Assembly: GCF_016629525.1 (NCBI RefSeq)
Contig: NZ_AP024269.1
Coordinates: forward strand, 2,108,001-2,172,000
Direction: 5' to 3'
Length of the DNA stretch: 64,000 nucleotides
Source: Kaistia sp. 32K
GTDB lineage: Bacteria > Pseudomonadota > Alphaproteobacteria > Rhizobiales > Kaistiaceae
The position numbers and the translations under genes were made by a program. The notes below the pieces were generated by a model. The model was not told the DNA's origin. It did no database searches and worked only from the letters and a program-made list of their open reading frames with translations. Below, one piece after another: positions 1 to 64,000 of this stretch. The number at the start of each line of letters is the position of its first letter. The first letter of the stretch is position 1.

Positions 1-1042
1 CGGGCCTGTCCTCGATGCCGAGCGGCTGCGCATGCAGAGCGACGAGCTCCTCCATGTCGTTCACCGAGCGCTGCAGGTTGCGGATATGCACGCCGACGTC
101 GCGCAGATAGCCCTGCAGGAGGAAGTAGGAGGTCAGCACGAAGGTGACGTCGCCGGCCGTCGCCTGGCCATGCCACCAGAGGATCAGCACAGTGCCGATG
201 ATCGCGCCGCGCAGCAGCACCAGCAGGACGCCCTGCGCCGTGCCGTTGTTGGTGCCGCGGATCCAGGTGCGGGACGTGCGCGAGCGCCATTTGGCGACGA
301 CGCGCGAAAGCCGCGCATCCTCGCGATCCTCGGCGCCGAACGCCTTGACGACGGCGTTGCACGACACGGCGTCGGCGAGCGCGCCGCCGAGCTTGGTGTC
401 CCACTGGTTGGCGAGGCTCGCCGCCGGCGCGACATAGCCGAGCGACAGCGCCACCGTCATGCCGATGTAGAGGATCGAGCCGGTGGCGACGATCAGCCCC
501 ATCACCGGCCAGTAGGAGCCGAGCAGGATGGTCGTGCCGACCAGCATGGCCAGCGAAGGCAGCAGTGCCAGCAGCAGCGTGTCGTTCAGAAGGTCGAGCG
601 CCCACATGCCGCGCGTGATCTTGCGCACGGTCGAGCCGGCGAAGGAATTGGCGTGCCAGTTGGTGGAGAAGCGCTGCACCCGGTGGAAGGCATCGGCCGC
701 GATCGCCGTCATCATGTTGAGCGTCAGCCGGATGATGCCGAGGAAAGCCAGATGGCGCAGCGCCATCATGCCGACGCCGAGCGCCATCAGCGCGCCGAAG
801 GCCGAGAGCGCGGCGGAAAGCGCCGCGTCGCGGTCGCCGCCGTCGGTGGCGATGGCGTCGACGAGCCGGCCGGCATAAAGCGGCAGCAGCACGTCGGCCA
901 TCGTCGCCGTCAGCATGGCGGCCGCGAGGCCGGCGATCAGCCAGGGCTGCTTGCGCCAATGCGCGAAGGTGAATCCGAGAACCTCGGCGAAGGCGCCGGT
1001 GCGCCATCGGATGCGGAAGCGGGGAAATCTGAATCGAGTCAT
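1..1042 (-). CDS. ABC exporter, transmembrane domain (3' end beyond window)
   Basis: Reading the minus strand from an ATG at 1042 gives an open frame of about 347 codons running off the left edge. It starts MTRFRFPRFRIRW and contains several hydrophobic spans, for example around residues 37-55 (LIAGLAAAMLTATMADVLL) and near 160-205, followed by the charged coupling segment VKAFGAEDREDARLSR. This is the type I exporter transmembrane domain pattern; such proteins normally continue into a nucleotide-binding domain, which would lie outside the window. The frame on the opposite strand over the same bases is Arg/His/Asp-rich and looks like a shadow. Substrate unknown. The start is the least certain point, since no strong Shine-Dalgarno is visible. 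Confidence 0.8.
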   Translation of the reverse strand, partial: MTRFRFPRFRIRWRTGAFAEVLGFTFAHWRKQPWLIAGLAAAMLTATMADVLLPLYAGRLVDAIATDGGDRDAALSAALSAFGALMALGVGMMALRHLAFLGIIRLTLNMMTAIAADAFHRVQRFSTNWHANSFAGSTVRKITRGMWALDLLNDTLLLALLPSLAMLVGTTILLGSYWPVMGLIVATGSILYIGMTVALSLGYVAPAASLANQWDTKLGGALADAVSCNAVVKAFGAEDREDARLSRVVAKWRSRTSRTWIRGTNNGTAQGVLLVLLRGAIIGTVLILWWHGQATAGDVTFVLTSYFLLQGYLRDVGVHIRNLQRSVNDMEELVALHAQPLGIEDRP

Positions 1043-1703
1043 GATGGCTATCCGGACGCGCCGAAGACGCCATCCGGTCCTGAAAAAAGAGATGAAGAGG
1101 CGGCGGACGACGTGCGGTCGATGCACGGAGATCCGCGGTTAGGTCTTGGAGTCTCGGGGCGGCGGGCTTCGGAGGATCCCGATTTCGAACCGGGGAGGAA
1201 GCCGCTGAACGTCCGAACTAGGCGCGGGATGATCCCGCGACGAGAACCACCGGGGCGACGATCAAATGCAGCGATGCCATGCAAATCCCCCCGCGTTCGG
1301 AGTTGAAGAGGGGTCGTTTATAACCGCGTTGCTTGCTGGTGCCAAGAGCGCGCGGGCTCAACGCGCGCATACCTCCGCCGGTTGTGGCGACGCGGCAACA
1401 GCGGGAGCGGGGATGGGGCAGGGCGCTGTCGTGCGGATACAGGATGGCTCAAGCCGGCTCGAACCGAGCTGCCCCTTCACCTCTCCCATGGGGAAACCTT
1501 CACAGAGCGCCGAAACGTCGCCATGCAGCCCGCGGCCTAGCCGTAGAGCTCCGTCGCCCCGGCGAAGGCCGGGGCCCATAAACACCGGCCAGGAACATTC
1601 GGGTCAAGAATGCCCAGTTCTTCCTGCCATGGGCCGGTGTGCATGGATCCCGGCCTTCGCCGGGATGACGGCGGAGCTAGGATAGCCGGCTCCGTGGCCA
1701 AAT
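1043..1703. other. Intergenic stretch, 661 bp
   Basis: No coding frame here looks real. It holds the upstream region of the ABC exporter, including a hairpin at 1223-1239 with 8-base arms (CGCGGGAT / ATCCCGCG) around one base, and the first copy of the composite interspersed repeat at 1472-1685. Confidence 0.6.
1472..1685. repeat. Composite palindromic interspersed element, copy 1 (right end missing)
   Basis: It starts with the arm CCCCTTCACCTCTCCC and contains two inner palindromes, around CCCCGGCGAAGGCCGGGG and ATCCCGGCCTTCGCCGGGAT, flanked by inverted ACACCGGCC / GGCCGGTGT arms. Two fuller copies are at 6540-6787 and 11525-11787. Here the right terminal arm is absent and the element stops just before the 3' end of the neighbouring hydrolase gene. 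Confidence 0.75.
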
Positions 1704-2762
1704 CTATGGGCTGCCCTTCAGGGCGCGATCGAAGGCGGCGGTGGTCATGTCAATCAATTGCCGGTGGATCTCGGCGCGGGATCGGCCGTCGCCATCGGCG
1801 CAAAGCGGTTCGTCGATTTGTTCGGATGCGAGGATCTTCGCGGCGTCCGGCTTGCATTCGCCGAACATGCTGAAATGGCTCGCATCCTCGATCAGCCGGT
1901 AGTCGGCATGCGGAATCGCCCTGGCGATGCCGGAGGCCTGCGCCGTCGCGGGAATATTTTCCGGGCGACCGAGATTGACGATCTCCATCGGGATCGAAAT
2001 GTCGGCAAAGCTTTCGAACGCGAAGACATCTGCAGGGGCGGGGTCGATCGCCATGGCGAAGCGGATGCGCTCGTCCCGGTTGTCGCGACCGGCGGGCTTG
2101 AGATCCATGGCGTGGAGATCCACGCCGGATTGCCGAATCCAGCCGCACAGCGACGCGTTGAGCCGATCCGTGTCGCAATAGCTGGCGAGGAGCTTTTCAT
2201 CGAGGCGCGCCCCGGCGATGGCGAACGCCGTCGTGCCGCCCATGGAGAGGCCGAGCATGCCGACGTCGCCAGGAATGAGGTGCTCCCGAAAGGCGGTGGC
2301 GCCCTCCAGGGCATTCAGCGTTTCGCTGAGATCGGAAGGGCGCAGCCAGAGCTTCATGGTTTCACGAGCGGACCGGTTGGGCCCCGAATTGCCCGGGTGG
2401 GCGGGGGCCGCGACGATGAAGCCGTGTTTGGCCAAGGGCGCTGCAAGCCAGCTCAGGGCCTGCGGATTACCGGCGAGGCCGGCACCATGCGAGAGCAGGA
2501 TGAGCGGGTATTTTCCGGCCGTGATCGGCGCATCCCGCATGGCGGAGGCGCCCGCGAACAACGGGCTGTCACCGAGCGTGACGGACTCGCCGCCCGGCTG
2601 CGCCGGATACCAGACCGTTACGTCAAGGTTTGTGCCGCGCTGTTCGGATGGCGCCGTGATCTGACGAACGCCGACGCCCTCTTCTGCACGCGCGGGCTGC
2701 ATCGTCGCGATCGCAAGGACGACCGTCCCAAGCAGTGTCGCCAACTTCGTTGAAACGCTCAT
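1704..2762 (-). CDS. Secreted alpha/beta hydrolase (dienelactone hydrolase / PAF-acetylhydrolase-like)
   Basis: 352 residues. The N-terminus is a signal peptide (hydrophobic residues 8-21, likely cut after ARA at about 26), so the enzyme is probably periplasmic. The nucleophile elbow is GLSMGG with Ser173; an oxyanion-type SHGAGL lies near 91-96; a candidate catalytic His296 is in EDASHF. This layout matches alpha/beta hydrolases annotated as predicted dienelactone hydrolases or acetylhydrolases. The substrate cannot be told from sequence. It lies downstream of the DUF1254 gene on the same strand, 123 bp apart with a strong hairpin between, so it may be transcribed separately. Confidence 0.85.
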   Translation of the reverse strand: MSVSTKLATLLGTVVLAIATMQPARAEEGVGVRQITAPSEQRGTNLDVTVWYPAQPGGESVTLGDSPLFAGASAMRDAPITAGKYPLILLSHGAGLAGNPQALSWLAAPLAKHGFIVAAPAHPGNSGPNRSARETMKLWLRPSDLSETLNALEGATAFREHLIPGDVGMLGLSMGGTTAFAIAGARLDEKLLASYCDTDRLNASLCGWIRQSGVDLHAMDLKPAGRDNRDERIRFAMAIDPAPADVFAFESFADISIPMEIVNLGRPENIPATAQASGIARAIPHADYRLIEDASHFSMFGECKPDAAKILASEQIDEPLCADGDGRSRAEIHRQLIDMTTAAFDRALKGSP

Positions 2763-2841
2763 CCTGAAGCCCTGGTGACGACGACCCGCTCATATCCCTG
2801 CGCAAAGGAGAGCATCTTTGGATGCTCCCCTCGGCTCGTTC

Positions 2842-2867
2842 TCGACGGGGAGAGCTCTCCCCGTCGA
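2842..2867. terminator. 26-bp perfect palindrome between DUF1254 gene and hydrolase
   Basis: The half site TCGACGGGGAGAG is followed at once by its exact reverse complement. It lies just past the stop of the DUF1254/DUF1214 gene and upstream of the hydrolase start, both on the minus strand. It could be a terminator stem (no T-run follows on the minus strand) or an operator. Confidence 0.5.
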
Positions 2868-2885
2868 AAGCTAGGGCTCCGAGGC

Positions 2886-3920
2886 TCAGTCGAGGGGATT
2901 TGCAGCCGGGAAGGTCCATTCGCCGCTGAGGATGGGCTGCTCCGGACGGTAGAGCCGCGCGGTATAGTTCCAGCCCTCAACGATCGGCAGGCAGTTCGCA
3001 ATCTTGCCGTCGCAGCCGCCGAACTGGATCGTCACCGAACCATCCGCATTCTTCGCCGCGGTGATGCCGTTGATCGAATAGGCGTTGTGGTCGTTCTTCT
3101 CGAAGAAGCCCTTTTCGTTATAGACGCTGACCGACCAGAAGGCCTGCACCGGCACGTCCTTCGGCACGTTGATGGTGTAGACCGTCTTGCCGTCGTTCTT
3201 CGCGGGCGTGAAGCTCTGGTAGTTCGCTTCGCTGTCGGGAAGGCCGCCCCAGCCCGCGGCCGTGCCGATCAGGTGCTGGACGGGATCGACCTGATCCCGC
3301 GTTCCGAAGGCGCCGTGAAACGACGGCTGGTACTTTGCCAGCGTGAGCAGCCCGTTGCGGATTTCGGTGAGGCTGTCCTGATCCCAGTCCGGCAGCTCGA
3401 GCTTTCCGGCGTCCTTCTGGCTGACCGTGATCGCATCCTGAAGCTTGTGGACCGCCTCGATATCCTTCGGGTCGTTGGGGTCGACCAGGGTTCGGACCGC
3501 CACGAAGGCATATCGGGTACCGAACGATTCCTGCGCCAGCGTGACCGTCTCCTTGCCGTGAGCGACGATCGGGACGTAGTGGTCCTCGTCGACGATCATC
3601 ATCGACATGTAGCGGTCGCCCGAGTCCGGCAGGGTCAGCGTCACCGGGCCGCCGGCGAGATCAAACACCCCGAACGAATAGAGCGTGTCGCGGTTCATGC
3701 GAATGACGGTCTGGTTGTCGATCGAAGCCGGCTCGCGGGAATGCTGGAACTTGCCCAGCCCGCCGACGACCTTCGCATTCATCGCGAGGTAATTGTCGGT
3801 CTCCGCGCGGACGAAATTGTCCGTGGTGACCAGAGATTTGCCGCTTTGCGCCTGCGCGGAGGCTCCGCTCGCCAGTGCAACGGAAGCCAATACGAGACCG
3901 ATTCCAACCGAGCGAAACAT
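2886..3920 (-). CDS. DUF1254/DUF1214 domain secreted protein
   Basis: 344 residues with a clear signal peptide (VGIGLVLASVALASGASAQA, cut near residue 23). The N-terminal half carries DUF1254 features (NRDTLYSFGVFDL, DRYMSMMIVDEDHYV) and the C-terminal half DUF1214 features (VPVQAFWSVSVYNEKGF and the terminal WNYTARLYRPE). These periplasmic proteins are widespread in Proteobacteria with no agreed biochemical role. It is followed by a palindrome and then the hydrolase; the 5' side is a long gene-free stretch that probably holds its promoter. Confidence 0.85.
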   Translation of the reverse strand: MFRSVGIGLVLASVALASGASAQAQSGKSLVTTDNFVRAETDNYLAMNAKVVGGLGKFQHSREPASIDNQTVIRMNRDTLYSFGVFDLAGGPVTLTLPDSGDRYMSMMIVDEDHYVPIVAHGKETVTLAQESFGTRYAFVAVRTLVDPNDPKDIEAVHKLQDAITVSQKDAGKLELPDWDQDSLTEIRNGLLTLAKYQPSFHGAFGTRDQVDPVQHLIGTAAGWGGLPDSEANYQSFTPAKNDGKTVYTINVPKDVPVQAFWSVSVYNEKGFFEKNDHNAYSINGITAAKNADGSVTIQFGGCDGKIANCLPIVEGWNYTARLYRPEQPILSGEWTFPAANPLD

Positions 3921-4263
3921 GAACTACCTCTTCATTGGAGATTGTGCTGCGGAGCCGTGCCGGACCCTTCCACAAGGCTCGGTTGAGCGCAACTCCAATG
4001 CCGTGCCGAGCCGGTCCTTCACGAGGGTTAGGCCCCTAAGATGACTGGCATAAAACAGCCCGGCGCGGCTCACGCGCTCCGAGAGGAAGTCATTGGGATC
4101 GGGTTCGCGGGCGCATCCCGGAGGAACGGCGAATCTTCGGCCTATGAAAATCAGGTGCCAGTACAGAAGCCGTCTGTAAACGCATCGCCCAAACGCAATC
4201 GGCCCGGACGTGCCGGGCCGATGCTACTTTTCGAAAAGGGGCGTCGGGCGATCAGCCGATCTA
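3921..4263. other. Intergenic stretch, 343 bp
   Basis: It holds the upstream region of the DUF1254 gene and, at 4198-4222, the terminator hairpin of the oxidoreductase gene. No coding frame looks real. Confidence 0.5.
4198..4222 (-). terminator. Hairpin downstream of the Gfo/Idh/MocA gene
   Basis: Arms ATCGGCCCGG and CCGGGCCGAT around a 5-base loop, 42 bp past the stop codon. Only a short TTT follows on the minus strand, so termination strength is uncertain. Confidence 0.6.
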
Positions 4264-5310
4264 TCAGCCGATCTTCTTGCCGCGCGCGACGTCCTGGTCG
4301 AAGCAGAGATCGAGGATGCGCTGGATCTCGGCGGCGCGGCGGAAGCTCGGATCGCCGTTGACGCCCGTCTGGACCGCCTTGGCGAAGCGCTCATAGGTCG
4401 TGACGACCGGCGGGCACTCGACCGGCTTCCAGGTCTGGGTGTCGATATCGGCGCCGGTGCAGATCCGGAGCGACGAGGCCTTGCCGTCGGTCTTCACCTC
4501 GAGCGCGCCCTCGGTGCCGAACAGCAGCAGCGTCAGGTCGTTGGCGTGGCCGGTGGCGAAGCGGGTCGCCGTGATGGTGCCGAGCGCGCCATTGGCGAAC
4601 TCCGCCATCATGATCACCGAATCATTGGCGTCGAGCTTGTATTCGCCGATCTGGTCGCCTTCGGCCTTGTGGAAGGTCTTCAGGCGGCTCTCGACCGTGC
4701 TGATGTCGCTATCGGCGCCGAACGAGGCGAAGTCGACGATATGGACGCCGACGTCGCCGAGCACGCCCTTCGAGCCGTGCTCTTCCGACAGGCGCCAGAG
4801 CCAGCGCGATTCCGTGCGCCAGTCGCCCCACTGCTTGCCGACCAGCCAGCTCTGCAGATAGGAGGCCTCGACGTGGCGGATTTTGCCGATCTTGCCCGCC
4901 GCTACCAGCTCGCGCGCCTTCTGCAGCGCGGGCGAGTTGCGGTAGGTCAGGTTGACCATGTTGATGACGCCCTTGGCCTCGGCGGCCTCGGCCATTTCGA
5001 TGGCGTGCGCATAGTCGGTCGCCAGCGGCTTCTCGCAGAAGACATGCTTGCCGGCGGCGAGCAGCTTCATCGTCGTGTCGTAGTGCACGGCGTCGGGCGT
5101 GACGTTGGCGGCAGCGTCGAACTGGCCCCAGGCGATCGCCTCCTCGAGGCTGCCGAACAGGTTGGCGATGCCGTGCTCCTTGCCGAAGGCGGCGCGGCGG
5201 GCCGGGTCGATTTCGACGGCGGCGACGAGGGTGACGCCGGGAACGGCCTTGAAGGCGGTCGCATGGCTATTGGCCATGTTGCCGGTCCCGAGGATGAGAA
5301 GCTTGACCAT
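4264..5310 (-). CDS. Gfo/Idh/MocA family oxidoreductase (ThuB-like)
   Basis: 348 residues. The N-terminal Rossmann fold shows LILGTGNMANSH; the family signature CEKPLA (lysine involved in catalysis) is near residue 93; the C-terminal half has the alpha/beta substrate domain with GDVGVHIVDFA. Family members are NAD(P)-dependent sugar or inositol dehydrogenases. The upstream gene on the same strand encodes a ThuA protein; in rhizobia thuA and thuB together oxidise trehalose and related disaccharides to 3-keto forms, so a sugar dehydrogenase role is inferred. The actual substrate is not shown by the sequence, and no sugar ABC transporter is adjacent. Confidence 0.88.
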   Translation of the reverse strand: MVKLLILGTGNMANSHATAFKAVPGVTLVAAVEIDPARRAAFGKEHGIANLFGSLEEAIAWGQFDAAANVTPDAVHYDTTMKLLAAGKHVFCEKPLATDYAHAIEMAEAAEAKGVINMVNLTYRNSPALQKARELVAAGKIGKIRHVEASYLQSWLVGKQWGDWRTESRWLWRLSEEHGSKGVLGDVGVHIVDFASFGADSDISTVESRLKTFHKAEGDQIGEYKLDANDSVIMMAEFANGALGTITATRFATGHANDLTLLLFGTEGALEVKTDGKASSLRICTGADIDTQTWKPVECPPVVTTYERFAKAVQTGVNGDPSFRRAAEIQRILDLCFDQDVARGKKIG

Positions 5311-5431
5311 GTTGAAGCTCTTGGCTGGATGGAGGGGCGGCTGGCGGGAGCGGATCCCGGAAGAGAGAAGAGGCGGGGGGAGAGGAAGCGGGGCTCCGCG
5401 GGCCCGCCCGCGAAACCTCGACTTGAAACGC

Positions 5432-5464
5432 CGAACCCTCGAAGGCCGGGGCCTCGAGGGTTCG
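5432..5464 (-). terminator. Hairpin downstream of thuA-like gene
   Basis: Arms CGAACCCTCGA and TCGAGGGTTCG around an 11-base GC-rich loop, in the 188-bp gap between thuA and the oxidoreductase. It could reduce read-through from the first gene into the second. Confidence 0.55.
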
Positions 5465-5498
5465 GGACGCCCAGGACTGGGCGTCGATCGTCAGGCGA

Positions 5499-6287
5499 CT
5501 AGCGGAAGCCTTCCTCGCCGCGCTTGTGCAGGGTCTCGCCCTTGATGGTGAGCGGACCGTTCGGCGCCTTGTCGGCGGGGGTGTTCGGGGCCTTCTCGAT
5601 GCCGGCCCAGGCGGGGGCGGGGTTGTAGGCCCACTTGGCGGCGTTCTTCAGGACCTGCTTGACGTCCGTGTTGTAGTAGATCGGATACGTCTCGTGGCCG
5701 GGCGAGAAATAGAAGATCTTGCCGCCGCCGCGCTGCCAGGTCAGGCCCGAGCGGAACACTTCGCCGCCTTCGTACCAGGTGACGAAGACCGTCTCCTGCG
5801 GCTCCGGAACCGTGAAGGGCTCGCCATACATCTCGGTCTGCTCGATCTCGAAATAGTCCGAGAGACCCTGGGCGATCTGGTGGTTGCGGTTGATCACCCA
5901 GACGCGTTCGAGCTCGCCGGCCTCGCGCCACTTCAGCGAGCAGGGGGTGCCCATCAGGCGCTTGAAGATCTTCGAGAAGTGGCCGGAGTGCAGGACGATC
6001 AGGCCCATGCCTTCCCAGACGCGCTTGGCGACCCGCTCGACCACGGCGTCGGAGACCTCGCCATGCGCCTTGTGGCCCCACCAGAACAGCACGTCGGTCT
6101 CGGCCAGGCGCTCTTCGGTCAGGCCGTGCTCGGCCTCCTGCAGCGTCGCAGTGGTTACCTTCAGGACGGGATCTTCCGAGAGACCTTTGGCGATCGTGGT
6201 GTGCATGCCTTCCGGATAGATCTTCCGGACAACTTCATTCTCCTGCTCGTGGACGTTTTCGCCCCAGACAACAACGCGGATCGTCAT
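5499..6287 (-). CDS. thuA: ThuA-family protein (trehalose utilisation / disaccharide oxidation)
   Basis: 262 residues from the ATG at 6287 ([15 protein letters not shown]). The frame stays open further upstream, but AGGGAG sits 9 bases before this ATG and only 3 before the alternative at 6293; homology also begins at [11 protein letters not shown]. Conserved features include [30 protein letters not shown] and [11 protein letters not shown], giving a glutamine-amidotransferase-like fold. ThuA acts with the oxidoreductase ThuB in rhizobial trehalose, maltitol or sucrose catabolism. Here it precedes a Gfo/Idh gene, in the order expected of thuAB. A LacI-type palindrome lies about 110 bp upstream. 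Confidence 0.8.
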
Positions 6288-6397
6288 GACCATGGTCTCC
6301 CTAGACGTTACCTGACCGCAAAATCCTGTCCCGCGCGGCACGGGTGTGAGGTGTGTTGATTGCCGAACGAATGCGACACGTCGGTGACCGGCATTCG

Positions 6398-6413
6398 TCC
6401 AAAGCGCTTTGGA
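6398..6413. promoter_or_regulatory. LacI-type operator upstream of thuA
   Basis: TCCAAAGCGCTTTGGA is a perfect 16-bp palindrome with the central CG and AAAGCGCTTT core typical of GalR/LacI operators. It lies 111 bp upstream of the thuA start. No LacI gene is in the window, so the regulator would be encoded elsewhere. Confidence 0.55.
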
Positions 6414-6539
6414 TCGTAGACCGGCACACTCTATCGTGCATCTCCGTTCGTGCAATATCCCCTGTTTGACGAGACTGTCGCAGGTCGCGCCGCAGGGCGG
6501 TGGGACGGAGGCGCGAGCCCGATCTTCGATGCGCGTCGT

Positions 6540-6787
6540 CCTTCACTTCTCCCTGAGGAGATCTTTGCAGAACACCGCAGGTCGCCATCGGTCCTAGGCC
6601 GAAGGGCAAGGCACCGTCGCCCCGGCGGAGGCCGGGGCCCATGAACACCGGCCATGAAAGCTTGGTCCAGTGTATCGGTCACAGGCCGGTGTTTCTGGAT
6701 CCCGGCCTTCGCCGGGATGACGGCGGAGCGTGGCAAGATTTGATCAGCGCTAGTTGCGCGACCTCTCCCTTGGGGAGAGGTGAAAGG
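6540..6787. repeat. Composite palindromic interspersed element, copy 2
   Basis: Imperfect terminal inverted arms (left CCTTCACTTCTCCCT, right reading inward CCTTTCACCTCTCCC), inner inverted AACACCGGCC / GGCCGGTGTT, and two hairpins around CCCCGGCGGAGGCCGGGG and ATCCCGGCCTTCGCCGGGAT. Same layout as the copy at 11525-11787. Confidence 0.8.
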
Positions 6788-6832
6788 AAAGCGCCCCTGC
6801 ATTGCGAGCACTTAGGCAAACGATGACGGACC

Positions 6833-8296
6833 CTAGTGGTCGGCCTTCGGCAGGTCCTGCCGGCCGGCGAGATCGTCGCCGGCGTTCAGCGGCAGGCGGG
6901 CGCAGACGAAGGCCGCGAGCAGCGAGATGCTCGTCACCGTCAGGAAGGCGGCCGAGAAGTCCGGCATGGTCGGCGCGCCGTTGCCGGAGAGGGCGACGGA
7001 GACATGCAGGACCGTCGCCGACACGCAGATGCCCAGCGACAGCATCATCTGCTGGATCGTCGTGTAGAAGCTGGTGGCGGCGCTCATTTCCTCGCGCTCG
7101 ACCTCGGCATAGGCGATCGTGTTGTAGGCGGTGAACTGCAGCGACTGCGAGAAGCCGCCGATCAAAAGCACCGCATAGATGGCGAGCAGCGGCCAGTCGG
7201 GCCGGAACATCGCGTAGCTCGCCAGGAAGCAGCTCGCGACGACGCTGTTCCAGATCAGCGTGTTGCGGAAGCCGAAGCGGCGCAGGATCGGCGTCGCCGA
7301 GGCCTTCATCGCCATGGCGCCGGCGGCGGAGATGAAGGTCACGAGGCCGCTGTGCACGGCCGACATGCCGAAGCCGAGCTGCATCATCATCGGCAGCAGG
7401 AAGGGCATCGCGCCGGCCGAGATTCGCGCCAGGCTTCCGGCGACGACCGAGAGGCTGAAGGTCTTGTGCCGCATCAGCCGGAGATCGAGGATCGGGGCGA
7501 CGTGGCGGCGGGCATGCCGGAGGTAGAGCGCGCCGGAAACGATGCCGACGGCGATGAGGATCAACGTGGTGCCGAGCGGCGCCTCGCCGCGCCCGCCGGT
7601 CTCGAAGGCGAACAGCAGCGAGCCGAGCGAGACGCCGGAGAGAAGCAGGCCCAGCCCGTCGAACGGACGGCGAATATCCTCGCGGACATTGTCGATGTAG
7701 CGGCTCGCCAGCAGGATGCCGATCAGGCCGAGCGGCAGGTTCACGTAGAAGATCCAGCGCCAGTCGAGATAGGTGACGATGAAGCCGCCCACCATCGGGC
7801 CGATCACCGGGCCGATCAGGGCAGGGACCATCACCCAGGCCATGGCCGAGACGAAATCGGAGCGCGGCACGGTCTTCAGGATGACCAGTCGGCCGACCGG
7901 CACCATCATGGCGCCGCCGAGCCCCTGCAGCATGCGCGCGAGCACGAGGAAGGGCAGGTTGTGCGCCTGCGCGCACATCAGCGAGCCCGCCATGAAGATG
8001 GCGATCGCCGCGCAGAACACGTTGCGCGCGCCGAAGCGGTCGGCGATCCAGCCGCTCGCCGGGATGAAGATCGCCAGGCTGAGCAGGTAGCCCGTCAGGG
8101 CGACGCTCATGTCGAGCGGCGAGACGCCGAAACTTCGCGCCATGGTCGGCAGCGCGGTCGACAGCACCGTCGAATCGAGCTGTTCCATGAACAGGGCGCT
8201 TGCGACGATGAGGGCGGTGATGCGGTAGGCGCGTGGGGTGGGGGCGGCGGAGGCAATGCCTGCACCGAGGACGGTATCACTTGGCATAACGTACAT
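6833..8296 (-). CDS. MFS transporter, DHA2 (EmrB/QacA-like) drug exporter family
   Basis: 487 residues with about 14 hydrophobic spans, the usual length for DHA2 proton-antiport exporters. Motif A is GWIADRFGARNVF; motif C-like glycine and proline residues appear in ALIGPVIGPMVGGF. TM1 carries the family signature FMEQLDSTVLSTALP. The role is proton-driven export of a small molecule, substrate unknown. The start could be 8296 (MYVMPSD) or 8287 (MPSD); neither has a strong Shine-Dalgarno. No membrane-fusion partner (EmrA-like) is adjacent. Confidence 0.88.
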   Translation of the reverse strand: MYVMPSDTVLGAGIASAAPTPRAYRITALIVASALFMEQLDSTVLSTALPTMARSFGVSPLDMSVALTGYLLSLAIFIPASGWIADRFGARNVFCAAIAIFMAGSLMCAQAHNLPFLVLARMLQGLGGAMMVPVGRLVILKTVPRSDFVSAMAWVMVPALIGPVIGPMVGGFIVTYLDWRWIFYVNLPLGLIGILLASRYIDNVREDIRRPFDGLGLLLSGVSLGSLLFAFETGGRGEAPLGTTLILIAVGIVSGALYLRHARRHVAPILDLRLMRHKTFSLSVVAGSLARISAGAMPFLLPMMMQLGFGMSAVHSGLVTFISAAGAMAMKASATPILRRFGFRNTLIWNSVVASCFLASYAMFRPDWPLLAIYAVLLIGGFSQSLQFTAYNTIAYAEVEREEMSAATSFYTTIQQMMLSLGICVSATVLHVSVALSGNGAPTMPDFSAAFLTVTSISLLAAFVCARLPLNAGDDLAGRQDLPKADH

Positions 8297-8377
8297 TTCG
8301 TAAGGGGTACGTCCTATTTGGGCGATGTCGCCCGTCGATGCAATTCACAATCTCGTGGCATAACTTTTTGCCTCGGC

Positions 8378-8407
8378 TTGACTTGATCGGTCGCGGCACT
8401 CTATATC
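8378..8407 (+). promoter_or_regulatory. Sigma-70-type promoter of tRNA-Val
   Basis: TTGACT at 8378-8383 and TATATC at 8402-8407 with an 18-base spacer, 38 bp before the first base of the tRNA. Good match in sequence and spacing. Confidence 0.6.
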
Positions 8408-8445
8408 CCGGCCACCTTCCCCGGAGCGCTTCGCTTCGGCCGGAT

Positions 8446-8520
8446 GGGCGGTTAGCTCAGCGGGAGAGCATTCGCTTCACACGCGAAGGGTCACTGGTTC
8501 AATCCCAGTACCGCCCACCA
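8446..8520 (+). tRNA. tRNA-Val (anticodon CAC), CCA encoded
   Basis: Acceptor arms GGGCGGT and ACCGCCC pair fully; D-arm TTAGCTCAGCGGGAGAGCA; anticodon stem TTCGC/GCGAA with loop TTCACAC; T-arm CTGGTTCAATCCCAG; discriminator A and a genomic CCA. The anticodon CAC reads the Val codon GTG. Confidence 0.97.
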
Positions 8521-8756
8521 TTTTCCTTTATCCAATAGCGATGTCGGCGGCAGTGTCCGCCTTCGGGCAGCGAAGCTTCGAGGCTGGACGAACCGGCTGC
8601 GCCGTGGTCCTGAGTGTCTGGCCCGTAATGCGGGGACGCTTTCCTTTCACTTCTCCCTGAGGGGGAGGTGAGGAGCAGCGCGGATCGTGGGGCGAGATCG
8701 GGTTTGTCGACGGGCAATCCGGTTCGCAGACGAAGGCCGCCCCACCATCCATATCA

Positions 8757-8814
8757 GGCGTTCCCTGGACCCTCCTTCGAGGCCCGGCTTTGCCGGGCAC
8801 CTCAGGATGATGGT
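8757..8814 (-). repeat. 58-bp interspersed palindromic repeat, copy A
   Basis: It reads (minus strand) ACCATCATCCTGAGGTGCCC, an inner hairpin CCCGGC/GCCGGG, then CCTCGAAGGAGGGTCCAGGG. It matches the copy at 59824-59881 over 58 bp with a single difference by hand comparison. It lies 237 bp after tRNA-Val. Confidence 0.8.
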
Positions 8815-8871
8815 CTAGTATTGGGAATGCTGCCTGGGAGAATGGTCAGGCGACCGATCGACCAGCTCCGC

Positions 8872-8915
8872 CATCATCCTGAGGTGCTTCGCGTGAGCGA
8901 AGCCTCGAAGGAGGC
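8872..8915 (+). repeat. Interspersed palindromic repeat, copy B
   Basis: CCATCATCCTGAGGTGCTTC, an inner GCTTCGC...GCGAAGC hairpin, then CCTCGAAGGAGGCTCC. The ends match copy A in inverted orientation; the inner stem differs, with paired changes that preserve the hairpin. Confidence 0.75.
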
Positions 8916-9045
8916 TCCAGCGGGGCAATGCGGTTTGCAGACCAAGGCCGCCTAGCCATCCTTCGCCGAACCGTCCACACCTACGCAGGCAAAGGAAATT
9001 CACCGATAGGTCGGCTTCGTCCGAGCACAAAGGGCCCGATGCGCC

Positions 9046-9246
9046 TCAGACCTCTTCGAGCATCGGATGCAGCTGGCTCTGCTCGGCGACGCGCTCGTGC
9101 TTCTCGAGCTCGCTCTTGATCCGGTATTGCAGCCGACCGCCTGACTCCGGCAGGGCTGCGACAATGATGTATGTGCCCGGAGCGGAGCTGAAGATCTTGC
9201 TCCGGTCCATGGTGACACGCTGGCCGACTTTAAATGTATGAGACAT
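9046..9246 (-). CDS. Small conserved hypothetical protein, 66 aa
   Basis: MSHTFKVGQRVTMDRSKIFS at the start, then a beta-rich middle (GTYIIVAALPESGGRLQYRI) and a charged end (SELEKHERVAEQSQL). It resembles a family of small alphaproteobacterial proteins with an SH3-like pattern and unknown function (from memory of the family, not a search). It is monocistronic, with a long gene-free stretch upstream shared with cspA on the other strand. Function unknown. Confidence 0.7.
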   Translation of the reverse strand: MSHTFKVGQRVTMDRSKIFSSAPGTYIIVAALPESGGRLQYRIKSELEKHERVAEQSQLHPMLEEV

Positions 9247-9670
9247 TGCCGAAACGTATCAGAAAATCGGCCGGCGAGTCATAATAATTCCGAGCGCATG
9301 GATGGATAAATCGTCCGATCGGTTTCGATATTTCGATGCAGCGCGCCGGCGTGTCCAAAAAAGACTTAATTGATAATTTGCAGTTTCAGTTTGGTTCGTC
9401 TATATATGTCTTGTCCCAGCCGAACAGAGCGGGAGTTCGATAGGCGCATTTGTCGATGCAGCCGTCGTTCATGAACGAAGCGGACGGATGTACTCCGTTT
9501 CATTTTTTCCCTGATCCCCTGACAAACGATCAGATGCTCTGGTTGGGTTTGCGAACCTGATCGGTGAATGTTGCCGCGCCTCTACAAGGCTGTTGCGATG
9601 CTCCCGGTCATGTTCGCCTCGAAGGCGCGCTGGCATGGTGCTGGCGTGAATGACTAAGGTAGTTTTCTAA
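9247..9670. other. Divergent upstream region and long cspA leader, 424 bp
   Basis: Noticeably more AT-rich than its surroundings. It holds the promoters of the small gene at 9246 and of cspA. If the promoter at 9377-9406 is real, the cspA leader is about 257 nt, as expected for a structured cold-shock 5' UTR. Confidence 0.5.
9377..9406 (+). promoter_or_regulatory. Candidate cspA promoter
   Basis: TTTGCA at 9377-9382 and TATATA at 9401-9406 with an 18-base spacer in an AT-rich segment. Sequence match only. Confidence 0.4.
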
Positions 9671-9877
9671 ATGGCCGATACTGGCACCGTTAAGTTCTTC
9701 GATTCGCAGCGCGGCTTCGGCTTCATTGCGCCTGACGCCGGTGGTCCCGACGTCTTCGTGCATGTCACCGCTCTTGAAGCAGCCGGCATGCGTTCGCTCA
9801 ACGAAGGTCAGAAGGTTTCCTTCGACGTCGTCAGCGATCGCGGCAAGACCAAGGCCTCGAATCTCGCGGCCGTCTGA
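9671..9877 (+). CDS. cspA: Cold-shock protein, CspA family
   Basis: 68 residues, a single cold-shock domain. RNP1 is RGFGFIAP and RNP2 is VFVHVTAL, the aromatic nucleic-acid-binding motifs of the family. It acts as an RNA chaperone on single-stranded RNA. The start follows AAGGTAG by a suitable distance. The gene has its own long AT-rich leader and a strong intrinsic terminator, so it is a monocistronic unit; such leaders commonly control translation with temperature. Confidence 0.95.
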   Translation: MADTGTVKFFDSQRGFGFIAPDAGGPDVFVHVTALEAAGMRSLNEGQKVSFDVVSDRGKTKASNLAAV

Positions 9878-9904
9878 GCGTTCAGCGCAGATCTGAAATC
9901 GAAG

Positions 9905-9930
9905 AGCCCGGCTTCCCGCCGGGCTTTTTT
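9905..9930 (+). terminator. Intrinsic terminator of cspA
   Basis: Arms AGCCCGGC and GCCGGGCT around TTCCC, followed by a T-run at 9925-9930. It lies 28 bp past the stop codon. Confidence 0.9.
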
Positions 9931-10030
9931 GTGTCTGGAGTTTCGCTTTTGGCGGAATGCCAGAGCCTGCGGGGCGGCCGGGTGATCCTTAACCCTGTGT
10001 CAGGCCGAGCTGCCGGCCGCCGCAGTCGGG

Positions 10031-10435
10031 CTATTTGGGCTTGGTCACGACGACCGTTCCCGTCATGCGCGGATGCAGCGCGCAGAAATAGTCGAACTTT
10101 CCCGGCTTGGTGAAGGTGAAGGAGAAATGGTCGTCGGTATCGAGCGGCGGCGACCGGAAGCCCTTGTCGGTGGCGGCGACCAGATGCGGGATGTCGTCAT
10201 GGTTGACCCAGGTCACCGTCGTGCCGGGTTCGACCGACAGCTCAGCCGGCGTGAAGGTGAAGTTCTCGATCTGGATCGTCGCCGCCGCACCGGCGGCGGA
10301 GGCGCTCGACGCGGCGATCAGCCATAGCGGCAGCGCGAGCAGTCCCGCGACGAGCAGCTGCCGGGGCGCGGAGAACCGGCGCCCGGCGCGGCGCGCGACC
10401 GGGACCGACGAGGATTGGCGAATCCATGCGCACAT
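10031..10435 (-). CDS. Secreted cupredoxin (plastocyanin/amicyanin-like copper protein)
   Basis: 134 residues. A hydrophobic segment at 27-45 with ASA at about 45-47 suggests an exported or anchored protein. The cupredoxin fold follows, with type I copper ligands readable as His84 (DIPH), Cys118, His121 and Met124 (FCALHPRM). Such proteins shuttle electrons or bind copper in the periplasm. It sits 21 bp downstream of the Tat-exported metallophosphoesterase on the same strand, so the two are probably co-transcribed and act in the same compartment. Confidence 0.88.
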   Translation of the reverse strand: MCAWIRQSSSVPVARRAGRRFSAPRQLLVAGLLALPLWLIAASSASAAGAAATIQIENFTFTPAELSVEPGTTVTWVNHDDIPHLVAATDKGFRSPPLDTDDHFSFTFTKPGKFDYFCALHPRMTGTVVVTKPK

Positions 10436-10456
10436 GATGAAGCGCTCCCTGTTCGC

Positions 10457-11449
10457 TCAGCCGGCGAGCGGGCGGTCGACGATCGCCAGCGGCTGCGAGC
10501 CGCGGACGAAATCGACCGTCGCGACGCCGAGATATTTCCGGAGGTCGCCGGCCGGCACTTTCATCGGGCCCGGCGCAGGCGCCTTGCCGGGAGCCGGCTG
10601 CGGGAAGGCCGTCGAGCGCGCCGTGTGGAAGGTGACGTTGCCCTCGACCTTCTGCATCACCTGGTGAATGTGGCCGTTCAGGATGGTCACCGAGCCGAAG
10701 CGCTTCAGGTTGGAGAGCGCTTCCGCGCCATCGTCGGTGCCCCAGCCCCATTCCGGATAGATGCTCCAGAGCGGGATATGGGCGAAGACGACGACGGGCG
10801 TCGAGGCGGACACGGCGCCGAGGTCGTTTTTCAGCCAGGCGAGCTGGTCGGGGCCGAGCTTGCCGAGGCCGCCGGCGGCGAGGCCCGCGACGTTGACGAG
10901 GCCGACGAAGTGCACCCCTTCCTGATCGAAGCTGTACCAGCCGGTGCCCTTCGACCCCTTGCCGTAGCGATCGAGATAGGCCTTGCCCTGGCCCTCGTCG
11001 AGGAGGTCGTGTTCGCCCGGCACGTAGAAGACGCGCAGTCCGGTCTCGGCGATCAGCTTGTCTGCATCGTCGAATTCCGACGCCTTGGAGAGGTGGCTGA
11101 TGTCGCCGGTATGGATCATGAAGGCCGGCTTGACGGGCAGCGCCTTGATCCGGTCGATCGCCTCCTGCAGCGTCGCCAGGGCGTTCGGATTGGCGGGCTT
11201 GTCGAAGCCGACATGGCTGTCGCTGATCTGCAGGAAGGTGAAGGGCTGCGGCGCCGTCGCCTCGGCCGCCAGGGCCTTGTCGAGGCCGATCCCGAGCGGC
11301 AGCCCCCCGGCCAGGCCCCAGAGAATTCCGGTTCCTGCCCAGTTCATGCATCGGAGGAAGCCGCGGCGGTCGATGCCGTCCTCGTCCAGCAGGGGCCTGT
11401 CATGCGAGAGCTTGCCCTGCGAGGGCCGATCTTGGTCGGATGTGCTCAT
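10457..11449 (-). CDS. Tat-exported metallophosphoesterase
   Basis: 330 residues from the ATG at 11449 (MSTSDQDRPS), chosen because AGGAG lies just upstream; the frame is open further but without a better site. A twin-arginine motif RRGFLR occurs at 28-33, followed by a hydrophobic stretch ending ALAAE. Calcineurin-like metal-binding motifs are all present: SDSH, TGDISH, GEHD, VVFAHIPLW and NGHIHQ. It is a di-metal phosphatase or phosphodiesterase folded in the cytoplasm and exported by Tat. Substrate unknown. It is followed directly by the cupredoxin gene. Confidence 0.88.
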   Translation of the reverse strand: MSTSDQDRPSQGKLSHDRPLLDEDGIDRRGFLRCMNWAGTGILWGLAGGLPLGIGLDKALAAEATAPQPFTFLQISDSHVGFDKPANPNALATLQEAIDRIKALPVKPAFMIHTGDISHLSKASEFDDADKLIAETGLRVFYVPGEHDLLDEGQGKAYLDRYGKGSKGTGWYSFDQEGVHFVGLVNVAGLAAGGLGKLGPDQLAWLKNDLGAVSASTPVVVFAHIPLWSIYPEWGWGTDDGAEALSNLKRFGSVTILNGHIHQVMQKVEGNVTFHTARSTAFPQPAPGKAPAPGPMKVPAGDLRKYLGVATVDFVRGSQPLAIVDRPLAG

Positions 11450-11524
11450 GGTTCGCTCCTGATCCAGGCGCGGTGGCGAGCACGCGCTCTGGAACCAGAT
11501 AGAGCGGGGGGGCGGAAATGTCTT

Positions 11525-11787
11525 CCCTTCACCTCTCCCTGAGGAGACCTTCGCGCAACACCCAAGGATCGCCATGCAGCCCACAGCCTATGGGGCAGGG
11601 CACCGTCGCCCCGGCGGAGGCCGGGGCCCATAAACACCGACCAGGAAAGCTTTGGCTCAGCCTATCGGCCACAAGCCTGTGTGTCTGGATCCCGGCCTTC
11701 GCCGGGATGACGGCGGAGCGTGGCAAGATCCGATCAGCGCGATGAAGGCGGCGTTGCGCAACGGTTTCCTTAGGGAGAGGTGAAGGG
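11525..11787. repeat. Composite palindromic element, copy 3, with perfect 16-bp terminal inverted repeats
   Basis: CCCTTCACCTCTCCCT at 11525-11540 and its exact reverse complement at 11772-11787 enclose the same inner hairpins as copies 1 and 2. Its length of 263 bp, lack of a coding frame and terminal inverted repeats resemble a miniature inverted-repeat transposable element built from REP-like palindromes. Confidence 0.85.
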
Positions 11788-11814
11788 CAGTGCGAGCCCG
11801 TCAGCGCCTGCGTT

Positions 11815-12396
11815 TCAGATCGGGATGGCGAGCTGCGTGCCGCCGGCTTCGCGCGGGACGAGGACGACCTTCATGCGCTGGATCTCCTCGTAGCGGCGGA
11901 TCTCGCGCGAATAGGGGCGCCAGTCGTAGAGGAGCAGTTCGGCCGGGCGCCAGAGGCCGACCCAGCCGGCGATGATGAAGCCCTCGCCGAACAGGCGGCC
12001 CATGGCGTGGCGGGTGAAGATCACCTCCTCGAACAGCAGCGACAGCGCCAGGCAGATCGCCCAGAACACCAGGCCGATGCGCAGCGCCTTGCGTCCCTCG
12101 AGCCAGGTCTCGCGCTTCTTTTGCGCCGCGAGCCGGATCTGCGCGTTGCAGTAATTGGTGATGGCGGTGCTCATCCGGGTCGGAAGCTCCGGCGTGATTT
12201 GCGCTTCCGGCAGGTGGATGGCGATGGCCGAGACGGGCTTCTGGCCGCCGTGGCGCGCATTCATCGTGTCGATCAGCTGATCGATGCCGGATGCCTCGAT
12301 GTTCTCGCCGAGGAACGGATCCACCTCCGGCGTCTGGAACATGTTGTGCATGTCGCTCAGGTAGAGGTGGACGGTCTCTTCGGCGGGGCTCGTCAT
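11815..12396 (-). CDS. Predicted membrane protein, function unknown
   Basis: 193 residues. The N-terminal about 100 residues are soluble and contain an amphipathic charged segment (AAQKKRETWLEGRKALR). Two hydrophobic spans follow at about 107-122 (IGLVFWAICLALSLLF) and 136-153 (GEGFIIAGWVGLWRPAELLL). The C-terminus is charged (YSREIRRYEEIQRMK). I do not recognise the family with certainty. It follows maeB on the same strand with a terminator between, so it may have its own promoter. Confidence 0.75.
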   Translation of the reverse strand: MTSPAEETVHLYLSDMHNMFQTPEVDPFLGENIEASGIDQLIDTMNARHGGQKPVSAIAIHLPEAQITPELPTRMSTAITNYCNAQIRLAAQKKRETWLEGRKALRIGLVFWAICLALSLLFEEVIFTRHAMGRLFGEGFIIAGWVGLWRPAELLLYDWRPYSREIRRYEEIQRMKVVLVPREAGGTQLAIPI

Positions 12397-12417
12397 GGGT
12401 GGGCTGCTCGCGGCATG

Positions 12418-12452
12418 AAAATGGCCGGCCCCGAACCGGGACCGGCCATTTC
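12418..12452 (-). terminator. Terminator hairpin after maeB
   Basis: Arms AAATGGCCGG and CCGGCCATTT, with TTTTC following on the minus strand. It separates maeB from the downstream membrane-protein gene. Confidence 0.7.
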
Positions 12453-12495
12453 TTCTACAGGCTCTTTACGATGCGGAACAATGCCCGCGTGCAGC

Positions 12496-14781
12496 TCAGG
12501 CGCTCTGCGCCTCGACGGCGGCCAGCGCCGTCATGTTGACGATGCCGCGCGAGGTCACCGACGGCGTCAGGATGTGCGCCGGCTTGGCGGCGCCGAGCAG
12601 GATCGGGCCGACATGCAGCGCGTCGGTCATCACCTTGACGACGTTCATCGTGATGTTGGCGGCGTCGAGGTTCGGGAACACCAGCAGGTTCGCTTCGCCC
12701 GTCAGCTTGGACTTCGGCATGACGCGGGCGCGCAGCGTCTCGGACAGCGCCGAGTCGCCATGCATCTCGCCGTCGACCTCGAGGTCGGGGGCCGTTTCCC
12801 AGAGGATTTCCGTCGCCCGGCGCATCTTGGCGCTCGAGACATTGTCGCGCGAACCGAAATTCGAATGCGACAGCAGCGCCGCCTTCGGCGTGATGCCGAA
12901 GCGGCGGATGTGGTCGGCGGCGAGCCGGGTCACTTCCGCGATTTCCTCGGCCGTCGGGTTCTCGTTGACATAGGTGTCGGTCAGGAACGTCGTCGCGCCG
13001 GAGCTGATCAGGAGGCTCATGGCCGAATAGGAATGGCTCTCGGCGCGCAGCCCTATGACGTCGCGGATGACGCGGAAATTGGTGCGGAACTGGCCTTCCA
13101 GGCCGCAGAGCAGGGCGTCGGCGTCGTTGCGGATCAGCGCCAGCGCGCCGATGACCGTCGTGTTGGTGCGGACGATGGTGCGCGCCGCTTCCGGCGTGAT
13201 GCCGCGGCGGCCCATCTTCTCGAGATAAAGCTCGACATAGTCGCGATAGCGCTTGTCGTCCTCGGGATTGATGATCTCGCAATCCGTGCCCGGCTTGAAG
13301 CGCAGGCCGAAGCGCTTGACGCGGGTCTCGATCACCGAGGGGCGGCCGATCAGGATCGGCTGCGCCAGCCCGTCCTCGAGCGCCACCTGGGCGGCGCGCA
13401 GCACGCGCTCGTCTTCGCCGTCGGCGTAGATGACGCGCTTCACGTCGGTCTTCGCCGCCGCGACCATCGGCTTCATCAGCAGGCCGGACTTGAAGACGAA
13501 GCGGGTCAGCCGGTCCATATAGGCGTCGAAATCGGTGATCGGCCGGGTGGCGACGCCGGTCTCCATGGCTGCCTTTGCCACCGCCGGCGCGATCCGGAGG
13601 ATCAGGCGCTGATCGAAGGGCGAGGGGATCAGGTAGTCCGGTCCGAACGAGAGCTGCACGCCGCCATAGGCCTGCGCGACGACGTCGGACGGCTCTTCCT
13701 GCGCGAGCGCGGCGATCGCGTTCACCGCCGCCTGCTTCATTTCCTCATTGATCGTCGTGGCTCCGACATCGAGGGCGCCGCGGAAGATATGAGGAAAGCA
13801 GAGGACGTTGTTGACCTGATTGGGGAAATCCGATCGGCCGGTGCAGATGGTGACGTCCGGGCGCACGGCGCGCGCCTCGTCCGGCATGATCTCCGGCTTC
13901 GGGTTCGCCAGCGCCAGGATCAGCGGCCGCTCGGCCATGCGGGCGACCATGTCCGGCTTCAGCACGCCGGCGGCCGACAGGCCGAGGAAGACGTCGGCGC
14001 CGTCGATGATCTCGGCGAGCGTGCGCTTGTCGGTCTTCTGGGCGAAGACGGACTTCCACTGGTCCATCAGCGCCTCGCGGCCCTCATAGACGACGCCCTC
14101 GATATCGGCGACCCAGATGTTCTCGCGCTTGGCGCCGAGAGCGACCATCTGGTTGAGGCAGGCGAGCGCGGCGGCTCCGGCGCCCGAGCAGACGATCTTT
14201 GCTTCCGCGATCGGCTTCGCCTTCAGCTTCAGGCCGTTGATGACGGCGGCGCCGACGATGATCGCCGTGCCATGCTGGTCGTCATGGAAGACCGGGATCT
14301 GCATGCGGGCGCGCAGCTTGCGCTCGATCTCGAAGCATTCCGGCGCCTTGATGTCTTCGAGGTTGATGCCGCCGAAGGTCGGCTCCAGCGCGGCGACGAC
14401 GTCGACGAACCGGTCGATGTCACGCTCTTCGACCTCGATGTCGAAGACGTCGATGCCGGCGAATTTCTTGAAGAGGACGGCCTTGCCTTCCATCACCGGC
14501 TTCGAGGCGAGGGCACCGATCGCGCCGAGGCCGAGCACGGCGGTGCCGTTCGAGATCACGGCGACCAGATTGCCGCGCGCGGTGTAGTCGAAGGCCTTGG
14601 CGGGATCCGCCTCGATGGCGAGGCAGGGCGCGGCGACGCCGGGCGAATAGGCGAGCGCCAGATCGCGCTGATTGCCAAGCGGCTTTGTCGCCCGGATCTC
14701 AAGCTTACCCGGCTGCGGGAAGCGGTGATAGAAGAGCGCGCTCTCGTCGAGATCGGCGCCCACCGGGCTTTTTTCAGTCAT
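12496..14781 (-). CDS. maeB: NADP-dependent malic enzyme with phosphotransacetylase-like domain
   Basis: 761 residues, the normal length for MaeB. Residues 1-420 are the malic enzyme: [35 protein letters not shown] and the nucleotide fold [13 protein letters not shown]. Residues about 430-760 are the C-terminal PTA-like domain ([25 protein letters not shown]). The enzyme converts malate to pyruvate with NADP+ reduction, supplying pyruvate and NADPH; the PTA-like part is reported to act in regulation, for example by acetyl-CoA, rather than in acetyl transfer. It is a single gene with a hairpin after it. Confidence 0.96.
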
Positions 14782-14873
14782 AGTCCTGCCTGCGAACGAT
14801 ACGGATTAGACGGCATCCTTGCTGCCGCGATCCGTCGTAGCCGATCAGGGCTGGCGAGGCGAGCCAGTGAAGG

Positions 14874-15062
14874 TCAGAAAGCGGAGAAACCCGTGCGGGT
14901 CACGGTGCCGCCGCAGGCAATGCCCTTGGCCATGCACATGCTGATCGCCGACGTGCGCGGGTCGCGGAGGTCGGAATGCGCCGGGCGCTGCACCATCTCG
15001 GCGAGGCCGATGCCGATGAGCGTGGCGAAGAGGGTGACGGCGAAGAACGAACGAGTGGCCAT
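14874..15062 (-). CDS. Small predicted exported or anchored protein, 62 aa
   Basis: It starts MATRSFFAVTLFATLIGIGL, a hydrophobic N-terminus like a signal peptide or single anchor, followed by a short polar part with two cysteines in CMAKGIACGG. GGAG lies about 10 bases before the ATG at 15062; a TTG at 15077 is a less likely start. No family recognised. It lies between maeB and the divergent cysS leader. Confidence 0.55.
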   Translation of the reverse strand: MATRSFFAVTLFATLIGIGLAEMVQRPAHSDLRDPRTSAISMCMAKGIACGGTVTRTGFSAF

Positions 15063-15361
15063 GACGCGGTACTCCAAAAGGCCCTAATCGATGGTCGGAT
15101 CCTGCGCCCCCAGAGCTGAACCCGACCTGAAACTCACGTTCAGATATCGTTCGGAATTCTTGCGATTTGATTAAAATCGTCGAGATCTTAGGGTTTTGGT
15201 GACGTTGACGGCAGGATTGTGGATTGCCTTAATTCAATCTTGGCGCCGTGCCGGATGTTCCCGACCGGGTCCTTGCGGAGGCATCCGCGCGCATTTTCCG
15301 CCCGTTGCCGCCCTCTTCAGCGCCGGTTCGGCGCCGAGCGCCTTGACGCTCCGTCCGAATT

Positions 15362-15389
15362 CCGTCATCACGCTGGCATGACGGCTTTT
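15362..15389 (+). terminator. Terminator-like hairpin in the cysS leader
   Basis: Arms CCGTCAT and ATGACGG with a 9-base loop, followed by CTTTT. No protein gene precedes it on this strand, so it would end a short leader or small RNA rather than an mRNA. The right arm contains the ATG of the small Cys-Cys frame. Confidence 0.45.
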
Positions 15390-15434
15390 CCGCGTTTCAA
15401 CGGCATTATCTGCTGCGGGATTATTACCGGCTAG
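15378..15434 (+). CDS. Putative cysteine leader peptide of cysS (18 aa)
   Basis: The short frame reads MTAFPRFNGIICCGIITG and then TAG, with the two Cys codons side by side near its end, 88 bp before the cysS start. Short frames rich in the cognate amino acid ahead of biosynthetic or tRNA synthetase genes are the hallmark of attenuation control. There is no clear Shine-Dalgarno before the ATG, and the same frame is open back to 15219, so whether it is translated is uncertain. Confidence 0.35.
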   Translation: MTAFPRFNGIICCGIITG

Positions 15435-15521
15435 CGCGCGCTGGCTGAGGCCGTTCCTCTGTTCCATTCCGATAGAGACGAACGCCCCGGCCGGCGGGCT
15501 TGTGTTCATCGGGATCGTTCA

Positions 15522-17027
<1,506 letters not shown>

Positions 17028-17359
17028 GGGCGGTCGTCACCTCTGCCTTTTTCAACGCCGTGGCGGTTGGCTCCGACGCCCGCACCACGCTCGCCGTCAT
17101 CCCTGCGAAAGCAGGGATCCATGCCGCCGGGTTCGTCGAGGTTGGCAAGGTAGTGGCTTCAACGCCCATGACTTCGGCTGAATGGATCCCGGCCTTCGCC
17201 GGGATCACGGCCGAGGGTGTCGGCGCCGATGCAGCCTTGGCTCCTCGCGCTATTTGCGACCGCACTCCACGCTCCGCCGTCATTCCCGCAATGACGAAGA
17301 GCCCCGACCTGCAATCCTGCGCGCGATAACCCCGCGCCGCCCAACAGAAAGACATCACC
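17028..17359. repeat. Intergenic stretch of REP-like palindromes, 332 bp
   Basis: Three related units occur: a hairpin with ATCCCTGCGAAAGCAGGGAT near 17099, a hairpin around ATCCCGGCCTTCGCCGGGAT near 17184, and a partial GTCATTCCCGCAATGAC near 17278. These are the inner modules of the composite element seen elsewhere, here without the CACCTCTCCC arms. No coding frame looks real. Confidence 0.65.
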
Positions 17360-17572
17360 ATGACCAACATTCCGCTCGACGAAGCCCTGATCGAACAGCT
17401 GATCGCCGACCGTATCGCGGCGCGGGAGGTCAAGGACTTCGCCAAGGCCGACACCATCCGCAAGCAGCTTGACGCCATGGGCCTGGTCATCATCGACGGC
17501 AAGGACGAGGCGACGGGTGAGTTCTGGACGACGTGGGACGTGAAGACGACGCCGGAAGAAGGCTCCGAATGA
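17360..17572 (+). CDS. Free-standing paralogue of the CysS C-terminal domain, 70 aa
   Basis: The protein starts MTNIPLDEALIEQLIADRIA and aligns with the last 56 residues of the CysS encoded just upstream; I count about 30 identities by hand, including the K-F-A-x-A-D core and ATGE..TTW.VK. The domain normally helps recognise the tRNA-Cys anticodon stem. It has no catalytic core. It overlaps the start of cimA by 4 bases, so it is likely translated with it. It may be a tandem partial duplication of cysS kept as a separate small protein. Function unknown; it might bind tRNA or modulate CysS. Confidence 0.8.
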   Translation: MTNIPLDEALIEQLIADRIAAREVKDFAKADTIRKQLDAMGLVIIDGKDEATGEFWTTWDVKTTPEEGSE

Positions 17573-19173
17573 CAAAAGAGCGCCTCTATCTTTTTGACAC
17601 GACGCTGCGCGACGGCGCGCAGACGAACGGCGTCGACTTCTCGGTCGAGGACAAGGTCCTGATCGCCGATATGCTCGATCAACTCGGCGTCGACTATGTC
17701 GAGGGCGGCTATCCCGGCGCCAATCCGACCGATACGCGCTTCTTCACCGAGAAGCGGACCAGCCGGGCGAAGTTCACCGCCTTCGGCATGACGAAGCGGG
17801 CAGGGGTCAGCCTCTCCAACGATCCCGGCATCAACACGCTGCTCGCCGCGGCCTCGGACGCGATCTGCTTCGTCGCCAAGAGCTGGGACTACCAGGTCAA
17901 GGTCGCGCTCAGCGCCACCGAGGAAGAGAACCTCGAGGGCATCCGCCAGTCGGTCGAGGCGGCCGTAGCGGCCGGCAAGGAGGCGCTCGTCGATTGCGAG
18001 CACTTCTTCGACGGCTACAAGGCGAACCCGACCTATGCGCTCGCCTGCGCCCGCACGGCGTATGAGGCCGGCGCACGCTGGGTCGTGCTCTGCGAAACCA
18101 ATGGCGGCACGCTGCCGGAGGAAGTCGAGGCGATCGTCCGCGAGGTTGCCAAGGTGATCCCCGGCGATCATCTCGGCGTCCATGCCCATAACGACACCGA
18201 GCAGGCGGTCGCCAATTCGCTGGCGGCGATCCGGGGCGGCGCGCGCCAGATCCAGGGTACGCTGAACGGCATCGGCGAGCGCTGCGGCAACGCCAACCTG
18301 ACCTCGATCATCCCGACCCTGATGCTGAAGCCGGCCTATGCCGACCGGTTCGAGATCGGCGTCTCGCAGGAGGCCCTGAAGGGGCTGACCGCGCTTTCGC
18401 ACCGCTTCGACGAGATCGTCAACCGCGCTCCGAACCGGCAGGCGCCCTATGTCGGCGCCTCGGCTTTCGCGACCAAGGCCGGCATCCACGCCTCGGCCAT
18501 CGTCAAGGATCCGAGCACCTACGAGCATGTGAAGCCGGAAGCGGTCGGCAATCATCGCCGCGTGCTGGTCTCCGACCAGGCCGGGCGCTCGAACCTGCTC
18601 GCGGAGCTGTCGCGCCTCGGCATCACGGTCGACAAGGGCGACCGCCGGCTCGATGCGCTGCTCTCCGAGGTCAAGGAGCGCGAGGCGGTCGGCTATTCCT
18701 ATGAAGGCGCCGACGCCTCGTTCGAGCTTCTGGCGCGCCGCACCCTCGGCCATGTGCCGGAATTCTTCGCCGTCGAGAGCTTCCACGTCACCGTCGAGCG
18801 CCGCTTCAACGCGGTCGGCAAGCAGATCTCGGTCTCCGAGGCCGTGGTGAAGCTGATCGTCGGCGGTGAGCGGCTGCTGACGGTCGAGGAGGGCAACGGC
18901 CCGGTCAACGCGCTCGACCGGGCGCTCCGCAAGGATCTCGGCGTCTATCAGGAAGCGATCTCCGATCTCGAGCTGATCGACTACAAGGTCCGTATCCTGA
19001 ACGGCGGCACGGAAGCCGTGACCCGCGTCCTGATCGAGACGCGCGACGCCACCGGCGACAGCTGGCTGACCATCGGCGTCTCGGAAAACGTCGTCGATGC
19101 CTCGTTCGAGGCGCTGCTCGATTCGATCATCTACAAGCTGGTGAAATCCGGGGCGAAGCCGGCGCACGGCTGA
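17569..19173 (+). CDS. cimA: (R)-citramalate synthase
   Basis: 534 residues from the ATG at 17569 (MTKERLYLFDTTLRDGAQ); the frame is open upstream, but this ATG overlaps the stop of the preceding small gene in an ATGA junction. HMGL-like catalytic features are present: DTTLRDGAQ, HAHNDTEQAVANS and GNANL. The C-terminal part is the LeuA-type allosteric domain (from about 400). It condenses pyruvate and acetyl-CoA to citramalate, the threonine-independent entry to isoleucine. Nearness to cysS is common in Hyphomicrobiales. Confidence 0.93.
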   Translation: MTKERLYLFDTTLRDGAQTNGVDFSVEDKVLIADMLDQLGVDYVEGGYPGANPTDTRFFTEKRTSRAKFTAFGMTKRAGVSLSNDPGINTLLAAASDAICFVAKSWDYQVKVALSATEEENLEGIRQSVEAAVAAGKEALVDCEHFFDGYKANPTYALACARTAYEAGARWVVLCETNGGTLPEEVEAIVREVAKVIPGDHLGVHAHNDTEQAVANSLAAIRGGARQIQGTLNGIGERCGNANLTSIIPTLMLKPAYADRFEIGVSQEALKGLTALSHRFDEIVNRAPNRQAPYVGASAFATKAGIHASAIVKDPSTYEHVKPEAVGNHRRVLVSDQAGRSNLLAELSRLGITVDKGDRRLDALLSEVKEREAVGYSYEGADASFELLARRTLGHVPEFFAVESFHVTVERRFNAVGKQISVSEAVVKLIVGGERLLTVEEGNGPVNALDRALRKDLGVYQEAISDLELIDYKVRILNGGTEAVTRVLIETRDATGDSWLTIGVSENVVDASFEALLDSIIYKLVKSGAKPAHG

Positions 19174-19196
19174 GCCGGCATCGTCTCTTGTTCACG

Positions 19197-19225
19197 CATC
19201 TCCGCGGGCGGGTCTCGCGGAGATG
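19197..19225. terminator. Bidirectional hairpin between cimA and the TetR gene
   Basis: Arms CATCTCCGCG and CGCGGAGATG around a 9-base loop, lying between two convergent genes. Confidence 0.65.
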
Positions 19226-19251
19226 TACCCTGCACGTATCCCGGCGAGCGC

Positions 19252-19929
19252 CTAGCGGGCGGCTGCGATGCCGGCCAGGATGAGGTCGACACCGGCGAGG
19301 AACTGCTCGCGGTCGTCATGTTCGCGCAATTGCGTCGCCACCTGGCGCAGGAACGGATATTCGGCCGGGTCGAGTTCGCTCCACCGGGCGGCGACGTCTC
19401 CGAGGAACGCCTCGCGGTCCGTTCGATCGGTATCACGCGCGAGGCGGGCGTTCGCGGCGTTCTGCCCGGCGACGCCGAGCACATAGTTCAGCAGGGCGGA
19501 CGCGGCGTCGAACTGCTCTCGCTCGGGGACGCCGAGCGCCTGGAGCCCGCCGCCGATCCCTTCGAAGATCCGCAGCATGGCCGACTGCCACGGTTCGCGG
19601 AAAAGCTGCGCGCCCACCCAGGGGTGGGCGTCGATCGCGTCGAACACCCCGAGGGCAATGGCGCGGATCGCCTCGCGAGGCTCCCCATCGCTGACCACCC
19701 GGGCCATGACCCGGTCGATGACGTCATTGGTGGTCGCGGCGAGCAACTCGTTCTTGTCGGCGACGTGCCAGTAGATCGCCCCGCTTCCGGTGGAAAGGCG
19801 GGTTGTGAGCGCGCGGAAGGTCAGGGCGCTCTCGCCGTCGGCATCGAGGATCTCGATCGCCGCTTCGACAATCCGTTCCTTCGAGAGCGCGTCGGCGCGT
19901 CGTTCTGTCCGTTGGGGCTTGGTCGTCAT
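19252..19929 (-). CDS. TetR-family repressor, divergent from the monooxygenase
   Basis: 225 residues from the ATG at 19929 (MTTKPQRTERRADAL). The N-terminal HTH is clear: SKERIVEAAIEILDADGES, then LTFRALTTRLSTGSGAIYWHVADK. The remainder is a helical ligand-binding domain. Similar regulators repress divergent efflux or oxidoreductase genes. The gap to the monooxygenase gene holds two copies of a perfect palindrome that are the likely operators, so it probably represses both itself and the monooxygenase until a ligand binds. The ligand is not predictable. Confidence 0.88.
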   Translation of the reverse strand: MTTKPQRTERRADALSKERIVEAAIEILDADGESALTFRALTTRLSTGSGAIYWHVADKNELLAATTNDVIDRVMARVVSDGEPREAIRAIALGVFDAIDAHPWVGAQLFREPWQSAMLRIFEGIGGGLQALGVPEREQFDAASALLNYVLGVAGQNAANARLARDTDRTDREAFLGDVAARWSELDPAEYPFLRQVATQLREHDDREQFLAGVDLILAGIAAAR

Positions 19930-19948
19930 CCCCGCATCTTGACATGAA

Positions 19949-19963
19949 TGGAACGCCGTTCCA
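19949..19963. promoter_or_regulatory. TetR operator 1
   Basis: TGGAACGCCGTTCCA, a 15-bp palindrome in the divergent promoter region, 20 bp upstream of the TetR gene start. Confidence 0.75.
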
Positions 19964-19976
19964 AAACAAATCCAAC

Positions 19977-19991
19977 TGGAACGACGTTCCA
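19977..19991. promoter_or_regulatory. TetR operator 2
   Basis: TGGAACGACGTTCCA, identical to operator 1 apart from the central base, with centres 28 bp apart; 24 bp upstream of the monooxygenase ATG. Confidence 0.75.
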
Positions 19992-20014
19992 TTCACCGCG
20001 TGAAGGGAAACAAG

Positions 20015-21196
20015 ATGGCGAAATCCATAGCGATCGTCGGCGCGGGCCTCGGCGGCCTCACGCTGGCACGCGTGCTCCACGTGCACGGCATCCCGGCGAC
20101 GATCTATGAGGCCGAGCCTTCGGCGGATGCCCGCACCCAGGGAGGGATGCTCGACATCCACGAAGCCGACGGGCAGCGCGCGCTCAAGGCTGCCGGCCTG
20201 TTCGAGGCGTTTCAAGCCCTGATCCATCCCGGCGGCGAGGCGTCGCGCGTCCTGGATCAACACGGGAACGTGCTGCTCGACCAGCCCGATGACGGCACAG
20301 GTGGACGTCCCGAGGTGCTTCGCGGCGAGTTGCGGCGGATCCTCCTCGAGTCGCTGCCCACCGGGACGATCCGCTGGGGCAAGAAGCTCGCGGGCGTCAC
20401 GGCGCTCGGCGGCGGCGAGCACGAACTGTCGTTCGCGGATGGATCCAGCGTCCGTACCGGGCTCCTCGTCGGGGCGGACGGCGCCTGGTCGAAGGTCCGG
20501 CCGCGGCTCACGGCCATCCAGCCCGACTATATCGGCACGACATTCATCGAGACCTACCTCCACGACGCCGACGAGAAGCACGCGGCTTCTGCCGAGGCGG
20601 TCGGCGGCGGCGCGCTGTTCGCGCTCGCTCCGGGAAAGGGGATCTTCGCCCATCGCGAGCCGGACGGCACCTTGCACGCCTATGTTGCGCTCAACCGGCT
20701 CGAGGCGTGGTTCTCCGGCATCGACTTCAGCGACGTCAGCAACGCGAAGGCGACGATCGCGGCCGAGTTCGACGGGTGGGCGCCGGCGCTTACCGCGCTG
20801 ATCACGGATGGCGAGACCACGCCGGTCCTGCGCAGGCTCCATGCGCTGCCCGTCGGGCATCGGTGGCAGCGCGTGCCCGGCGTGACGCTCGTCGGCGATG
20901 CCGCGCACCTGGCGCCGCCGGCCGGCGAGGGCGCCAATCTGGCGATGCTCGATGGCGCCGAGCTGGCCGAGGCGATCGCCGCGCACCCCGATGACGTCGA
21001 GGCGGCTCTCGCGGCCTATGAAGCGGCGATGTTCCCCCGCAGCGAGGCGGAGGCGGCGGATGCGCACCAGATCCTGGAGATCTGCCTCGGCGACCGTGCC
21101 CCCTTCGCGCTCGTCGACTTCCTTACCGGCGCGATCGAGGCGAATTCGGAAGCGGCCGCGCAGCCCGGATCTACGCCTTCAACGATCGGCGTTTGA
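20015..21196 (+). CDS. FAD-dependent monooxygenase, TetX-like
   Basis: 393 residues from the ATG at 20015 (MAKSIAIVGAGLGGL), preceded by GAAGGGA; a GTG at 20000 is less likely. The FAD Rossmann motif is GAGLGG; the second FAD motif is GDAAHLAPPAGEGAN. The segment QGGMLDIHEADGQRAL and the GGRPEVLRGELRR region resemble TetX tetracycline-inactivating monooxygenases and their close relatives. It would hydroxylate a small aromatic molecule using NADPH and O2. Its substrate is unknown, and similarity alone does not show tetracycline activity. Divergent TetR regulator with double operators. Confidence 0.88.
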   Translation: MAKSIAIVGAGLGGLTLARVLHVHGIPATIYEAEPSADARTQGGMLDIHEADGQRALKAAGLFEAFQALIHPGGEASRVLDQHGNVLLDQPDDGTGGRPEVLRGELRRILLESLPTGTIRWGKKLAGVTALGGGEHELSFADGSSVRTGLLVGADGAWSKVRPRLTAIQPDYIGTTFIETYLHDADEKHAASAEAVGGGALFALAPGKGIFAHREPDGTLHAYVALNRLEAWFSGIDFSDVSNAKATIAAEFDGWAPALTALITDGETTPVLRRLHALPVGHRWQRVPGVTLVGDAAHLAPPAGEGANLAMLDGAELAEAIAAHPDDVEAALAAYEAAMFPRSEAEAADAHQILEICLGDRAPFALVDFLTGAIEANSEAAAQPGSTPSTIGV

Positions 21197-21231
21197 ACCG
21201 GTCGGGTCGGGCGGGGTCGCCGGCGGATCGC

Positions 21232-21837
21232 CTAGAGATCGGCGATCGGCATCGGTTCGACGGCCGGCTCGCGGGTGGCGGCTTTGGCGATCGCCGCCTT
21301 GAGCTTCGGCAGGATGTCTTCGGCGCTGTCGGCGACGATGTAGTTGACCTCGAAGCCGCTGCGGATGAAGCCCGCGTCGGACATGTGCCGCAGAAGCGCG
21401 ATCAGCGGATCCCAGAAGCCGTTGATGTTGGCGATCAGCACCGGCTTGCGATGCCGCCCGAGCTGGGCCCAGGTCATCATCTCGACCAGTTCCTCAAGCG
21501 TGCCGATGCCGCCGGGCAGGGCCACGAACGCATCGGAGCGCTCGAACATCAGCCGCTTGCGCTCGTGCATGTCGTTGGTGACGACCAGCTCGTGCGCGGT
21601 GTCGAGCATGACCTCGCGTTCCTTCAGGAACTGCGGGATGATGCCGGTGACATGGCCGCCGGCCTGCATGACGGAGCGCGCGGTGATGCCCATCAGGCCG
21701 ATGGCGCCGCCTCCATAGACGAGGCCGATGCCGGCCTCTCCCATCGCCTTGCCGAGATGTTCGGCGGAACTCGCATAGATGGGGGCGTCGCCCGCGGACG
21801 AACCGCAGTAGACGCAAATCGAGGAAAGCTGGGTCAT
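21232..21837 (-). CDS. LOG-family protein (cytokinin riboside 5'-monophosphate phosphoribohydrolase-like)
   Basis: 201 residues from the ATG at 21837 (MTQLSSICVYCGSSAGD), preceded by GAGGAAG. The frame continues upstream for almost 600 codons, but that part is antisense to the LysM gene and is rejected. Family motifs: VYGGGAIGLMG and the PGGIGTLEE signature with catalytic residues. LOG enzymes release the ribose 5-phosphate from nucleotide monophosphates; in bacteria the true substrate is often unclear. It is divergent from the LysM protein gene, an arrangement common in this order. Confidence 0.9.
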   Translation of the reverse strand: MTQLSSICVYCGSSAGDAPIYASSAEHLGKAMGEAGIGLVYGGGAIGLMGITARSVMQAGGHVTGIIPQFLKEREVMLDTAHELVVTNDMHERKRLMFERSDAFVALPGGIGTLEELVEMMTWAQLGRHRKPVLIANINGFWDPLIALLRHMSDAGFIRSGFEVNYIVADSAEDILPKLKAAIAKAATREPAVEPMPIADL

Positions 21838-22065
21838 AGAGACTTCCTCGCATCCGGGCGGACGGGCGTCAAGCCGATGGCGGTTGCGCGACAGCGCCAT
21901 GGAAACTGCGGTTTCGCTGCCTTGTCGCGCCCTTGAAAGCGGGTATAACAAGGCAGAGAATAAGCCGGAAAACGCCGAGGAATCAGCGGTCCGGCAGGGG
22001 ACATGAGCCCGCCGGGCGCGGAATCGGAAAAGCCGTTCCGTTTTGAGCGACAGGTTTGAGCATCG

Positions 22066-23583
22066 ATGGCTGAGCAGACACCTCCCGGGCCGAAGACATC
22101 CGGTCGCGTTGCCGGCGTAGTGGCGATCGCCGCCATTCTGGTCGGGGGCTATTACGGCCTGGTCGCCAAGCCTGCCGCCGAAAAGGGAACCGCGCCGGAC
22201 GCGACTTCGGCTGCAACCGGCTCGTCGCCCGCCGCCGACGCCAAGGCCCCGGATGCAAAGCCGGAAGCGACGCAGGCCGCCGAGAGCGCCGCGTCCGCGA
22301 AGCCCGAGGCCGAACAGGCTGCCATTCCCGCCGAAGGCTCCGCCCCGAGCTTCGACATTGTCCGCGTCGAGCCGTCGGGCGAGACCGTCGTCGCCGGTCT
22401 CGCCGCGCCGAAATCCAAGGTCGAGCTGCTGGATGGCCAGTCGACGATCGCCACCGCCGAGGCGAACGAGCGCGGTGAGTGGGCTGTCGCGGTCGAGAAG
22501 CCGCTGGCGGCCGGAACGCATGATCTGTCGATCCGCACGACTTCGCCGGACAAGAAGGTCGAGACCCTGTCCGAGCAGAGCGTCGCCGTGCAGGTGCAGG
22601 AGCCCGGCAAGGGCGAGGCGCTCGTCGTGCTGAATACGCCGGAGACGGCGAGCAAGGTGCTGCAGAAGCCCGAAGGCGCCGGCGAGCAGAAGGTCGCGTC
22701 GGCGGCGACGCCGGAGCCGAAGGCTGAGAACGCCCCGGCTGAAGCCAAGCCGGCCGGCGAGGCGGCTGCGCCGTCTGCCAATTCTTCCGATACCGCCGCC
22801 TCGACGCAGGCCGCGCCGGAAGGCGCTGCGCCGAGCACGCAGGCGAATGCGCCCGAGGCCGTGGCCAAGGCCGAAGCCCCGGCCGATACCACTGCCAAGA
22901 ACGAGACGCCGGCCCAGGCGGATACGCTCGCCGATACGGACCGCGTGGCGAAGCCGGAAACGGCAGGCGCTCCCGCCGAGACGGGTACCCAGACTGCCAA
23001 GACGGATGAGCCTGCCAAGGCGGGCGACGCCACCAAGACCGCCGATGCGGCTTCCGGCGCGAAGCCGGACGTCTCGGTCGACGCGGTCGAGGTCGAGGAC
23101 GGCAAGCTGTTCGTCGCCGGCTCGGCCAAGTCCAAGGCGCCGGTGCGCGTCTACATGGACGACAAGCTGGTGGGCGAGGCGAAGCCGGAAGAGAACGGCC
23201 GCTGGCTGCTCGAGACGAAGCGCTCGGTCGAGCCGGGTCGCCGCGTCGTCCGCGCCGACCAAGTCGAGACCAATGGCTCCGGCAAGGTGGTCGGCCGCGC
23301 CGAGGTGCCGTTCGAGCGGACCGAGGACGTGGCGATGCTCGCGCCGGTCGTCGCCGGCGGCGGCGCCGGTGGCGCCAGCGCGGATGGCCATGTGCCGGCG
23401 CCGCACAACGTCATCATCCGTCGCGGTGACAATCTCTGGACCATCTCGCGTCGTCTCTACGGCCGCGGCATCCGCTATTCGACGATTTACGAAGCGAACA
23501 ACGACCAGATCCGCAATCCGCACCTGATCTATCCCGGCCAGACCTTCGTGCTGCCGGCGGGCGACGCGAACTGGACTAACTGA
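22066..23583 (+). CDS. Envelope protein with low-complexity stalk and C-terminal LysM domain
   Basis: 505 residues. One membrane span at about 15-35 (VAGVVAIAAILVGGYYGLVA) anchors it facing the periplasm. Two Ig-like beta modules are seen (about 100-175 and 340-440), separated by a long Ala/Pro/Glu/Lys-rich linker (about 195-335). The LysM domain is at about 445-503 (IIRRGDNLWTISRRLYG ... YPGQTFVLPAG) and would bind peptidoglycan. It is followed by the Atm1-type exporter gene. A structural or tethering role at the cell wall is inferred. Confidence 0.85.
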   Translation: MAEQTPPGPKTSGRVAGVVAIAAILVGGYYGLVAKPAAEKGTAPDATSAATGSSPAADAKAPDAKPEATQAAESAASAKPEAEQAAIPAEGSAPSFDIVRVEPSGETVVAGLAAPKSKVELLDGQSTIATAEANERGEWAVAVEKPLAAGTHDLSIRTTSPDKKVETLSEQSVAVQVQEPGKGEALVVLNTPETASKVLQKPEGAGEQKVASAATPEPKAENAPAEAKPAGEAAAPSANSSDTAASTQAAPEGAAPSTQANAPEAVAKAEAPADTTAKNETPAQADTLADTDRVAKPETAGAPAETGTQTAKTDEPAKAGDATKTADAASGAKPDVSVDAVEVEDGKLFVAGSAKSKAPVRVYMDDKLVGEAKPEENGRWLLETKRSVEPGRRVVRADQVETNGSGKVVGRAEVPFERTEDVAMLAPVVAGGGAGGASADGHVPAPHNVIIRRGDNLWTISRRLYGRGIRYSTIYEANNDQIRNPHLIYPGQTFVLPAGDANWTN

Positions 23584-23712
23584 GCCACGATACCCACATG
23601 ACCGGGAGCGCGCCCTGGCGCGCTCCATGATCCGTGTCCGGGCAAACCCGCGACGCGGATTTTCCGTTTGCGCCGAGGCGCGGCGGGCAGCGCGAAAATC
23701 TGGAGTACGCCA

Positions 23713-25650
23713 ATGAGCGCGACCAACAGCGCCGTACCGGGGCCCGGCAAGGGCACGCCGGATGAAGAGAAGGACGCGACGGCGTTCTCGACGATCGTCA
23801 GCCTCTGGCCCTATATCTGGCCGAAGGACCGCAACGACCTGAAGATCCGGGTCGCCGGCGCGCTCGTCATCCTGGTTCTCGCCAAGGTTCTCACCGTCTG
23901 CATTCCGTTCCTCTACAAATGGGCGACGGATGCGCTCGTCTCGCCGGCCAATGCGGCGGGCGACAAGGGCGGGCTGGCGCTAGTCATCACCGTGCCGATC
24001 ATGCTGGTGGTCGCCTATGGCGTCGGCCGCATCCTGCTGAACGCCTTCAACCAGATGCGCGACGCGCTGTTCGCCCGCGTCAGCGAGAACGCGATCCGCA
24101 AGCTCGGCCGCCGCGCCTTCGTGCACATGCACCGCCTGTCGCTGCGCTTCCATCTGCAGCGCCGCACCGGCGGCCTGTCTCGGACGATGGACCACGGGAT
24201 GAAGGGCATCGACTCGATCGTCGACCACATCATCCTGAACACCTTCCCGACGCTGCTCGAATTCCTGCTGGCGGCCGTCGTCATCGCCTGGCAGTTCAAC
24301 CTGACCTATGTCGCCGTCATCGCGGTGACGATCGTGGCCTATGTCTGGTTCACCATCGTGGCGTCGAACTGGCGCATCGCCATTCGCCGCGAGATGAACG
24401 CCTCCGACACCGACGCCAACGCCAAGGCCGTCGACTCGCTGCTCAACTACGAGACGGTGAAGTATTTCGGCAACGAGGCGATGGAGGCCGACCGCTACGA
24501 CAGGTCGCTGGCGCGCTACGAGGCCGCTTCGATCAAGACCTGGACGTCGCTCGCCTGGCTCAATCTCGGCCAGACGATCATCTTCACCACCGGCATGACC
24601 GTCTGCATGGCGCTGTCGGGCATGGCGATCATGCGCGGCGAGCAGACGATCGGCGACTTCGTCATGATCAACGCGCTGCTGGTGCAGCTGTCCTTCCCGC
24701 TCAATTTCATCGGCACGGTCTATCGCGAGCTGAAGCAGGGTCTCGCCGACGTCGAGGCGATGTTCCGCCTGCTCGACATGCCGGAGGAAGTCCAGGACAA
24801 GCCCGGCGCCGAGGCGCTCGTCGTCCGGGAGGGCACGGTCCGCTTCGAGGACGTTTCGTTCCACTATGATCCGGCGCGCGAGATCCTGAAGCATGTCAGC
24901 TTCGAGGTCCCGGCCGGCAAGACCGTGGCGATCGTCGGCCCGTCCGGCGCGGGCAAGTCGACGATCTCGCGGCTGATGTTCCGCTTCTATGACGTGACCG
25001 CCGGGCGCATCACCATCGACGGTGTCGACATCCGCGACGTCCGGCAGACCAGCGTGCGCGCCGCGATCGGCATGGTTCCGCAGGATACCGTGCTGTTCAA
25101 CGACACGATCGCCTACAACATCGGCTATGGCCGGCCGAGCGCCTCCATGGACGAAGTCCGCGAGGCGGCCCGCATGGCGCAGATCGCCGGCTTCATCGAG
25201 GGCCTGCCGGATGGTTTCGATTCGGAGGTCGGCGAGCGCGGTCTCAAGCTCTCGGGCGGCGAGAAGCAGCGCGTAGCCATCGCGCGCACCATCCTGAAGG
25301 CGCCGCCGATTCTCGTCCTCGACGAGGCGACCTCGGCGCTCGATACCCACACCGAGCGCGAAATCCAGGGCGCGCTCGACCGTGTGTCGTCCGGCCGCAC
25401 CACGCTGGTGATCGCGCATCGCCTGTCGACAGTTGTGACGGCGGACGAGATCATCGTGCTGGAAGCCGGCCAGATCATCGAGCGCGGCAACCACGACACG
25501 CTGATGCGCAAGGGCGGCCTCTATGCTTCGATGTGGGATCGCCAGCGCGAGGCGGACGAGGCGGCCGAGCGGCTGCGCCGGGTCCAGGAGACCGATACGC
25601 TGGGCGTGGTGACGCGCGGACCGAAGGCGGAACTGGAGACTGTCGGCTAG
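23713..25650 (+). CDS. Atm1-type ABC exporter (half transporter)
   Basis: 645 residues from the ATG at 23713 (MSATNSAVPG), with TGGAGT just before; an upstream ATG in frame is less likely. The transmembrane domain covers about 40-330. In the ATPase, Walker A is GPSGAGKST, the signature is LSGGEKQR, Walker B is ILVLDEATSALD and the switch is IAHRLS. The motif LNYETVKYFGNE is typical of Atm1/HMT1 (ABCB7) exporters, which form homodimers and export glutathione-linked or metal-stress compounds. It precedes psd and pssA, a conserved order. Confidence 0.93.
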   Translation: MSATNSAVPGPGKGTPDEEKDATAFSTIVSLWPYIWPKDRNDLKIRVAGALVILVLAKVLTVCIPFLYKWATDALVSPANAAGDKGGLALVITVPIMLVVAYGVGRILLNAFNQMRDALFARVSENAIRKLGRRAFVHMHRLSLRFHLQRRTGGLSRTMDHGMKGIDSIVDHIILNTFPTLLEFLLAAVVIAWQFNLTYVAVIAVTIVAYVWFTIVASNWRIAIRREMNASDTDANAKAVDSLLNYETVKYFGNEAMEADRYDRSLARYEAASIKTWTSLAWLNLGQTIIFTTGMTVCMALSGMAIMRGEQTIGDFVMINALLVQLSFPLNFIGTVYRELKQGLADVEAMFRLLDMPEEVQDKPGAEALVVREGTVRFEDVSFHYDPAREILKHVSFEVPAGKTVAIVGPSGAGKSTISRLMFRFYDVTAGRITIDGVDIRDVRQTSVRAAIGMVPQDTVLFNDTIAYNIGYGRPSASMDEVREAARMAQIAGFIEGLPDGFDSEVGERGLKLSGGEKQRVAIARTILKAPPILVLDEATSALDTHTEREIQGALDRVSSGRTTLVIAHRLSTVVTADEIIVLEAGQIIERGNHDTLMRKGGLYASMWDRQREADEAAERLRRVQETDTLGVVTRGPKAELETVG

Positions 25651-25677
25651 AACAAATCCGTTCCGGTGGGCTCCGGC

Positions 25678-25709
25678 TTCTCACCTCTCCCTGAGGGAGA
25701 GGTTGGAGG
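25678..25709. repeat. CCTCTCCCTGAGGGAGAGG palindrome
   Basis: A 19-base stem-loop in the 126-bp gap between the ABC exporter and psd. It is related to the outer arm of the composite repeats and may act as a terminator or processing stem. Confidence 0.6.
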
Positions 25710-25776
25710 CCGCTTCACACCCGGGGCTATCCGTGATCTATCGAACCGCTGCAAATTCAGGGAGACAGGGCAAGGC

Positions 25777-26478
25777 ATGGATTCTGTGCTGAAATCGATC
25801 CGGGCGAACTTCGTGCCGATCCACCGCGAAGGCTACCCCTTCATTGCAATCCTCGCCTTCGTCACCCTGTTCCTGGGCTGGCTCTGGGGCCCGCTGTTCT
25901 GGCTCGGACTGATTCTGACGGCGTGGTGCGTCTATTTCTTCCGCGATCCGCCGCGGGTGACGCCGCTCGATCCGGACCTCGTCATCAGCCCCGCCGATGG
26001 CCGCGTGTCGGCCGTCGGTCCCGTCGTGCCGCCGCCGGAGTTGGAGCTCGGCACCGCGCCGCGCGTGCGCATCTCCGTTTTCATGAACGTCTTCAACTGC
26101 CACGTGAACCGTGCCCCGGTCGCCGGCACCGTCCAGCGCATCGCCTATACGCCCGGCAAGTTCCTGAATGCCGAGCTCGACAAGGCGAGCGAGGACAATG
26201 AGCGCAACGGCCTGGTGATCGACGGCGTCCACGGCAGGCTCGGCGTCGTCCAGATTGCCGGCCTCGTCGCGCGCCGCATCGTCTGCTTCACCCGCGAGGG
26301 GCAGCAGCTGGCGGTCGGCGAGCGCTTCGGTTTGATCCGCTTCGGCTCGCGCCTCGACGTCTATCTGCCCGAGGGCGCGACGCCGCTCGTGGCGGAAGGC
26401 CAGACGGCGATCGCCGGCGAAACCGTGCTCGCCCGCTTCGGCACCGGCGGCTCGATCAGCGGCGTGCGGGTCGACTGA
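25777..26478 (+). CDS. psd: Phosphatidylserine decarboxylase proenzyme (short type)
   Basis: 233 residues from the ATG at 25777; this is the usual size of the short rhizobial form, and the frame upstream reads through a repeat. Hydrophobic N-terminus (residues 20-55). The self-cleavage site that makes the pyruvoyl group is read as Gly190-Ser191 in IRFGSRLD. Conserved SPADGRV and [11 protein letters not shown] are present. It converts phosphatidylserine to phosphatidylethanolamine at the inner membrane, acting right after PssA, whose gene follows by one base. Confidence 0.95.
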
Positions 26479-26479
26479 C

Positions 26480-27316
26480 ATGGAAACCATCTTCCCTCCC
26501 TTCGATCCGGATGACGAGGGGGGGCATCGGCCACGCCTTCGTCAGGTTCGGCAGATTCCGATCCGGATGATCCTGCCCAATCTCGTCACGCTGCTGGCGC
26601 TCTGCGCCGGCCTGACGGCGATCCGCATGGCGATCGAGGCCCGCTACGGCGAGGCGATCGCCATGATCGTCGTCGCGGCCGTCCTCGACGGCATCGACGG
26701 GCGGGTGGCGCGCCTGCTGCGCTCGACATCGCGCTTCGGCGCGGAGCTCGATTCGCTGACCGATTTCGTCAATTTCGGCGTCGCGCCGGCGATCCTGCTC
26801 TATGTCTGGGCGCTGGACGAGGTTCGCTCGCTCGGCTGGATCGCCGCCCTGGTCTTCGCCATCTGCGCCGCGCTGCGCCTCGCGCGCTTCAACGTCGCGA
26901 TCGACAATCCGCACAAGCCGGACTGGCAGGCGAACTTCTTCGTCGGCGTGCCGGCGCCGGCTGGCGCTCTGATCGTGCTGTTGCCGGTCTATCTCGAATA
27001 TCTCGACCTCCCGCATGGCCGCTTCACGGCGCCCGTCGTCCTCGTCTACACGCTCGCTGTCGGGCTCCTGATGGTCAGCCGCCTGCCGACCTGGTCGGGC
27101 AAGAAGTTCGGCGCCCGCGTCTCGCGCGAGATCGTGCTGCCGCTCTTCGTCGTGGTGGTGGTGCTCGCCGCCTCGCTGCTCAGTTACCCCTGGCACGTGC
27201 TCGCCGCCGGCGCGCTCGTCTATCTGGCCGCGCTGCCGATCGGCTGGCGCGCCTGGCAGAAGCATGTGCGCGAGGACGCCGCGAAGGCGGTCCCCGCCAG
27301 CGACGGCAACAACTGA
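26480..27316 (+). CDS. pssA: CDP-diacylglycerol-serine O-phosphatidyltransferase
   Basis: 278 residues, integral membrane. The CDP-alcohol phosphatidyltransferase motif is complete: DGIDGRVARLLRSTSRFG followed by AELDSLTDFVNFG, giving the D-G-x2-A-R-x8-G-x3-D-x3-D pattern. About seven hydrophobic spans. It makes phosphatidylserine from CDP-diacylglycerol and serine, the substrate for Psd. It starts one base after psd and is followed by a strong hairpin, so psd-pssA form one unit. Confidence 0.95.
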   Translation: METIFPPFDPDDEGGHRPRLRQVRQIPIRMILPNLVTLLALCAGLTAIRMAIEARYGEAIAMIVVAAVLDGIDGRVARLLRSTSRFGAELDSLTDFVNFGVAPAILLYVWALDEVRSLGWIAALVFAICAALRLARFNVAIDNPHKPDWQANFFVGVPAPAGALIVLLPVYLEYLDLPHGRFTAPVVLVYTLAVGLLMVSRLPTWSGKKFGARVSREIVLPLFVVVVVLAASLLSYPWHVLAAGALVYLAALPIGWRAWQKHVREDAAKAVPASDGNN

Positions 27317-27328
27317 CGTTTCAAAAGC

Positions 27329-27363
27329 AATTCACCCGGAAGGCGAGGCCATCCGGGTGAATT
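27329..27363 (+). terminator. Terminator hairpin after pssA
   Basis: Arms AATTCACCCGGA and TCCGGGTGAATT around an 11-base loop; no clear T-run follows. Confidence 0.7.
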
Positions 27364-27406
27364 GTCGTATCGCGGAAATTGTTTGATCCCGGCCGATCGG
27401 CCCGGC

Positions 27407-27607
27407 TCAGCCGTGGCTGGCAACGGCGCGCATGCGCTCGTCATAGGGCACGCGGGCGAACGCGCCGTCGAGCACGTCGGCGGCCGTCGGCGCCATCAGC
27501 TCGAGCACGCGGCGCATCTGCGCGATCTGCAGGTCGAGCGCTGCCATGAAGCGCGGATCGTCGGCCGGGAGGCTGGTTGCCTGGAACGGGGTATGCGCGG
27601 ACTGCAT
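27407..27607 (-). CDS. Small hypothetical protein, 66 aa
   Basis: Very strong ribosome binding site: AGGAGG 5 bases before the ATG. Predicted helical and soluble (DPRFMAALDLQIAQMRRVLEL). No family recognised; it lies alone between pssA and the allantoinase gene, divergent from the latter. Confidence 0.65.
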   Translation of the reverse strand: MQSAHTPFQATSLPADDPRFMAALDLQIAQMRRVLELMAPTAADVLDGAFARVPYDERMRAVASHG

Positions 27608-27788
27608 TCTGGCCTCCTAGGGGACGGGTGGCAGCAGGCGTCGCTACCTATTGTTTTAATTTTGCGCGATGTAGGTTAACGGCGTGTGAATCGGCGGGCC
27701 GGATTAACGCTGTGAATCCAACCATCCAGCCGGAAATTGCCCTCGCCGTCGGCAAGACGCTAACCATTCTGCGAGAAGCGGGAACAGC

Positions 27789-28700
27789 ATGACGACCACC
27801 TATCCGCGCGACCTCATCGGTTACGGCCGCAACACGCCCGACCCGCAATGGCCAGGCGGCGCGAATGTCGCGGTGCAGTTCGTCGTCAACTACGAGGAGG
27901 GCGGCGAAAGCAGCATCCTCGACGGCGACAAGGCGTCGGAATCGCTGCTTTCCGAGATCGTCGGCGCCCAGCCCTGGGTCGGCCAGCGCAACCTCAACAT
28001 GGAATCGATCTACGAATACGGCTCGCGCGCCGGCTTCTGGCGGCTCTGGCGGATGTTCACCAGCCGCCGCGTGCCCGTCACCTGCTATGGCGTCACGCAG
28101 GCCATGGCACGCAATCCCGAAGCCGTCGCGGCGATGCGGGAGGCGGATTGGGAGCTTGCGAGCCACGGCCTGCGCTGGCTCGAATACAAGGACTTTTCCG
28201 AAGAGGAAGAGCGCCGCCACATCCACGAGGCGATCCGCCTGCACACCGAGGTCGCGGGCTCCAGGCCGCTCGGCTTCTACCAGGGCAAGCCGTCCGACCA
28301 CACGCTGAAGATCCTGATGGAGGAGGGCGGTTTCCTCTATACGTCAGACAGTTACGCCGACGACCTGCCATACTGGGTCCAGGGGCCGAACGGGCCGCAC
28401 CTGATCATTCCCTACACGCTCGAAACCAACGATATGCGGTTCGCCACCCCGCAGGGGTTCAACTCGGGCGACCAGTTCTTCACCTATCTGAAGGACGCCT
28501 TCGACGTCCTGTATGAGGAGGGCGAGCGGGGCGCGCCGAAGATGATGAGCGTCGGCCTGCACTGCCGGCTGGTCGGGCGTCCCGGGCGAGCCGCGGCGCT
28601 GGCGCGCTTCGTCGATTATGTGCTCGCCAAGGAGAAGGTCTGGATCCCGCGCCGCATCGACATCGCGTGGCACTGGCACGCGCACCACAGACCTGCGTGA
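27789..28700 (+). CDS. puuE: Allantoinase, PuuE type (polysaccharide deacetylase fold)
   Basis: 303 residues. It starts YPRDLIGYGRNTPDPQWPGG, a signature of PuuE, and contains VNYEEGGE, ELASHGLRW and YTSDSYADDLPYW, matching the metal-independent allantoinases of the carbohydrate esterase 4 fold. It hydrolyses allantoin to allantoate in purine breakdown. No other ureide gene is in the window; 5' and 3' neighbours are unrelated. Confidence 0.92.
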   Translation: MTTTYPRDLIGYGRNTPDPQWPGGANVAVQFVVNYEEGGESSILDGDKASESLLSEIVGAQPWVGQRNLNMESIYEYGSRAGFWRLWRMFTSRRVPVTCYGVTQAMARNPEAVAAMREADWELASHGLRWLEYKDFSEEEERRHIHEAIRLHTEVAGSRPLGFYQGKPSDHTLKILMEEGGFLYTSDSYADDLPYWVQGPNGPHLIIPYTLETNDMRFATPQGFNSGDQFFTYLKDAFDVLYEEGERGAPKMMSVGLHCRLVGRPGRAAALARFVDYVLAKEKVWIPRRIDIAWHWHAHHRPA

Positions 28701-28762
28701 AATGGCGGCGCGCCGCCGCTTTTCCTTGAATCGGCGGTGCGCAGCAGATACTCCCATCAGGC

Positions 28763-31021
28763 ATGGGAAAAGCGTTGATTCCGCCGGATGGCGGCCATGT
28801 CGAAAGCATCAATCTCCGCGAGGCGCTGGAAGAGCGTTATCTCGCCTACGCGCTCTCGACCATCATGGGTCGGGCGCTGCCGGATGCGCGTGACGGACTG
28901 AAGCCCGTCCACCGCCGCATCCTCTACGGCATGCACCTGCTGCGCCTCAGCCCGGACTCGGCGTTCAAGAAGTCGGCCAAGATCGTCGGCGACGTGATGG
29001 GTTCGTTCCATCCACATGGCGACCAGTCGATCTACGACGCGCTCGTGCGGCTCGCGCAGGATTTCTCGTCGCGCTATCCGCTGGTCGACGGCCAGGGCAA
29101 TTTCGGCAACATCGACGGCGACGGCGCTGCGGCCTACCGCTACACCGAAGCGCGCATGACCGAAGTCGCGCAGATGCTGCTCGAAGGCATCGACGAAGAC
29201 GCGATCGATTTTCGCGAGAACTATTCCGGCGACTTGAAGGAGCCGATCGTTCTGCCGTCGAGCCTGCCGAACCTGCTTGCCAACGGCACGTCGGGCATCG
29301 CGGTCGGCATGGCGACGTCGGTTCCGCCGCACAACATCGCCGAGCTCTGCGACGCCGCTCTGGTGCTGATCAAGAACCCCGGCGCGACGACCGAGGATCT
29401 GGTCCAGCACGTCCAGGGTCCGGACCTGCCGACCGGCGGCATCATCGTCGATACGCGGGCCCAGATCACCGAGGCCTACCGGACCGGCAAGGGCGCCTTC
29501 CGCGTCCGCGCCCGCTGGCATGTCGAGGACCAGGGCCGCGGCACCTATCTGATCGTCGTCACCGAGATCCCCTACCAGGTGCAGAAGTCGCGCCTGATCG
29601 AGAAGATCGCCGAGCTGATCCAGACGCGGAAGGTGCCGCTGCTGGCCGATGTCCGCGACGAATCGGCCGAGGACATCCGCGTCGTTCTGGAGCCGCGCGC
29701 GCGCACCGTCGACGCGGCGCTACTGATGGAATCGCTGTTCAAGCTGACCGAGCTCGAGAGCCGCATCTCGCTCAACATGAATGTTCTCTCGAAGGGCATC
29801 GTGCCGAAGGTGATGAATCTCGGCGAGGTTCTGAGCGAATGGCTCGAGCATCGCCGCGAGGTGCTGGTCCGTCGCTCCGGTTTCCGCCTGAACCAGATTA
29901 AGCACCGGCTCGAAGTCCTGGAAGGCTATCTCGTCGCCTATCTCAACCTCGACGAGGTGATCCGGATCATCCGCTACGAGGATGAGCCGAAACAGGAGCT
30001 GATGAAGGCCTTCTCGCTGACCGACCTGCAGGCCGAGTCGATCCTGAACATGCGGCTGCGCTCGCTGCGCAAGCTCGAGGAATTCGAGATCCGCAAGGAG
30101 CATGACGGGCTGTCGGCTGAGATGGCGCAGATCGAGGCGCTGCTCGCCTCCGAGGAGAAGCAGTGGCAGACGGTCGCCTGGCAGGTGAAGGAGGTCCGCA
30201 AGACCTTCGGACCCGAGACGCCGCTCGGCAAGCGCCGCACCGGCTTCGCCGACGCGCCGTCGCATGACGTCGAGGACATCCAGCAGTCGATGATCGAACG
30301 CGAGCCGATCACGGTCGTGGTGTCGGAGAAGGGCTGGATCCGCGCGCTGAAGGGCCATGTCAGCGATTTTGCGACGCTGACCTTCAAGACCGACGATCAG
30401 CTGAAGCTCGCGCTGCATGCCGAGACGACGGACAAGCTGCTGGTGTTCTCGACCGGCGGCAAGTTCTACACGCTCGGCGCCGACAAGCTGCCGGGCGGCC
30501 GCGGCCATGGCGAGCCGATCCGCCTGATGGTCGACATGGACAACGGGCAGGACATCGTCACCGTGTTCGTGCACAAGCCCGGCCGCAAGCTGCTGCTCGC
30601 CTCGACCGACGGGCGCGGCTTCGTTGTGCCCGAGACCGAGGTCATCGCCAACACCCGCAAGGGCAAGCAGGTGCTGAACGTCGACGGCACGGAAGAGGCG
30701 CGGATCTGCGTCGAGGCGGGCGGTGACCATGTCGCCGTCATCGGCCAGAACCGCAAGTTCCTGATCTTCCCGGCCGAGCAGGTGCCGGAGATGACGCGCG
30801 GCAAGGGCGTCCGCCTGCAGCGCTACAAGGATGGCGGCCCGTCCGACGTCCGCACCTTCAACGCCGCCGAGGGCCTGACCTGGATGGATTCGTCGGGGCG
30901 GAGCTATACCCGCACCGCCGAGGAACTGAAGCCCTGGGTCGCCGAACGCGGCCAGGCCGGCCGCCTGCCGCCGGACAAGTTCCCGAAGACGAACAGCTTC
31001 GGTACGCCGCAGCTGAAGTAG
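28763..31021 (+). CDS. parC: DNA topoisomerase IV subunit A
   Basis: 752 residues, the expected length for alphaproteobacterial ParC. The N-terminal breakage-rejoining domain has [17 protein letters not shown] and the catalytic tyrosine at about 127 in YRYTEARM. A coiled-coil segment (about 370-470) precedes the C-terminal beta-pinwheel (about 500-740). It decatenates daughter chromosomes together with ParE, which is not in the window. It ends at a hairpin facing the GST gene. Confidence 0.95.
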
Positions 31022-31026
31022 GGGCT

Positions 31027-31044
31027 GAGTGGGGACCCCCACTC
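31027..31044. terminator. Hairpin between parC and GST
   Basis: Arms GAGTGGGG and CCCCACTC with a 2-base loop, between convergent genes. Confidence 0.6.
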
Positions 31045-31081
31045 CGCGCCTCTCCCAGCATCAGATCACGCGGAAGCCTCC

Positions 31082-31777
31082 CTAGGCTTCTGCTTCTGCT
31101 GCGTGTTTCAGTAGCCATGCGTCCTGGACGATCAGGAAATCGCGGAGCCGGGCGGCATAGTCTTGCGTGACCGCCTGAGCCACGCTCGACCGCTGCGCGA
31201 GCGCCGCACGCCATGCGCAGACCTTCGGCGTCTGCGCGAAGGTCTGTGTGTCGACGATGCTGTCGAACACATCGAAATAGCGGAAGATCGGCGCGAAGAC
31301 GGCATCGACCAGGCTGAAGGTCGCGCGACTGAAGAGCGGCCCTTCGGCCAGTTCCGCTTCGACGCGGCCGAACTTGGCAAGGAGCGCTTTGCGTTTGGCC
31401 TCGTAGGTCTCGGCATCCTTCGCGGTCTCGAAGCCCCAGAGATCCGACAGAATGGAGGAGCCGAATTCCATCCAGCCCCGATGACGCGCCCGCATGAGCG
31501 GATCGACGGGATGAAGGGCGGCGCCGGGCTGAGTTTCCTCGAGATATTCGCAGATGACCGCGCTCTCGAACAGCACGGCGTCGGTGCCATCCTCCTGCCT
31601 CACGATCAGCAGCGGCACCTTGCCGAGCGGGGAAATGGCGAGGAACCAGTCTGGCTTTGCAGCGAGATCGACATAGTGCCGCTCGAACGGCACACCCTTC
31701 TCCGCAAGCGCGATGGCCGCCCGCTGCACATAGGGGCAGAGATGATGGCTGACGAGGATCAGCTTCGCATCGGACAT
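31082..31777 (-). CDS. Glutathione S-transferase family protein
   Basis: 231 residues from the ATG at 31777 (MSDAKLILVSHHLCPYVQRA), with GGGAGA just before. The N-terminal thioredoxin-like domain has the CPYVQ active-site region, KPDWFLAISPLGKVPLL and FESAVICEYLEE, all GST features. The C-terminal helical domain follows. The cysteine in CPYV suggests an omega- or lambda-like thiol-transferase or dehydroascorbate-type activity. It is 20 bp after the DoxX gene and probably co-transcribed, pointing to electrophile or quinone defence. Confidence 0.9.
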   Translation of the reverse strand: MSDAKLILVSHHLCPYVQRAAIALAEKGVPFERHYVDLAAKPDWFLAISPLGKVPLLIVRQEDGTDAVLFESAVICEYLEETQPGAALHPVDPLMRARHRGWMEFGSSILSDLWGFETAKDAETYEAKRKALLAKFGRVEAELAEGPLFSRATFSLVDAVFAPIFRYFDVFDSIVDTQTFAQTPKVCAWRAALAQRSSVAQAVTQDYAARLRDFLIVQDAWLLKHAAEAEA

Positions 31778-31797
31778 GATGGTGTCTCCCGGATCGG

Positions 31798-32208
31798 TCA
31801 GAGGAGGGGTCTGGAGGGGCGGAGCGCAGGGCGGCCGTCGCCGAGCAGGAATTGCGCGGCGGACAGCACGATCAGGTAAAGCGGATATTCCCATCCGCCG
31901 CCTGGCGCGTTGAACACCCATCCGGCGCCGCCATGCGCCCAGATGATGGCTCCAAGAAGCGCGGGGATCAGCGCAATGGCGACCCAGCGGGCATAGATGC
32001 CGAGGATCAGCATGGTTCCGCCGATCGCTTCGGCGGCGAAGGTCACATAGGCCAGCCAGCCCGGCAGGCCGATGGATTCGAAGTAGCCCGCGGTTCCCGC
32101 AAGGCCGAAGGTGAAGAGTTTGAGCACGACGGAATGGGCGAGATACATCACGCCGAGACTGATGCGCAGCAGCGTCACGGCATAGTCTGTCAGGCGGTCC
32201 TGGGTCAT
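31798..32208 (-). CDS. DoxX-family membrane protein
   Basis: 136 residues from the ATG at 32208 (MTQDRLTDYAVTLLRI), preceded by GGAGG with good spacing. Four hydrophobic spans; LLRISLGVMYLAHSVVLK and FAAEAIGGTMLILGIYAR are characteristic of DoxX proteins. The family is linked to thiol and redox stress and quinone-related functions, though its biochemistry is poorly defined. It is the first gene of a probable DoxX-GST operon divergent from a MarR regulator. Confidence 0.88.
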   Translation of the reverse strand: MTQDRLTDYAVTLLRISLGVMYLAHSVVLKLFTFGLAGTAGYFESIGLPGWLAYVTFAAEAIGGTMLILGIYARWVAIALIPALLGAIIWAHGGAGWVFNAPGGGWEYPLYLIVLSAAQFLLGDGRPALRPSRPLL

Positions 32209-32233
32209 AGCGGAGCCTCCAGCCATCAGGGGT

Positions 32234-32255
32234 AGATGCATCTGCATATATATGC
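32234..32255. promoter_or_regulatory. Back-to-back palindromes in the DoxX/MarR divergent promoter
   Basis: AGATGCATCT (32234-32243) is followed directly by GCATATATATGC (32244-32255); each is a perfect palindrome. A further GCATCT lies just before the MarR ATG at 32287-32292. These are candidate MarR operators overlapping a promoter. Confidence 0.5.
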
Positions 32256-32292
32256 CCTTGCGTCAGCCGTCAATCTGAATGTAACTGCATCT

Positions 32293-32754
32293 ATGTCTGA
32301 TAACCCCATCGATCCGAACCCGCCGTCCGCAGCCGCCACCCGCGCCTGGGTGCGCTTGATGCGCAGCCAGCGCATCGTACTGGCCGCCATCGAGCAGGAC
32401 CTGAAGGCAGCCGGACTACCGCCGCTCGGCTGGTATGATGTGTTGCTGGAGCTGGTCCGCGCCGAGGATGGAAGGCTGCGTCCCTACGAGATCGAGGAGC
32501 GGACGCTGCTGGCGCAGCACAATCTTTCCCGCCTGCTGGATCGCATGGAGAAGGAAGGACTGGTCCGGCGCGAAACCTTTGCCGAGGACGGGCGCGGCCG
32601 ATGGGTCGTCGTGACCGATGCCGGTCGTGCCATGCAGTCGCGCATGTGGACGGTCTATGGCGCGTCCATCCAAAAGCATGTCGGCGAGAAGCTGGACGAG
32701 GGGCGGGCAGACCAACTGGCCGACCTGCTTGCCGCCCTTTCACGCTCTGTTTGA
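32293..32754 (+). CDS. MarR-family transcriptional regulator
   Basis: 153 residues from the ATG at 32293 (MSDNPIDPNPP); a longer frame upstream reads through the palindromes and is rejected. Winged-helix features: LGWYDVLLELVRAEDGRLRPYEIEE (first strand-helix), LAQHNLSRLLDRMEKEGLVRRE (recognition helix) and the wing DGRGRWVVVTDAG. MarR proteins in front of DoxX/GST genes usually sense electrophiles. It likely controls its own gene and the divergent DoxX-GST pair through the palindromes between them. Confidence 0.88.
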   Translation: MSDNPIDPNPPSAAATRAWVRLMRSQRIVLAAIEQDLKAAGLPPLGWYDVLLELVRAEDGRLRPYEIEERTLLAQHNLSRLLDRMEKEGLVRRETFAEDGRGRWVVVTDAGRAMQSRMWTVYGASIQKHVGEKLDEGRADQLADLLAALSRSV

Positions 32755-32827
32755 AGGTGATTTCGCCGCCGGGTGCTCCGTGCGAGACGCCGTCGCCCCA
32801 AGCCAATCCCCTGCATCGAGGTGGTAC

Positions 32828-32915
32828 CCCCACCCCGACCCTCCCCACAGGGGGGAGGGAGAAGGAAAAAAGCCCTCGCCCGCTTGCGGGAGAGGGTTGG
32901 GTGAGGGGCTTGCTT
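32828..32915. repeat. GC-rich intergenic palindromes
   Basis: Two stem-loops, one with CCCTCCCC/GGGGAGGG arms and one with CCTCGCCCGCTTGCGGGAGAGG, of a type common between genes in this order. They lie between the convergent MarR gene and bpt and may terminate both. Confidence 0.55.
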
Positions 32916-32934
32916 CCTAGAGGCGCTACGGCCC

Positions 32935-33681
32935 TCAGGCCGCCGGCTCCCAGCCGCGGGGGCCCAGGTGCTGCTGCGGGCGGAAGCGGGCCTTGTAGGC
33001 CATCTTCTTCGAGCCCTCGACCCAGTAGCCGAGATAGACGTAGGGAAGGCCCATCTTCCGGGCGCGGCGGATGTGGTCGAGGATCATCAGCGTTCCGAGC
33101 GAGCGGTCGGTGTAGCCGGGCTCATAGAACGAATAGACCATCGACAGCCCGTCCGAGAGCAAGTCGGTCAGCGCCGTCGCGATCAGTGGCCCGTCGCCCT
33201 GGCCGGTGATCGCCGTGTCGGGCCCGCGAAAACGGTATTCGACCAGCATGGTGTCGACATGCGTGTCCTCGACCATCATGGCGTAGTCGAGCACGGTCAT
33301 GTCGGCCATGCCGCCTTGCGAATGGCGGGCATCGAGATAGGCGCGGAAGAGCGAATACTGCTCGGAGGTCGGCGCGGCGTCGACGCGCGTGCCGATCAGG
33401 TCGACGTTCTTGTCGAGCACACGCCGGAAGCTCCGCGTCGTCACGAACTGGTCGACGGGGACGCGGACCGAGACGCAGGCCTTGCAGGCCTCGCAGGCCG
33501 GGCGATAGGCGATGTTCTGGCTGCGCCGGAAGCCGCCCTGGGTCAGGATCTCGTTGAGCGCGGATGCCTTCTCGCCGACCAGATGCGTAAAGACCTTCCG
33601 CTCCATCTGCCCCGGCAGATAGGGGCAGGGCGAAGGGGCTGTCAGGAAGAACTGCGGCGTTTCGGTCGAATGTTGGGTCAT
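32935..33681 (-). CDS. bpt: Aspartate/glutamate leucyltransferase (Bpt/Ate type)
   Basis: 248 residues from the ATG at 33681 ([19 protein letters not shown]). N-terminal cysteine cluster CPYLPG ... [18 protein letters not shown] and the C-terminal GNAT-like half ([40 protein letters not shown]) identify the leucyl/arginyl-tRNA-protein transferase family. The bacterial enzyme adds Leu to N-terminal Asp or Glu, marking proteins for ClpAP under the N-end rule. It lies next to the RDD gene as in other members of the order. Confidence 0.92.
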
Positions 33682-33764
33682 AACGCGACAGGCCCGAACC
33701 AGGGAGGCATCGGCAGACGATAATACGTCATCCGCCGATGCCAAGATTGTTTTTTACACGGAAC

Positions 33765-34265
33765 TCAGCGACGGGTGCGCGCCAGCGGGCCGGCGTTCAG
33801 CACGACCGTGCCGAGCAGCATGTCGTGCAGCAGCCGCTTGCGGTCGGAGAACAGGCCGATCAGCAGGATCAGCGGCGTCAGCACCGAGACGGAGAACCAG
33901 AAGATCAGCGCATGCGCGGCGGCGATGATGGCGCCGATGCGCTCGCCATCGGTGGAGCGGATGGCGACGCCCGCGAGCCGCATGCCCGGCGTCGCCGCCT
34001 TCGGCCCGCCCAGCGTCAGCGCGACGTAGAGCAGCGCCACGATGGCGAACAGCGGCAGCGCGAACAGGAACCAGGCCACGCCGAGCGTGATCACGCCCAT
34101 CGCCAGGATGACGATCGAGACCAGGAGCAGGAAGAAACCGATCAGGATCGCATCGACGATAAACGCGAAGAAGCGCTTCGTGAGCACGCCCTCGAAGAGT
34201 TCGGGTTCCCGGATCGGGTCGAAAACCTGGCCGCCGGCGCGGTAGGCATCGTCATAGTGCGTCAT
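33765..34265 (-). CDS. RDD-family membrane protein
   Basis: 166 residues from the ATG at 34265 (MTHYDDAYRAGGQVFDP). The RDD signature appears as TKRFFAFIVDAILIGF, with hydrophobic spans at about 33-60, 64-85 and 120-145, and GPKAATPGMRLAGV. RDD proteins are poorly understood; some act as transporters. It is upstream of bpt on the same strand. Confidence 0.88.
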   Translation of the reverse strand: MTHYDDAYRAGGQVFDPIREPELFEGVLTKRFFAFIVDAILIGFFLLLVSIVILAMGVITLGVAWFLFALPLFAIVALLYVALTLGGPKAATPGMRLAGVAIRSTDGERIGAIIAAAHALIFWFSVSVLTPLILLIGLFSDRKRLLHDMLLGTVVLNAGPLARTRR

Positions 34266-34352
34266 GGCGTTCCTTGCTTCTGTCTTGCACAAGATCAAAT
34301 GGGAGATTTTGCCGCAGCCTGCAAGAAGTTGCGCCGGAAGCGCCCGGAAAAA

Positions 34353-35585
34353 TCAGGGGGGCGCCATCCGGGTGACCGTGTAGTTGCGCGCCTCCAGCGC
34401 CGCGCTGATCTCGCTGGCATGCTCGGGCCCGTGCGTCTCGATGGTGACGTCGACGCTGGCGCCCTTGGCGGGCACGGTGAGGAGGTTGCGGTGGTGGAAC
34501 ACCTCGAGGATGTTGCCGCCGCAGGCGCCGATCGTCGCCGCGATGTCGGCGAGCACGCCCGGCTGGTCGGGGATGATGATCCGGACGGCGACGATGCGCT
34601 CGGAGCGCGCCAGCTCGCGGACCATGATCGAGGCGGCGAGGCGCGGATCGATGTTGCCGCCGCAGAGCACCAGGCCGACGCGCTGGCCGCGGAAGCGGTC
34701 GGGATCGGCCAGGATGGCGGCGAGGCCCGCCGCACCGGCTCCCTCGGCCATCGTCTTCTGCAGCGTCAGATAGGCATTTACCGCCCGCTCGATCGACGTC
34801 TCGGTCACCAGCACGACGTCGTCGACGAAGTGGCGGGCGATCTCCAGCGTCAGCTTGCCGACGTTCTTGACCGCGATGCCCTCGGCGAGCGAATTGCCGC
34901 CGCAGACGCCTTCCGTCCCGTCGAGGGCTGCGCGCATGGACGGGTAGAGCTCGGTCTCGACGCCGATGATCTGCGTCTGCGGCGCCAGCGTCTTGCTGGC
35001 GATCGCGATGCCGCCGATCAGGCCGCCGCCGCCGACGGGAATCAGCATGCTGTCGAGCGGCGGGCCATCCGCGATCATCTCGAGGGCGATCGTGCCCTGG
35101 CCGCGGATCACATGCGGATCGTCATAGGGATGCACCCAGACGGCGCCGGTCTCGTCGGCGATCGTGCCGGCGATCTGCTGGCAGATGGCGAGCGTCTCGC
35201 CCTCGACGACGACGTTGGCGCCGAAGGCCTTCGTCGCCTCGACCTTCACGAAGGGCGTCGTCTTCGGCATGACGATGGTGGCGGGGATGCCGAGGCGCTG
35301 GGCGTGATAGGCGACGGCCTGCGCATGGTTGCCGGCCGACATCGCGACGACGCCGCGCCGCCGCTCCTCCTCCGAGAGCGACAGGAGCTTCACCAGGGCG
35401 CCGCGTTCCTTGAAGGACGAGGTGACCTGCAGGTTCTCGTATTTGACGTGGATCTCCGCGCCGGTCAGCCGCGACAGCCGGGGCGCCGGCAGGAAGGGCG
35501 TGCGGATCAGGACGCCGTCGATCTGGCGGGCCGCGTCGCGGATGTCCTCCAGAGTGGGAAATGCGGGATGAGGCGATCCAGTCAT
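34353..35585 (-). CDS. ilvA: Threonine ammonia-lyase with C-terminal ACT domain
   Basis: 410 residues. PLP lysine in SSFKERGAL; substrate loop SAGNHAQAVA; phosphate loop PVGGGGLIGG; serine region LCGGNIDP. A C-terminal ACT domain occupies about 330-410 (VRIIIPDQPGVLADI). This length and single ACT domain match the TdcB/short IlvA group. It converts threonine to 2-oxobutanoate. Together with cimA elsewhere in the window the cell has two routes into isoleucine. The next gene on the same strand upstream is a LivH-like permease. Confidence 0.92.
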   Translation of the reverse strand: MTGSPHPAFPTLEDIRDAARQIDGVLIRTPFLPAPRLSRLTGAEIHVKYENLQVTSSFKERGALVKLLSLSEEERRRGVVAMSAGNHAQAVAYHAQRLGIPATIVMPKTTPFVKVEATKAFGANVVVEGETLAICQQIAGTIADETGAVWVHPYDDPHVIRGQGTIALEMIADGPPLDSMLIPVGGGGLIGGIAIASKTLAPQTQIIGVETELYPSMRAALDGTEGVCGGNSLAEGIAVKNVGKLTLEIARHFVDDVVLVTETSIERAVNAYLTLQKTMAEGAGAAGLAAILADPDRFRGQRVGLVLCGGNIDPRLAASIMVRELARSERIVAVRIIIPDQPGVLADIAATIGACGGNILEVFHHRNLLTVPAKGASVDVTIETHGPEHASEISAALEARNYTVTRMAPP

Positions 35586-35627
35586 GACAACTCCGGGGGC
35601 TTGGGCAGCGGCTTTGCGTTGGGGGGC

Positions 35628-37004
35628 TCAGGATGGTCGGATGGCGCGGTCTTCTTCGAGCGCCGTGCCCTGTCCCAGCAATCCGTTCGGACGGATGAGG
35701 AAGAGCAGGGTCAGAATCGCGAGCACGACGATGTCGCGGGACGTGGTGTCGAAATAGGCGGCCCAGAGCGTTTCCAGCGTCGCGATCAGCAGGCCGCCGA
35801 GCACGGCCCCGACGAGCGAGCCGGCGCCGCCGACCAGGCTGGCGAGCAGCGCCTTCAGCCCGACGATCAGCCCCATGGAATAGGTGATGGTGCCATAGCT
35901 GAGCGCCAGCACGGCGCCGCCGCCGGCCGCGAGCGAGGAGGCGAGGATCAGGGTCGTGCCGGTGACCTGGGCGGGGTCGATGCCCTGCAGCCGCGCCATG
36001 ACGCGGTCGTCGGCGACGGCGCGCCAGGCCCGGCCGAAGGTGGAATGGTGCATGACGAAGAGGACGATCGGCAGGATGACGAGCGCCAGTCCGATGACCA
36101 GCAGTCGCATCTCGGTGAGCACGACCGGAAACGGCCCCTGCGTGAGGACGACGGGCGTGTCGAGGATCGGCTGCACCCAGATCTCGCGGGCGCCCTGGGT
36201 GAGCCGCAGCATTTCCGAGAGCGCGATGCCGAGCCCGATGGTGGCGATGATGAAGGCGCGATCCGGGCCGCCGGCGAGCGGCAGGACGACAGTGCGGCCG
36301 ACGAGCCAGCCCCAGAGCGCGGCGAGCGTCACCGCCATGCCGAGGACCAGGGCGATGGAGGGGAGGAGGCCGAGCGACGGCATGCTGACGGCGGCGACGA
36401 TGCCGATGATCGCGCCATAGCCGCCGATCACGGCGATCTGGCCGAACGCCATGTGGATGCGCCGGATCAGGCCGTAGACGAGCGCGAAGGCGAGGGCGAT
36501 CGGCGAATAGAGCGCCGCGAGGCTGAGAATGTTGAAGACCTGCTGCAGCGCGAAGCCGACGCCCTTCGGCAGCTTGATCGATGAGATCTCCAGGCTCGGC
36601 GATTGCCAGTTGGTCTCGGCGATCGCGCGGGATACCGCGCCGTCCTGATCCAGGAACCAGCGATGCAGCGTGATGAGCTGCCGCTCGGTCAGCGCGCCGT
36701 CATAGCCGCGCACGCCGATGACCTGCCCCCGGCCCATCTCCAGCGTTCCGCCGGCGAAGGCGCAATCGACATAGAGCGGCAGGTCCATGCTGGGGACGGT
36801 GTAGTTGACCCGGAGCGCATGGCTGACGCCCTCGAGCGGGATCACCGACTGGATCGTGACCCTCTGCCCGGCGGGGGCGACGGCGGTCGCGACCGCCACG
36901 CAGACGCGGGCCTGCTGGCGGTCAATTAGGTTGCACGCGGCGAGCAGAGCTGCCGCGCAGATAACCAGCGCCATGATCGCGGCCGGTCTTGCGGCCCCCA
37001 CCAT
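35628..37004 (-). CDS. LivH-type branched-chain amino acid ABC permease with lipoprotein-like N-terminal extension
   Basis: 458 residues, far longer than a typical LivH (about 290-310). Residues 1-24 form a signal peptide ending in a lipobox, LAAC with Cys24. About 125 soluble residues follow (ALRVNYTVPSMDLPLYVDC, ALTERQLITLHRWFLDQDG). From about 155 the classic permease begins: FNILSLAALYSPIALAFALVYG, IRRIHMAFGQIAVIGGYGA, RAWRAVADDRVMARLQGID. No solute-binding protein, LivM, LivG or LivF gene is adjacent. It must work with partners encoded elsewhere, or do something else. Confidence 0.82.
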   Translation of the reverse strand: MVGAARPAAIMALVICAAALLAACNLIDRQQARVCVAVATAVAPAGQRVTIQSVIPLEGVSHALRVNYTVPSMDLPLYVDCAFAGGTLEMGRGQVIGVRGYDGALTERQLITLHRWFLDQDGAVSRAIAETNWQSPSLEISSIKLPKGVGFALQQVFNILSLAALYSPIALAFALVYGLIRRIHMAFGQIAVIGGYGAIIGIVAAVSMPSLGLLPSIALVLGMAVTLAALWGWLVGRTVVLPLAGGPDRAFIIATIGLGIALSEMLRLTQGAREIWVQPILDTPVVLTQGPFPVVLTEMRLLVIGLALVILPIVLFVMHHSTFGRAWRAVADDRVMARLQGIDPAQVTGTTLILASSLAAGGGAVLALSYGTITYSMGLIVGLKALLASLVGGAGSLVGAVLGGLLIATLETLWAAYFDTTSRDIVVLAILTLLFLIRPNGLLGQGTALEEDRAIRPS

Positions 37005-37017
37005 CGGCGCGCTCCGA

Positions 37018-38070
<1,053 letters not shown>

Positions 38071-38160
38071 CTAGCACCAGATAAGCCGGCTTCAAGCGCG
38101 GCACTGTCGCGCTTCCGATGGCAGGAGCGAGGCAGGCGCTTCCACGAAACGAGAAGCGCC

Positions 38161-39453
38161 CTAGCCGTCGCCCTTGCGGACGAGAACCTTGTCGATCCGG
38201 CGGCCGTCGAGGTCAACCACCTCGAAGATCCAGCCCTCATGGCTGAAGAATTCGCCGGGGACGGGGATGTGGCCGAGATGGTGCAGCATGAAGCCCGCCA
38301 CGGTGGCGAAGTCGCCTTCGAGCCCGAGCCCCCGGAGGCCGAGCGTGCGCTCGGCAATGTCGATGGCGGCACTGCCGTCGATCAGCCAGGAGCCGTCGGC
38401 GCGCTGGATGGCTTCGGGAACGTCGTCGCCCTCATGCTCCGGCATGTCGCCGGCGATCGCCGTCAGGATGTCCATCGGCGTCACGATGCCCTGGAAGCTG
38501 CCATACTCGTCGAGCACGACCGCCATGTGGACGTTCGAGGTCTTGAACCGGTCCAGCACTTTCAGCACGGCCATGCGCTCGTCAACATAGAGCGGCTCGC
38601 GGATGATGGCGTCGAGGTCGACCGTCTTGCCCTCGTAGATCTGCTCGAGCAGGTCCTTGGCGTGGACGATGCCGATCACGGCGTCGATCTCGCCGCGGCT
38701 GACGGGAAAGCGCGAATGGCCGGAATGCATGATCGCGTCGCGGTTCTCCGCCGGCGGATCCTCGATGTCGAGCCAGACGACGTCGGGCCGCGCCACCATG
38801 ATCGAGCGCACCGGTCGATCGGCGACCCGGATCACCGCCTCGATCATGTCGCGCTCGGCCTGGTGGAACACGCCGGCCTCGGTCCCCTCGGCGATCATCG
38901 TCTTGACCTCTTCCTCGGTCACGCCGCGATCGTCGTTGTGCTGCTTGCCGAGCGCGCGGAGGACCGTGTCGGTCGAGAGGCGCAGGAACCAGACGATCGG
39001 CAGGGCAAAGCGCGCGATGAGGCCGACGGGGCGGGCGACGAAGCAGGCGAGGCGCTCGGGATTGGTGAGCGCCATGCGCTTGGGAACGAGCTCGCCGAGG
39101 ATGAGGGAAGAGTAGGCGAGGCAGACGACGACGACGATCGTCGCGATCGTCGAGGCCTTGTTGCCGAGGCTGGGGAAGGTCGTCTGCAGGAATTCGGTGA
39201 ACGGCGTCGCCAGCGCCGCCTCGCCGAAGGCGCCGGACAGGATGGCGACGAGCGTAATGCCGATCTGCACCGCAGAAAGGAAGCCGGTCGGATCCTCCGA
39301 CAGGCGCAGCGCGGCTGTGGCGCCGCGCACGCCCTCGCTCGCCATGAGTTGCAGGCGCGCAGGGCGCGAGGAAACAACGGCGATTTCGGACAAAGCGAAG
39401 AAGCCGTTGAAAGCGATCAACACAGCGATGATCAGAATGTCTTGCCAGGGCAT
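38161..39453 (-). CDS. CorC/HlyC-family CBS-domain membrane protein
   Basis: 430 residues from the ATG at 39453 (MPWQDILIIAVLIAFN); a TTG 7 codons earlier is possible. An N-terminal CNNM/DUF21 membrane domain (about 1-190: FFALSEIAVVSSRPARL, LILGELVPKRMALTNPE) is followed by a CBS pair (about 200-325: DRPVRSIMVARPDVVWLD, NVHMAVVLDEYGSFQGIVT) and a C-terminal CorC/HlyC domain (about 340-425). This protein family is tied to magnesium and cobalt efflux or resistance. Confidence 0.9.
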   Translation of the reverse strand: MPWQDILIIAVLIAFNGFFALSEIAVVSSRPARLQLMASEGVRGATAALRLSEDPTGFLSAVQIGITLVAILSGAFGEAALATPFTEFLQTTFPSLGNKASTIATIVVVVCLAYSSLILGELVPKRMALTNPERLACFVARPVGLIARFALPIVWFLRLSTDTVLRALGKQHNDDRGVTEEEVKTMIAEGTEAGVFHQAERDMIEAVIRVADRPVRSIMVARPDVVWLDIEDPPAENRDAIMHSGHSRFPVSRGEIDAVIGIVHAKDLLEQIYEGKTVDLDAIIREPLYVDERMAVLKVLDRFKTSNVHMAVVLDEYGSFQGIVTPMDILTAIAGDMPEHEGDDVPEAIQRADGSWLIDGSAAIDIAERTLGLRGLGLEGDFATVAGFMLHHLGHIPVPGEFFSHEGWIFEVVDLDGRRIDKVLVRKGDG

Positions 39454-39726
39454 GTGTCGTCTAGCGCGCGGCAATCATTTGGGAGGGTACCATCAGGTCC
39501 AACTGGGCATGAGAAAAACCCGGTAAGCGGCGCCGTGGCGGGCCGCTCCGGGACAGGGCTTCTCTTCGGCCATCGACATGGCGCGATCATATCGGAGGCG
39601 ACAGGTTCCCGCCAGCGGAGAGATAGGCCCAACGCTTGAGGCCGAATGAGATGGGGACGGACGGCGAACGGCCTTGTCGCCGGTGCGTCGCCGCTTACTG
39701 TCGGAGCGCATTCTCCGGAGAAAAGC

Positions 39727-40767
39727 ATGGCCCCACCCGAGATCCGCTTCGACCGCGAGGGCTACGCCGGCATCGTCACGCTGTGCCGGCCGGGCGCCCT
39801 CAACGCGCTGTCGCATGGCATGGTCCGTGCGCTGGCGGAGGCGCTCGCGAGCTGGAAGGAGGATGCCGGCGTGCAAACCGTCGTCATCCGCGCCGAGGGC
39901 AGGGCCTTCTGCGCCGGCGGCGACATCCGCGCGGTCTACGAGGCCGGGCGCGGCGCGTCGGAGCAGCGCGCCTTCTTCCGCGACGAATACCGCCTGAACG
40001 CCGCGATCAAGGCGTTCCCGAAGCCCTATGTCGCGCTCGTCGACGGCTACATCATGGGCGGCGGCGCCGGGATCGCCGTGCACGGCTCGCACCGCGCCTT
40101 CGCCGAGAATGCCGTCTTCGCGATGCCCGAGACGGGAATCGGCTTTTTTCCGGATGTCGGATCCAGCTATTTCCTGTCGCGCATGCCGGGCGCTGCCGGC
40201 GTCTATTCCGCCCTCGCGGCGATGCGCCTTCGCCGCGGCGATGCGCTCCACGCCGGCATCGCGACCCATGCCGTGCCCGCCGCCGCCTTCGACGCGATCG
40301 TCCAGCGGCTGGCGCGAGGCGAGGGCGCCGACATCGTCCTTGCCGACCACGCGGAACCCGTCGAGGCCGAGACGCTGGAGCGGCTCGGCCCGATCCTCGA
40401 TGCGTCCTTCGCCAACGGATCGGTCGAATCGATCCTCGTCGGACTGGACGCGCTGAACGGGCCGCATGCCGACTGGGCGAGGCAGACGGCGGCGACCATC
40501 CGATCGAAATCGCCGACCAGCCTGCGCGTCGCCCTGCGTCAGATCCGCGCCGCGCGGGAGCTCGATTTCGACGATTGCATCCGGCTGGACTGGCGCATCG
40601 CCTGCGCGATCCTCGACGGTCCTGATTTCTATGAAGGCGTCCGCGCCGCCCTGGTCGACAAGGATCAATCTCCGGCCTGGCAGCCGGCGACGCTTTCGGA
40701 GGTTGACCCGGAGGCGATCGATAGGCACTTCGTGACGCCGGCCGAAGGAGACATCCCGCTACCATGA
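39727..40767 (+). CDS. 3-hydroxyisobutyryl-CoA hydrolase (crotonase fold)
   Basis: 346 residues from the ATG at 39727 (MAPPEIRFDREGYAG), with GGAGA before it. Crotonase features: CAGGDIRAVYEAGR (oxyanion loop), GGGAGIAVHGSHRAF, and PETGIGFFPDVGSSYFLSR, where the Glu and Asp positions match HIBCH-type hydrolases rather than enoyl-CoA hydratases. The length of about 350 also fits. It acts in valine degradation. Its stop overlaps the next gene by 4 bases. Confidence 0.9.
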   Translation: MAPPEIRFDREGYAGIVTLCRPGALNALSHGMVRALAEALASWKEDAGVQTVVIRAEGRAFCAGGDIRAVYEAGRGASEQRAFFRDEYRLNAAIKAFPKPYVALVDGYIMGGGAGIAVHGSHRAFAENAVFAMPETGIGFFPDVGSSYFLSRMPGAAGVYSALAAMRLRRGDALHAGIATHAVPAAAFDAIVQRLARGEGADIVLADHAEPVEAETLERLGPILDASFANGSVESILVGLDALNGPHADWARQTAATIRSKSPTSLRVALRQIRAARELDFDDCIRLDWRIACAILDGPDFYEGVRAALVDKDQSPAWQPATLSEVDPEAIDRHFVTPAEGDIPLP

Positions 40768-41186
40768 TCGACAACGAAGTCACCCAGCTTCCGAGCGAGC
40801 CGGACAATCCCTACGACCTGGCGCTGACGGTCTATCTTCGCGGCATCGCGGCGATCCTGCTTCTGCTGGGGCTTCGTCACTGGCTCTACATCGCCGGCGT
40901 CTTCCAGGATCCGGGCTGGAGCTTCGAGACGATGTCGACGCCGTGGAAGCTCGTGACCATCCATCTCGCCGTCGTCGACCTGGTGGCCGCCGTCGGGCTC
41001 TGGATGCGCGTGGCCTGGGGCAACGTGATCTGGGTCTATGTCGCTTTCTTCGAGATCGCGATCCACACCGTCTTCGCGGAAACCTACGGACTCGATCTAC
41101 TCGTCGTCGCCTTCCATGTCGTGACGCTGCTCATCTTCGTGGCCCTGCTGGTGATGAGCCGGCGGCACGAGGCGATGACGGCCTGA
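40764..41186 (+). CDS. DUF6163-type four-span membrane protein
   Basis: 140 residues with four hydrophobic spans (about 26-42, 63-80, 88-104 and 112-130). It starts inside the end of the hydrolase gene (ATGA overlap). A protein of this type lies beside ldtR in other Hyphomicrobiales (from memory). Function unknown; an envelope role is inferred from the neighbours. Confidence 0.75.
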   Translation: MIDNEVTQLPSEPDNPYDLALTVYLRGIAAILLLLGLRHWLYIAGVFQDPGWSFETMSTPWKLVTIHLAVVDLVAAVGLWMRVAWGNVIWVYVAFFEIAIHTVFAETYGLDLLVVAFHVVTLLIFVALLVMSRRHEAMTA

Positions 41187-41269
41187 GCGGCGGGATACAA
41201 GTTTTTAACGATAAGAACCGTTTGGAAGGCCGCCCGGGCAGGTAAGCCTGCGTTAAGCGTGATATTTAA

Positions 41270-41287
41270 GATCATATTCAAATGATC
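41270..41287. promoter_or_regulatory. Inverted repeat upstream of ldtR
   Basis: GATCAT and ATGATC separated by 6 bases, in an AT-rich stretch about 64 bp before the ldtR start. It has the size and symmetry of a MarR-family site and may serve autoregulation. Confidence 0.4.
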
Positions 41288-41350
41288 CCTATAAGGTCCG
41301 TTGTCATCAGGTGAGAAGAATACTTGCCACGCAACAGAGAGGTCGGAAAG

Positions 41351-41863
41351 ATGATCAGCGCGAAGCGGGCAGTCGAAGCAGTCAATCAACAGCAGGATAC
41401 GCCGGAGCTCAAGCCGCTTTACATGGAAGCGCTGACTCTGGTGGAAAGGCTCCATCGCCGTCTGCTGGATGTGATCAAGGACGAATTCGACCGCTCGGGC
41501 CGCTCCGACGTCAACAGCATCCAGGCGCTGCTTCTGTTCAACATCGGCGATGCCGAGCTGACCGCCGGCGAACTCCGCAGCCGCGGCTACTATCTCGGCT
41601 CCAACGTCTCCTACAATCTGAAGAAGCTGGTCGAGATGGGCTTCATCCATCACCAGCGTTCGCGGATGGACCGCCGCTCGGTCCGGGTCAGCCTGACGGA
41701 GAGCGGCCAGGAAGTCGCCAACATCGTCGCCGGCGTCTACGAGCGCCACATGAAGTCGATCGAGCAGGTCGGCGGCATCGCCATCGACGACTTCCAGATG
41801 CTCAACCGCGCCTTGCAGCGCCTCGACCGCTTCTGGACCGACCAGATCCTCTATCGCCTCTGA
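41351..41863 (+). CDS. ldtR: LdtR, MarR-family regulator of cell-wall remodelling
   Basis: 170 residues from the ATG at 41351 (MISAKRAVEAVNQQQDTP), with GAGAGG before it. The winged helix covers about 50-130: VNSIQALLLFNIGDAELTAG, LGSNVSYNLKKLVEMGF, RSRMDRRSVRVSLTESG. This is the LdtR type studied in Liberibacter and rhizobia, which activates an L,D-transpeptidase gene and stress tolerance and is inactivated by small molecules. The transpeptidase gene is the second one downstream here, separated by an inserted gene. Confidence 0.9.
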   Translation: MISAKRAVEAVNQQQDTPELKPLYMEALTLVERLHRRLLDVIKDEFDRSGRSDVNSIQALLLFNIGDAELTAGELRSRGYYLGSNVSYNLKKLVEMGFIHHQRSRMDRRSVRVSLTESGQEVANIVAGVYERHMKSIEQVGGIAIDDFQMLNRALQRLDRFWTDQILYRL

Positions 41864-41882
41864 TCCCGGAGCGCGGAACCTC

Positions 41883-41913
41883 AAAAACCCCGGCGTCTCC
41901 AGCCGGGGTTTTT
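41883..41913. terminator. Bidirectional intrinsic terminator after ldtR
   Basis: AAAAACCCCGGC and GCCGGGGTTTTT around a 7-base loop: strong in both directions. It isolates ldtR from the inserted gene. Confidence 0.92.
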
Positions 41914-42030
41914 GCGTGTTTGGACGGTGTCGGGCCAATTCATGAGCGAATAAAAGCTCATTGCAATCATTAGTGGTGTAATTCAGCTTGACGTAGGCGG
42001 TGACTGTAGTCAGGGCGGAAGAGTTGCAGC

Positions 42031-42669
42031 ATGAGCGAGACGGGGCGTTTGATTGAATCAGGGGTTGAGTTCAAGGGCAGAAACAAAGGAGCTCTGACAC
42101 GGCTTTTTGTTGGCTGGATAGAAGCTGTGACCAAGTATTCCCGGGCCATGCGCGATGATGACGCGGGATATTACTACGGAGAGCGTGCCAACGTCTCCTT
42201 GCTTGCGGCAGGGGCGTGGCTCGTCGATGGTATTGCACTTGAGGAATATGCGTCTGAAAAGGCTCGTGAAGGCGGCTCAGGAGCCGGTCGAGCAGATTTA
42301 TTCGCTAGCATTAATGGTACACTCTTTGGCATTGAAGCCAAGCATAAGTGGACTAGGGCAGAATGGTCTGATGAGGTTCTTCAGCGTAGAATCAAGTCGG
42401 GCGTCGACGGAGCGGTGTCTGACGCATTGTGTCTCGGTGATGAGCTTTGTCGCTACGGGTGCGTCTTCATAGTTCCGCGGTTCGCGACAAAGCCCCGCTC
42501 AAGAGAGGCATGGCAGTCATCGATAGGGTTTGAGATAGATCGGATCGTCAGATTGTCCGGAACTGGGGTAGATGGCTGGGCTTGGTGTTTTCCGGTTCAC
42601 TCTCGGAAGATGGAGCATGGGGGCGCATACTATCCGGGCGTTCTCGTCGCGTTGAAGGCTGCGGACTAG
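42031..42669 (+). CDS. Hypothetical protein with PD-(D/E)XK-like motif, probably inserted
   Basis: 212 residues. The base composition is clearly less GC-rich than the flanking genes, with codons such as TTG, GTT, GAT and AGA used freely. The segment GRADLFASINGTLFGIEAKH has the spacing of a PD-(D/E)XK nuclease core (Asp, then E-x-K after a beta strand), preceded by a helical N-terminal region and followed by helices and a strand (GCVFIVPRF). I do not recognise the family; a nuclease or nuclease-like role, possibly in defence, is inferred. It interrupts the usual ldtR-ldtP neighbourhood. Confidence 0.7.
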   Translation: MSETGRLIESGVEFKGRNKGALTRLFVGWIEAVTKYSRAMRDDDAGYYYGERANVSLLAAGAWLVDGIALEEYASEKAREGGSGAGRADLFASINGTLFGIEAKHKWTRAEWSDEVLQRRIKSGVDGAVSDALCLGDELCRYGCVFIVPRFATKPRSREAWQSSIGFEIDRIVRLSGTGVDGWAWCFPVHSRKMEHGGAYYPGVLVALKAAD

Positions 42670-43101
42670 GCAATGCGCCGCTCAGCAGGGCTCCGATAGT
42701 CGCTAGCGATCTGGCTATTTCGGCGCCTGTTCCAATCTACAAATCGAGGCCAAAGTGACCCGAGCTGACTGTCGGGATTTTCGCTTGGTAGGGCCCCGTG
42801 AAGGTTCCGGTAACCATATCGGTCCAGTATCACTCTGCGTTGTAGCGGCCGGGTGAGACATGAAAGCGCCATACTGGCGTGAAAACGAAGCAGGGTTGCT
42901 TGGGCTTCTTGCCTGCCGAGGGTCGTCCGTGTTTTGACACGGTAGCCGCCGCGTTCCAGGGCCGGCATCGGTGTTGCGGAAGGGGCTCCTTGGAATCCCG
43001 TCTGTGTTGAAGGTTCGCGGCGCGTTCTAGCCGCAGTTGAAAATTGGGAGCGGGCGAGGATTGCGCGCTCCATCTATCAGCGAGCTTCTAGAAGTAGCGA
43101 C
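42670..43101. other. Intergenic stretch before ldtP, 432 bp
   Basis: Composition intermediate and lower in GC than the genes around it. A minus-strand frame of 135 codons exists but has no recognisable features or ribosome binding site. The stretch probably includes the ldtP promoter and the downstream border of the inserted segment. Confidence 0.45.
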
Positions 43102-44394
43102 ATGAGCGGATCAAAGAAGACATTCCTCCTCCCTGACGTTGCGATGACGCGTCGTGGCGCCCTGCGTTCGATCGCGGGCGCGATGGCTGCATCGGTCGCC
43201 ATGCCGCTTTCGGCCTTCGCGCAGGGCGTCGATCCGATCAACCAGGTTCTGCAGAATGGCAGCAGCGATTGGTCGGACGGCTTCGATGCCGCCTCGAGCG
43301 GCGCGGCTTCCGTGCGCACCTCGGCGCCGATCCTGTCGCCCGACACGGCGCAGGCGGTGGAATACGCCATCCAGAACTATACCGACATCGTCTCGCGTGG
43401 CGGCTGGCCGGTGGTTCCCGGCGACAAGAAGCTCAGCCTCGGCCTCAAGGATCCCAACGTCGTGATCCTGCGCCAGCGTCTCGCCGTCACCGGCGATCTC
43501 GGCCAGGGTACGGGCAATTCGCAGACCTTCGATTCCTATGTCGATGCAGGCCTGCGCCGGTTCCAGGCCCGTCACGGCCTGCCGGTCGATGGCGTCGCCG
43601 GCCAGTCGACCATCAACATGATGAACGTTCCGGCCGCCGTCCGGCTCACGCAGCTGCAGACCAACCTGGTTCGCCTGCGCTCGATGTCGGGCTTCCTCGG
43701 CGAACGCTATGTGATGATCAACATTCCGGCCGCGGCGATCGAGGTCGTCGAGGGCAATCGCGTCGTCTCGCGCCATACGGCCGTCGTCGGCAAGGTCGAT
43801 CGTCCGACCCCGGTGCTCGCCACCCGGATCTATCGCATCAGCTTCAACCCGAACTGGACCGTTCCGGCGTCGATCATCCGCAAGGACCTGATCCCGCTGA
43901 TGCAGAAGTCGCCCGACTATCTGACCAAGAAGCACATCCGGATCTACGATACCGCCGGCGTCGAAGTGCCGCCGGAGTCGATCGACTGGCATACGGACCA
44001 GGCCACCAAGGGCTATCTGTTCCGCCAGGATCCGGGTGATTTCAACTCGCTCGGCACCGTGCGCATCTCGTTCCACAATGACGAGCAGGTGTACATGCAC
44101 GACACGCCGCAGAAGGACATCTTCGGCCGCGAGCAGCGTTTCGATTCGTCGGGCTGCATCCGCGTCCAGAACGTCCGCCAGGTGATCGGCTGGCTGCTGC
44201 GCGACACGCCCGAATTCCCGCGCGAGCGCATCGACCAGATCTTCAAGTCCGGCGAGCAGGTCAACGTCAATCCGAAGCCGGAAGTGCCGCTCTACCTGCA
44301 GTACATCAGCGCCTGGGCGATGGCCGACGGCGTCACCCATTTCCGCGACGACATCTACAATCGCGACGGCATCGGCCAGCTCGCACTGCAGTAG
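43102..44394 (+). CDS. ldtP: L,D-transpeptidase with peptidoglycan-binding domain
   Basis: 430 residues. A twin-arginine-like signal (MTRRGALRSIAGAMAASVAM) ends near ALSAFAQ. A PG_binding_1 domain lies at about 115-175 (RRFQARHGLPVDGVAGQSTINMMN) and the YkuD catalytic domain at about 200-370. The active site is HDTPQKDIFGRE then DSSGCIRVQ with nucleophile Cys352. It makes 3-3 crosslinks or links outer-membrane proteins to peptidoglycan in the periplasm. Known target of LdtR; the 432-bp stretch before it could hold that site. A start at 43144 is possible. Confidence 0.92.
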   Translation: MSGSKKTFLLPDVAMTRRGALRSIAGAMAASVAMPLSAFAQGVDPINQVLQNGSSDWSDGFDAASSGAASVRTSAPILSPDTAQAVEYAIQNYTDIVSRGGWPVVPGDKKLSLGLKDPNVVILRQRLAVTGDLGQGTGNSQTFDSYVDAGLRRFQARHGLPVDGVAGQSTINMMNVPAAVRLTQLQTNLVRLRSMSGFLGERYVMINIPAAAIEVVEGNRVVSRHTAVVGKVDRPTPVLATRIYRISFNPNWTVPASIIRKDLIPLMQKSPDYLTKKHIRIYDTAGVEVPPESIDWHTDQATKGYLFRQDPGDFNSLGTVRISFHNDEQVYMHDTPQKDIFGREQRFDSSGCIRVQNVRQVIGWLLRDTPEFPRERIDQIFKSGEQVNVNPKPEVPLYLQYISAWAMADGVTHFRDDIYNRDGIGQLALQ

Positions 44395-44413
44395 CCGCCG
44401 CGCATCTGACACG

Positions 44414-44441
44414 GCCGTTCCGGGCGATCGTCCGGAACGGC
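44414..44441 (+). terminator. Terminator hairpin after ldtP
   Basis: Arms GCCGTTCCGG and CCGGAACGGC around an 8-base loop, 20 bp past the stop; no T-run. Confidence 0.65.
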
Positions 44442-44571
44442 ACCGTTAATTCGAGGGCCGAATGAGGCCCTTTTTCTTGGCGTCTACCCCCACATATGGT
44501 ACGTCGCCCGGGTTCCGGACGACGAGCCGACTCTGGCTCGATCCGGCACCGACAACAGGATGGACCGCCCC

Positions 44572-45879
44572 ATGTCTCTGACGGATCGCGCCGACAGCCT
44601 TTCCTCGACCTCCGCCTTCTTCAACCGGACCCTCGCCGAGGCCGATCCGGAAATTGCCGATGCCATCGGTAAGGAGCTCGGTCGCCAGCAGCATGAAATC
44701 GAACTGATCGCTTCGGAGAACATCGTCTCGCGCGCCGTTCTGGAAGCGCAGGGTTCGGTGCTGACGAACAAGTACGCGGAAGGCTATCCGGGTAAGCGCT
44801 ATTACGGCGGCTGCGAGTTCGTCGACATCGTCGAGACGCTCGCCATCGAGCGCGCCAAGAAGCTGTTCGACGCCGAATTCGTCAACGTCCAGCCGAATTC
44901 CGGCAGCCAGATGAACCAGGCCGTCTTCCTGGCGCTGCTGCAGCCGGGCGACACCTTCATGGGTCTCGACCTCGCCGCGGGTGGACATCTCACCCATGGC
45001 TCGCAGGTCAACATGTCCGGCAAGTGGTTCAAGGTGGCGCCCTATGGCGTGCGCCGCGAGGACCAGCTGCTCGACTATGAAGAGATCCAGCGCATCGCCG
45101 AAGAGACCAAACCGAAGCTGATCATCGCCGGCGGCACGGCCTATTCGCGCATCTGGGACTTCAAGCGCTTCCGCGAGATCGCCGATTCGGTCGGCGCCTA
45201 TCTGATGGTCGACATGGCGCATTTCGCCGGCCTCGTCGCCGGTGGCGCGCATCCGTCGCCGCTGCCGCATGCGCATGTCGTCACCACGACGACGCACAAG
45301 TCGCTGCGCGGCCCGCGCGGCGGCATGATCCTGACCAATGACGAGGCGATCGCCAAGAAGATCAACTCGGCCGTGTTCCCGGGACTGCAGGGCGGCCCGC
45401 TCATGCACGTCATCGCCGCCAAGGCCGTCGCCTTCGCCGAGGCGCTGCGTCCGGACTTCAAGCTTTACGCGAACGCCGTCGTCGAAAACGCGCGTGCGCT
45501 TGCGGAAACGCTGAAGGGCCAGGGCTTCGACATCGTTTCGGGCGGCACCGACAACCACCTGATGCTCGTCGACCTGCGTCCGAAGCAGGTCAAGGGCAAC
45601 GTGTCGGAGAAGGCGCTCGTCCGCGCCGGCCTGACCTGCAACAAGAACGGCATTCCGTACGATCCGGAGAAGCCCTTCGTCACCTCCGGCATCCGTCTCG
45701 GCACGCCGGCGGCGACCACGCGCGGCTTCGGCGTCGCGGAATTCCAGGAAGTCGGCCGCCTGATCGCCGAAGTCCTGGGCGCCGTTTCGCAGTCGGAAGA
45801 TGGTTCGGCTCCGCTCGTCGAAGCCTCGGTCAAGGAACGCGTTCACGCGCTGACCGCGCGCTTCCCGATTTACTCCTGA
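44572..45879 (+). CDS. glyA: Serine hydroxymethyltransferase
   Basis: 435 residues from the ATG at 44572, since AGGATGGA is well placed before it; an ATG at 44560 would add four residues. The PLP-lysine motif is [14 protein letters not shown]. Other marks are [26 protein letters not shown] and SGIRLGTPA. It interconverts serine and glycine with tetrahydrofolate, supplying one-carbon units. nrdR follows 12 bp later, a conserved alphaproteobacterial pairing. Confidence 0.97.
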
Positions 45880-45891
45880 TCGGAACAGCCC

Positions 45892-46371
45892 ATGCGTTGT
45901 CCCTATTGCGGCAGCGACGATACGCAGGTGAAGGACTCCCGCCCGTCGGAGGACAATACGTCCATCCGGCGGCGCCGGGTCTGCGCGGATTGCGGCGGTC
46001 GGTTCACGACCTTCGAGCGCATCCAGCTGCGCGAGTTGACCGTCGTGAAGAAGAGCGGGCGGCGCGTTCCCTTTGATCGGGACAAGCTGATGCGGTCCGT
46101 CCAGGTCGCGCTGCGCAAGCGGCCGGTCGATCCGGAGCGCGTCGAGCGCATGATCAACGGTGTCGTCCGCCAGCTGGAAAGCAGCGGCGAAAGCGAGATC
46201 AACGCCGAGCAGATCGGCGTCTATGTCATGGAGGCCCTGAAGGGTCTCGATGACGTCGCCTATGTGCGGTTCGCCTCGGTCTATCGCAATTTCCGCGAAG
46301 CCAAGGACTTCTCGACCGTCCTCGACGAGCTCTCGGCTCAGGACGCGCTGGAAGTCGACACGCGCGATTAA
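45892..46371 (+). CDS. nrdR: Transcriptional repressor NrdR
   Basis: 159 residues. The zinc ribbon has Cys3, Cys6, Cys31 and Cys34 with [15 protein letters not shown]; an ATP-cone domain follows (about 49-139: [20 protein letters not shown]). It senses ATP/dATP and represses ribonucleotide reductase genes. It lies between glyA and ribD, as in many alphaproteobacteria. Confidence 0.97.
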
Positions 46372-46424
46372 GACTTTGGCGCGTCGCTCCGGCGTCGCGC
46401 CAAAACCAATCTGCGGGGGTACGG

Positions 46425-47564
46425 ATGGCGACAGAGCGGACCGCGAGCGCCGATCCCGAGATGGACCGCCGGCTGATGGCCGTCGCGCTCCGCCTCGGGC
46501 GCCGCAATCTGGGCTCCACCGCGCCGGCGCCCGCCGTCGGCACCCTGGTCGTCGGCTTTGAGGCGGAAGGCCCCGTCATCGTCGGTCGCGGCGCGACCGG
46601 CGACGACGGCACGTCGCAGGCCGAGATCGCCGCCCTAACAGCGGCCGGAGCGGCCGCGCGCGGCGCCACCGTCTATACGACGCTCGAACCCTCGCCCAAT
46701 CCGCTCGATGGCGTTTCCGCCGTCGAGGCCCTGATCTCCGCCGGGGTCGCGCGCGTCATCAGCGCGCTCGAAAATCCCGATCCCCGCGTCGCCGGGCGCG
46801 GCCATGCGCAATTGCGCGATGCAGGCATCGCCGTCGTAACCGGCGTGCTGGGCGACGAAGCGCGGCGGCTGCATGCCGGGCCGATCTCTGTGCTCGCGGC
46901 CGGCCGTCCTCATGTCACGCTCAAGCTCGCGGTTTCGGCTGACGGCATGATCGGCCGGCTGGCGGGCGAGCGCATGCTGGTCTCGGGCCGCGAGGCGTTC
47001 GCCCGGCTGCAGACCATGCGCATCGAGGCCGACGCCACTTTGATCGGCATCGGCACGGCGCTCGTCGACGATCCGAGCCTGACGGTCCGTGTGCCCGGGC
47101 TTCGCGCCCATTCGCCGATCCGCATCGTCCTCGATACGCAGGCGCGGCTGTCGCCGACCTCTTCGCTCGTCAAAGGCGCGGGCGACACCGCGCTCTGGCT
47201 CGTCACCTCCTCGGAAGCGCCGCTCTCCAACCGCGATCGGCTGGCAGCAGCGGGCGTCGAGGTGATCAACGTCGGCACGGGATCCGGCGGCGTCGACATC
47301 GAGGCGGCGCTCCGTCTGCTTGCCGAGCGCGGCGTCACGCGCCTGCTGGTCGAGGGCGGCGCCAAGGTCGCGGCGTCACTGCTCCATCGCGGGCTGCTCG
47401 ACGAAGTGGTGCTGTTTCACGCGCCGGTGGTCGTCGGTCCGGATGGTGTCCGGGCTCTTGCCGGCGGCGCGCTCTCGGCGATCGAGCGCAGTCCGCGGTT
47501 CCGCCGCATCGAGGAAACGCGTCTGGGCGAGGATCGCATGGTCCGATACGAAAGGTCTGTCTGA
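46425..47564 (+). CDS. ribD: RibD-like protein: degenerate deaminase domain fused to intact reductase
   Basis: 379 residues with the usual RibD layout. The deaminase half (1-145) keeps the fold (PAPAVGTLVV, GATVYTTLEP) but lacks the zinc site: the H-A-E motif reads Q65-A66-E67, and the two cysteines of the canonical PCxxxxxxxxC reach are Ser90 and about Ser98 in LEPSPNPLDGVS. The reductase half (about 150-379) looks intact: VTLKLAVSADGMIG, VDDPSLTVR, LLVEGGAKVAASLL. The protein would reduce the deaminated pyrimidine but not deaminate. It sits in a normal ribD-ribE-ribH run. Confidence 0.92.
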   Translation: MATERTASADPEMDRRLMAVALRLGRRNLGSTAPAPAVGTLVVGFEAEGPVIVGRGATGDDGTSQAEIAALTAAGAAARGATVYTTLEPSPNPLDGVSAVEALISAGVARVISALENPDPRVAGRGHAQLRDAGIAVVTGVLGDEARRLHAGPISVLAAGRPHVTLKLAVSADGMIGRLAGERMLVSGREAFARLQTMRIEADATLIGIGTALVDDPSLTVRVPGLRAHSPIRIVLDTQARLSPTSSLVKGAGDTALWLVTSSEAPLSNRDRLAAAGVEVINVGTGSGGVDIEAALRLLAERGVTRLLVEGGAKVAASLLHRGLLDEVVLFHAPVVVGPDGVRALAGGALSAIERSPRFRRIEETRLGEDRMVRYERSV

Positions 47565-48176
47565 ATGTTCACGGGTATCATCTCCGACGTCGGCAAGGTC
47601 ACGGCGGTGGAGCGTCGCAACGACGTCAACAAGATCACCATCGACAGCGTCTATGACGCCGCGACGATCGCCATCGGCGCCTCGATCGCCTGCGCGGGCG
47701 TCTGCCTGACGGTGATCTCGATCGACCCGCGGCCCGACGGACGCACGCGCTTCGATGTCGAGGCGGCGCCCGAGACGCTGGCGCTGACCGAGGTCGGTCA
47801 CTGGGAAGAGGGCACCGAGATCAATCTCGAGCGCGCGCTCAAGCTCGGCGACGAGCTCGGCGGCCACATGGTCTCCGGCCATGTCGACGGCCTGGCGACC
47901 ATCGTCAGCCGCGAGGATCTCGGCGAGACCACGCGCTTCGTCTTCGAGGCGCCATCGGAACTCGCGCGCTTCATCGCCACCAAGGGCTCGGTCGCGCTCG
48001 ACGGGACGTCGCTGACGGTCAACTGGGTCGAGGGCAACCGCTTCTCGGTGCTGCTCATCCCGCACACGCTCGCCACCGGCGTGACGACCTGGGGTGCACG
48101 CCAGCCCGGCGACCGCATTCATCTCGAGGTCGACCAGATGGCGCGCTATGTGGCGCGACTGACGGAAGCCGCGTAA
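47565..48176 (+). CDS. ribE: Riboflavin synthase, alpha subunit
   Basis: 203 residues. It starts MFTGIISDVGKV directly after the ribD stop, in tandem lumazine-binding domains: ASIACAGVCLTVISID in the first and GSVALDGTSLTVNWVEG in the second, with GGHMVSGHVDG between. It converts two 6,7-dimethyl-8-ribityllumazine molecules to riboflavin. Confidence 0.95.
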   Translation: MFTGIISDVGKVTAVERRNDVNKITIDSVYDAATIAIGASIACAGVCLTVISIDPRPDGRTRFDVEAAPETLALTEVGHWEEGTEINLERALKLGDELGGHMVSGHVDGLATIVSREDLGETTRFVFEAPSELARFIATKGSVALDGTSLTVNWVEGNRFSVLLIPHTLATGVTTWGARQPGDRIHLEVDQMARYVARLTEAA

Positions 48177-48236
48177 GCTCCGCTCGACCCGGCCAGGGCG
48201 CGAGACACACACCGCCATGACCGCAGCCATGCTGTG

Positions 48237-48274
48237 CCGCCCGTGTGGGCGGACGCCGGCTGCGGCGTTCTTTT
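48237..48274 (+). terminator. Tandem hairpins with T-run between ribE and ribH
   Basis: CCGCCC/GGGCGG (48237-48252) is followed by ACGCCG/CGGCGT (48253-48268) and TCTTTT. This is a good intrinsic terminator within a run of riboflavin genes. It may lower ribH transcription or be controlled as an attenuator. No FMN riboswitch consensus was found around it. Confidence 0.6.
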
Positions 48275-48353
48275 CCCTTTACAGCGCATGGACCGCATGG
48301 TTCACCTGCCGCCCAATCCGATCCGGGTGACCGGTCAAACAGAGAGCTTCGAC

Positions 48354-48806
48354 ATGAGCGAATCGGCCCCCCACCTCCTCGTCATCGATGCCCGTTTCTA
48401 CGAGGACATCTCGGACGAGCTCTTCAATGGCGCCAAGGCGGCGATCGAGGCGGCAGGCGCCACCTTCGAGCGCATCTCCGTGCCGGGCGTTCTGGAGATT
48501 CCGGCGGCCCTCTCGATGGCGCTGGCCGCGATGGATGAAGACGAGGTCAATTATGACGGCTTCGTCGTGCTCGGCTGCGTGATCCGTGGCGAGACCTCGC
48601 ACTACGACATCGTCGCGAACGAGTCGGCCCGCGCCATCATGGACATGGCCGTCATCGAGTCGCTGGCGATCGGCAACGGCATCCTGACCGTCGAGAACGA
48701 CGACCAGGCCTATGCCCGCGCGCGCGTCGCCGAGAAGAACAAGGGCGGCGCCGCGGCCGAGGCTGCTCTCGCCATGGTCGCCCTCCGCAACAAATTCGGT
48801 CTGTGA
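48354..48806 (+). CDS. ribH: 6,7-Dimethyl-8-ribityllumazine synthase
   Basis: 150 residues from the ATG at 48354 ([19 protein letters not shown]), with AGAGAG before it. Family marks: [46 protein letters not shown] and [16 protein letters not shown]. It makes the riboflavin precursor from the ribitylamino-uracil and 3,4-dihydroxybutanone phosphate. Its stop overlaps the nusB start region. Confidence 0.96.
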
Positions 48807-49330
48807 CGATGGCGGCACCCGACAAGGCTCCGCAGACGGCGCGGACCTTCCGACCGGCGAACCAGCGGGGCGCTGCCCGGCTGGCGGCCGTGCAGGCGCT
48901 GTACCAGCTCGACGTCGGCGGCGCTTCGCTGACCGAGGTCGTGGCCGAGTTCGAGAACTACCGGCTCGGCAAGGAGCTCGACGGCGACCAGTATCGCGAC
49001 GCCGACGCGGCCTTCTTCCGCGACATCATCGCCGGCGTGGTGCGCGAACAGCGTAACCTCGACCCGGCGATCCATGTCTCGCTGACGCCGGACTGGCCCC
49101 TGAAGCGGATCGACGTGACGCTGCGCGCCATCCTGCGCTGCGGCACCTACGAGCTGATCGGCCGCAAGGACGTGCCGGCCCGTGTCGTCATCACCGAGTA
49201 TGTCGACATCGCCCGCGCCTTCTTCGGCGTCGGCGACGAGGCGGGCATGGTCAACGGCGTTCTCGATACCGTCGCCCGCAAGCTGCGCGGCGAAGAGTTC
49301 GGCGACGCTTCGACCAACGACAAGGGCTGA
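48803..49330 (+). CDS. nusB: Transcription antitermination factor NusB
   Basis: 175 residues from a GTG at 48803 that overlaps the ribH stop by 4 bases; an ATG at 48809 is an alternative. All-helical NusB fold: [66 protein letters not shown]. It binds boxA RNA with NusE in rRNA antitermination. ribH-nusB coupling is common across bacteria. Confidence 0.96.
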
Positions 49331-49332
49331 GC

Positions 49333-50328
49333 ATGGCGGAGCAGGGTGGACGACCCGGCGAGTTCGGGATGATCGCCCGCTATCTGCGTCCGCTGGCCGA
49401 CGAGCCCGGCGCTTTCGGCCTGACCGACGACGCGGCGCTGCTGCGTCCGGAACCCGGCTTCGACCTCGTCCTGACCAAGGACATGGTCGCCGCCGGCGTG
49501 CACTTCTTCCCGGACGATCCGCCGGCCTCGATCGCCAGGAAGGCGCTCCGCGTCAATCTCTCCGACCTCGCCGCCAAGGGTGCGACGCCGATCGGCTATC
49601 TGCTCGGCCTCGCTTTGCCCGCCGACTGGACGGAGGACTGGATGGCCGGCTTCTCCGCCGGTCTCGCGGAGGACCAGCAGCGCTACGGCATTCCGCTGCT
49701 CGGCGGCGACACGGTGAAATCCCCCGACGGACTGATGCTTTCGGTGACCGCGCTCGGCCAGGTGCCGGCCGGCGGCATCGTCCGCCGTGCCGGAGCGAAG
49801 GCCGGCGACGTCATCGTCGTCTCCGGCACGATCGGCGACGCGGCCCTCGGCCTGCGCCTCCGCCTCGGCACGCTCGGCATGGACGCGGCGGGCGAGGGGG
49901 CGGCGCATCTGCTCGATCGCTACCTGCATCCGCAGCCGAGGCTTGGCCTCGCCGAGGCGGTCCGACAGTTCGCGCATGCGTCGCTCGACATTTCCGACGG
50001 CCTGATCGGCGATCTCGCCCATGTGACGGAGACCTCCGGCGTCTCGGCCATTGTCGAGGCCGCGCGCATTCCGCTGTCCGATGCCGCTCGCGCACTCGCC
50101 GCGGTCGATCCGACCGTGCTCGCCAGCGTGCTTACCGGCGGCGACGACTACGAGATCCTGACGACGATGCCGGAGGCGCGGTTCGCGGACTATGCGAAAG
50201 CGGCCGCGCAAGCCGGCATCCCGGTGACGGTGATCGGCCGCATCGTCGAGGGGCAGGGCGCCCCTGTCGTTGTCGATGCCAACGGGAAACCAATTTCTCT
50301 CGGACGCGCCTCGCACGATCATTTCTGA
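49333..50328 (+). CDS. thiL: Thiamine-monophosphate kinase
   Basis: 331 residues, starting 2 bases after nusB. The N-terminal part shows GEFGMIARYLRPLADE and the metal-binding TDDAALL and TKDMVAAGVHF; the mid-part has LGGDTVKSPDGLMLSVTALG and ASLDISDGLIGDL; the end has LTGGDDYEILTT. It phosphorylates thiamine monophosphate to the active diphosphate. Confidence 0.95.
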   Translation: MAEQGGRPGEFGMIARYLRPLADEPGAFGLTDDAALLRPEPGFDLVLTKDMVAAGVHFFPDDPPASIARKALRVNLSDLAAKGATPIGYLLGLALPADWTEDWMAGFSAGLAEDQQRYGIPLLGGDTVKSPDGLMLSVTALGQVPAGGIVRRAGAKAGDVIVVSGTIGDAALGLRLRLGTLGMDAAGEGAAHLLDRYLHPQPRLGLAEAVRQFAHASLDISDGLIGDLAHVTETSGVSAIVEAARIPLSDAARALAAVDPTVLASVLTGGDDYEILTTMPEARFADYAKAAAQAGIPVTVIGRIVEGQGAPVVVDANGKPISLGRASHDHF

Positions 50329-50408
50329 TCGTCGTTTCGATTCCTGCTAGATGATTCTGCCTGAGCGCAGGGCCTGCCGATTCCGGCGGCGTGCGCGGGG
50401 GAGCAGTC

Positions 50409-51638
50409 GTGGACAAGCAGGGTTCCCAGGATCTCGATCGCATCGTCCGGCGCAACGCCGGCGTCCTGATGGCCGCCAACGCCGTCAACGGCTCGATCCT
50501 GCCGATCGCCGTGACGCTCGGCGGCCTCGCCGGCGTCTACCTGCTCGGCCCGGACAAGTCGCTGGCGACGCTGCCGGTGACCGCCTCGACGGTCGGTTCC
50601 GCGCTGACCACGATTCCCGCTGCCATCCTGATGAGCCGGATCGGCCGGCGGAAGGGTTTTGTCATCGGCGCCGCCCCGGCGATCCTTGGCGGGCTGCTCG
50701 CGACCTTCGCGCTGATGCAGGGGCTGTTCTGGCTGTTCGCCGTCGCGCTCTTCTTCATCGGCATGTCGGGCGCCTTCAACCAGCAATACCGTTTCGCGGC
50801 GATCGACGCCGGCAGCCCGGCGGTACGCACCAAGGCGATGTCGCTCGTCATGGCGGGCGGCATCTTCTCCGGCATCATCGGGCCGCAGACGGTCATCCTG
50901 ACCAATGACTGGCTCAGCCCCGTCATCTTCGCCGGCAGCTTCCTGGCGGCGGCGGGGCTCGGATGCATCGGGCTGCTGATCGCGAGCGGCATTCGCGACG
51001 TCGTGCCGCCGCGAGAGCTCCGGAGCCATGCCGACGGCCCGAAGGGGCGCCCGCTCCGCGTCATCGCGCGCCAGCCCCGCTTCATCGCGGCGGTGCTCTG
51101 CGGCATCTCGGCCTATGCGCTGATGTCGCTCGTCATGACAGCCGCGCCGCTCGCCATGGTCGGCTGCGGCCTGACCCAGAGCGACGCGGCGCTCGGCATC
51201 CAGTGGCATGTGCTGGCGATGTTCGGACCGAGCTTCTTCACCGGCCGGCTGATCGTCCGATTCGGCAAGGATCGAGTCGTCATCGCCGGTCTCGCACTGC
51301 TGACGGCCTGCGCGGTCGTGGGCATGTCCGGAATTTCGCTGGCGCATTTCTGGATCACGCTCATCCTGCTCGGCCTCGGCTGGAATCTGGGCTTCATCGG
51401 CGCCACGGCGATGCTGGCCGATACCTACCGTCCCGAGGAGCGGGGCAGGGTGCAGGGGCTGAACGATTTCCTCGTCTTAGGCGCGGCGGCGATCGCGTCG
51501 CTGCTGTCGGGAAAGCTCATCGGCGGCCCCGGCTGGGTGTTCATCAACCTCATCGTTTTCCCCGTCGTCACCCTCAGCCTGGCAGCGCTCGCTGGCTCGG
51601 TCCTGCTGCAGCGGCGCGCCGCTCAGGAGAAGACTTGA
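50409..51638 (+). CDS. MFS transporter next to thiL
   Basis: 409 residues from a GTG at 50409 (VDKQGSQDLDRIV read as Met) with GGGGGAG before it; a GTG 18 bases earlier lacks a good site. Twelve hydrophobic spans; motif A-like LMSRIGRRKGF and a second copy GRLIVRFGKDRVV. Substrate unknown. This gene is found between thiL and hppA in other Hyphomicrobiales. Confidence 0.85.
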   Translation: MDKQGSQDLDRIVRRNAGVLMAANAVNGSILPIAVTLGGLAGVYLLGPDKSLATLPVTASTVGSALTTIPAAILMSRIGRRKGFVIGAAPAILGGLLATFALMQGLFWLFAVALFFIGMSGAFNQQYRFAAIDAGSPAVRTKAMSLVMAGGIFSGIIGPQTVILTNDWLSPVIFAGSFLAAAGLGCIGLLIASGIRDVVPPRELRSHADGPKGRPLRVIARQPRFIAAVLCGISAYALMSLVMTAAPLAMVGCGLTQSDAALGIQWHVLAMFGPSFFTGRLIVRFGKDRVVIAGLALLTACAVVGMSGISLAHFWITLILLGLGWNLGFIGATAMLADTYRPEERGRVQGLNDFLVLGAAAIASLLSGKLIGGPGWVFINLIVFPVVTLSLAALAGSVLLQRRAAQEKT

Positions 51639-51774
51639 CCCGCGCGTAAAGCCGTTCTCAACTCGCCATTACGGGGGGGAATTGCTGGGAGGAACGTTGC
51701 TCTTTCCCGCCGCACGGTTCAGCCGGCGCGGCGTCCTTGGGCGGCCGTAATAAAAGGCCGGCCAGAGGAGGAAA

Positions 51775-53922
51775 GTGGACGTGATCTATCTCATTATTCT
51801 ATGTGCGTTGCTTGCGCTCGCCTATGGTGTATGGGCGACGCGGTCGGTCCTCGCGGCCGACGCCGGAACTGCCCGCATGCAAGAGATCGCAGCGGCCGTC
51901 CGCGAAGGCGCAAGCGCCTATCTCAAGCGGCAATATACGACCATTGCCATCGTCGGCGTGGTCATCTTCGTCATCGTTGCCTGGCTGCTGTCGCTGACGG
52001 TGGCGATCGGCTTCGCGATCGGCGCGGTGCTCTCCGGTCTCGCCGGCTTCATCGGCATGAACGTCTCGGTCCGGGCCAATGTCCGCACCGCGCAGGCGGC
52101 GACCAAGAGCCTCGCGGAAGGCCTCGAGATCGCGTTCAAGTCGGGCGCCATCACCGGCATGCTGGTGGCGGGCCTCGCCCTGCTCGGCGTCTCCGGCTAC
52201 TACCTGATCCTGACCCGTTTCGCCGGTTTTTCGCCGGATGACCGCGTTGTCGTCAACGCGCTCGTCGCGCTCGGCTTCGGCGCGTCGCTGATCTCGATCT
52301 TCGCCCGCCTCGGCGGCGGCATCTTCACCAAGGGCGCGGATGTCGGCGGCGATCTCGTCGGCAAGGTCGAGGCCGGCATTCCGGAGGACGATCCGCGCAA
52401 TCCGGCCACCATCGCCGACAATGTCGGCGACAATGTCGGCGATTGCGCCGGCATGGCGGCCGACCTGTTCGAAACCTATGTCGTGACGATCGTGGCAACG
52501 ATGGTGCTGGCGACGATCTTCTTCGCGGCGTCGCCAGCCTTTGGCAGCATCATTCTCTTCCCGCTCGGGATCGGCGCCGCCTGCATCCTGACCTCGATCA
52601 TCGGCACGTTCTTCGTCAAGCTGGGCGCGAACCAGTCGATCATGGGCGCGCTCTACAAGGGCTTCATCGCCTCCGCCGTGCTGTCGGTCATCGGCCTGGC
52701 GATCGCGACGCAGCTCCTGATCGGCTGGGGCGAGATCGGCACGGCGGCCGGGTTCACCATCACGGGCAAGAACCTCTTCTTCTGCGGCGTCATCGGTTTG
52801 GTCGTGACCGGGCTGATCGTCTGGATCACCGAATACTATACCGGCATCGGCTACCGGCCGGTGCGCTCGATCTCGCAGGCCTCGGTCACCGGCCACGGCA
52901 CCAACGTCATCCAGGGCCTTGCCGTGTCGCTGGAATCGACGGCGCTGCCGACGCTCGTCATCGTCGCCGGCATCATCTCGACCTACTCGCTCGCAGGCCT
53001 GTTCGGCACCGCCGTCGCGGTCTCGACCATGCTCGGCCTCGCCGGCATGGTGGTGGCGCTCGATGCCTTCGGCCCGGTCACCGACAATGCCGGCGGCATT
53101 GCCGAAATGGCCGGCCTGCCGAAGGAGGTCCGCAAGTCGACCGACGCGCTCGACGCGGTCGGCAACACCACCAAGGCCGTGACCAAGGGCTATGCGATCG
53201 GTTCGGCCGGTCTCGGCGCCCTCGTGCTCTTCGCCGCCTACAACTACGACCTGACCCACTTCATCGCGGAGGCGAACAAGGAAGGCTCCACGACGTTCCA
53301 GTACTTCAAGGGCGTCATTCCGGACTTCACCCTATCCAATCCCTATGTCGTGGTCGGGCTGCTGCTCGGCGGCCTTATTCCCTATCTCTTCGGCGGCATC
53401 ACCATGACCGCCGTGGGGCGCGCCGCCGGGTCGATCGTCGAGGAAGTGCGCCGGCAGTTCCGCGAGAAGCCGGGCATCATGGCCGGCACGGAGAAGCCGG
53501 ATTACGGCCGCGCCGTCGACCTGCTGACCAAGGCGGCGATCAAGGAGATGATCGTCCCGTCGCTCCTGCCGGTTCTCGCCCCGATCGTCGTCTACTTCCT
53601 GATCTACTGGATCGCGGGCAAGAGCGAAGCCTTTTCAACCGTCGGCGCCATGCTGCTCGGCGTCATCGTGACGGGTCTCTTCGTCGCCATCTCGATGACC
53701 TCGGGCGGCGGCGCGTGGGACAATGCGAAGAAGTCGTTCGAGGACGGCTTCGTCGATTCGCACGGCCAGACCCACTACAAGGGTTCCGAAGCGCACAAGG
53801 CATCGGTGACGGGCGACACCGTCGGCGACCCCTACAAGGACACGGCCGGACCGGCCGTCAATCCGGCGATCAAGATCACCAACATCGTGGCCCTGCTGCT
53901 GCTCGCCGTCCTGGCGCAGTAG
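51775..53922 (+). CDS. hppA: Membrane-bound proton-pumping pyrophosphatase, K+-independent type
   Basis: 715 residues, about 16 spans, starting at GTG 51775 after GAGGAGG. The pyrophosphate-binding loop is [20 protein letters not shown] followed by [18 protein letters not shown]; a second acid cluster is [10 protein letters not shown]. At the position that decides potassium dependence it reads GNTTKA (Lys467), the potassium-independent form. It couples PPi hydrolysis to proton transport across the membrane. Confidence 0.96.
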
Positions 53923-53942
53923 CGTCTTCGTCGCAGCCAAAG

Positions 53943-53977
53943 AAAAGGCCCTCTCCGCGTCGCGGGGAGGGCCTTCT
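53943..53977. terminator. Hairpin between hppA and bamE
   Basis: AAGGCCCTC and GAGGGCCTT arms around a GC-rich centre, between convergent genes; serves both. Confidence 0.75.
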
Positions 53978-54005
53978 GATTCTGGCTAGGCCGTCGTCAG
54001 CTCGA

Positions 54006-54527
54006 TCAGCTGCCGAACGGGTTGCTGCCCATGCCGACGGTTCCGGTCAAGACCTGCTCCAGGAAGCCCTGGTCCTTGCCGCCGGTCGGCGTCGTCTGCG
54101 TGACGTAATCGAAGATCTTGCCGTCCTGGATGCCGTAATTGGCGACCTTTTCGACTTCGTTCTTCTTGTTGAAATAGACCGCGAGGATCTTCTGGTCGAC
54201 GACCTTGCGGTTCATGAAGGCGACCGGCCGCTTCCGCGTCTGGCTGATGTAGTAATACACCTCGCCACCATAGTCGGCCGTGGTCGACGGCGAGCCGAGC
54301 ACGATCTGGACCTGGTCACGGCTGGCGCCGATCGGGACCTGCTCGACTGCGTTGGGCGGAGGGACGTAGCCGGAGTGGTAGGTCTCGTTCAGACCGCCCA
54401 GGGTGCCGCCGGTTACCTTCGAGCAGCCCGATACCGCCACCAATGCGAGCGCGGCCAGCATGCCGACACTGGCGCGCCGAACGATTGGGCTGCTGGCCAA
54501 GCGTCGATCTCTCATGCCGAACTCCAT
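54006..54527 (-). CDS. bamE: BamE/SmpA/OmlA outer-membrane lipoprotein
   Basis: 173 residues from the ATG at 54527 (MEFGMRDRRLASSP), with GAGGAG upstream. Signal peptide with lipobox-like VSGC, Cys35. The SmpA/OmlA domain follows (QVPIGASRDQVQIVLGSPST, YYYISQTRKRPVAFMNRKV, ILAVYFNKKNEVEKVANYG). BamE is an accessory part of the BAM complex that inserts outer-membrane barrels. Divergent from the bc1 chaperone gene. Confidence 0.93.
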   Translation of the reverse strand: MEFGMRDRRLASSPIVRRASVGMLAALALVAVSGCSKVTGGTLGGLNETYHSGYVPPPNAVEQVPIGASRDQVQIVLGSPSTTADYGGEVYYYISQTRKRPVAFMNRKVVDQKILAVYFNKKNEVEKVANYGIQDGKIFDYVTQTTPTGGKDQGFLEQVLTGTVGMGSNPFGS

Positions 54528-54685
54528 TCCATTCTCCTCGCCCAGTCTCTGGGTTGGCAATCTCCCTAGCCTGCGCTAGGGCTCGTGGCAATCGTCCTTG
54601 CAAGGACAGGGGGCAGCACCATCTCAGACAGGAGAGCGCGGCCTTCCTGCCCGTGCGATCAAACCAGAATTCGGAGACCGGTCGA

Positions 54686-55237
54686 ATGTTTCGCCGCCTG
54701 TTCGCTCGTAATCGCAGGAACGAGGCCATAGCATATTCGCTTTACGGCGCCATCGTGGCACAGGCGCGCGAACCGGTTCTCTATACCGAGTTCGCCGTGC
54801 CGGACACTCTGGATGGCCGTTTCGACATGGTCGTGCTGCACGGTTTCCTGCTGTTTCATCGCCTGAAGTCGGAGAGCGAAGCGGATCGGCAGGTCGGCCA
54901 GGACGTCTTCGACATTTTCCTGAAGGACATGGACGGCACGCTACGCGAGATGGGGGTCGGTGATATCTCGGTCCCGAAGAAGCTGAAGAAGATGGCGGAA
55001 GCCTTCTTCGGCCGGATCCGCGCCTATGACGAAGCGCTGGAAAGCGGCGATCACGCGGCGCTCGTGGACGCCATCGCCCGCAACGTGTTCCCGGACGGGG
55101 CGCCCGAGGGCGCGGCAGAGCGCATCGCCGACTATGCCGAATCGTCCGTTCGCTCGCTTTCGACTCAGACGTTCGATTCCATACTCTCGGGTCGACTCCA
55201 CTACGCCTCCCTTTCATCCTCGCCCGCGGCAGCCTGA
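54686..55237 (+). CDS. Ubiquinol-cytochrome c chaperone family protein
   Basis: 183 residues from the ATG at 54686 (MFRRLFARNRRNEAIAYS). The helical domain with LYGAIVAQAREPVLYTEFAVPDTLDGRFD and HGFLLFHRLKSE matches the Ubiq_cyt_C_chap (Cbp3/UQCC1) family, thought to help cytochrome b or bc1 assembly. Its stop overlaps the next gene's start by one base. Confidence 0.92.
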   Translation: MFRRLFARNRRNEAIAYSLYGAIVAQAREPVLYTEFAVPDTLDGRFDMVVLHGFLLFHRLKSESEADRQVGQDVFDIFLKDMDGTLREMGVGDISVPKKLKKMAEAFFGRIRAYDEALESGDHAALVDAIARNVFPDGAPEGAAERIADYAESSVRSLSTQTFDSILSGRLHYASLSSSPAAA

Positions 55238-55770
55238 TGACCGAACTTTCCCTCACCCGCAGTTTCGACGTTTCGCATCTCGGCAACGTCCCGCAGAATC
55301 AGCATGTCGTCGCCGGCGCGGCCGAGCGGCTGGCCATTCAGCGCGAATTCGACCTCCTCGACCTCACGAGCTTCGCGGCCGACCTGGTCGTGGCTCCCTG
55401 GGGACAGCACGGCGTCAAGATCGACGGCCGCCTGCGCGCCGATCTCGTCCAGGCGTGCGTCATCACGCTGCAGCCGGTGCCGTCGCATATGGACCACCGC
55501 TTTTCGCTGAGCTTCCTTCCCGCCGACGCGATCGCCGCCGACCCGAAGACCGTGGCCGAGGCGGAAGTGATCGTCGTCTATGACGAGGAGGATCCGCCGG
55601 AGCCGCTGGAGGACAACACGATCGATTTCGGGGCGATCCTGACCGAGCAGTTCGCGCTGGCCCTCGATCCCTATCCGCGTGCGCCGGGCGCGACCCTTTC
55701 CGGCGGTGAAGAGCCCGTTGATAACGCGGACTCGCCATTTGCGGCGCTTTCTAAACTGCGCGACAAATGA
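55237..55770 (+). CDS. YceD/DUF177 family protein
   Basis: 177 residues. DUF177 features include LRADLVQACVITLQPVPSHM and the C-terminal PFAALSKLRDK. The protein family is linked to 23S rRNA processing in other organisms and usually adjoins rpmF or plsX; plsX follows here, and rpmF does not. Confidence 0.88.
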   Translation: MTELSLTRSFDVSHLGNVPQNQHVVAGAAERLAIQREFDLLDLTSFAADLVVAPWGQHGVKIDGRLRADLVQACVITLQPVPSHMDHRFSLSFLPADAIAADPKTVAEAEVIVVYDEEDPPEPLEDNTIDFGAILTEQFALALDPYPRAPGATLSGGEEPVDNADSPFAALSKLRDK

Positions 55771-55897
55771 TAGCGAAGGGCCATGAATCGGCCACACCCG
55801 CGATAGATGGGTGTTGTCTCACCGGCCGAAACAGTTATTTTCCAGCGCCGTCGTCGCCGGGCCTTCGCTCAGAGCGGCCGCGTCGAACAGGGGCGGA

Positions 55898-56968
55898 ATG
55901 GTCCAAGCGATAAAGATAGCGATCGACGCGATGGGCGGCGACAACGGCCCCGCGACAGTGCTCGCGGGCGCCGATATTGCACTCGTCCGTCGTCCCGAGC
56001 TGCGCTACCAGCTCTTCGGCGAGGAGAAGGCGGTTCTCCCGCTCCTTGAATCCTACCCGCGCGTCAAAGCCGTCTCGACGTTCACCCATTGCGACGTGAC
56101 CGTGCAGATGGACGACAAGCCCAGCCAGGCCCTGCGCAAGGGCCGCTGGAAGTCGTCGATGTGGCGCGCGCTGGAAGCCGTGAAGAAGGGCGAGGCGGAC
56201 GCCGCGCTTTCGGCCGGCAACACCGGCGCGCTGATGGCGATGTCGAAGTTCTGCCTGCGCACCATGGCGGGTATCGAACGCCCGGCGCTGGCCGCACTCT
56301 GGCCGACGCTGCGCGGCGAAAGCGTCGTGCTCGATGTTGGCGCCACGATCAACGCCGATGCCCAGCAGCTGATCGACTTCGCCATGATGGGCGGCGCGAT
56401 GGCCCGCGCGATCCTCGACATCGAGATACCGACCGTCGGCCTGCTCAATATCGGCGTCGAGGAAATGAAGGGTCTCGAGGAGGTCCGCGTCGCCGGGCAG
56501 CTCCTGCGCGAGGCCGACTTGAAGCACCTGCGCTACATGGGCTTCGTCGAGGGTGACGATATCGGCAAGGGTACGGTCGACGTCGTCGTCACCGAGGCCT
56601 TCGCCGGCAACATCGCCCTGAAGACGGCCGAAGGCACGGCGCGCCAGATCTCGACCCACCTCCGCGACGCGATGAGCCGGACGCTGATGGGCAAGATCGG
56701 CTATCTGTTCGCCAAGGGCGCTTTCCAGCAGCTGCGCCAGAAGCTCGATCCGCGCGCCTCCAACGGCGCCGTCCTGCTCGGGCTCAACGGCATTGTCATC
56801 AAGAGCCATGGCGGTACCGACGGGATCGGTTTCGCCAATGCCATCGAAGTCGGCTACAGCATGGCCAAGAACGACTTCCTGTCCAAGATCAATCAGGATC
56901 TCGCCGACTATCACCGCGCCGGTTTCGCACGGGGCGTCGCCGAGATCGTCGATGAAGGTGTGATGTGA
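55898..56968 (+). CDS. plsX: Phosphate acyltransferase PlsX
   Basis: 356 residues from the ATG at 55898 ([18 protein letters not shown]). Family marks: [31 protein letters not shown] and [10 protein letters not shown]. It makes acyl-phosphate from acyl-ACP for phospholipid synthesis. It overlaps fabH by 4 bases. Confidence 0.96.
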
Positions 56969-57942
56969 GTTTCATCCGTTCGGTCGTCCTCGGCTGCGGG
57001 AGCTACCTGCCCGAAAAGACCCTGACCAACGCCCAGCTTTCGGAAATGGTGGAAACCTCCGATGACTGGATCGTCCAGCGCACCGGCATTCGCGAGCGTC
57101 ATATCGCGGCCGAAGGCGAGCTGACGTCGGACCTGGCGACAGCGGCGGCGAAGCTCGCGCTCGCCGATGCCGGGCTGACGGTCGGCGAAATCGACATGAT
57201 CATCGTCGCCACGGCGACGCCGGACGACACCTTTCCCGCCACCGCCGTCACCGTCCAGCGCAAGCTCGGCATGGAACATGGCTGTGCCTTCGACATGCAG
57301 GCGGTCTGCTCCGGCTTCGTCTTCGCCCTGTCGACGGCGGATGCCTTCATCCGGGCGAGCCAGGCGAAGCGCGTCCTCGTCATCGGCGCTGAAACCTTCT
57401 CGCGCATCCTCGACTGGACCGATCGCACCACCTGCGTGCTGTTCGGCGACGGCGCCGGCGCCGTGGTCCTCGGCGCCTCCGTGCAGGACGGCACCCGCGA
57501 GGACCGGGGCGTGCTGACCGCGCATCTGCGTTCGGACGGCCGCCACCGCGAAAAGCTCTATGTCGACGGCGGACCGTCCTCGACGGGCACGGTCGGCCAC
57601 CTGCGCATGGAGGGCCGCGAGGTCTTCAAGCATGCGGTCGGCATGATCACCGACGTGATCGAGGACGCCTTCCGCGCCACCGGCTACGAGGCCGGGGATG
57701 TCGACTGGTTCGTGCCGCACCAGGCCAACCTTCGCATCATCGACGGCAGCGCCAAGAAGCTCGGCATCGACAGCGACAAGGTGGTGCGCACGGTATCCGC
57801 GCATGGCAACACGTCCGCCGCCTCGATTCCGCTCGCGCTTTCCGTCGCGCGCGATGACGGCCGGATCAAGCGGGGCGACCTCATCCTGCTCGAAGCCATG
57901 GGTGGAGGCTTCACCTGGGGCTCCGTCCTGCTGCGCTGGTAG
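56965..57942 (+). CDS. fabH: 3-oxoacyl-ACP synthase III
   Basis: 325 residues from a GTG at 56965. Catalytic triad: Cys115 in MQAVCSGF, His in VPHQANLRI and Asn in [10 protein letters not shown]. It starts fatty-acid synthesis by condensing acetyl-CoA with malonyl-ACP. Part of the plsX-fabH-ihfA run. Confidence 0.97.
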
Positions 57943-58064
57943 GAATATATCAGAGATACCCGCGCCTTAGGATCAAGGACGTTGACCGGTCCCCGCTGTG
58001 GCAATAGGCTTGCCGTCGGGGAAGTGACGTTGGGTCACCAAGCGGAACATCGGGAAACGAGGCC

Positions 58065-58394
58065 ATGTCAGGCAAGACGGTGACGCGCGCCGACCTTTGT
58101 GAGGCGGTGTATCAAAAGGTCGGTCTTTCGCGGACGGAATCCGCCGATCTGGTCGAGCTGGTTCTCGACGAGATCAGCGCGTGCATTGTCAGGGGCGAAT
58201 CTGTCAAACTGTCCTCCTTCGGGTCGTTTCTGGTGCGCTCCAAGGGCGAGCGCGTCGGCCGCAATCCGAAGACGGGCGAAGAGGTTCCCATCGCACCGCG
58301 CCGCGTGATGGTCTTCAAGCCCAGCAATGTCCTCAAGCAGAGGATCAATGGCTCGCTCGTTCCGAACGGACACGATACATCCGAGGACGAGTGA
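58065..58394 (+). CDS. ihfA: Integration host factor subunit alpha
   Basis: 109 residues. The HU/IHF fold is clear: [50 protein letters not shown] and the beta-arm [16 protein letters not shown]. It bends DNA as a heterodimer with IhfB. Confidence 0.96.
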
Positions 58395-58436
58395 TTACCG
58401 CAGTCGGACGAAGCGGGCGCCAACGCGTGAGAGTTA

Positions 58437-59333
58437 ATGTCCAAGGGTCCTGATGCCTTCCGGACGATCAGTGAGGTGGCCGAGGAGCTCGACCTGCCAC
58501 AGCACGTCCTGCGGTTCTGGGAGACCCGGTTCACCCAGATCAAGCCGATGAAGCGCGGCGGCGGCCGGCGCTACTATCGCCCCGACGACGTCGAGCTGCT
58601 GCGCGGAATCCGCCGGCTGCTCTATGGCGAGGGCTACACCATCAAGGGTGTCCAGCGCATCCTGAAGGAGCAGGGGCCGCGCCATGTGATCGGCGCCGGG
58701 CAGGGCATGAGCCTCGATCCCGCTCCCGAGAGCGACGAACCCGACGACTACGGCGACGATCTCGACCCGAACCAGGACTACGATCCGGATCTCGAGGGCG
58801 ACGGCTATGAGGACGTCCGTTCGGACGAGCCGGAGACGGGCGGCCGGCGGGAGCCTGTATTCGGCCGGGCAATCGATTCGGACCGCCACACGGCGGCGCC
58901 GCCCGTGCGCGCCCCGGCCGAGCGGGGGCAACCCTCCTATCACGGCGGTCGCACGGAGCCGCCTCCGGCGCCCTCGCGCATTCCGGCCGCGCCGCCGGAC
59001 CTGACGTCGTCCGCCGATGATTATCGCCCGCCGCTGACGGCGGATCTGCCCCTGCCGCCGCCCGAGCGCGGCGTCGCACCTTCGCGGCAGGAGGATCCCT
59101 ATGCGCCGATCCGGCGCGAAGCGAGCGCGCCGCCGCCCTATGCGCCGGAGCCCGCCTGGGATCCCGAGGACGAGATGGAGAATGTGCCGGAACAGCCAGC
59201 GCCACATCCGGCGCGCGGGTCCGCCAGTGCTGCCTCTCATGGTCCGGCTCTGTCGAGATCCGATCGCGACCGGCTGCAGGCGACGCTGTTGGAACTGCTC
59301 GAGTGCAAGCGCATCCTCGACAACGTGCGCTGA
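58437..59333 (+). CDS. MerR-family regulator with long disordered tail
   Basis: 298 residues. The HTH is at about 8-76: [46 protein letters not shown]. The rest (about 95-270) is Pro/Asp/Glu/Arg-rich and likely disordered, with a short C-terminal helix [21 protein letters not shown]. It follows ihfA as in many alphaproteobacteria; targets unknown. Confidence 0.9.
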
Positions 59334-59636
59334 CGGCCTTTCGGCGCGGCGATTCCTTCGATCGGCGGTAACCGTCCGACGGCTGTCGGCATTCCGAGGA
59401 CGAAGGATTGGAGTTCGGCGGGATCCCACGGAGTTCCGCCGCCGAACTCTGTCAATTTTCCGCAATCCACTGAAATGCGTTCGGCATCCGGTCGATGCAG
59501 CCAGATTGCCGGTGACAAGCGCGATCGAACCATGCTACCAGCGGCGCATCGGCAGTCGACCCCATCGACGCCGCCGCGGCCTGGCCGCCCGGAGGCAAGC
59601 CTCTGGAAGATTTGCGGATCCTGGATCCGATGGTGA
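59334..59636. other. Intergenic stretch before tRNA-Pro, 303 bp
   Basis: No coding frame, clear promoter or repeat was recognised beyond the region that must contain the tRNA promoter. Confidence 0.4.
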
Positions 59637-59713
59637 CGGAGCGTAGCGCAGCCTGGTAGCGCACTTGTCTGGGGGACAAGGGGTCGCAGGTTCAAATCCT
59701 GCCGTTCCGACCA
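59637..59713 (+). tRNA. tRNA-Pro (anticodon GGG), CCA encoded
   Basis: Acceptor arms CGGAGCG and CGTTCCG pair with one G-T wobble; D-arm GCGCAGCCTGGTAGCGC; anticodon stem CTTGT/ACAAG with loop CTGGGGG; T-arm GCAGGTTCAAATCCTGC; discriminator A and genomic CCA. Anticodon GGG reads CCC and CCT. Confidence 0.97.
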
Positions 59714-59823
59714 ACACTTAGCCCAAATTTTTAAACTGATCCGAAACGCTCATTTGGGAGCGTTTTGGGAGCGCGAAGTGCTTGCTGGTGACGCCATCGT
59801 CCCGGCCTGCATACTGGAACTCG

Positions 59824-59881
59824 ACCATCATCCTGAGGTGCCCGGCGAAGCCGGGCCTCGAAGGAGGGTCCAGGGAACGCC
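59824..59881 (+). repeat. 58-bp interspersed palindromic repeat, copy C
   Basis: Same 58 bp as copy A near tRNA-Val (one difference), here 110 bp after tRNA-Pro. Confidence 0.8.
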
Positions 59882-60228
59882 GACGCGGTGCTGCTCGCAG
59901 CCCCAGGGCCCCGGAGAAAATGCAGCCGTTCCTTAGATGCGCCCATCGCCTGAGCGCTTCAAGCTGGCGTCTCCCGACGTATCCGTCTTCCTCACCGAAG
60001 CATCCAAGCTTCACTATTGCGCTGAAAGCTTGCGCCAAAGCGTTCACCGCAAGGCGACGCCGGCTGCGGTCGTCCGGGATCTGGCGTCTTCGGGCCCGGG
60101 TGAGGGGTGCCCGATGCCGCGATAACTTGAGGTGCTCTTTTCCCTGCAGCGATTCGTTAGCCGCGAAATCATGTGCACGCGAGATGGATCGTGAAAACAT
60201 CTTGTGAACGCACCTTGGCTTTCCTAAG

Positions 60229-60324
60229 ATGCAACATATTTCAGTCAGATTCGCAGATTACGATTTTCATCATGACGATGATGGTGACTTTTCAGAGTTC
60301 AAGGCGCTCCGGGAAAACGCGTGA
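60229..60324 (+). CDS. Tiny acidic open frame, 31 aa (doubtful)
   Basis: It reads MQHISVRFADYDFHHDDDG and then an acidic end DFSEFKALRENA. The His/Asp composition is not what a random GC-rich frame gives, but there is no Shine-Dalgarno and no known family. It could be a remnant of a larger gene. Confidence 0.25.
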   Translation: MQHISVRFADYDFHHDDDGDFSEFKALRENA

Positions 60325-60601
60325 TTTCGCCGGCAGTGGATTTATGACGAACTGAAGACCGCGCAGTTCCCTCCACTCCGGATCCCAGATCATCGATTTG
60401 CGGCTCATTGAGCGTGCCGGATCAACGGCGCGCGGCCGGAGTTCTCTATGTCTATCTTGTTTCCTCGTCTCTCTTTTGAATTCAGCACCGCGACTTCTTT
60501 GAAAGCTTCCGCTTGCGTACTTGCGACAACCGACTCGTTCGACACGAAGGGGTTGTCCGATCGCGCGATCGCTTCGCCTCTGGGCTCGGAGGTGTGCACC
60601 G

Positions 60602-61117
60602 ATGGATGAGCTCATCCTCGAGCGGCCAGGGCAGCGGCGCGCCATTCTCGAGCCCGGCGACACCTATCAGCAGTTCGGCGCCTTGCCATGGCGACGCAAT
60701 AAGAAGGGCGACATTCGCGTCCTGCTCGTGACGTCGCGCGAGCGCGGCCGCTGGCTCTGCCCGAAGGGCTGGATCATCGAGGGCCGATCGGCCGCCGAGA
60801 GCGCCGCGCAGGAGGCTTTTGAGGAGGCGGGCGTCTTCGGAGATGTCGGTCTTCAGGCCTTTGGTTCCTACAGCTACGACAAGATCCTGCGCGATCAGAC
60901 TGCGGTCGACTGCCGGGTGACGATGTTTGGCCTGCGCGTGCGCGGTACGCTGCTGCAATGGCGCGAGCGCGGCGAGCGCAAACGTCGTTGGTGCGGCCTC
61001 AGCGAGGCGAGCGATCTCGTCTCCGATATCGGCCTCGGCGACCTCTTGCGCGAGATCCTGCTCGACGACCGCATCCTCGTCGAGCCGACCGGCAATCCCG
61101 CCGTCAACGCCTGGTGA
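60602..61117 (+). CDS. NUDIX hydrolase, DIPP-like
   Basis: 171 residues from the ATG at 60602 (MDELILERPGQRRAIL) with GGAGG well placed. Sequence LLVTSRERGRWLCPKGW is typical of diphosphoinositol-polyphosphate-type NUDIX enzymes. The NUDIX box reads ESAAQEAFEEAGV, where the usual R of REUxEE is Q; the EExG acids are kept. Substrate unknown. Convergent with the D-aminoacylase gene. Confidence 0.85.
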   Translation: MDELILERPGQRRAILEPGDTYQQFGALPWRRNKKGDIRVLLVTSRERGRWLCPKGWIIEGRSAAESAAQEAFEEAGVFGDVGLQAFGSYSYDKILRDQTAVDCRVTMFGLRVRGTLLQWRERGERKRRWCGLSEASDLVSDIGLGDLLREILLDDRILVEPTGNPAVNAW

Positions 61118-61132
61118 AAGGCGCGCCGTCCG

Positions 61133-62587
61133 TCAATTGCGACCGCCGACCAAGCGGCCGGCGCGGGCGACGACGCCTTGCTGCGCCGTATAGGATAGGC
61201 GGCCGTTGACATAGACCTGTTCGATGCCGATCGAGCGGCGCAGCGGCTGGTCGTAGGTCGCCTGGTCGAGGATGGTGGCCGGATCGAAGACGACGAGGTC
61301 GGCATAGGCGCCGGCCTCGATTCGCCCGCGCCCTTCGAGCTTGAACACTTTTGCCGGCAGGCCCGTCATCTTGTGGATGGCCGTCTCGATCGGGAACAGC
61401 TTCTCGTCGCGCGCATAGTGGCCGATGACGCGCGGAAACGTGCCCCAGAGCCGAGGGTGGGGATGCTGGTCGTGCGGCAGGCCGTCGGAGCCGATCATCG
61501 ACAGCTTCGAGCGCATCACCCGGCGGACATCCGCCTCGTCCATCTGGAAATAGATCGCGCCGGCGGGCTGCAACCGCCGTGCGGCCTCGTGGATGTCGAC
61601 CTCCCATTCCTCGGCGATATCGACGAGATCGCGCGCCTCCATCTCCGGATGCGGCCGCGACCAGGCGATCATGATCCGGTAGGTGTCGGTGACGAGATCG
61701 GCGCGCAGATTGGTCGAGCCGGCCGTGTAGGGGTAGACATCGACATTGACGGGATGGCGCGCCGCGGCCGCCTCGATCTTCGGCAGCGTCTGCAGCGTCC
61801 GGCCCCAATTGTGCACGCCGGCGCATTTGTGGTGCGAGATGACGAGGGGGATGCCTGCCGCCGTCGCCGTCGTCACGGTCTCGTCGATGCTGTCGAGCAC
61901 ATGCTCGAACTCGTCGCGCATATGGGTGGCATAGACGCCGCCATGCTGGGCGAATCGCCCGGCGACGCGGGTCACCTCGTCGATGTCGGCGGCGGCATTC
62001 GTCGGATAGAACAGGCCGGTGGAGAGGCCGATGGCGCCATGCGCCATGGCCTCGTCGGCATGCGCCTGCATCGCGGCGATCTCGTCGGGCGAGGCCTTTT
62101 CGCCGATGTCGGCCATGGTGGCCAGGCGCAGCGCCGAATGCCCGATCAGCGCCGCGACATTGACGGCCGGCACGATTCGCGCGAGCGCCGCGGCATAGGC
62201 GGCGAAATTCGGGAATTCATAGGCGTTCGCGTCGCCGAGCAGGTTCATCGGCGGCGGCGGGCTGTCGCTGAAGGTGACGGGAGCGAGCGAGATGCCGCAA
62301 TTGCCTGTCACCACCGTGGTCACGCCCTGGCTGATCTTCGGCAGCATGTCGGGGGCGTCGAGCACGATGCGGTCGTCATGCGTGTGGGCGTCGATGAAGC
62401 CGGGCGCCAGCGCCAGGGCGCCGCCGAGATCCTGCTCGCGCTCGCCGCTGCCCGGCGCGATCCCGCCCACCGGCGCCACCGCCGTGATCCGGTCGGCCGT
62501 GATGGCCACGTCGCCGAGATAGGGCGCGTCGCCGGACCCGTCATAGATCCGGGCGTTGCGGAGGACGAGATCGTGAGATGGGCGCAT
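61133..62587 (-). CDS. N-acyl-D-amino-acid deacylase (D-aminoacylase family)
   Basis: 484 residues, amidohydrolase fold. Metal and active-site motifs: GFIDAHTHDD, VTGNCGISLAP with the bridging Cys, GHSALR, SHHKCAGVHNWGR and IGSDGLPHD. The C-terminus has GAYADLVVFDPATI. It hydrolyses N-acyl-D-amino acids. It starts 10 bp after the RpiR regulator on the same strand, so they form an operon. Confidence 0.92.
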   Translation of the reverse strand: MRPSHDLVLRNARIYDGSGDAPYLGDVAITADRITAVAPVGGIAPGSGEREQDLGGALALAPGFIDAHTHDDRIVLDAPDMLPKISQGVTTVVTGNCGISLAPVTFSDSPPPPMNLLGDANAYEFPNFAAYAAALARIVPAVNVAALIGHSALRLATMADIGEKASPDEIAAMQAHADEAMAHGAIGLSTGLFYPTNAAADIDEVTRVAGRFAQHGGVYATHMRDEFEHVLDSIDETVTTATAAGIPLVISHHKCAGVHNWGRTLQTLPKIEAAAARHPVNVDVYPYTAGSTNLRADLVTDTYRIMIAWSRPHPEMEARDLVDIAEEWEVDIHEAARRLQPAGAIYFQMDEADVRRVMRSKLSMIGSDGLPHDQHPHPRLWGTFPRVIGHYARDEKLFPIETAIHKMTGLPAKVFKLEGRGRIEAGAYADLVVFDPATILDQATYDQPLRRSIGIEQVYVNGRLSYTAQQGVVARAGRLVGGRN

Positions 62588-62597
62588 CGTCAGGAAC

Positions 62598-63533
62598 CTA
62601 TTCGTGCGGCTTGATGGTACGGGCCAAAGGGGCGGGATCGGTCGAGGGCGTCGGGATCGCGATGCCGATGCTGGCGACCGTGTAGCGAACGCGGCGGAGC
62701 GCCTCGCGGCCCTTGCTGCCGAGCTTGACGGCGACGCCGGCGGCGATCGTGTCGATGACGGCCATGTGCGCGTAGCGTGACGGCGTCGGCAGCAGCACGT
62801 TCTCGTCCTCGGCGATGACGCTCGGAATGAGGATGCCCGCCACGCCGGCGAGCGGCGTGTTCGGCCGCGTCAGCGCGACCGTCGTCGCGCCGAATGAGCC
62901 GGCGATCTCGACCGCCTCGACGACGGCGCGCGAATGGCCGCTGTTCGAGATGGCGAAGACGGCGTCGCCCGGCTGCAGGGTCGCGGCCGACATGCGCATC
63001 TGGTGGCTGTCGGCATAGGCGGAGACCGGGATTCCGAGCCGGAACAGGCGCAGCTTCGCGTCTTCAGCCAGCGCCGCCGAGCCGCCGCCCTGGCCGTAGA
63101 TGTCGATGCGCCGCGCCTTGGCGAAGGCGTCGATCGCCGCGCCGACCGCAGCCGTGTCGAGCTGGTCCAGCGTCTCGCGCACCGTGGTCGCGGCGCGCAT
63201 CATGATCGTCTGGGCGAGCTGGCCGACATCGTCGCTGAAGACGCGGTCGGACCGGAGATAGACGGCGGCGACCGTCAGCGTCGTCGCCAGCCCGATCTTG
63301 AATTCGTTGAAGGACGAGCAGCCGACCGAACGGCAAAAGCGCGTCACCGTCGGCTGGCTGACGCCGGCCTTGGCGGCGAGCTCGGCGATCGTCAGCCGGG
63401 TCGCCGCCTCGAAGTCCTGGCGGACCACTTCGGCGACGCGTCGTTCGGCCGGCGAGAGCTCCGATTCGACCCGCTCGATGCGCGAGACGATGTCGATCGC
63501 CGCCGTGGTTCCGGAGTGGGTTCGCTTGATCAT
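62598..63533 (-). CDS. RpiR/MurR-family regulator with SIS domain
   Basis: 311 residues from the ATG at 63533 (MIKRTHSGTTAAIDIVSRI). The N-terminal HTH (about 15-85: ELSPAERRVAEVVRQDF, ELAAKAGVSQPTVTRFCRSVG) and the C-terminal SIS phosphosugar domain (about 130-270: RRIDIYGQGGGSAALAEDAKL, AISNSGHSRAVVEAVE) define the family. It likely controls the following D-aminoacylase gene in response to a small molecule. GGAGA is upstream of the start at a rather long spacing. Confidence 0.92.
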   Translation of the reverse strand: MIKRTHSGTTAAIDIVSRIERVESELSPAERRVAEVVRQDFEAATRLTIAELAAKAGVSQPTVTRFCRSVGCSSFNEFKIGLATTLTVAAVYLRSDRVFSDDVGQLAQTIMMRAATTVRETLDQLDTAAVGAAIDAFAKARRIDIYGQGGGSAALAEDAKLRLFRLGIPVSAYADSHQMRMSAATLQPGDAVFAISNSGHSRAVVEAVEIAGSFGATTVALTRPNTPLAGVAGILIPSVIAEDENVLLPTPSRYAHMAVIDTIAAGVAVKLGSKGREALRRVRYTVASIGIAIPTPSTDPAPLARTIKPHE

Positions 63534-63954
63534 CGGCGATGTCGTCTCCGAAGGAATGCGGTCCGATCCGGGCTCCGATCGCCCCTGTCGAGGCGGCCTT
63601 CGCAGTCGCGGATTCGTCGATCCGGGCCGCTTCCAGCCCGTGACCACTGGTTCATCTGAGAAATTCAATTACACGATTTTTCACTCTCGGCAAGCGATCC
63701 GATCGCCGTCAGCCTCGCGCATTTCGGGCCATTTTCAGCCGATTCCGCAGCTCGATCTTCCCAAAACACGGCGAAAAACATGGATTTCTTTGGGTTGCGA
63801 TCAATTGAGTCAATCGTTCGAATAACTCTTGCGGAGTTGGAATTTCTGTAACATGATTTCAGCAACGAGCCGCTCACAAGGGCGGACGGGGAACATGTCG
63901 ACGGACGAGCCCTAGGGGCCGCCGGCGACGACGGGGAAGAGGGAGGGCGCTAGC
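63534..63954. other. Divergent upstream region, 421 bp
   Basis: Includes the upstream region of the RpiR gene and an AT-rich part with GAAATTC near 63659 and GAATTTC near 63840, possible half-sites of an RpiR operator. No coding frame looks real. Confidence 0.4.
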
Positions 63955-64000
63955 TTGAACGCTATCGGAGCTCGTGATTTGACGCGTGCCAACGCGTCGG
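63955..64000 (+). CDS. Possible start of a gene leaving the window
   Basis: GAGGGAGGG lies just before a TTG at 63955 that opens a frame reading (M)NAIGARDLTRANAS to the window end. A divergent gene here would fit an RpiR-controlled uptake locus, but only 15 codons are visible. Confidence 0.3.
   Translation, partial: MNAIGARDLTRANAS

Follow-up and report, generated by a model that had tools for sequence, protein, structure and literature searches.

Sequence evidence that RibD has lost its deaminase site throughout Kaistia while its reductase half stays under selection

Results

The ribD locus of Kaistia sp. 32K

The window analyzed here, a 64,000-nt stretch of the Kaistia sp. 32K genome, carries ribD on the plus strand at 46425..47564, a reading frame that is open throughout and encodes a 379-residue protein, which we describe as a putative pseudo-deaminase joined to a pyrimidine reductase. 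By profile, the whole protein is a full-length RibD (TIGR00326, 218.9 bits; cut-off 156.35). The C-terminal half contains the reductase domain RibD_C (46902..47555, plus strand; PF01872, 140.9 bits; cut-off 24.1), and the N-terminal half contains a CDA-type domain that spans approximately residues 12-148 (46458..46868, plus strand), scores 19.1 bits with PF00383, below the cut-off of 25, and has an active site that is erased in the alignments described below.

The gene order at the locus is glyA, nrdR, ribD, ribE, ribH, nusB and thiL, where the names of the genes around ribD are our own presumptive assignments, with synteny as a guide. The presumed nrdR is the upstream neighbor (45892..46371, plus strand), and this order is the same in the Kaistia-clade and other loci. 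The reading frame taken as ribE (riboflavin synthase; 47565..48176, plus strand) begins immediately downstream of ribD and is followed by ribH (lumazine synthase; 48354..48806, plus strand), which was likewise named by synteny and for which we chose the start. In the Kaistia-clade loci that are long enough to reach them, ribE is present in 10/10 and ribH in 9/9. An Rfam scan of the window found two tRNAs only and no FMN riboswitch.

The genome is a single contig of 5.35 Mb, and the window's ribD is its sole TIGR00326 match over the cut-off, which is the case that a first-pass annotation of this DNA had considered. Two weaker TIGR00326 matches correspond to the places of TadA and a TadA-like gene. 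None of the three further RibD_C matches (75.1, 42.2 and 34.4 bits, all over the cut-off) is another full RibD, and the one whose sequence was read (L002) does not have a deaminase part.

Residues of the deaminase active site

The residues were mapped by phmmer alignments to the solved RibD proteins of B. subtilis, E. coli and A. baumannii, in which the motif is ungapped, together with a MAFFT alignment of relatives. The deaminase residues of A. baumannii RibD are given as Asn28, His54, Glu56, Cys79, His81 and Cys88 in PMC3668577. In the window's RibD, the residue that corresponds to the substrate-binding Asn28 of the A. baumannii enzyme is Ala35 (46527..46529, plus strand), and the His-Ala-Glu that contains the zinc His and the catalytic Glu is replaced by Gln65-Ala66-Glu67 (46617..46625, plus strand), which retains the catalytic Glu67. 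Ser90 (46692..46694, plus strand) stands in place of the first zinc Cys and Ala99 (46719..46721, plus strand) in place of the second, so that Gln65, Ser90 and Ala99 occupy the places of the His, Cys, Cys zinc set of HxE and PCxHxG(R/K)TPPC.

These alignments bear out the Q-A-E that the first-pass annotation had read in place of H-A-E. The same annotation had placed serines at both zinc cysteines, which holds for the first position but not for the second, as Ser98 aligns with a Pro position, one residue off the position that is occupied by Ala99. Mutants of the zinc ligands are described, in work cited in PMC3668577, as having their deaminase activity abolished and their reductase unaffected. 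With the zinc and substrate residues gone beside a reductase half that is under selection, the deaminase of Kaistia RibD is very probably dead, as had been suspected at first pass.

The loss extends across the genus

Our sample of the family comprised 28 genomes, 14 from Kaistia and 14 from eight other genera. Both zinc Cys and the substrate Asn are absent in all 14 Kaistia genomes and present in all 14 genomes of the other genera, with the Asn position being Ala in 14/14 Kaistia and Asn in 14/14 others. The lineage-wide loss that had been raised as a possibility was thus found, and a sequencing or assembly error, which had been the standing objection, is ruled out by the agreement of 14 Kaistia genomes. 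Within Kaistia, the zinc His is kept in 10/14 and the catalytic Glu in 7/14. The substitutes at the two Cys positions differ between Kaistia species and there is no new uniform letter; the RibD of K. adipata (L130) has one of the most eroded sites, in which six zinc-loop residues are missing.

In addition to the family genomes, we aligned a set of named loci, the best 80 of 226 relatives. Among these 80, the 10 loci of the Kaistia clade are without the Cys pair and the Asn, 68 keep the N/H/E/C/C residues, and two (L145, L150) did not align. Of the 10 loci with a lost site, seven come from named Kaistia species, one is labeled Mesorhizobium, and two belong to metagenome assemblies labeled Hyphomicrobiales and Bosea. 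We noticed that the records labeled Mesorhizobium sp. BR1-1-16 and Bosea metagenome assembly (L133, L134) contain Kaistia-type ribD operons, and both records are probably mislabeled.

From the reductase half we built a tree of 36 rows, consisting of the 28 family genomes and 8 chosen from the named others. The 14 Kaistia sequences lie on one side of a single branch with a support of 100/99; therefore, one loss suffices to explain the lost group. The row nearest to Kaistia, which has an intact site, is that of Prosthecomicrobium pneumaticum, and this join has a weaker support of 93/82.

We also searched for alignment columns that separate the 14 Kaistia from the 14 others, defined as columns with no letter overlap between the two sides and with one side uniform in at least 12/14. 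Seven of 369 columns separate them, five of which fall within the deaminase site or next to it (residues 35, 63, 90, 92 and 99); of the remaining two, 195 lies inside the reductase half and 373 at the end of it. In TadA, which served as a control, the same kind of test found no separating column, either between 13 Kaistia (G009 is not represented) and 14 others or between 13 and 12, after two non-Kaistia paralogues (G018, G023) were dropped.

Outside the family, a class-wide RibD search matched 248 of 318 genomes at E 1e-15. In 30 of the 318, the best RibD is unusually weak (E above 1e-65; for example G047, G052, G063, G108, G180 and G300), and further deaminase-site losses may be found among these 30.

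The reductase half and its selection

The reductase site was compared using the active-site residues that PMC3668577 names for the A. baumannii enzyme; in that paper, Asp204 and Glu290 are described as disputed candidates for the residue that starts catalysis. The positions of Lys156, Arg188, Arg211 and Glu290 are uniform in 14/14 Kaistia and in 14/14 others. The window's RibD keeps these four positions as well as that of Asp204, and it is without Ser172, Trp174 and Arg181, which none of the 28 family members has; the reductase site of the family is therefore atypical whether the deaminase is dead or not. The earlier statement that the reductase motifs are kept is right for the Lys, the Asp, the two Arg and the Glu of the window's gene, but it does not extend to the Arg-Trp pair and the Ser. 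The position of Thr176 is Ser in 14/14 Kaistia and Thr in 12/14 others.

The Asp204 position, which is residue 215 of the window's RibD (47067-47069, plus strand), is Asp in 14/14 genomes of the other genera and in 68/68 named others among the best 80 of 226. It is kept in 7/14 Kaistia, including that of the window. The other seven have Asn, His or Ala there (the changes are in the column of L015, L017, L019 and L021-L024), and they are exactly those without the deaminase Glu. The reductase is therefore not untouched across the genus, and this counts against a reading of Kaistia RibD as an enzyme reduced to its reductase.

The median ratio of deaminase dN to reductase dN is 1.43 in Kaistia versus 0.84 in the other genera, with 91 pairs on each side. 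Over all pairs, the median dN/dS, which is a rough ratio as dS is often near 1, is 0.30 for the deaminase and 0.24 for the reductase in Kaistia, a small gap that also counts against the reductase-only reading, and 0.27 and 0.38, respectively, in the other genera. In the 19 close Kaistia pairs, defined by a reductase dN below 0.08, the equally rough dN/dS is 0.05-0.11 for the reductase and 0.07-0.25 for the deaminase, and in one of these pairs (L015/L023) the deaminase value is below that of the reductase. Both halves of RibD are constrained, the reductase more strongly, which is in keeping with a functional reductase and a dead domain that is retained as a structural part.

Search for a replacement deaminase

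A second RibD-type gene was not found in the 14 Kaistia genomes, each of which has one TIGR00326 match over the cut-off. PF00383 matches number 2 to 7 per Kaistia genome, with RibD counted in some. In Kaistia soli (G010), whose assembly is rated 100% complete, PF00383 finds no more than two matches at E 0.01 or better, one of which is TadA as read from its sequence and the other a presumed cytidine deaminase, judging by score and length. The cytidine deaminase of the window's genome scores 132.4 bits with TIGR01354 (cut-off 113.65).

An amidohydrolase of the 8-oxoguanine deaminase family is present in 13/14 Kaistia and in 9/14 genomes of the other genera, whose RibD is intact. One such protein (P0002) scores 595.6 bits with the 8-oxoguanine deaminase profile NF006055 (cut-off 532). 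In K. terrae (G013), the gene is absent at E 1e-60 and the operon runs on unbroken in its absence (L240), so that this enzyme fails as a general replacement. The operon, which we observed in Kaistia and relatives (L237:4629-14004, L238, L240, L241 and L242), contains RidA-like, creatininase-like and peptide-type ABC transporter genes and from none to three 8-oxoguanine deaminase-like copies.

We also observed a gene for an isochorismatase-family cysteine hydrolase on the minus strand between ribE and ribH (L122:6325-7020; also in L015, L019, L022, L023 and L133-L135) in 4/14 Kaistia (G006, G010, G011 and G012), a distribution too patchy for a general replacement. Around the RibBA and ribN genes, inspection by eye of the window's genome and five stretches of G002, G003, G006 and G010 revealed no deaminase-like gene. 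C2 deamination in Kaistia is probably done by a non-RibD enzyme or bypassed by a detour.

The rest of the riboflavin pathway and growth

The RibBA-type gene of the window's genome (L118:5213-6316; other copies in L097-L110, L248-L253 and L255-L258) matches the RibB domain with 232.9 bits (TIGR00506), and its RibA match is below the cut-off. The zinc cysteines of RibA (GTP cyclohydrolase II), a motif that is seen intact in a homologue resembling URC1, are missing in 14/14 Kaistia RibBA copies. They are also missing in 10/10 readable sequences from 12 non-Kaistia loci, of which L247 and L254 gave no motif, and PF00925 found no match in the non-Kaistia genomes G021 and G023. Since the RibA motif is missing in Kaistia as well as in other genera, the gap at the entry step looks older than the deaminase loss. 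With both the RibA motif and the RibD deaminase site missing, two early steps are without an assigned enzyme, which again counts against the reductase-only reading.

A second PF00925 gene is found in 13/14 Kaistia and in G027, and in the window's genome it adjoins a DUF1688-like gene; we take this pair to belong to uracil catabolism, with the PF00925 gene as URC1. A creatininase-family gene is present in 14/14 Kaistia and in 27/28 genomes of the family, and for one such protein (P0004) all NCBIfam matches are below the cut-off.

One FMN riboswitch per genome was found in 13/14 Kaistia, and none was found in G002. In 13/13 cases it directly precedes an EamA-type transporter gene resembling that of the window's genome (L117:5513-6680, minus strand), which we take to be probably the riboflavin importer RibN. 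This arrangement would also suit an auxotroph and counts against the reductase-only reading. With regard to growth, PMC8360860 describes an isolate that is 99.5% like K. adipata by 16S and was kept when turbidity rose in a mineral-salts medium with one carbon source. The isolate had been picked from LB and was identified by 16S only, and in the text of PMC8360860 that was available the word 'vitamin' is absent, the recipe of the mineral medium lying in a work cited there. The growth of this one 16S-identified isolate in mineral medium points, though indirectly, to prototrophy in Kaistia.

Discussion

We consider it probable that Kaistia RibD is a pyrimidine reductase with a dead deaminase domain and that a non-RibD enzyme supplies the C2 deamination. 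The zinc site was lost a single time, before the Kaistia species diverged, and the dead domain is retained, probably for folding or assembly. We infer a pathway that is still running, in which the reductase would work in riboflavin synthesis beside RibB, RibE and RibH and an enzyme outside the RibD family would deaminate at C2. More tentatively, Kaistia may make riboflavin without a zinc GTP cyclohydrolase II of the familiar kind or a CDA-fold deaminase, either by means of an unrelated and so far undescribed deaminating enzyme or, as the boldest form of the proposal, by a xanthosine-type entry without the 2-amino group, for which no deaminase would be needed.

The main rival is that Kaistia is a riboflavin auxotroph, which imports riboflavin and whose synthesis genes are relics or have another use. 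The FMN riboswitches followed by EamA-type transporters, the two steps without an assigned enzyme and the changed Asp204 position in half of the Kaistia reductases would all be in keeping with such an organism. We nevertheless regard auxotrophy as unlikely, because the reductase is under purifying selection in the close pairs, long after one old loss, ribE and ribH are present in every Kaistia-clade locus that reaches them, and a Kaistia-like isolate was kept for its mineral-salts growth (PMC8360860).

Somewhat less probable is the recruitment of the 8-oxoguanine deaminase-family amidohydrolase to deaminate the 2-amino-pyrimidinone of the pathway. Isocytosine is a substrate of this family, P0002 scores over the profile cut-off, and the gene is nearly genus-wide. 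It also adjoins a gene of the creatininase family, to which BrbF belongs (PMC9478397), but this neighbor is only putatively BrbF, given its NCBIfam scores. The absence from the contiguous operon of K. terrae, the presence in genomes of other genera that keep an intact RibD, and the catabolic look of an operon with a peptide-type ABC transporter all argue against a recruited amidohydrolase.

A second role of TadA or cytidine deaminase in riboflavin synthesis, as the missing deaminase, is improbable: the two, the latter as a presumed identity, are the sole PF00383 matches in Kaistia soli, but no column separates the 13 Kaistia TadA sequences from those of the other genera, and the cytidine deaminase of the window's genome scores as an ordinary one. 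Finally, deamination by the altered domain without zinc is very hard to reconcile with Cys replacements that vary by species and with the inactive zinc-site mutants cited in PMC3668577, even if the Glu is kept in half of the Kaistia sequences, the His in 10/14 and the domain itself in 14/14.

The reading that we prefer, a reductase with a dead deaminase domain, has its closest parallel in plants. The plant PYRR is also a RibD homologue whose deaminase-like domain is without the catalytic residues and whose protein is a reductase (PMC9678776), a likeness that for Kaistia is drawn from the gene sequences. Unlike Kaistia, in which we found no such partner, plants pair PYRR with PYRD, a RibD-type deaminase. 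The plant-like split that had been suggested at first pass is therefore upheld in part: a split pathway is probable, though with a partner of another kind than in plants, as no second RibD-type gene was found in the 14 genomes and the only PF00383 matches in Kaistia soli are TadA and the presumed cytidine deaminase. Compared with the bifunctional RibD/RibG, the Kaistia protein has the same domain order, the same place in the operon and the same reductase Lys, two Arg and Glu, but it is without the zinc Cys pair and the substrate Asn. A. baumannii RibD differs further in that its reductase Arg-Trp pair and Ser have no counterpart in any of the 28 compared members of Kaistia's family.

The archaeal route, with its stand-alone reductase ArfC, also has a reductase without an assigned CDA-fold deaminase, and in a control search PF00383 found no match in M. 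jannaschii and S. acidocaldarius. DUF447, which we take to be the family of MJ0699, was matched in four archaeal controls but in 0/28 genomes of Kaistia's family, in which respect Kaistia differs from the archaea. HVO_2483/MJ0699 is listed as a prediction in PMC8305020, and its place in the table there suggests that the entry stands for the deaminase step. Within the Rhizobiales, Sinorhizobium BrbF is a creatininase-family riboflavin formamidase, so that in Sinorhizobium and Brucella, too, the enzyme for an early riboflavin step comes from a different family (PMC9478397). However, the step there is that of the formamidase, and the introduction of PMC9478397 describes the bifunctional RibD as retained for deamination.

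Judged from the alignments, Kaistia has indeed lost the RibD deaminase site, and has done so across the genus, next to a reductase half under selection. The kind of degeneration is already known from the plant PYRR; what is new is the setting, without a known partner. Literature searches on Kaistia and riboflavin, on Kaistia and sole carbon source, and on RibD with a lost deaminase, covering titles and abstract openings, returned no report of the finding.

Kaistia is a bacterium of soil and water, and bacterial riboflavin synthesis is usually taken as nearly fully assigned. Family profiles call Kaistia RibD bifunctional, as it passes the RibD cut-off, although one of its two halves is probably dead. 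PMC3668577 mentions RibD as a proposed target for antibacterials. A culturable genus whose sole RibD would have a dead deaminase is a well-defined system in which to look for the missing enzyme, and, as some archaea are also without a CDA-fold match, an answer in Kaistia could carry over to them.
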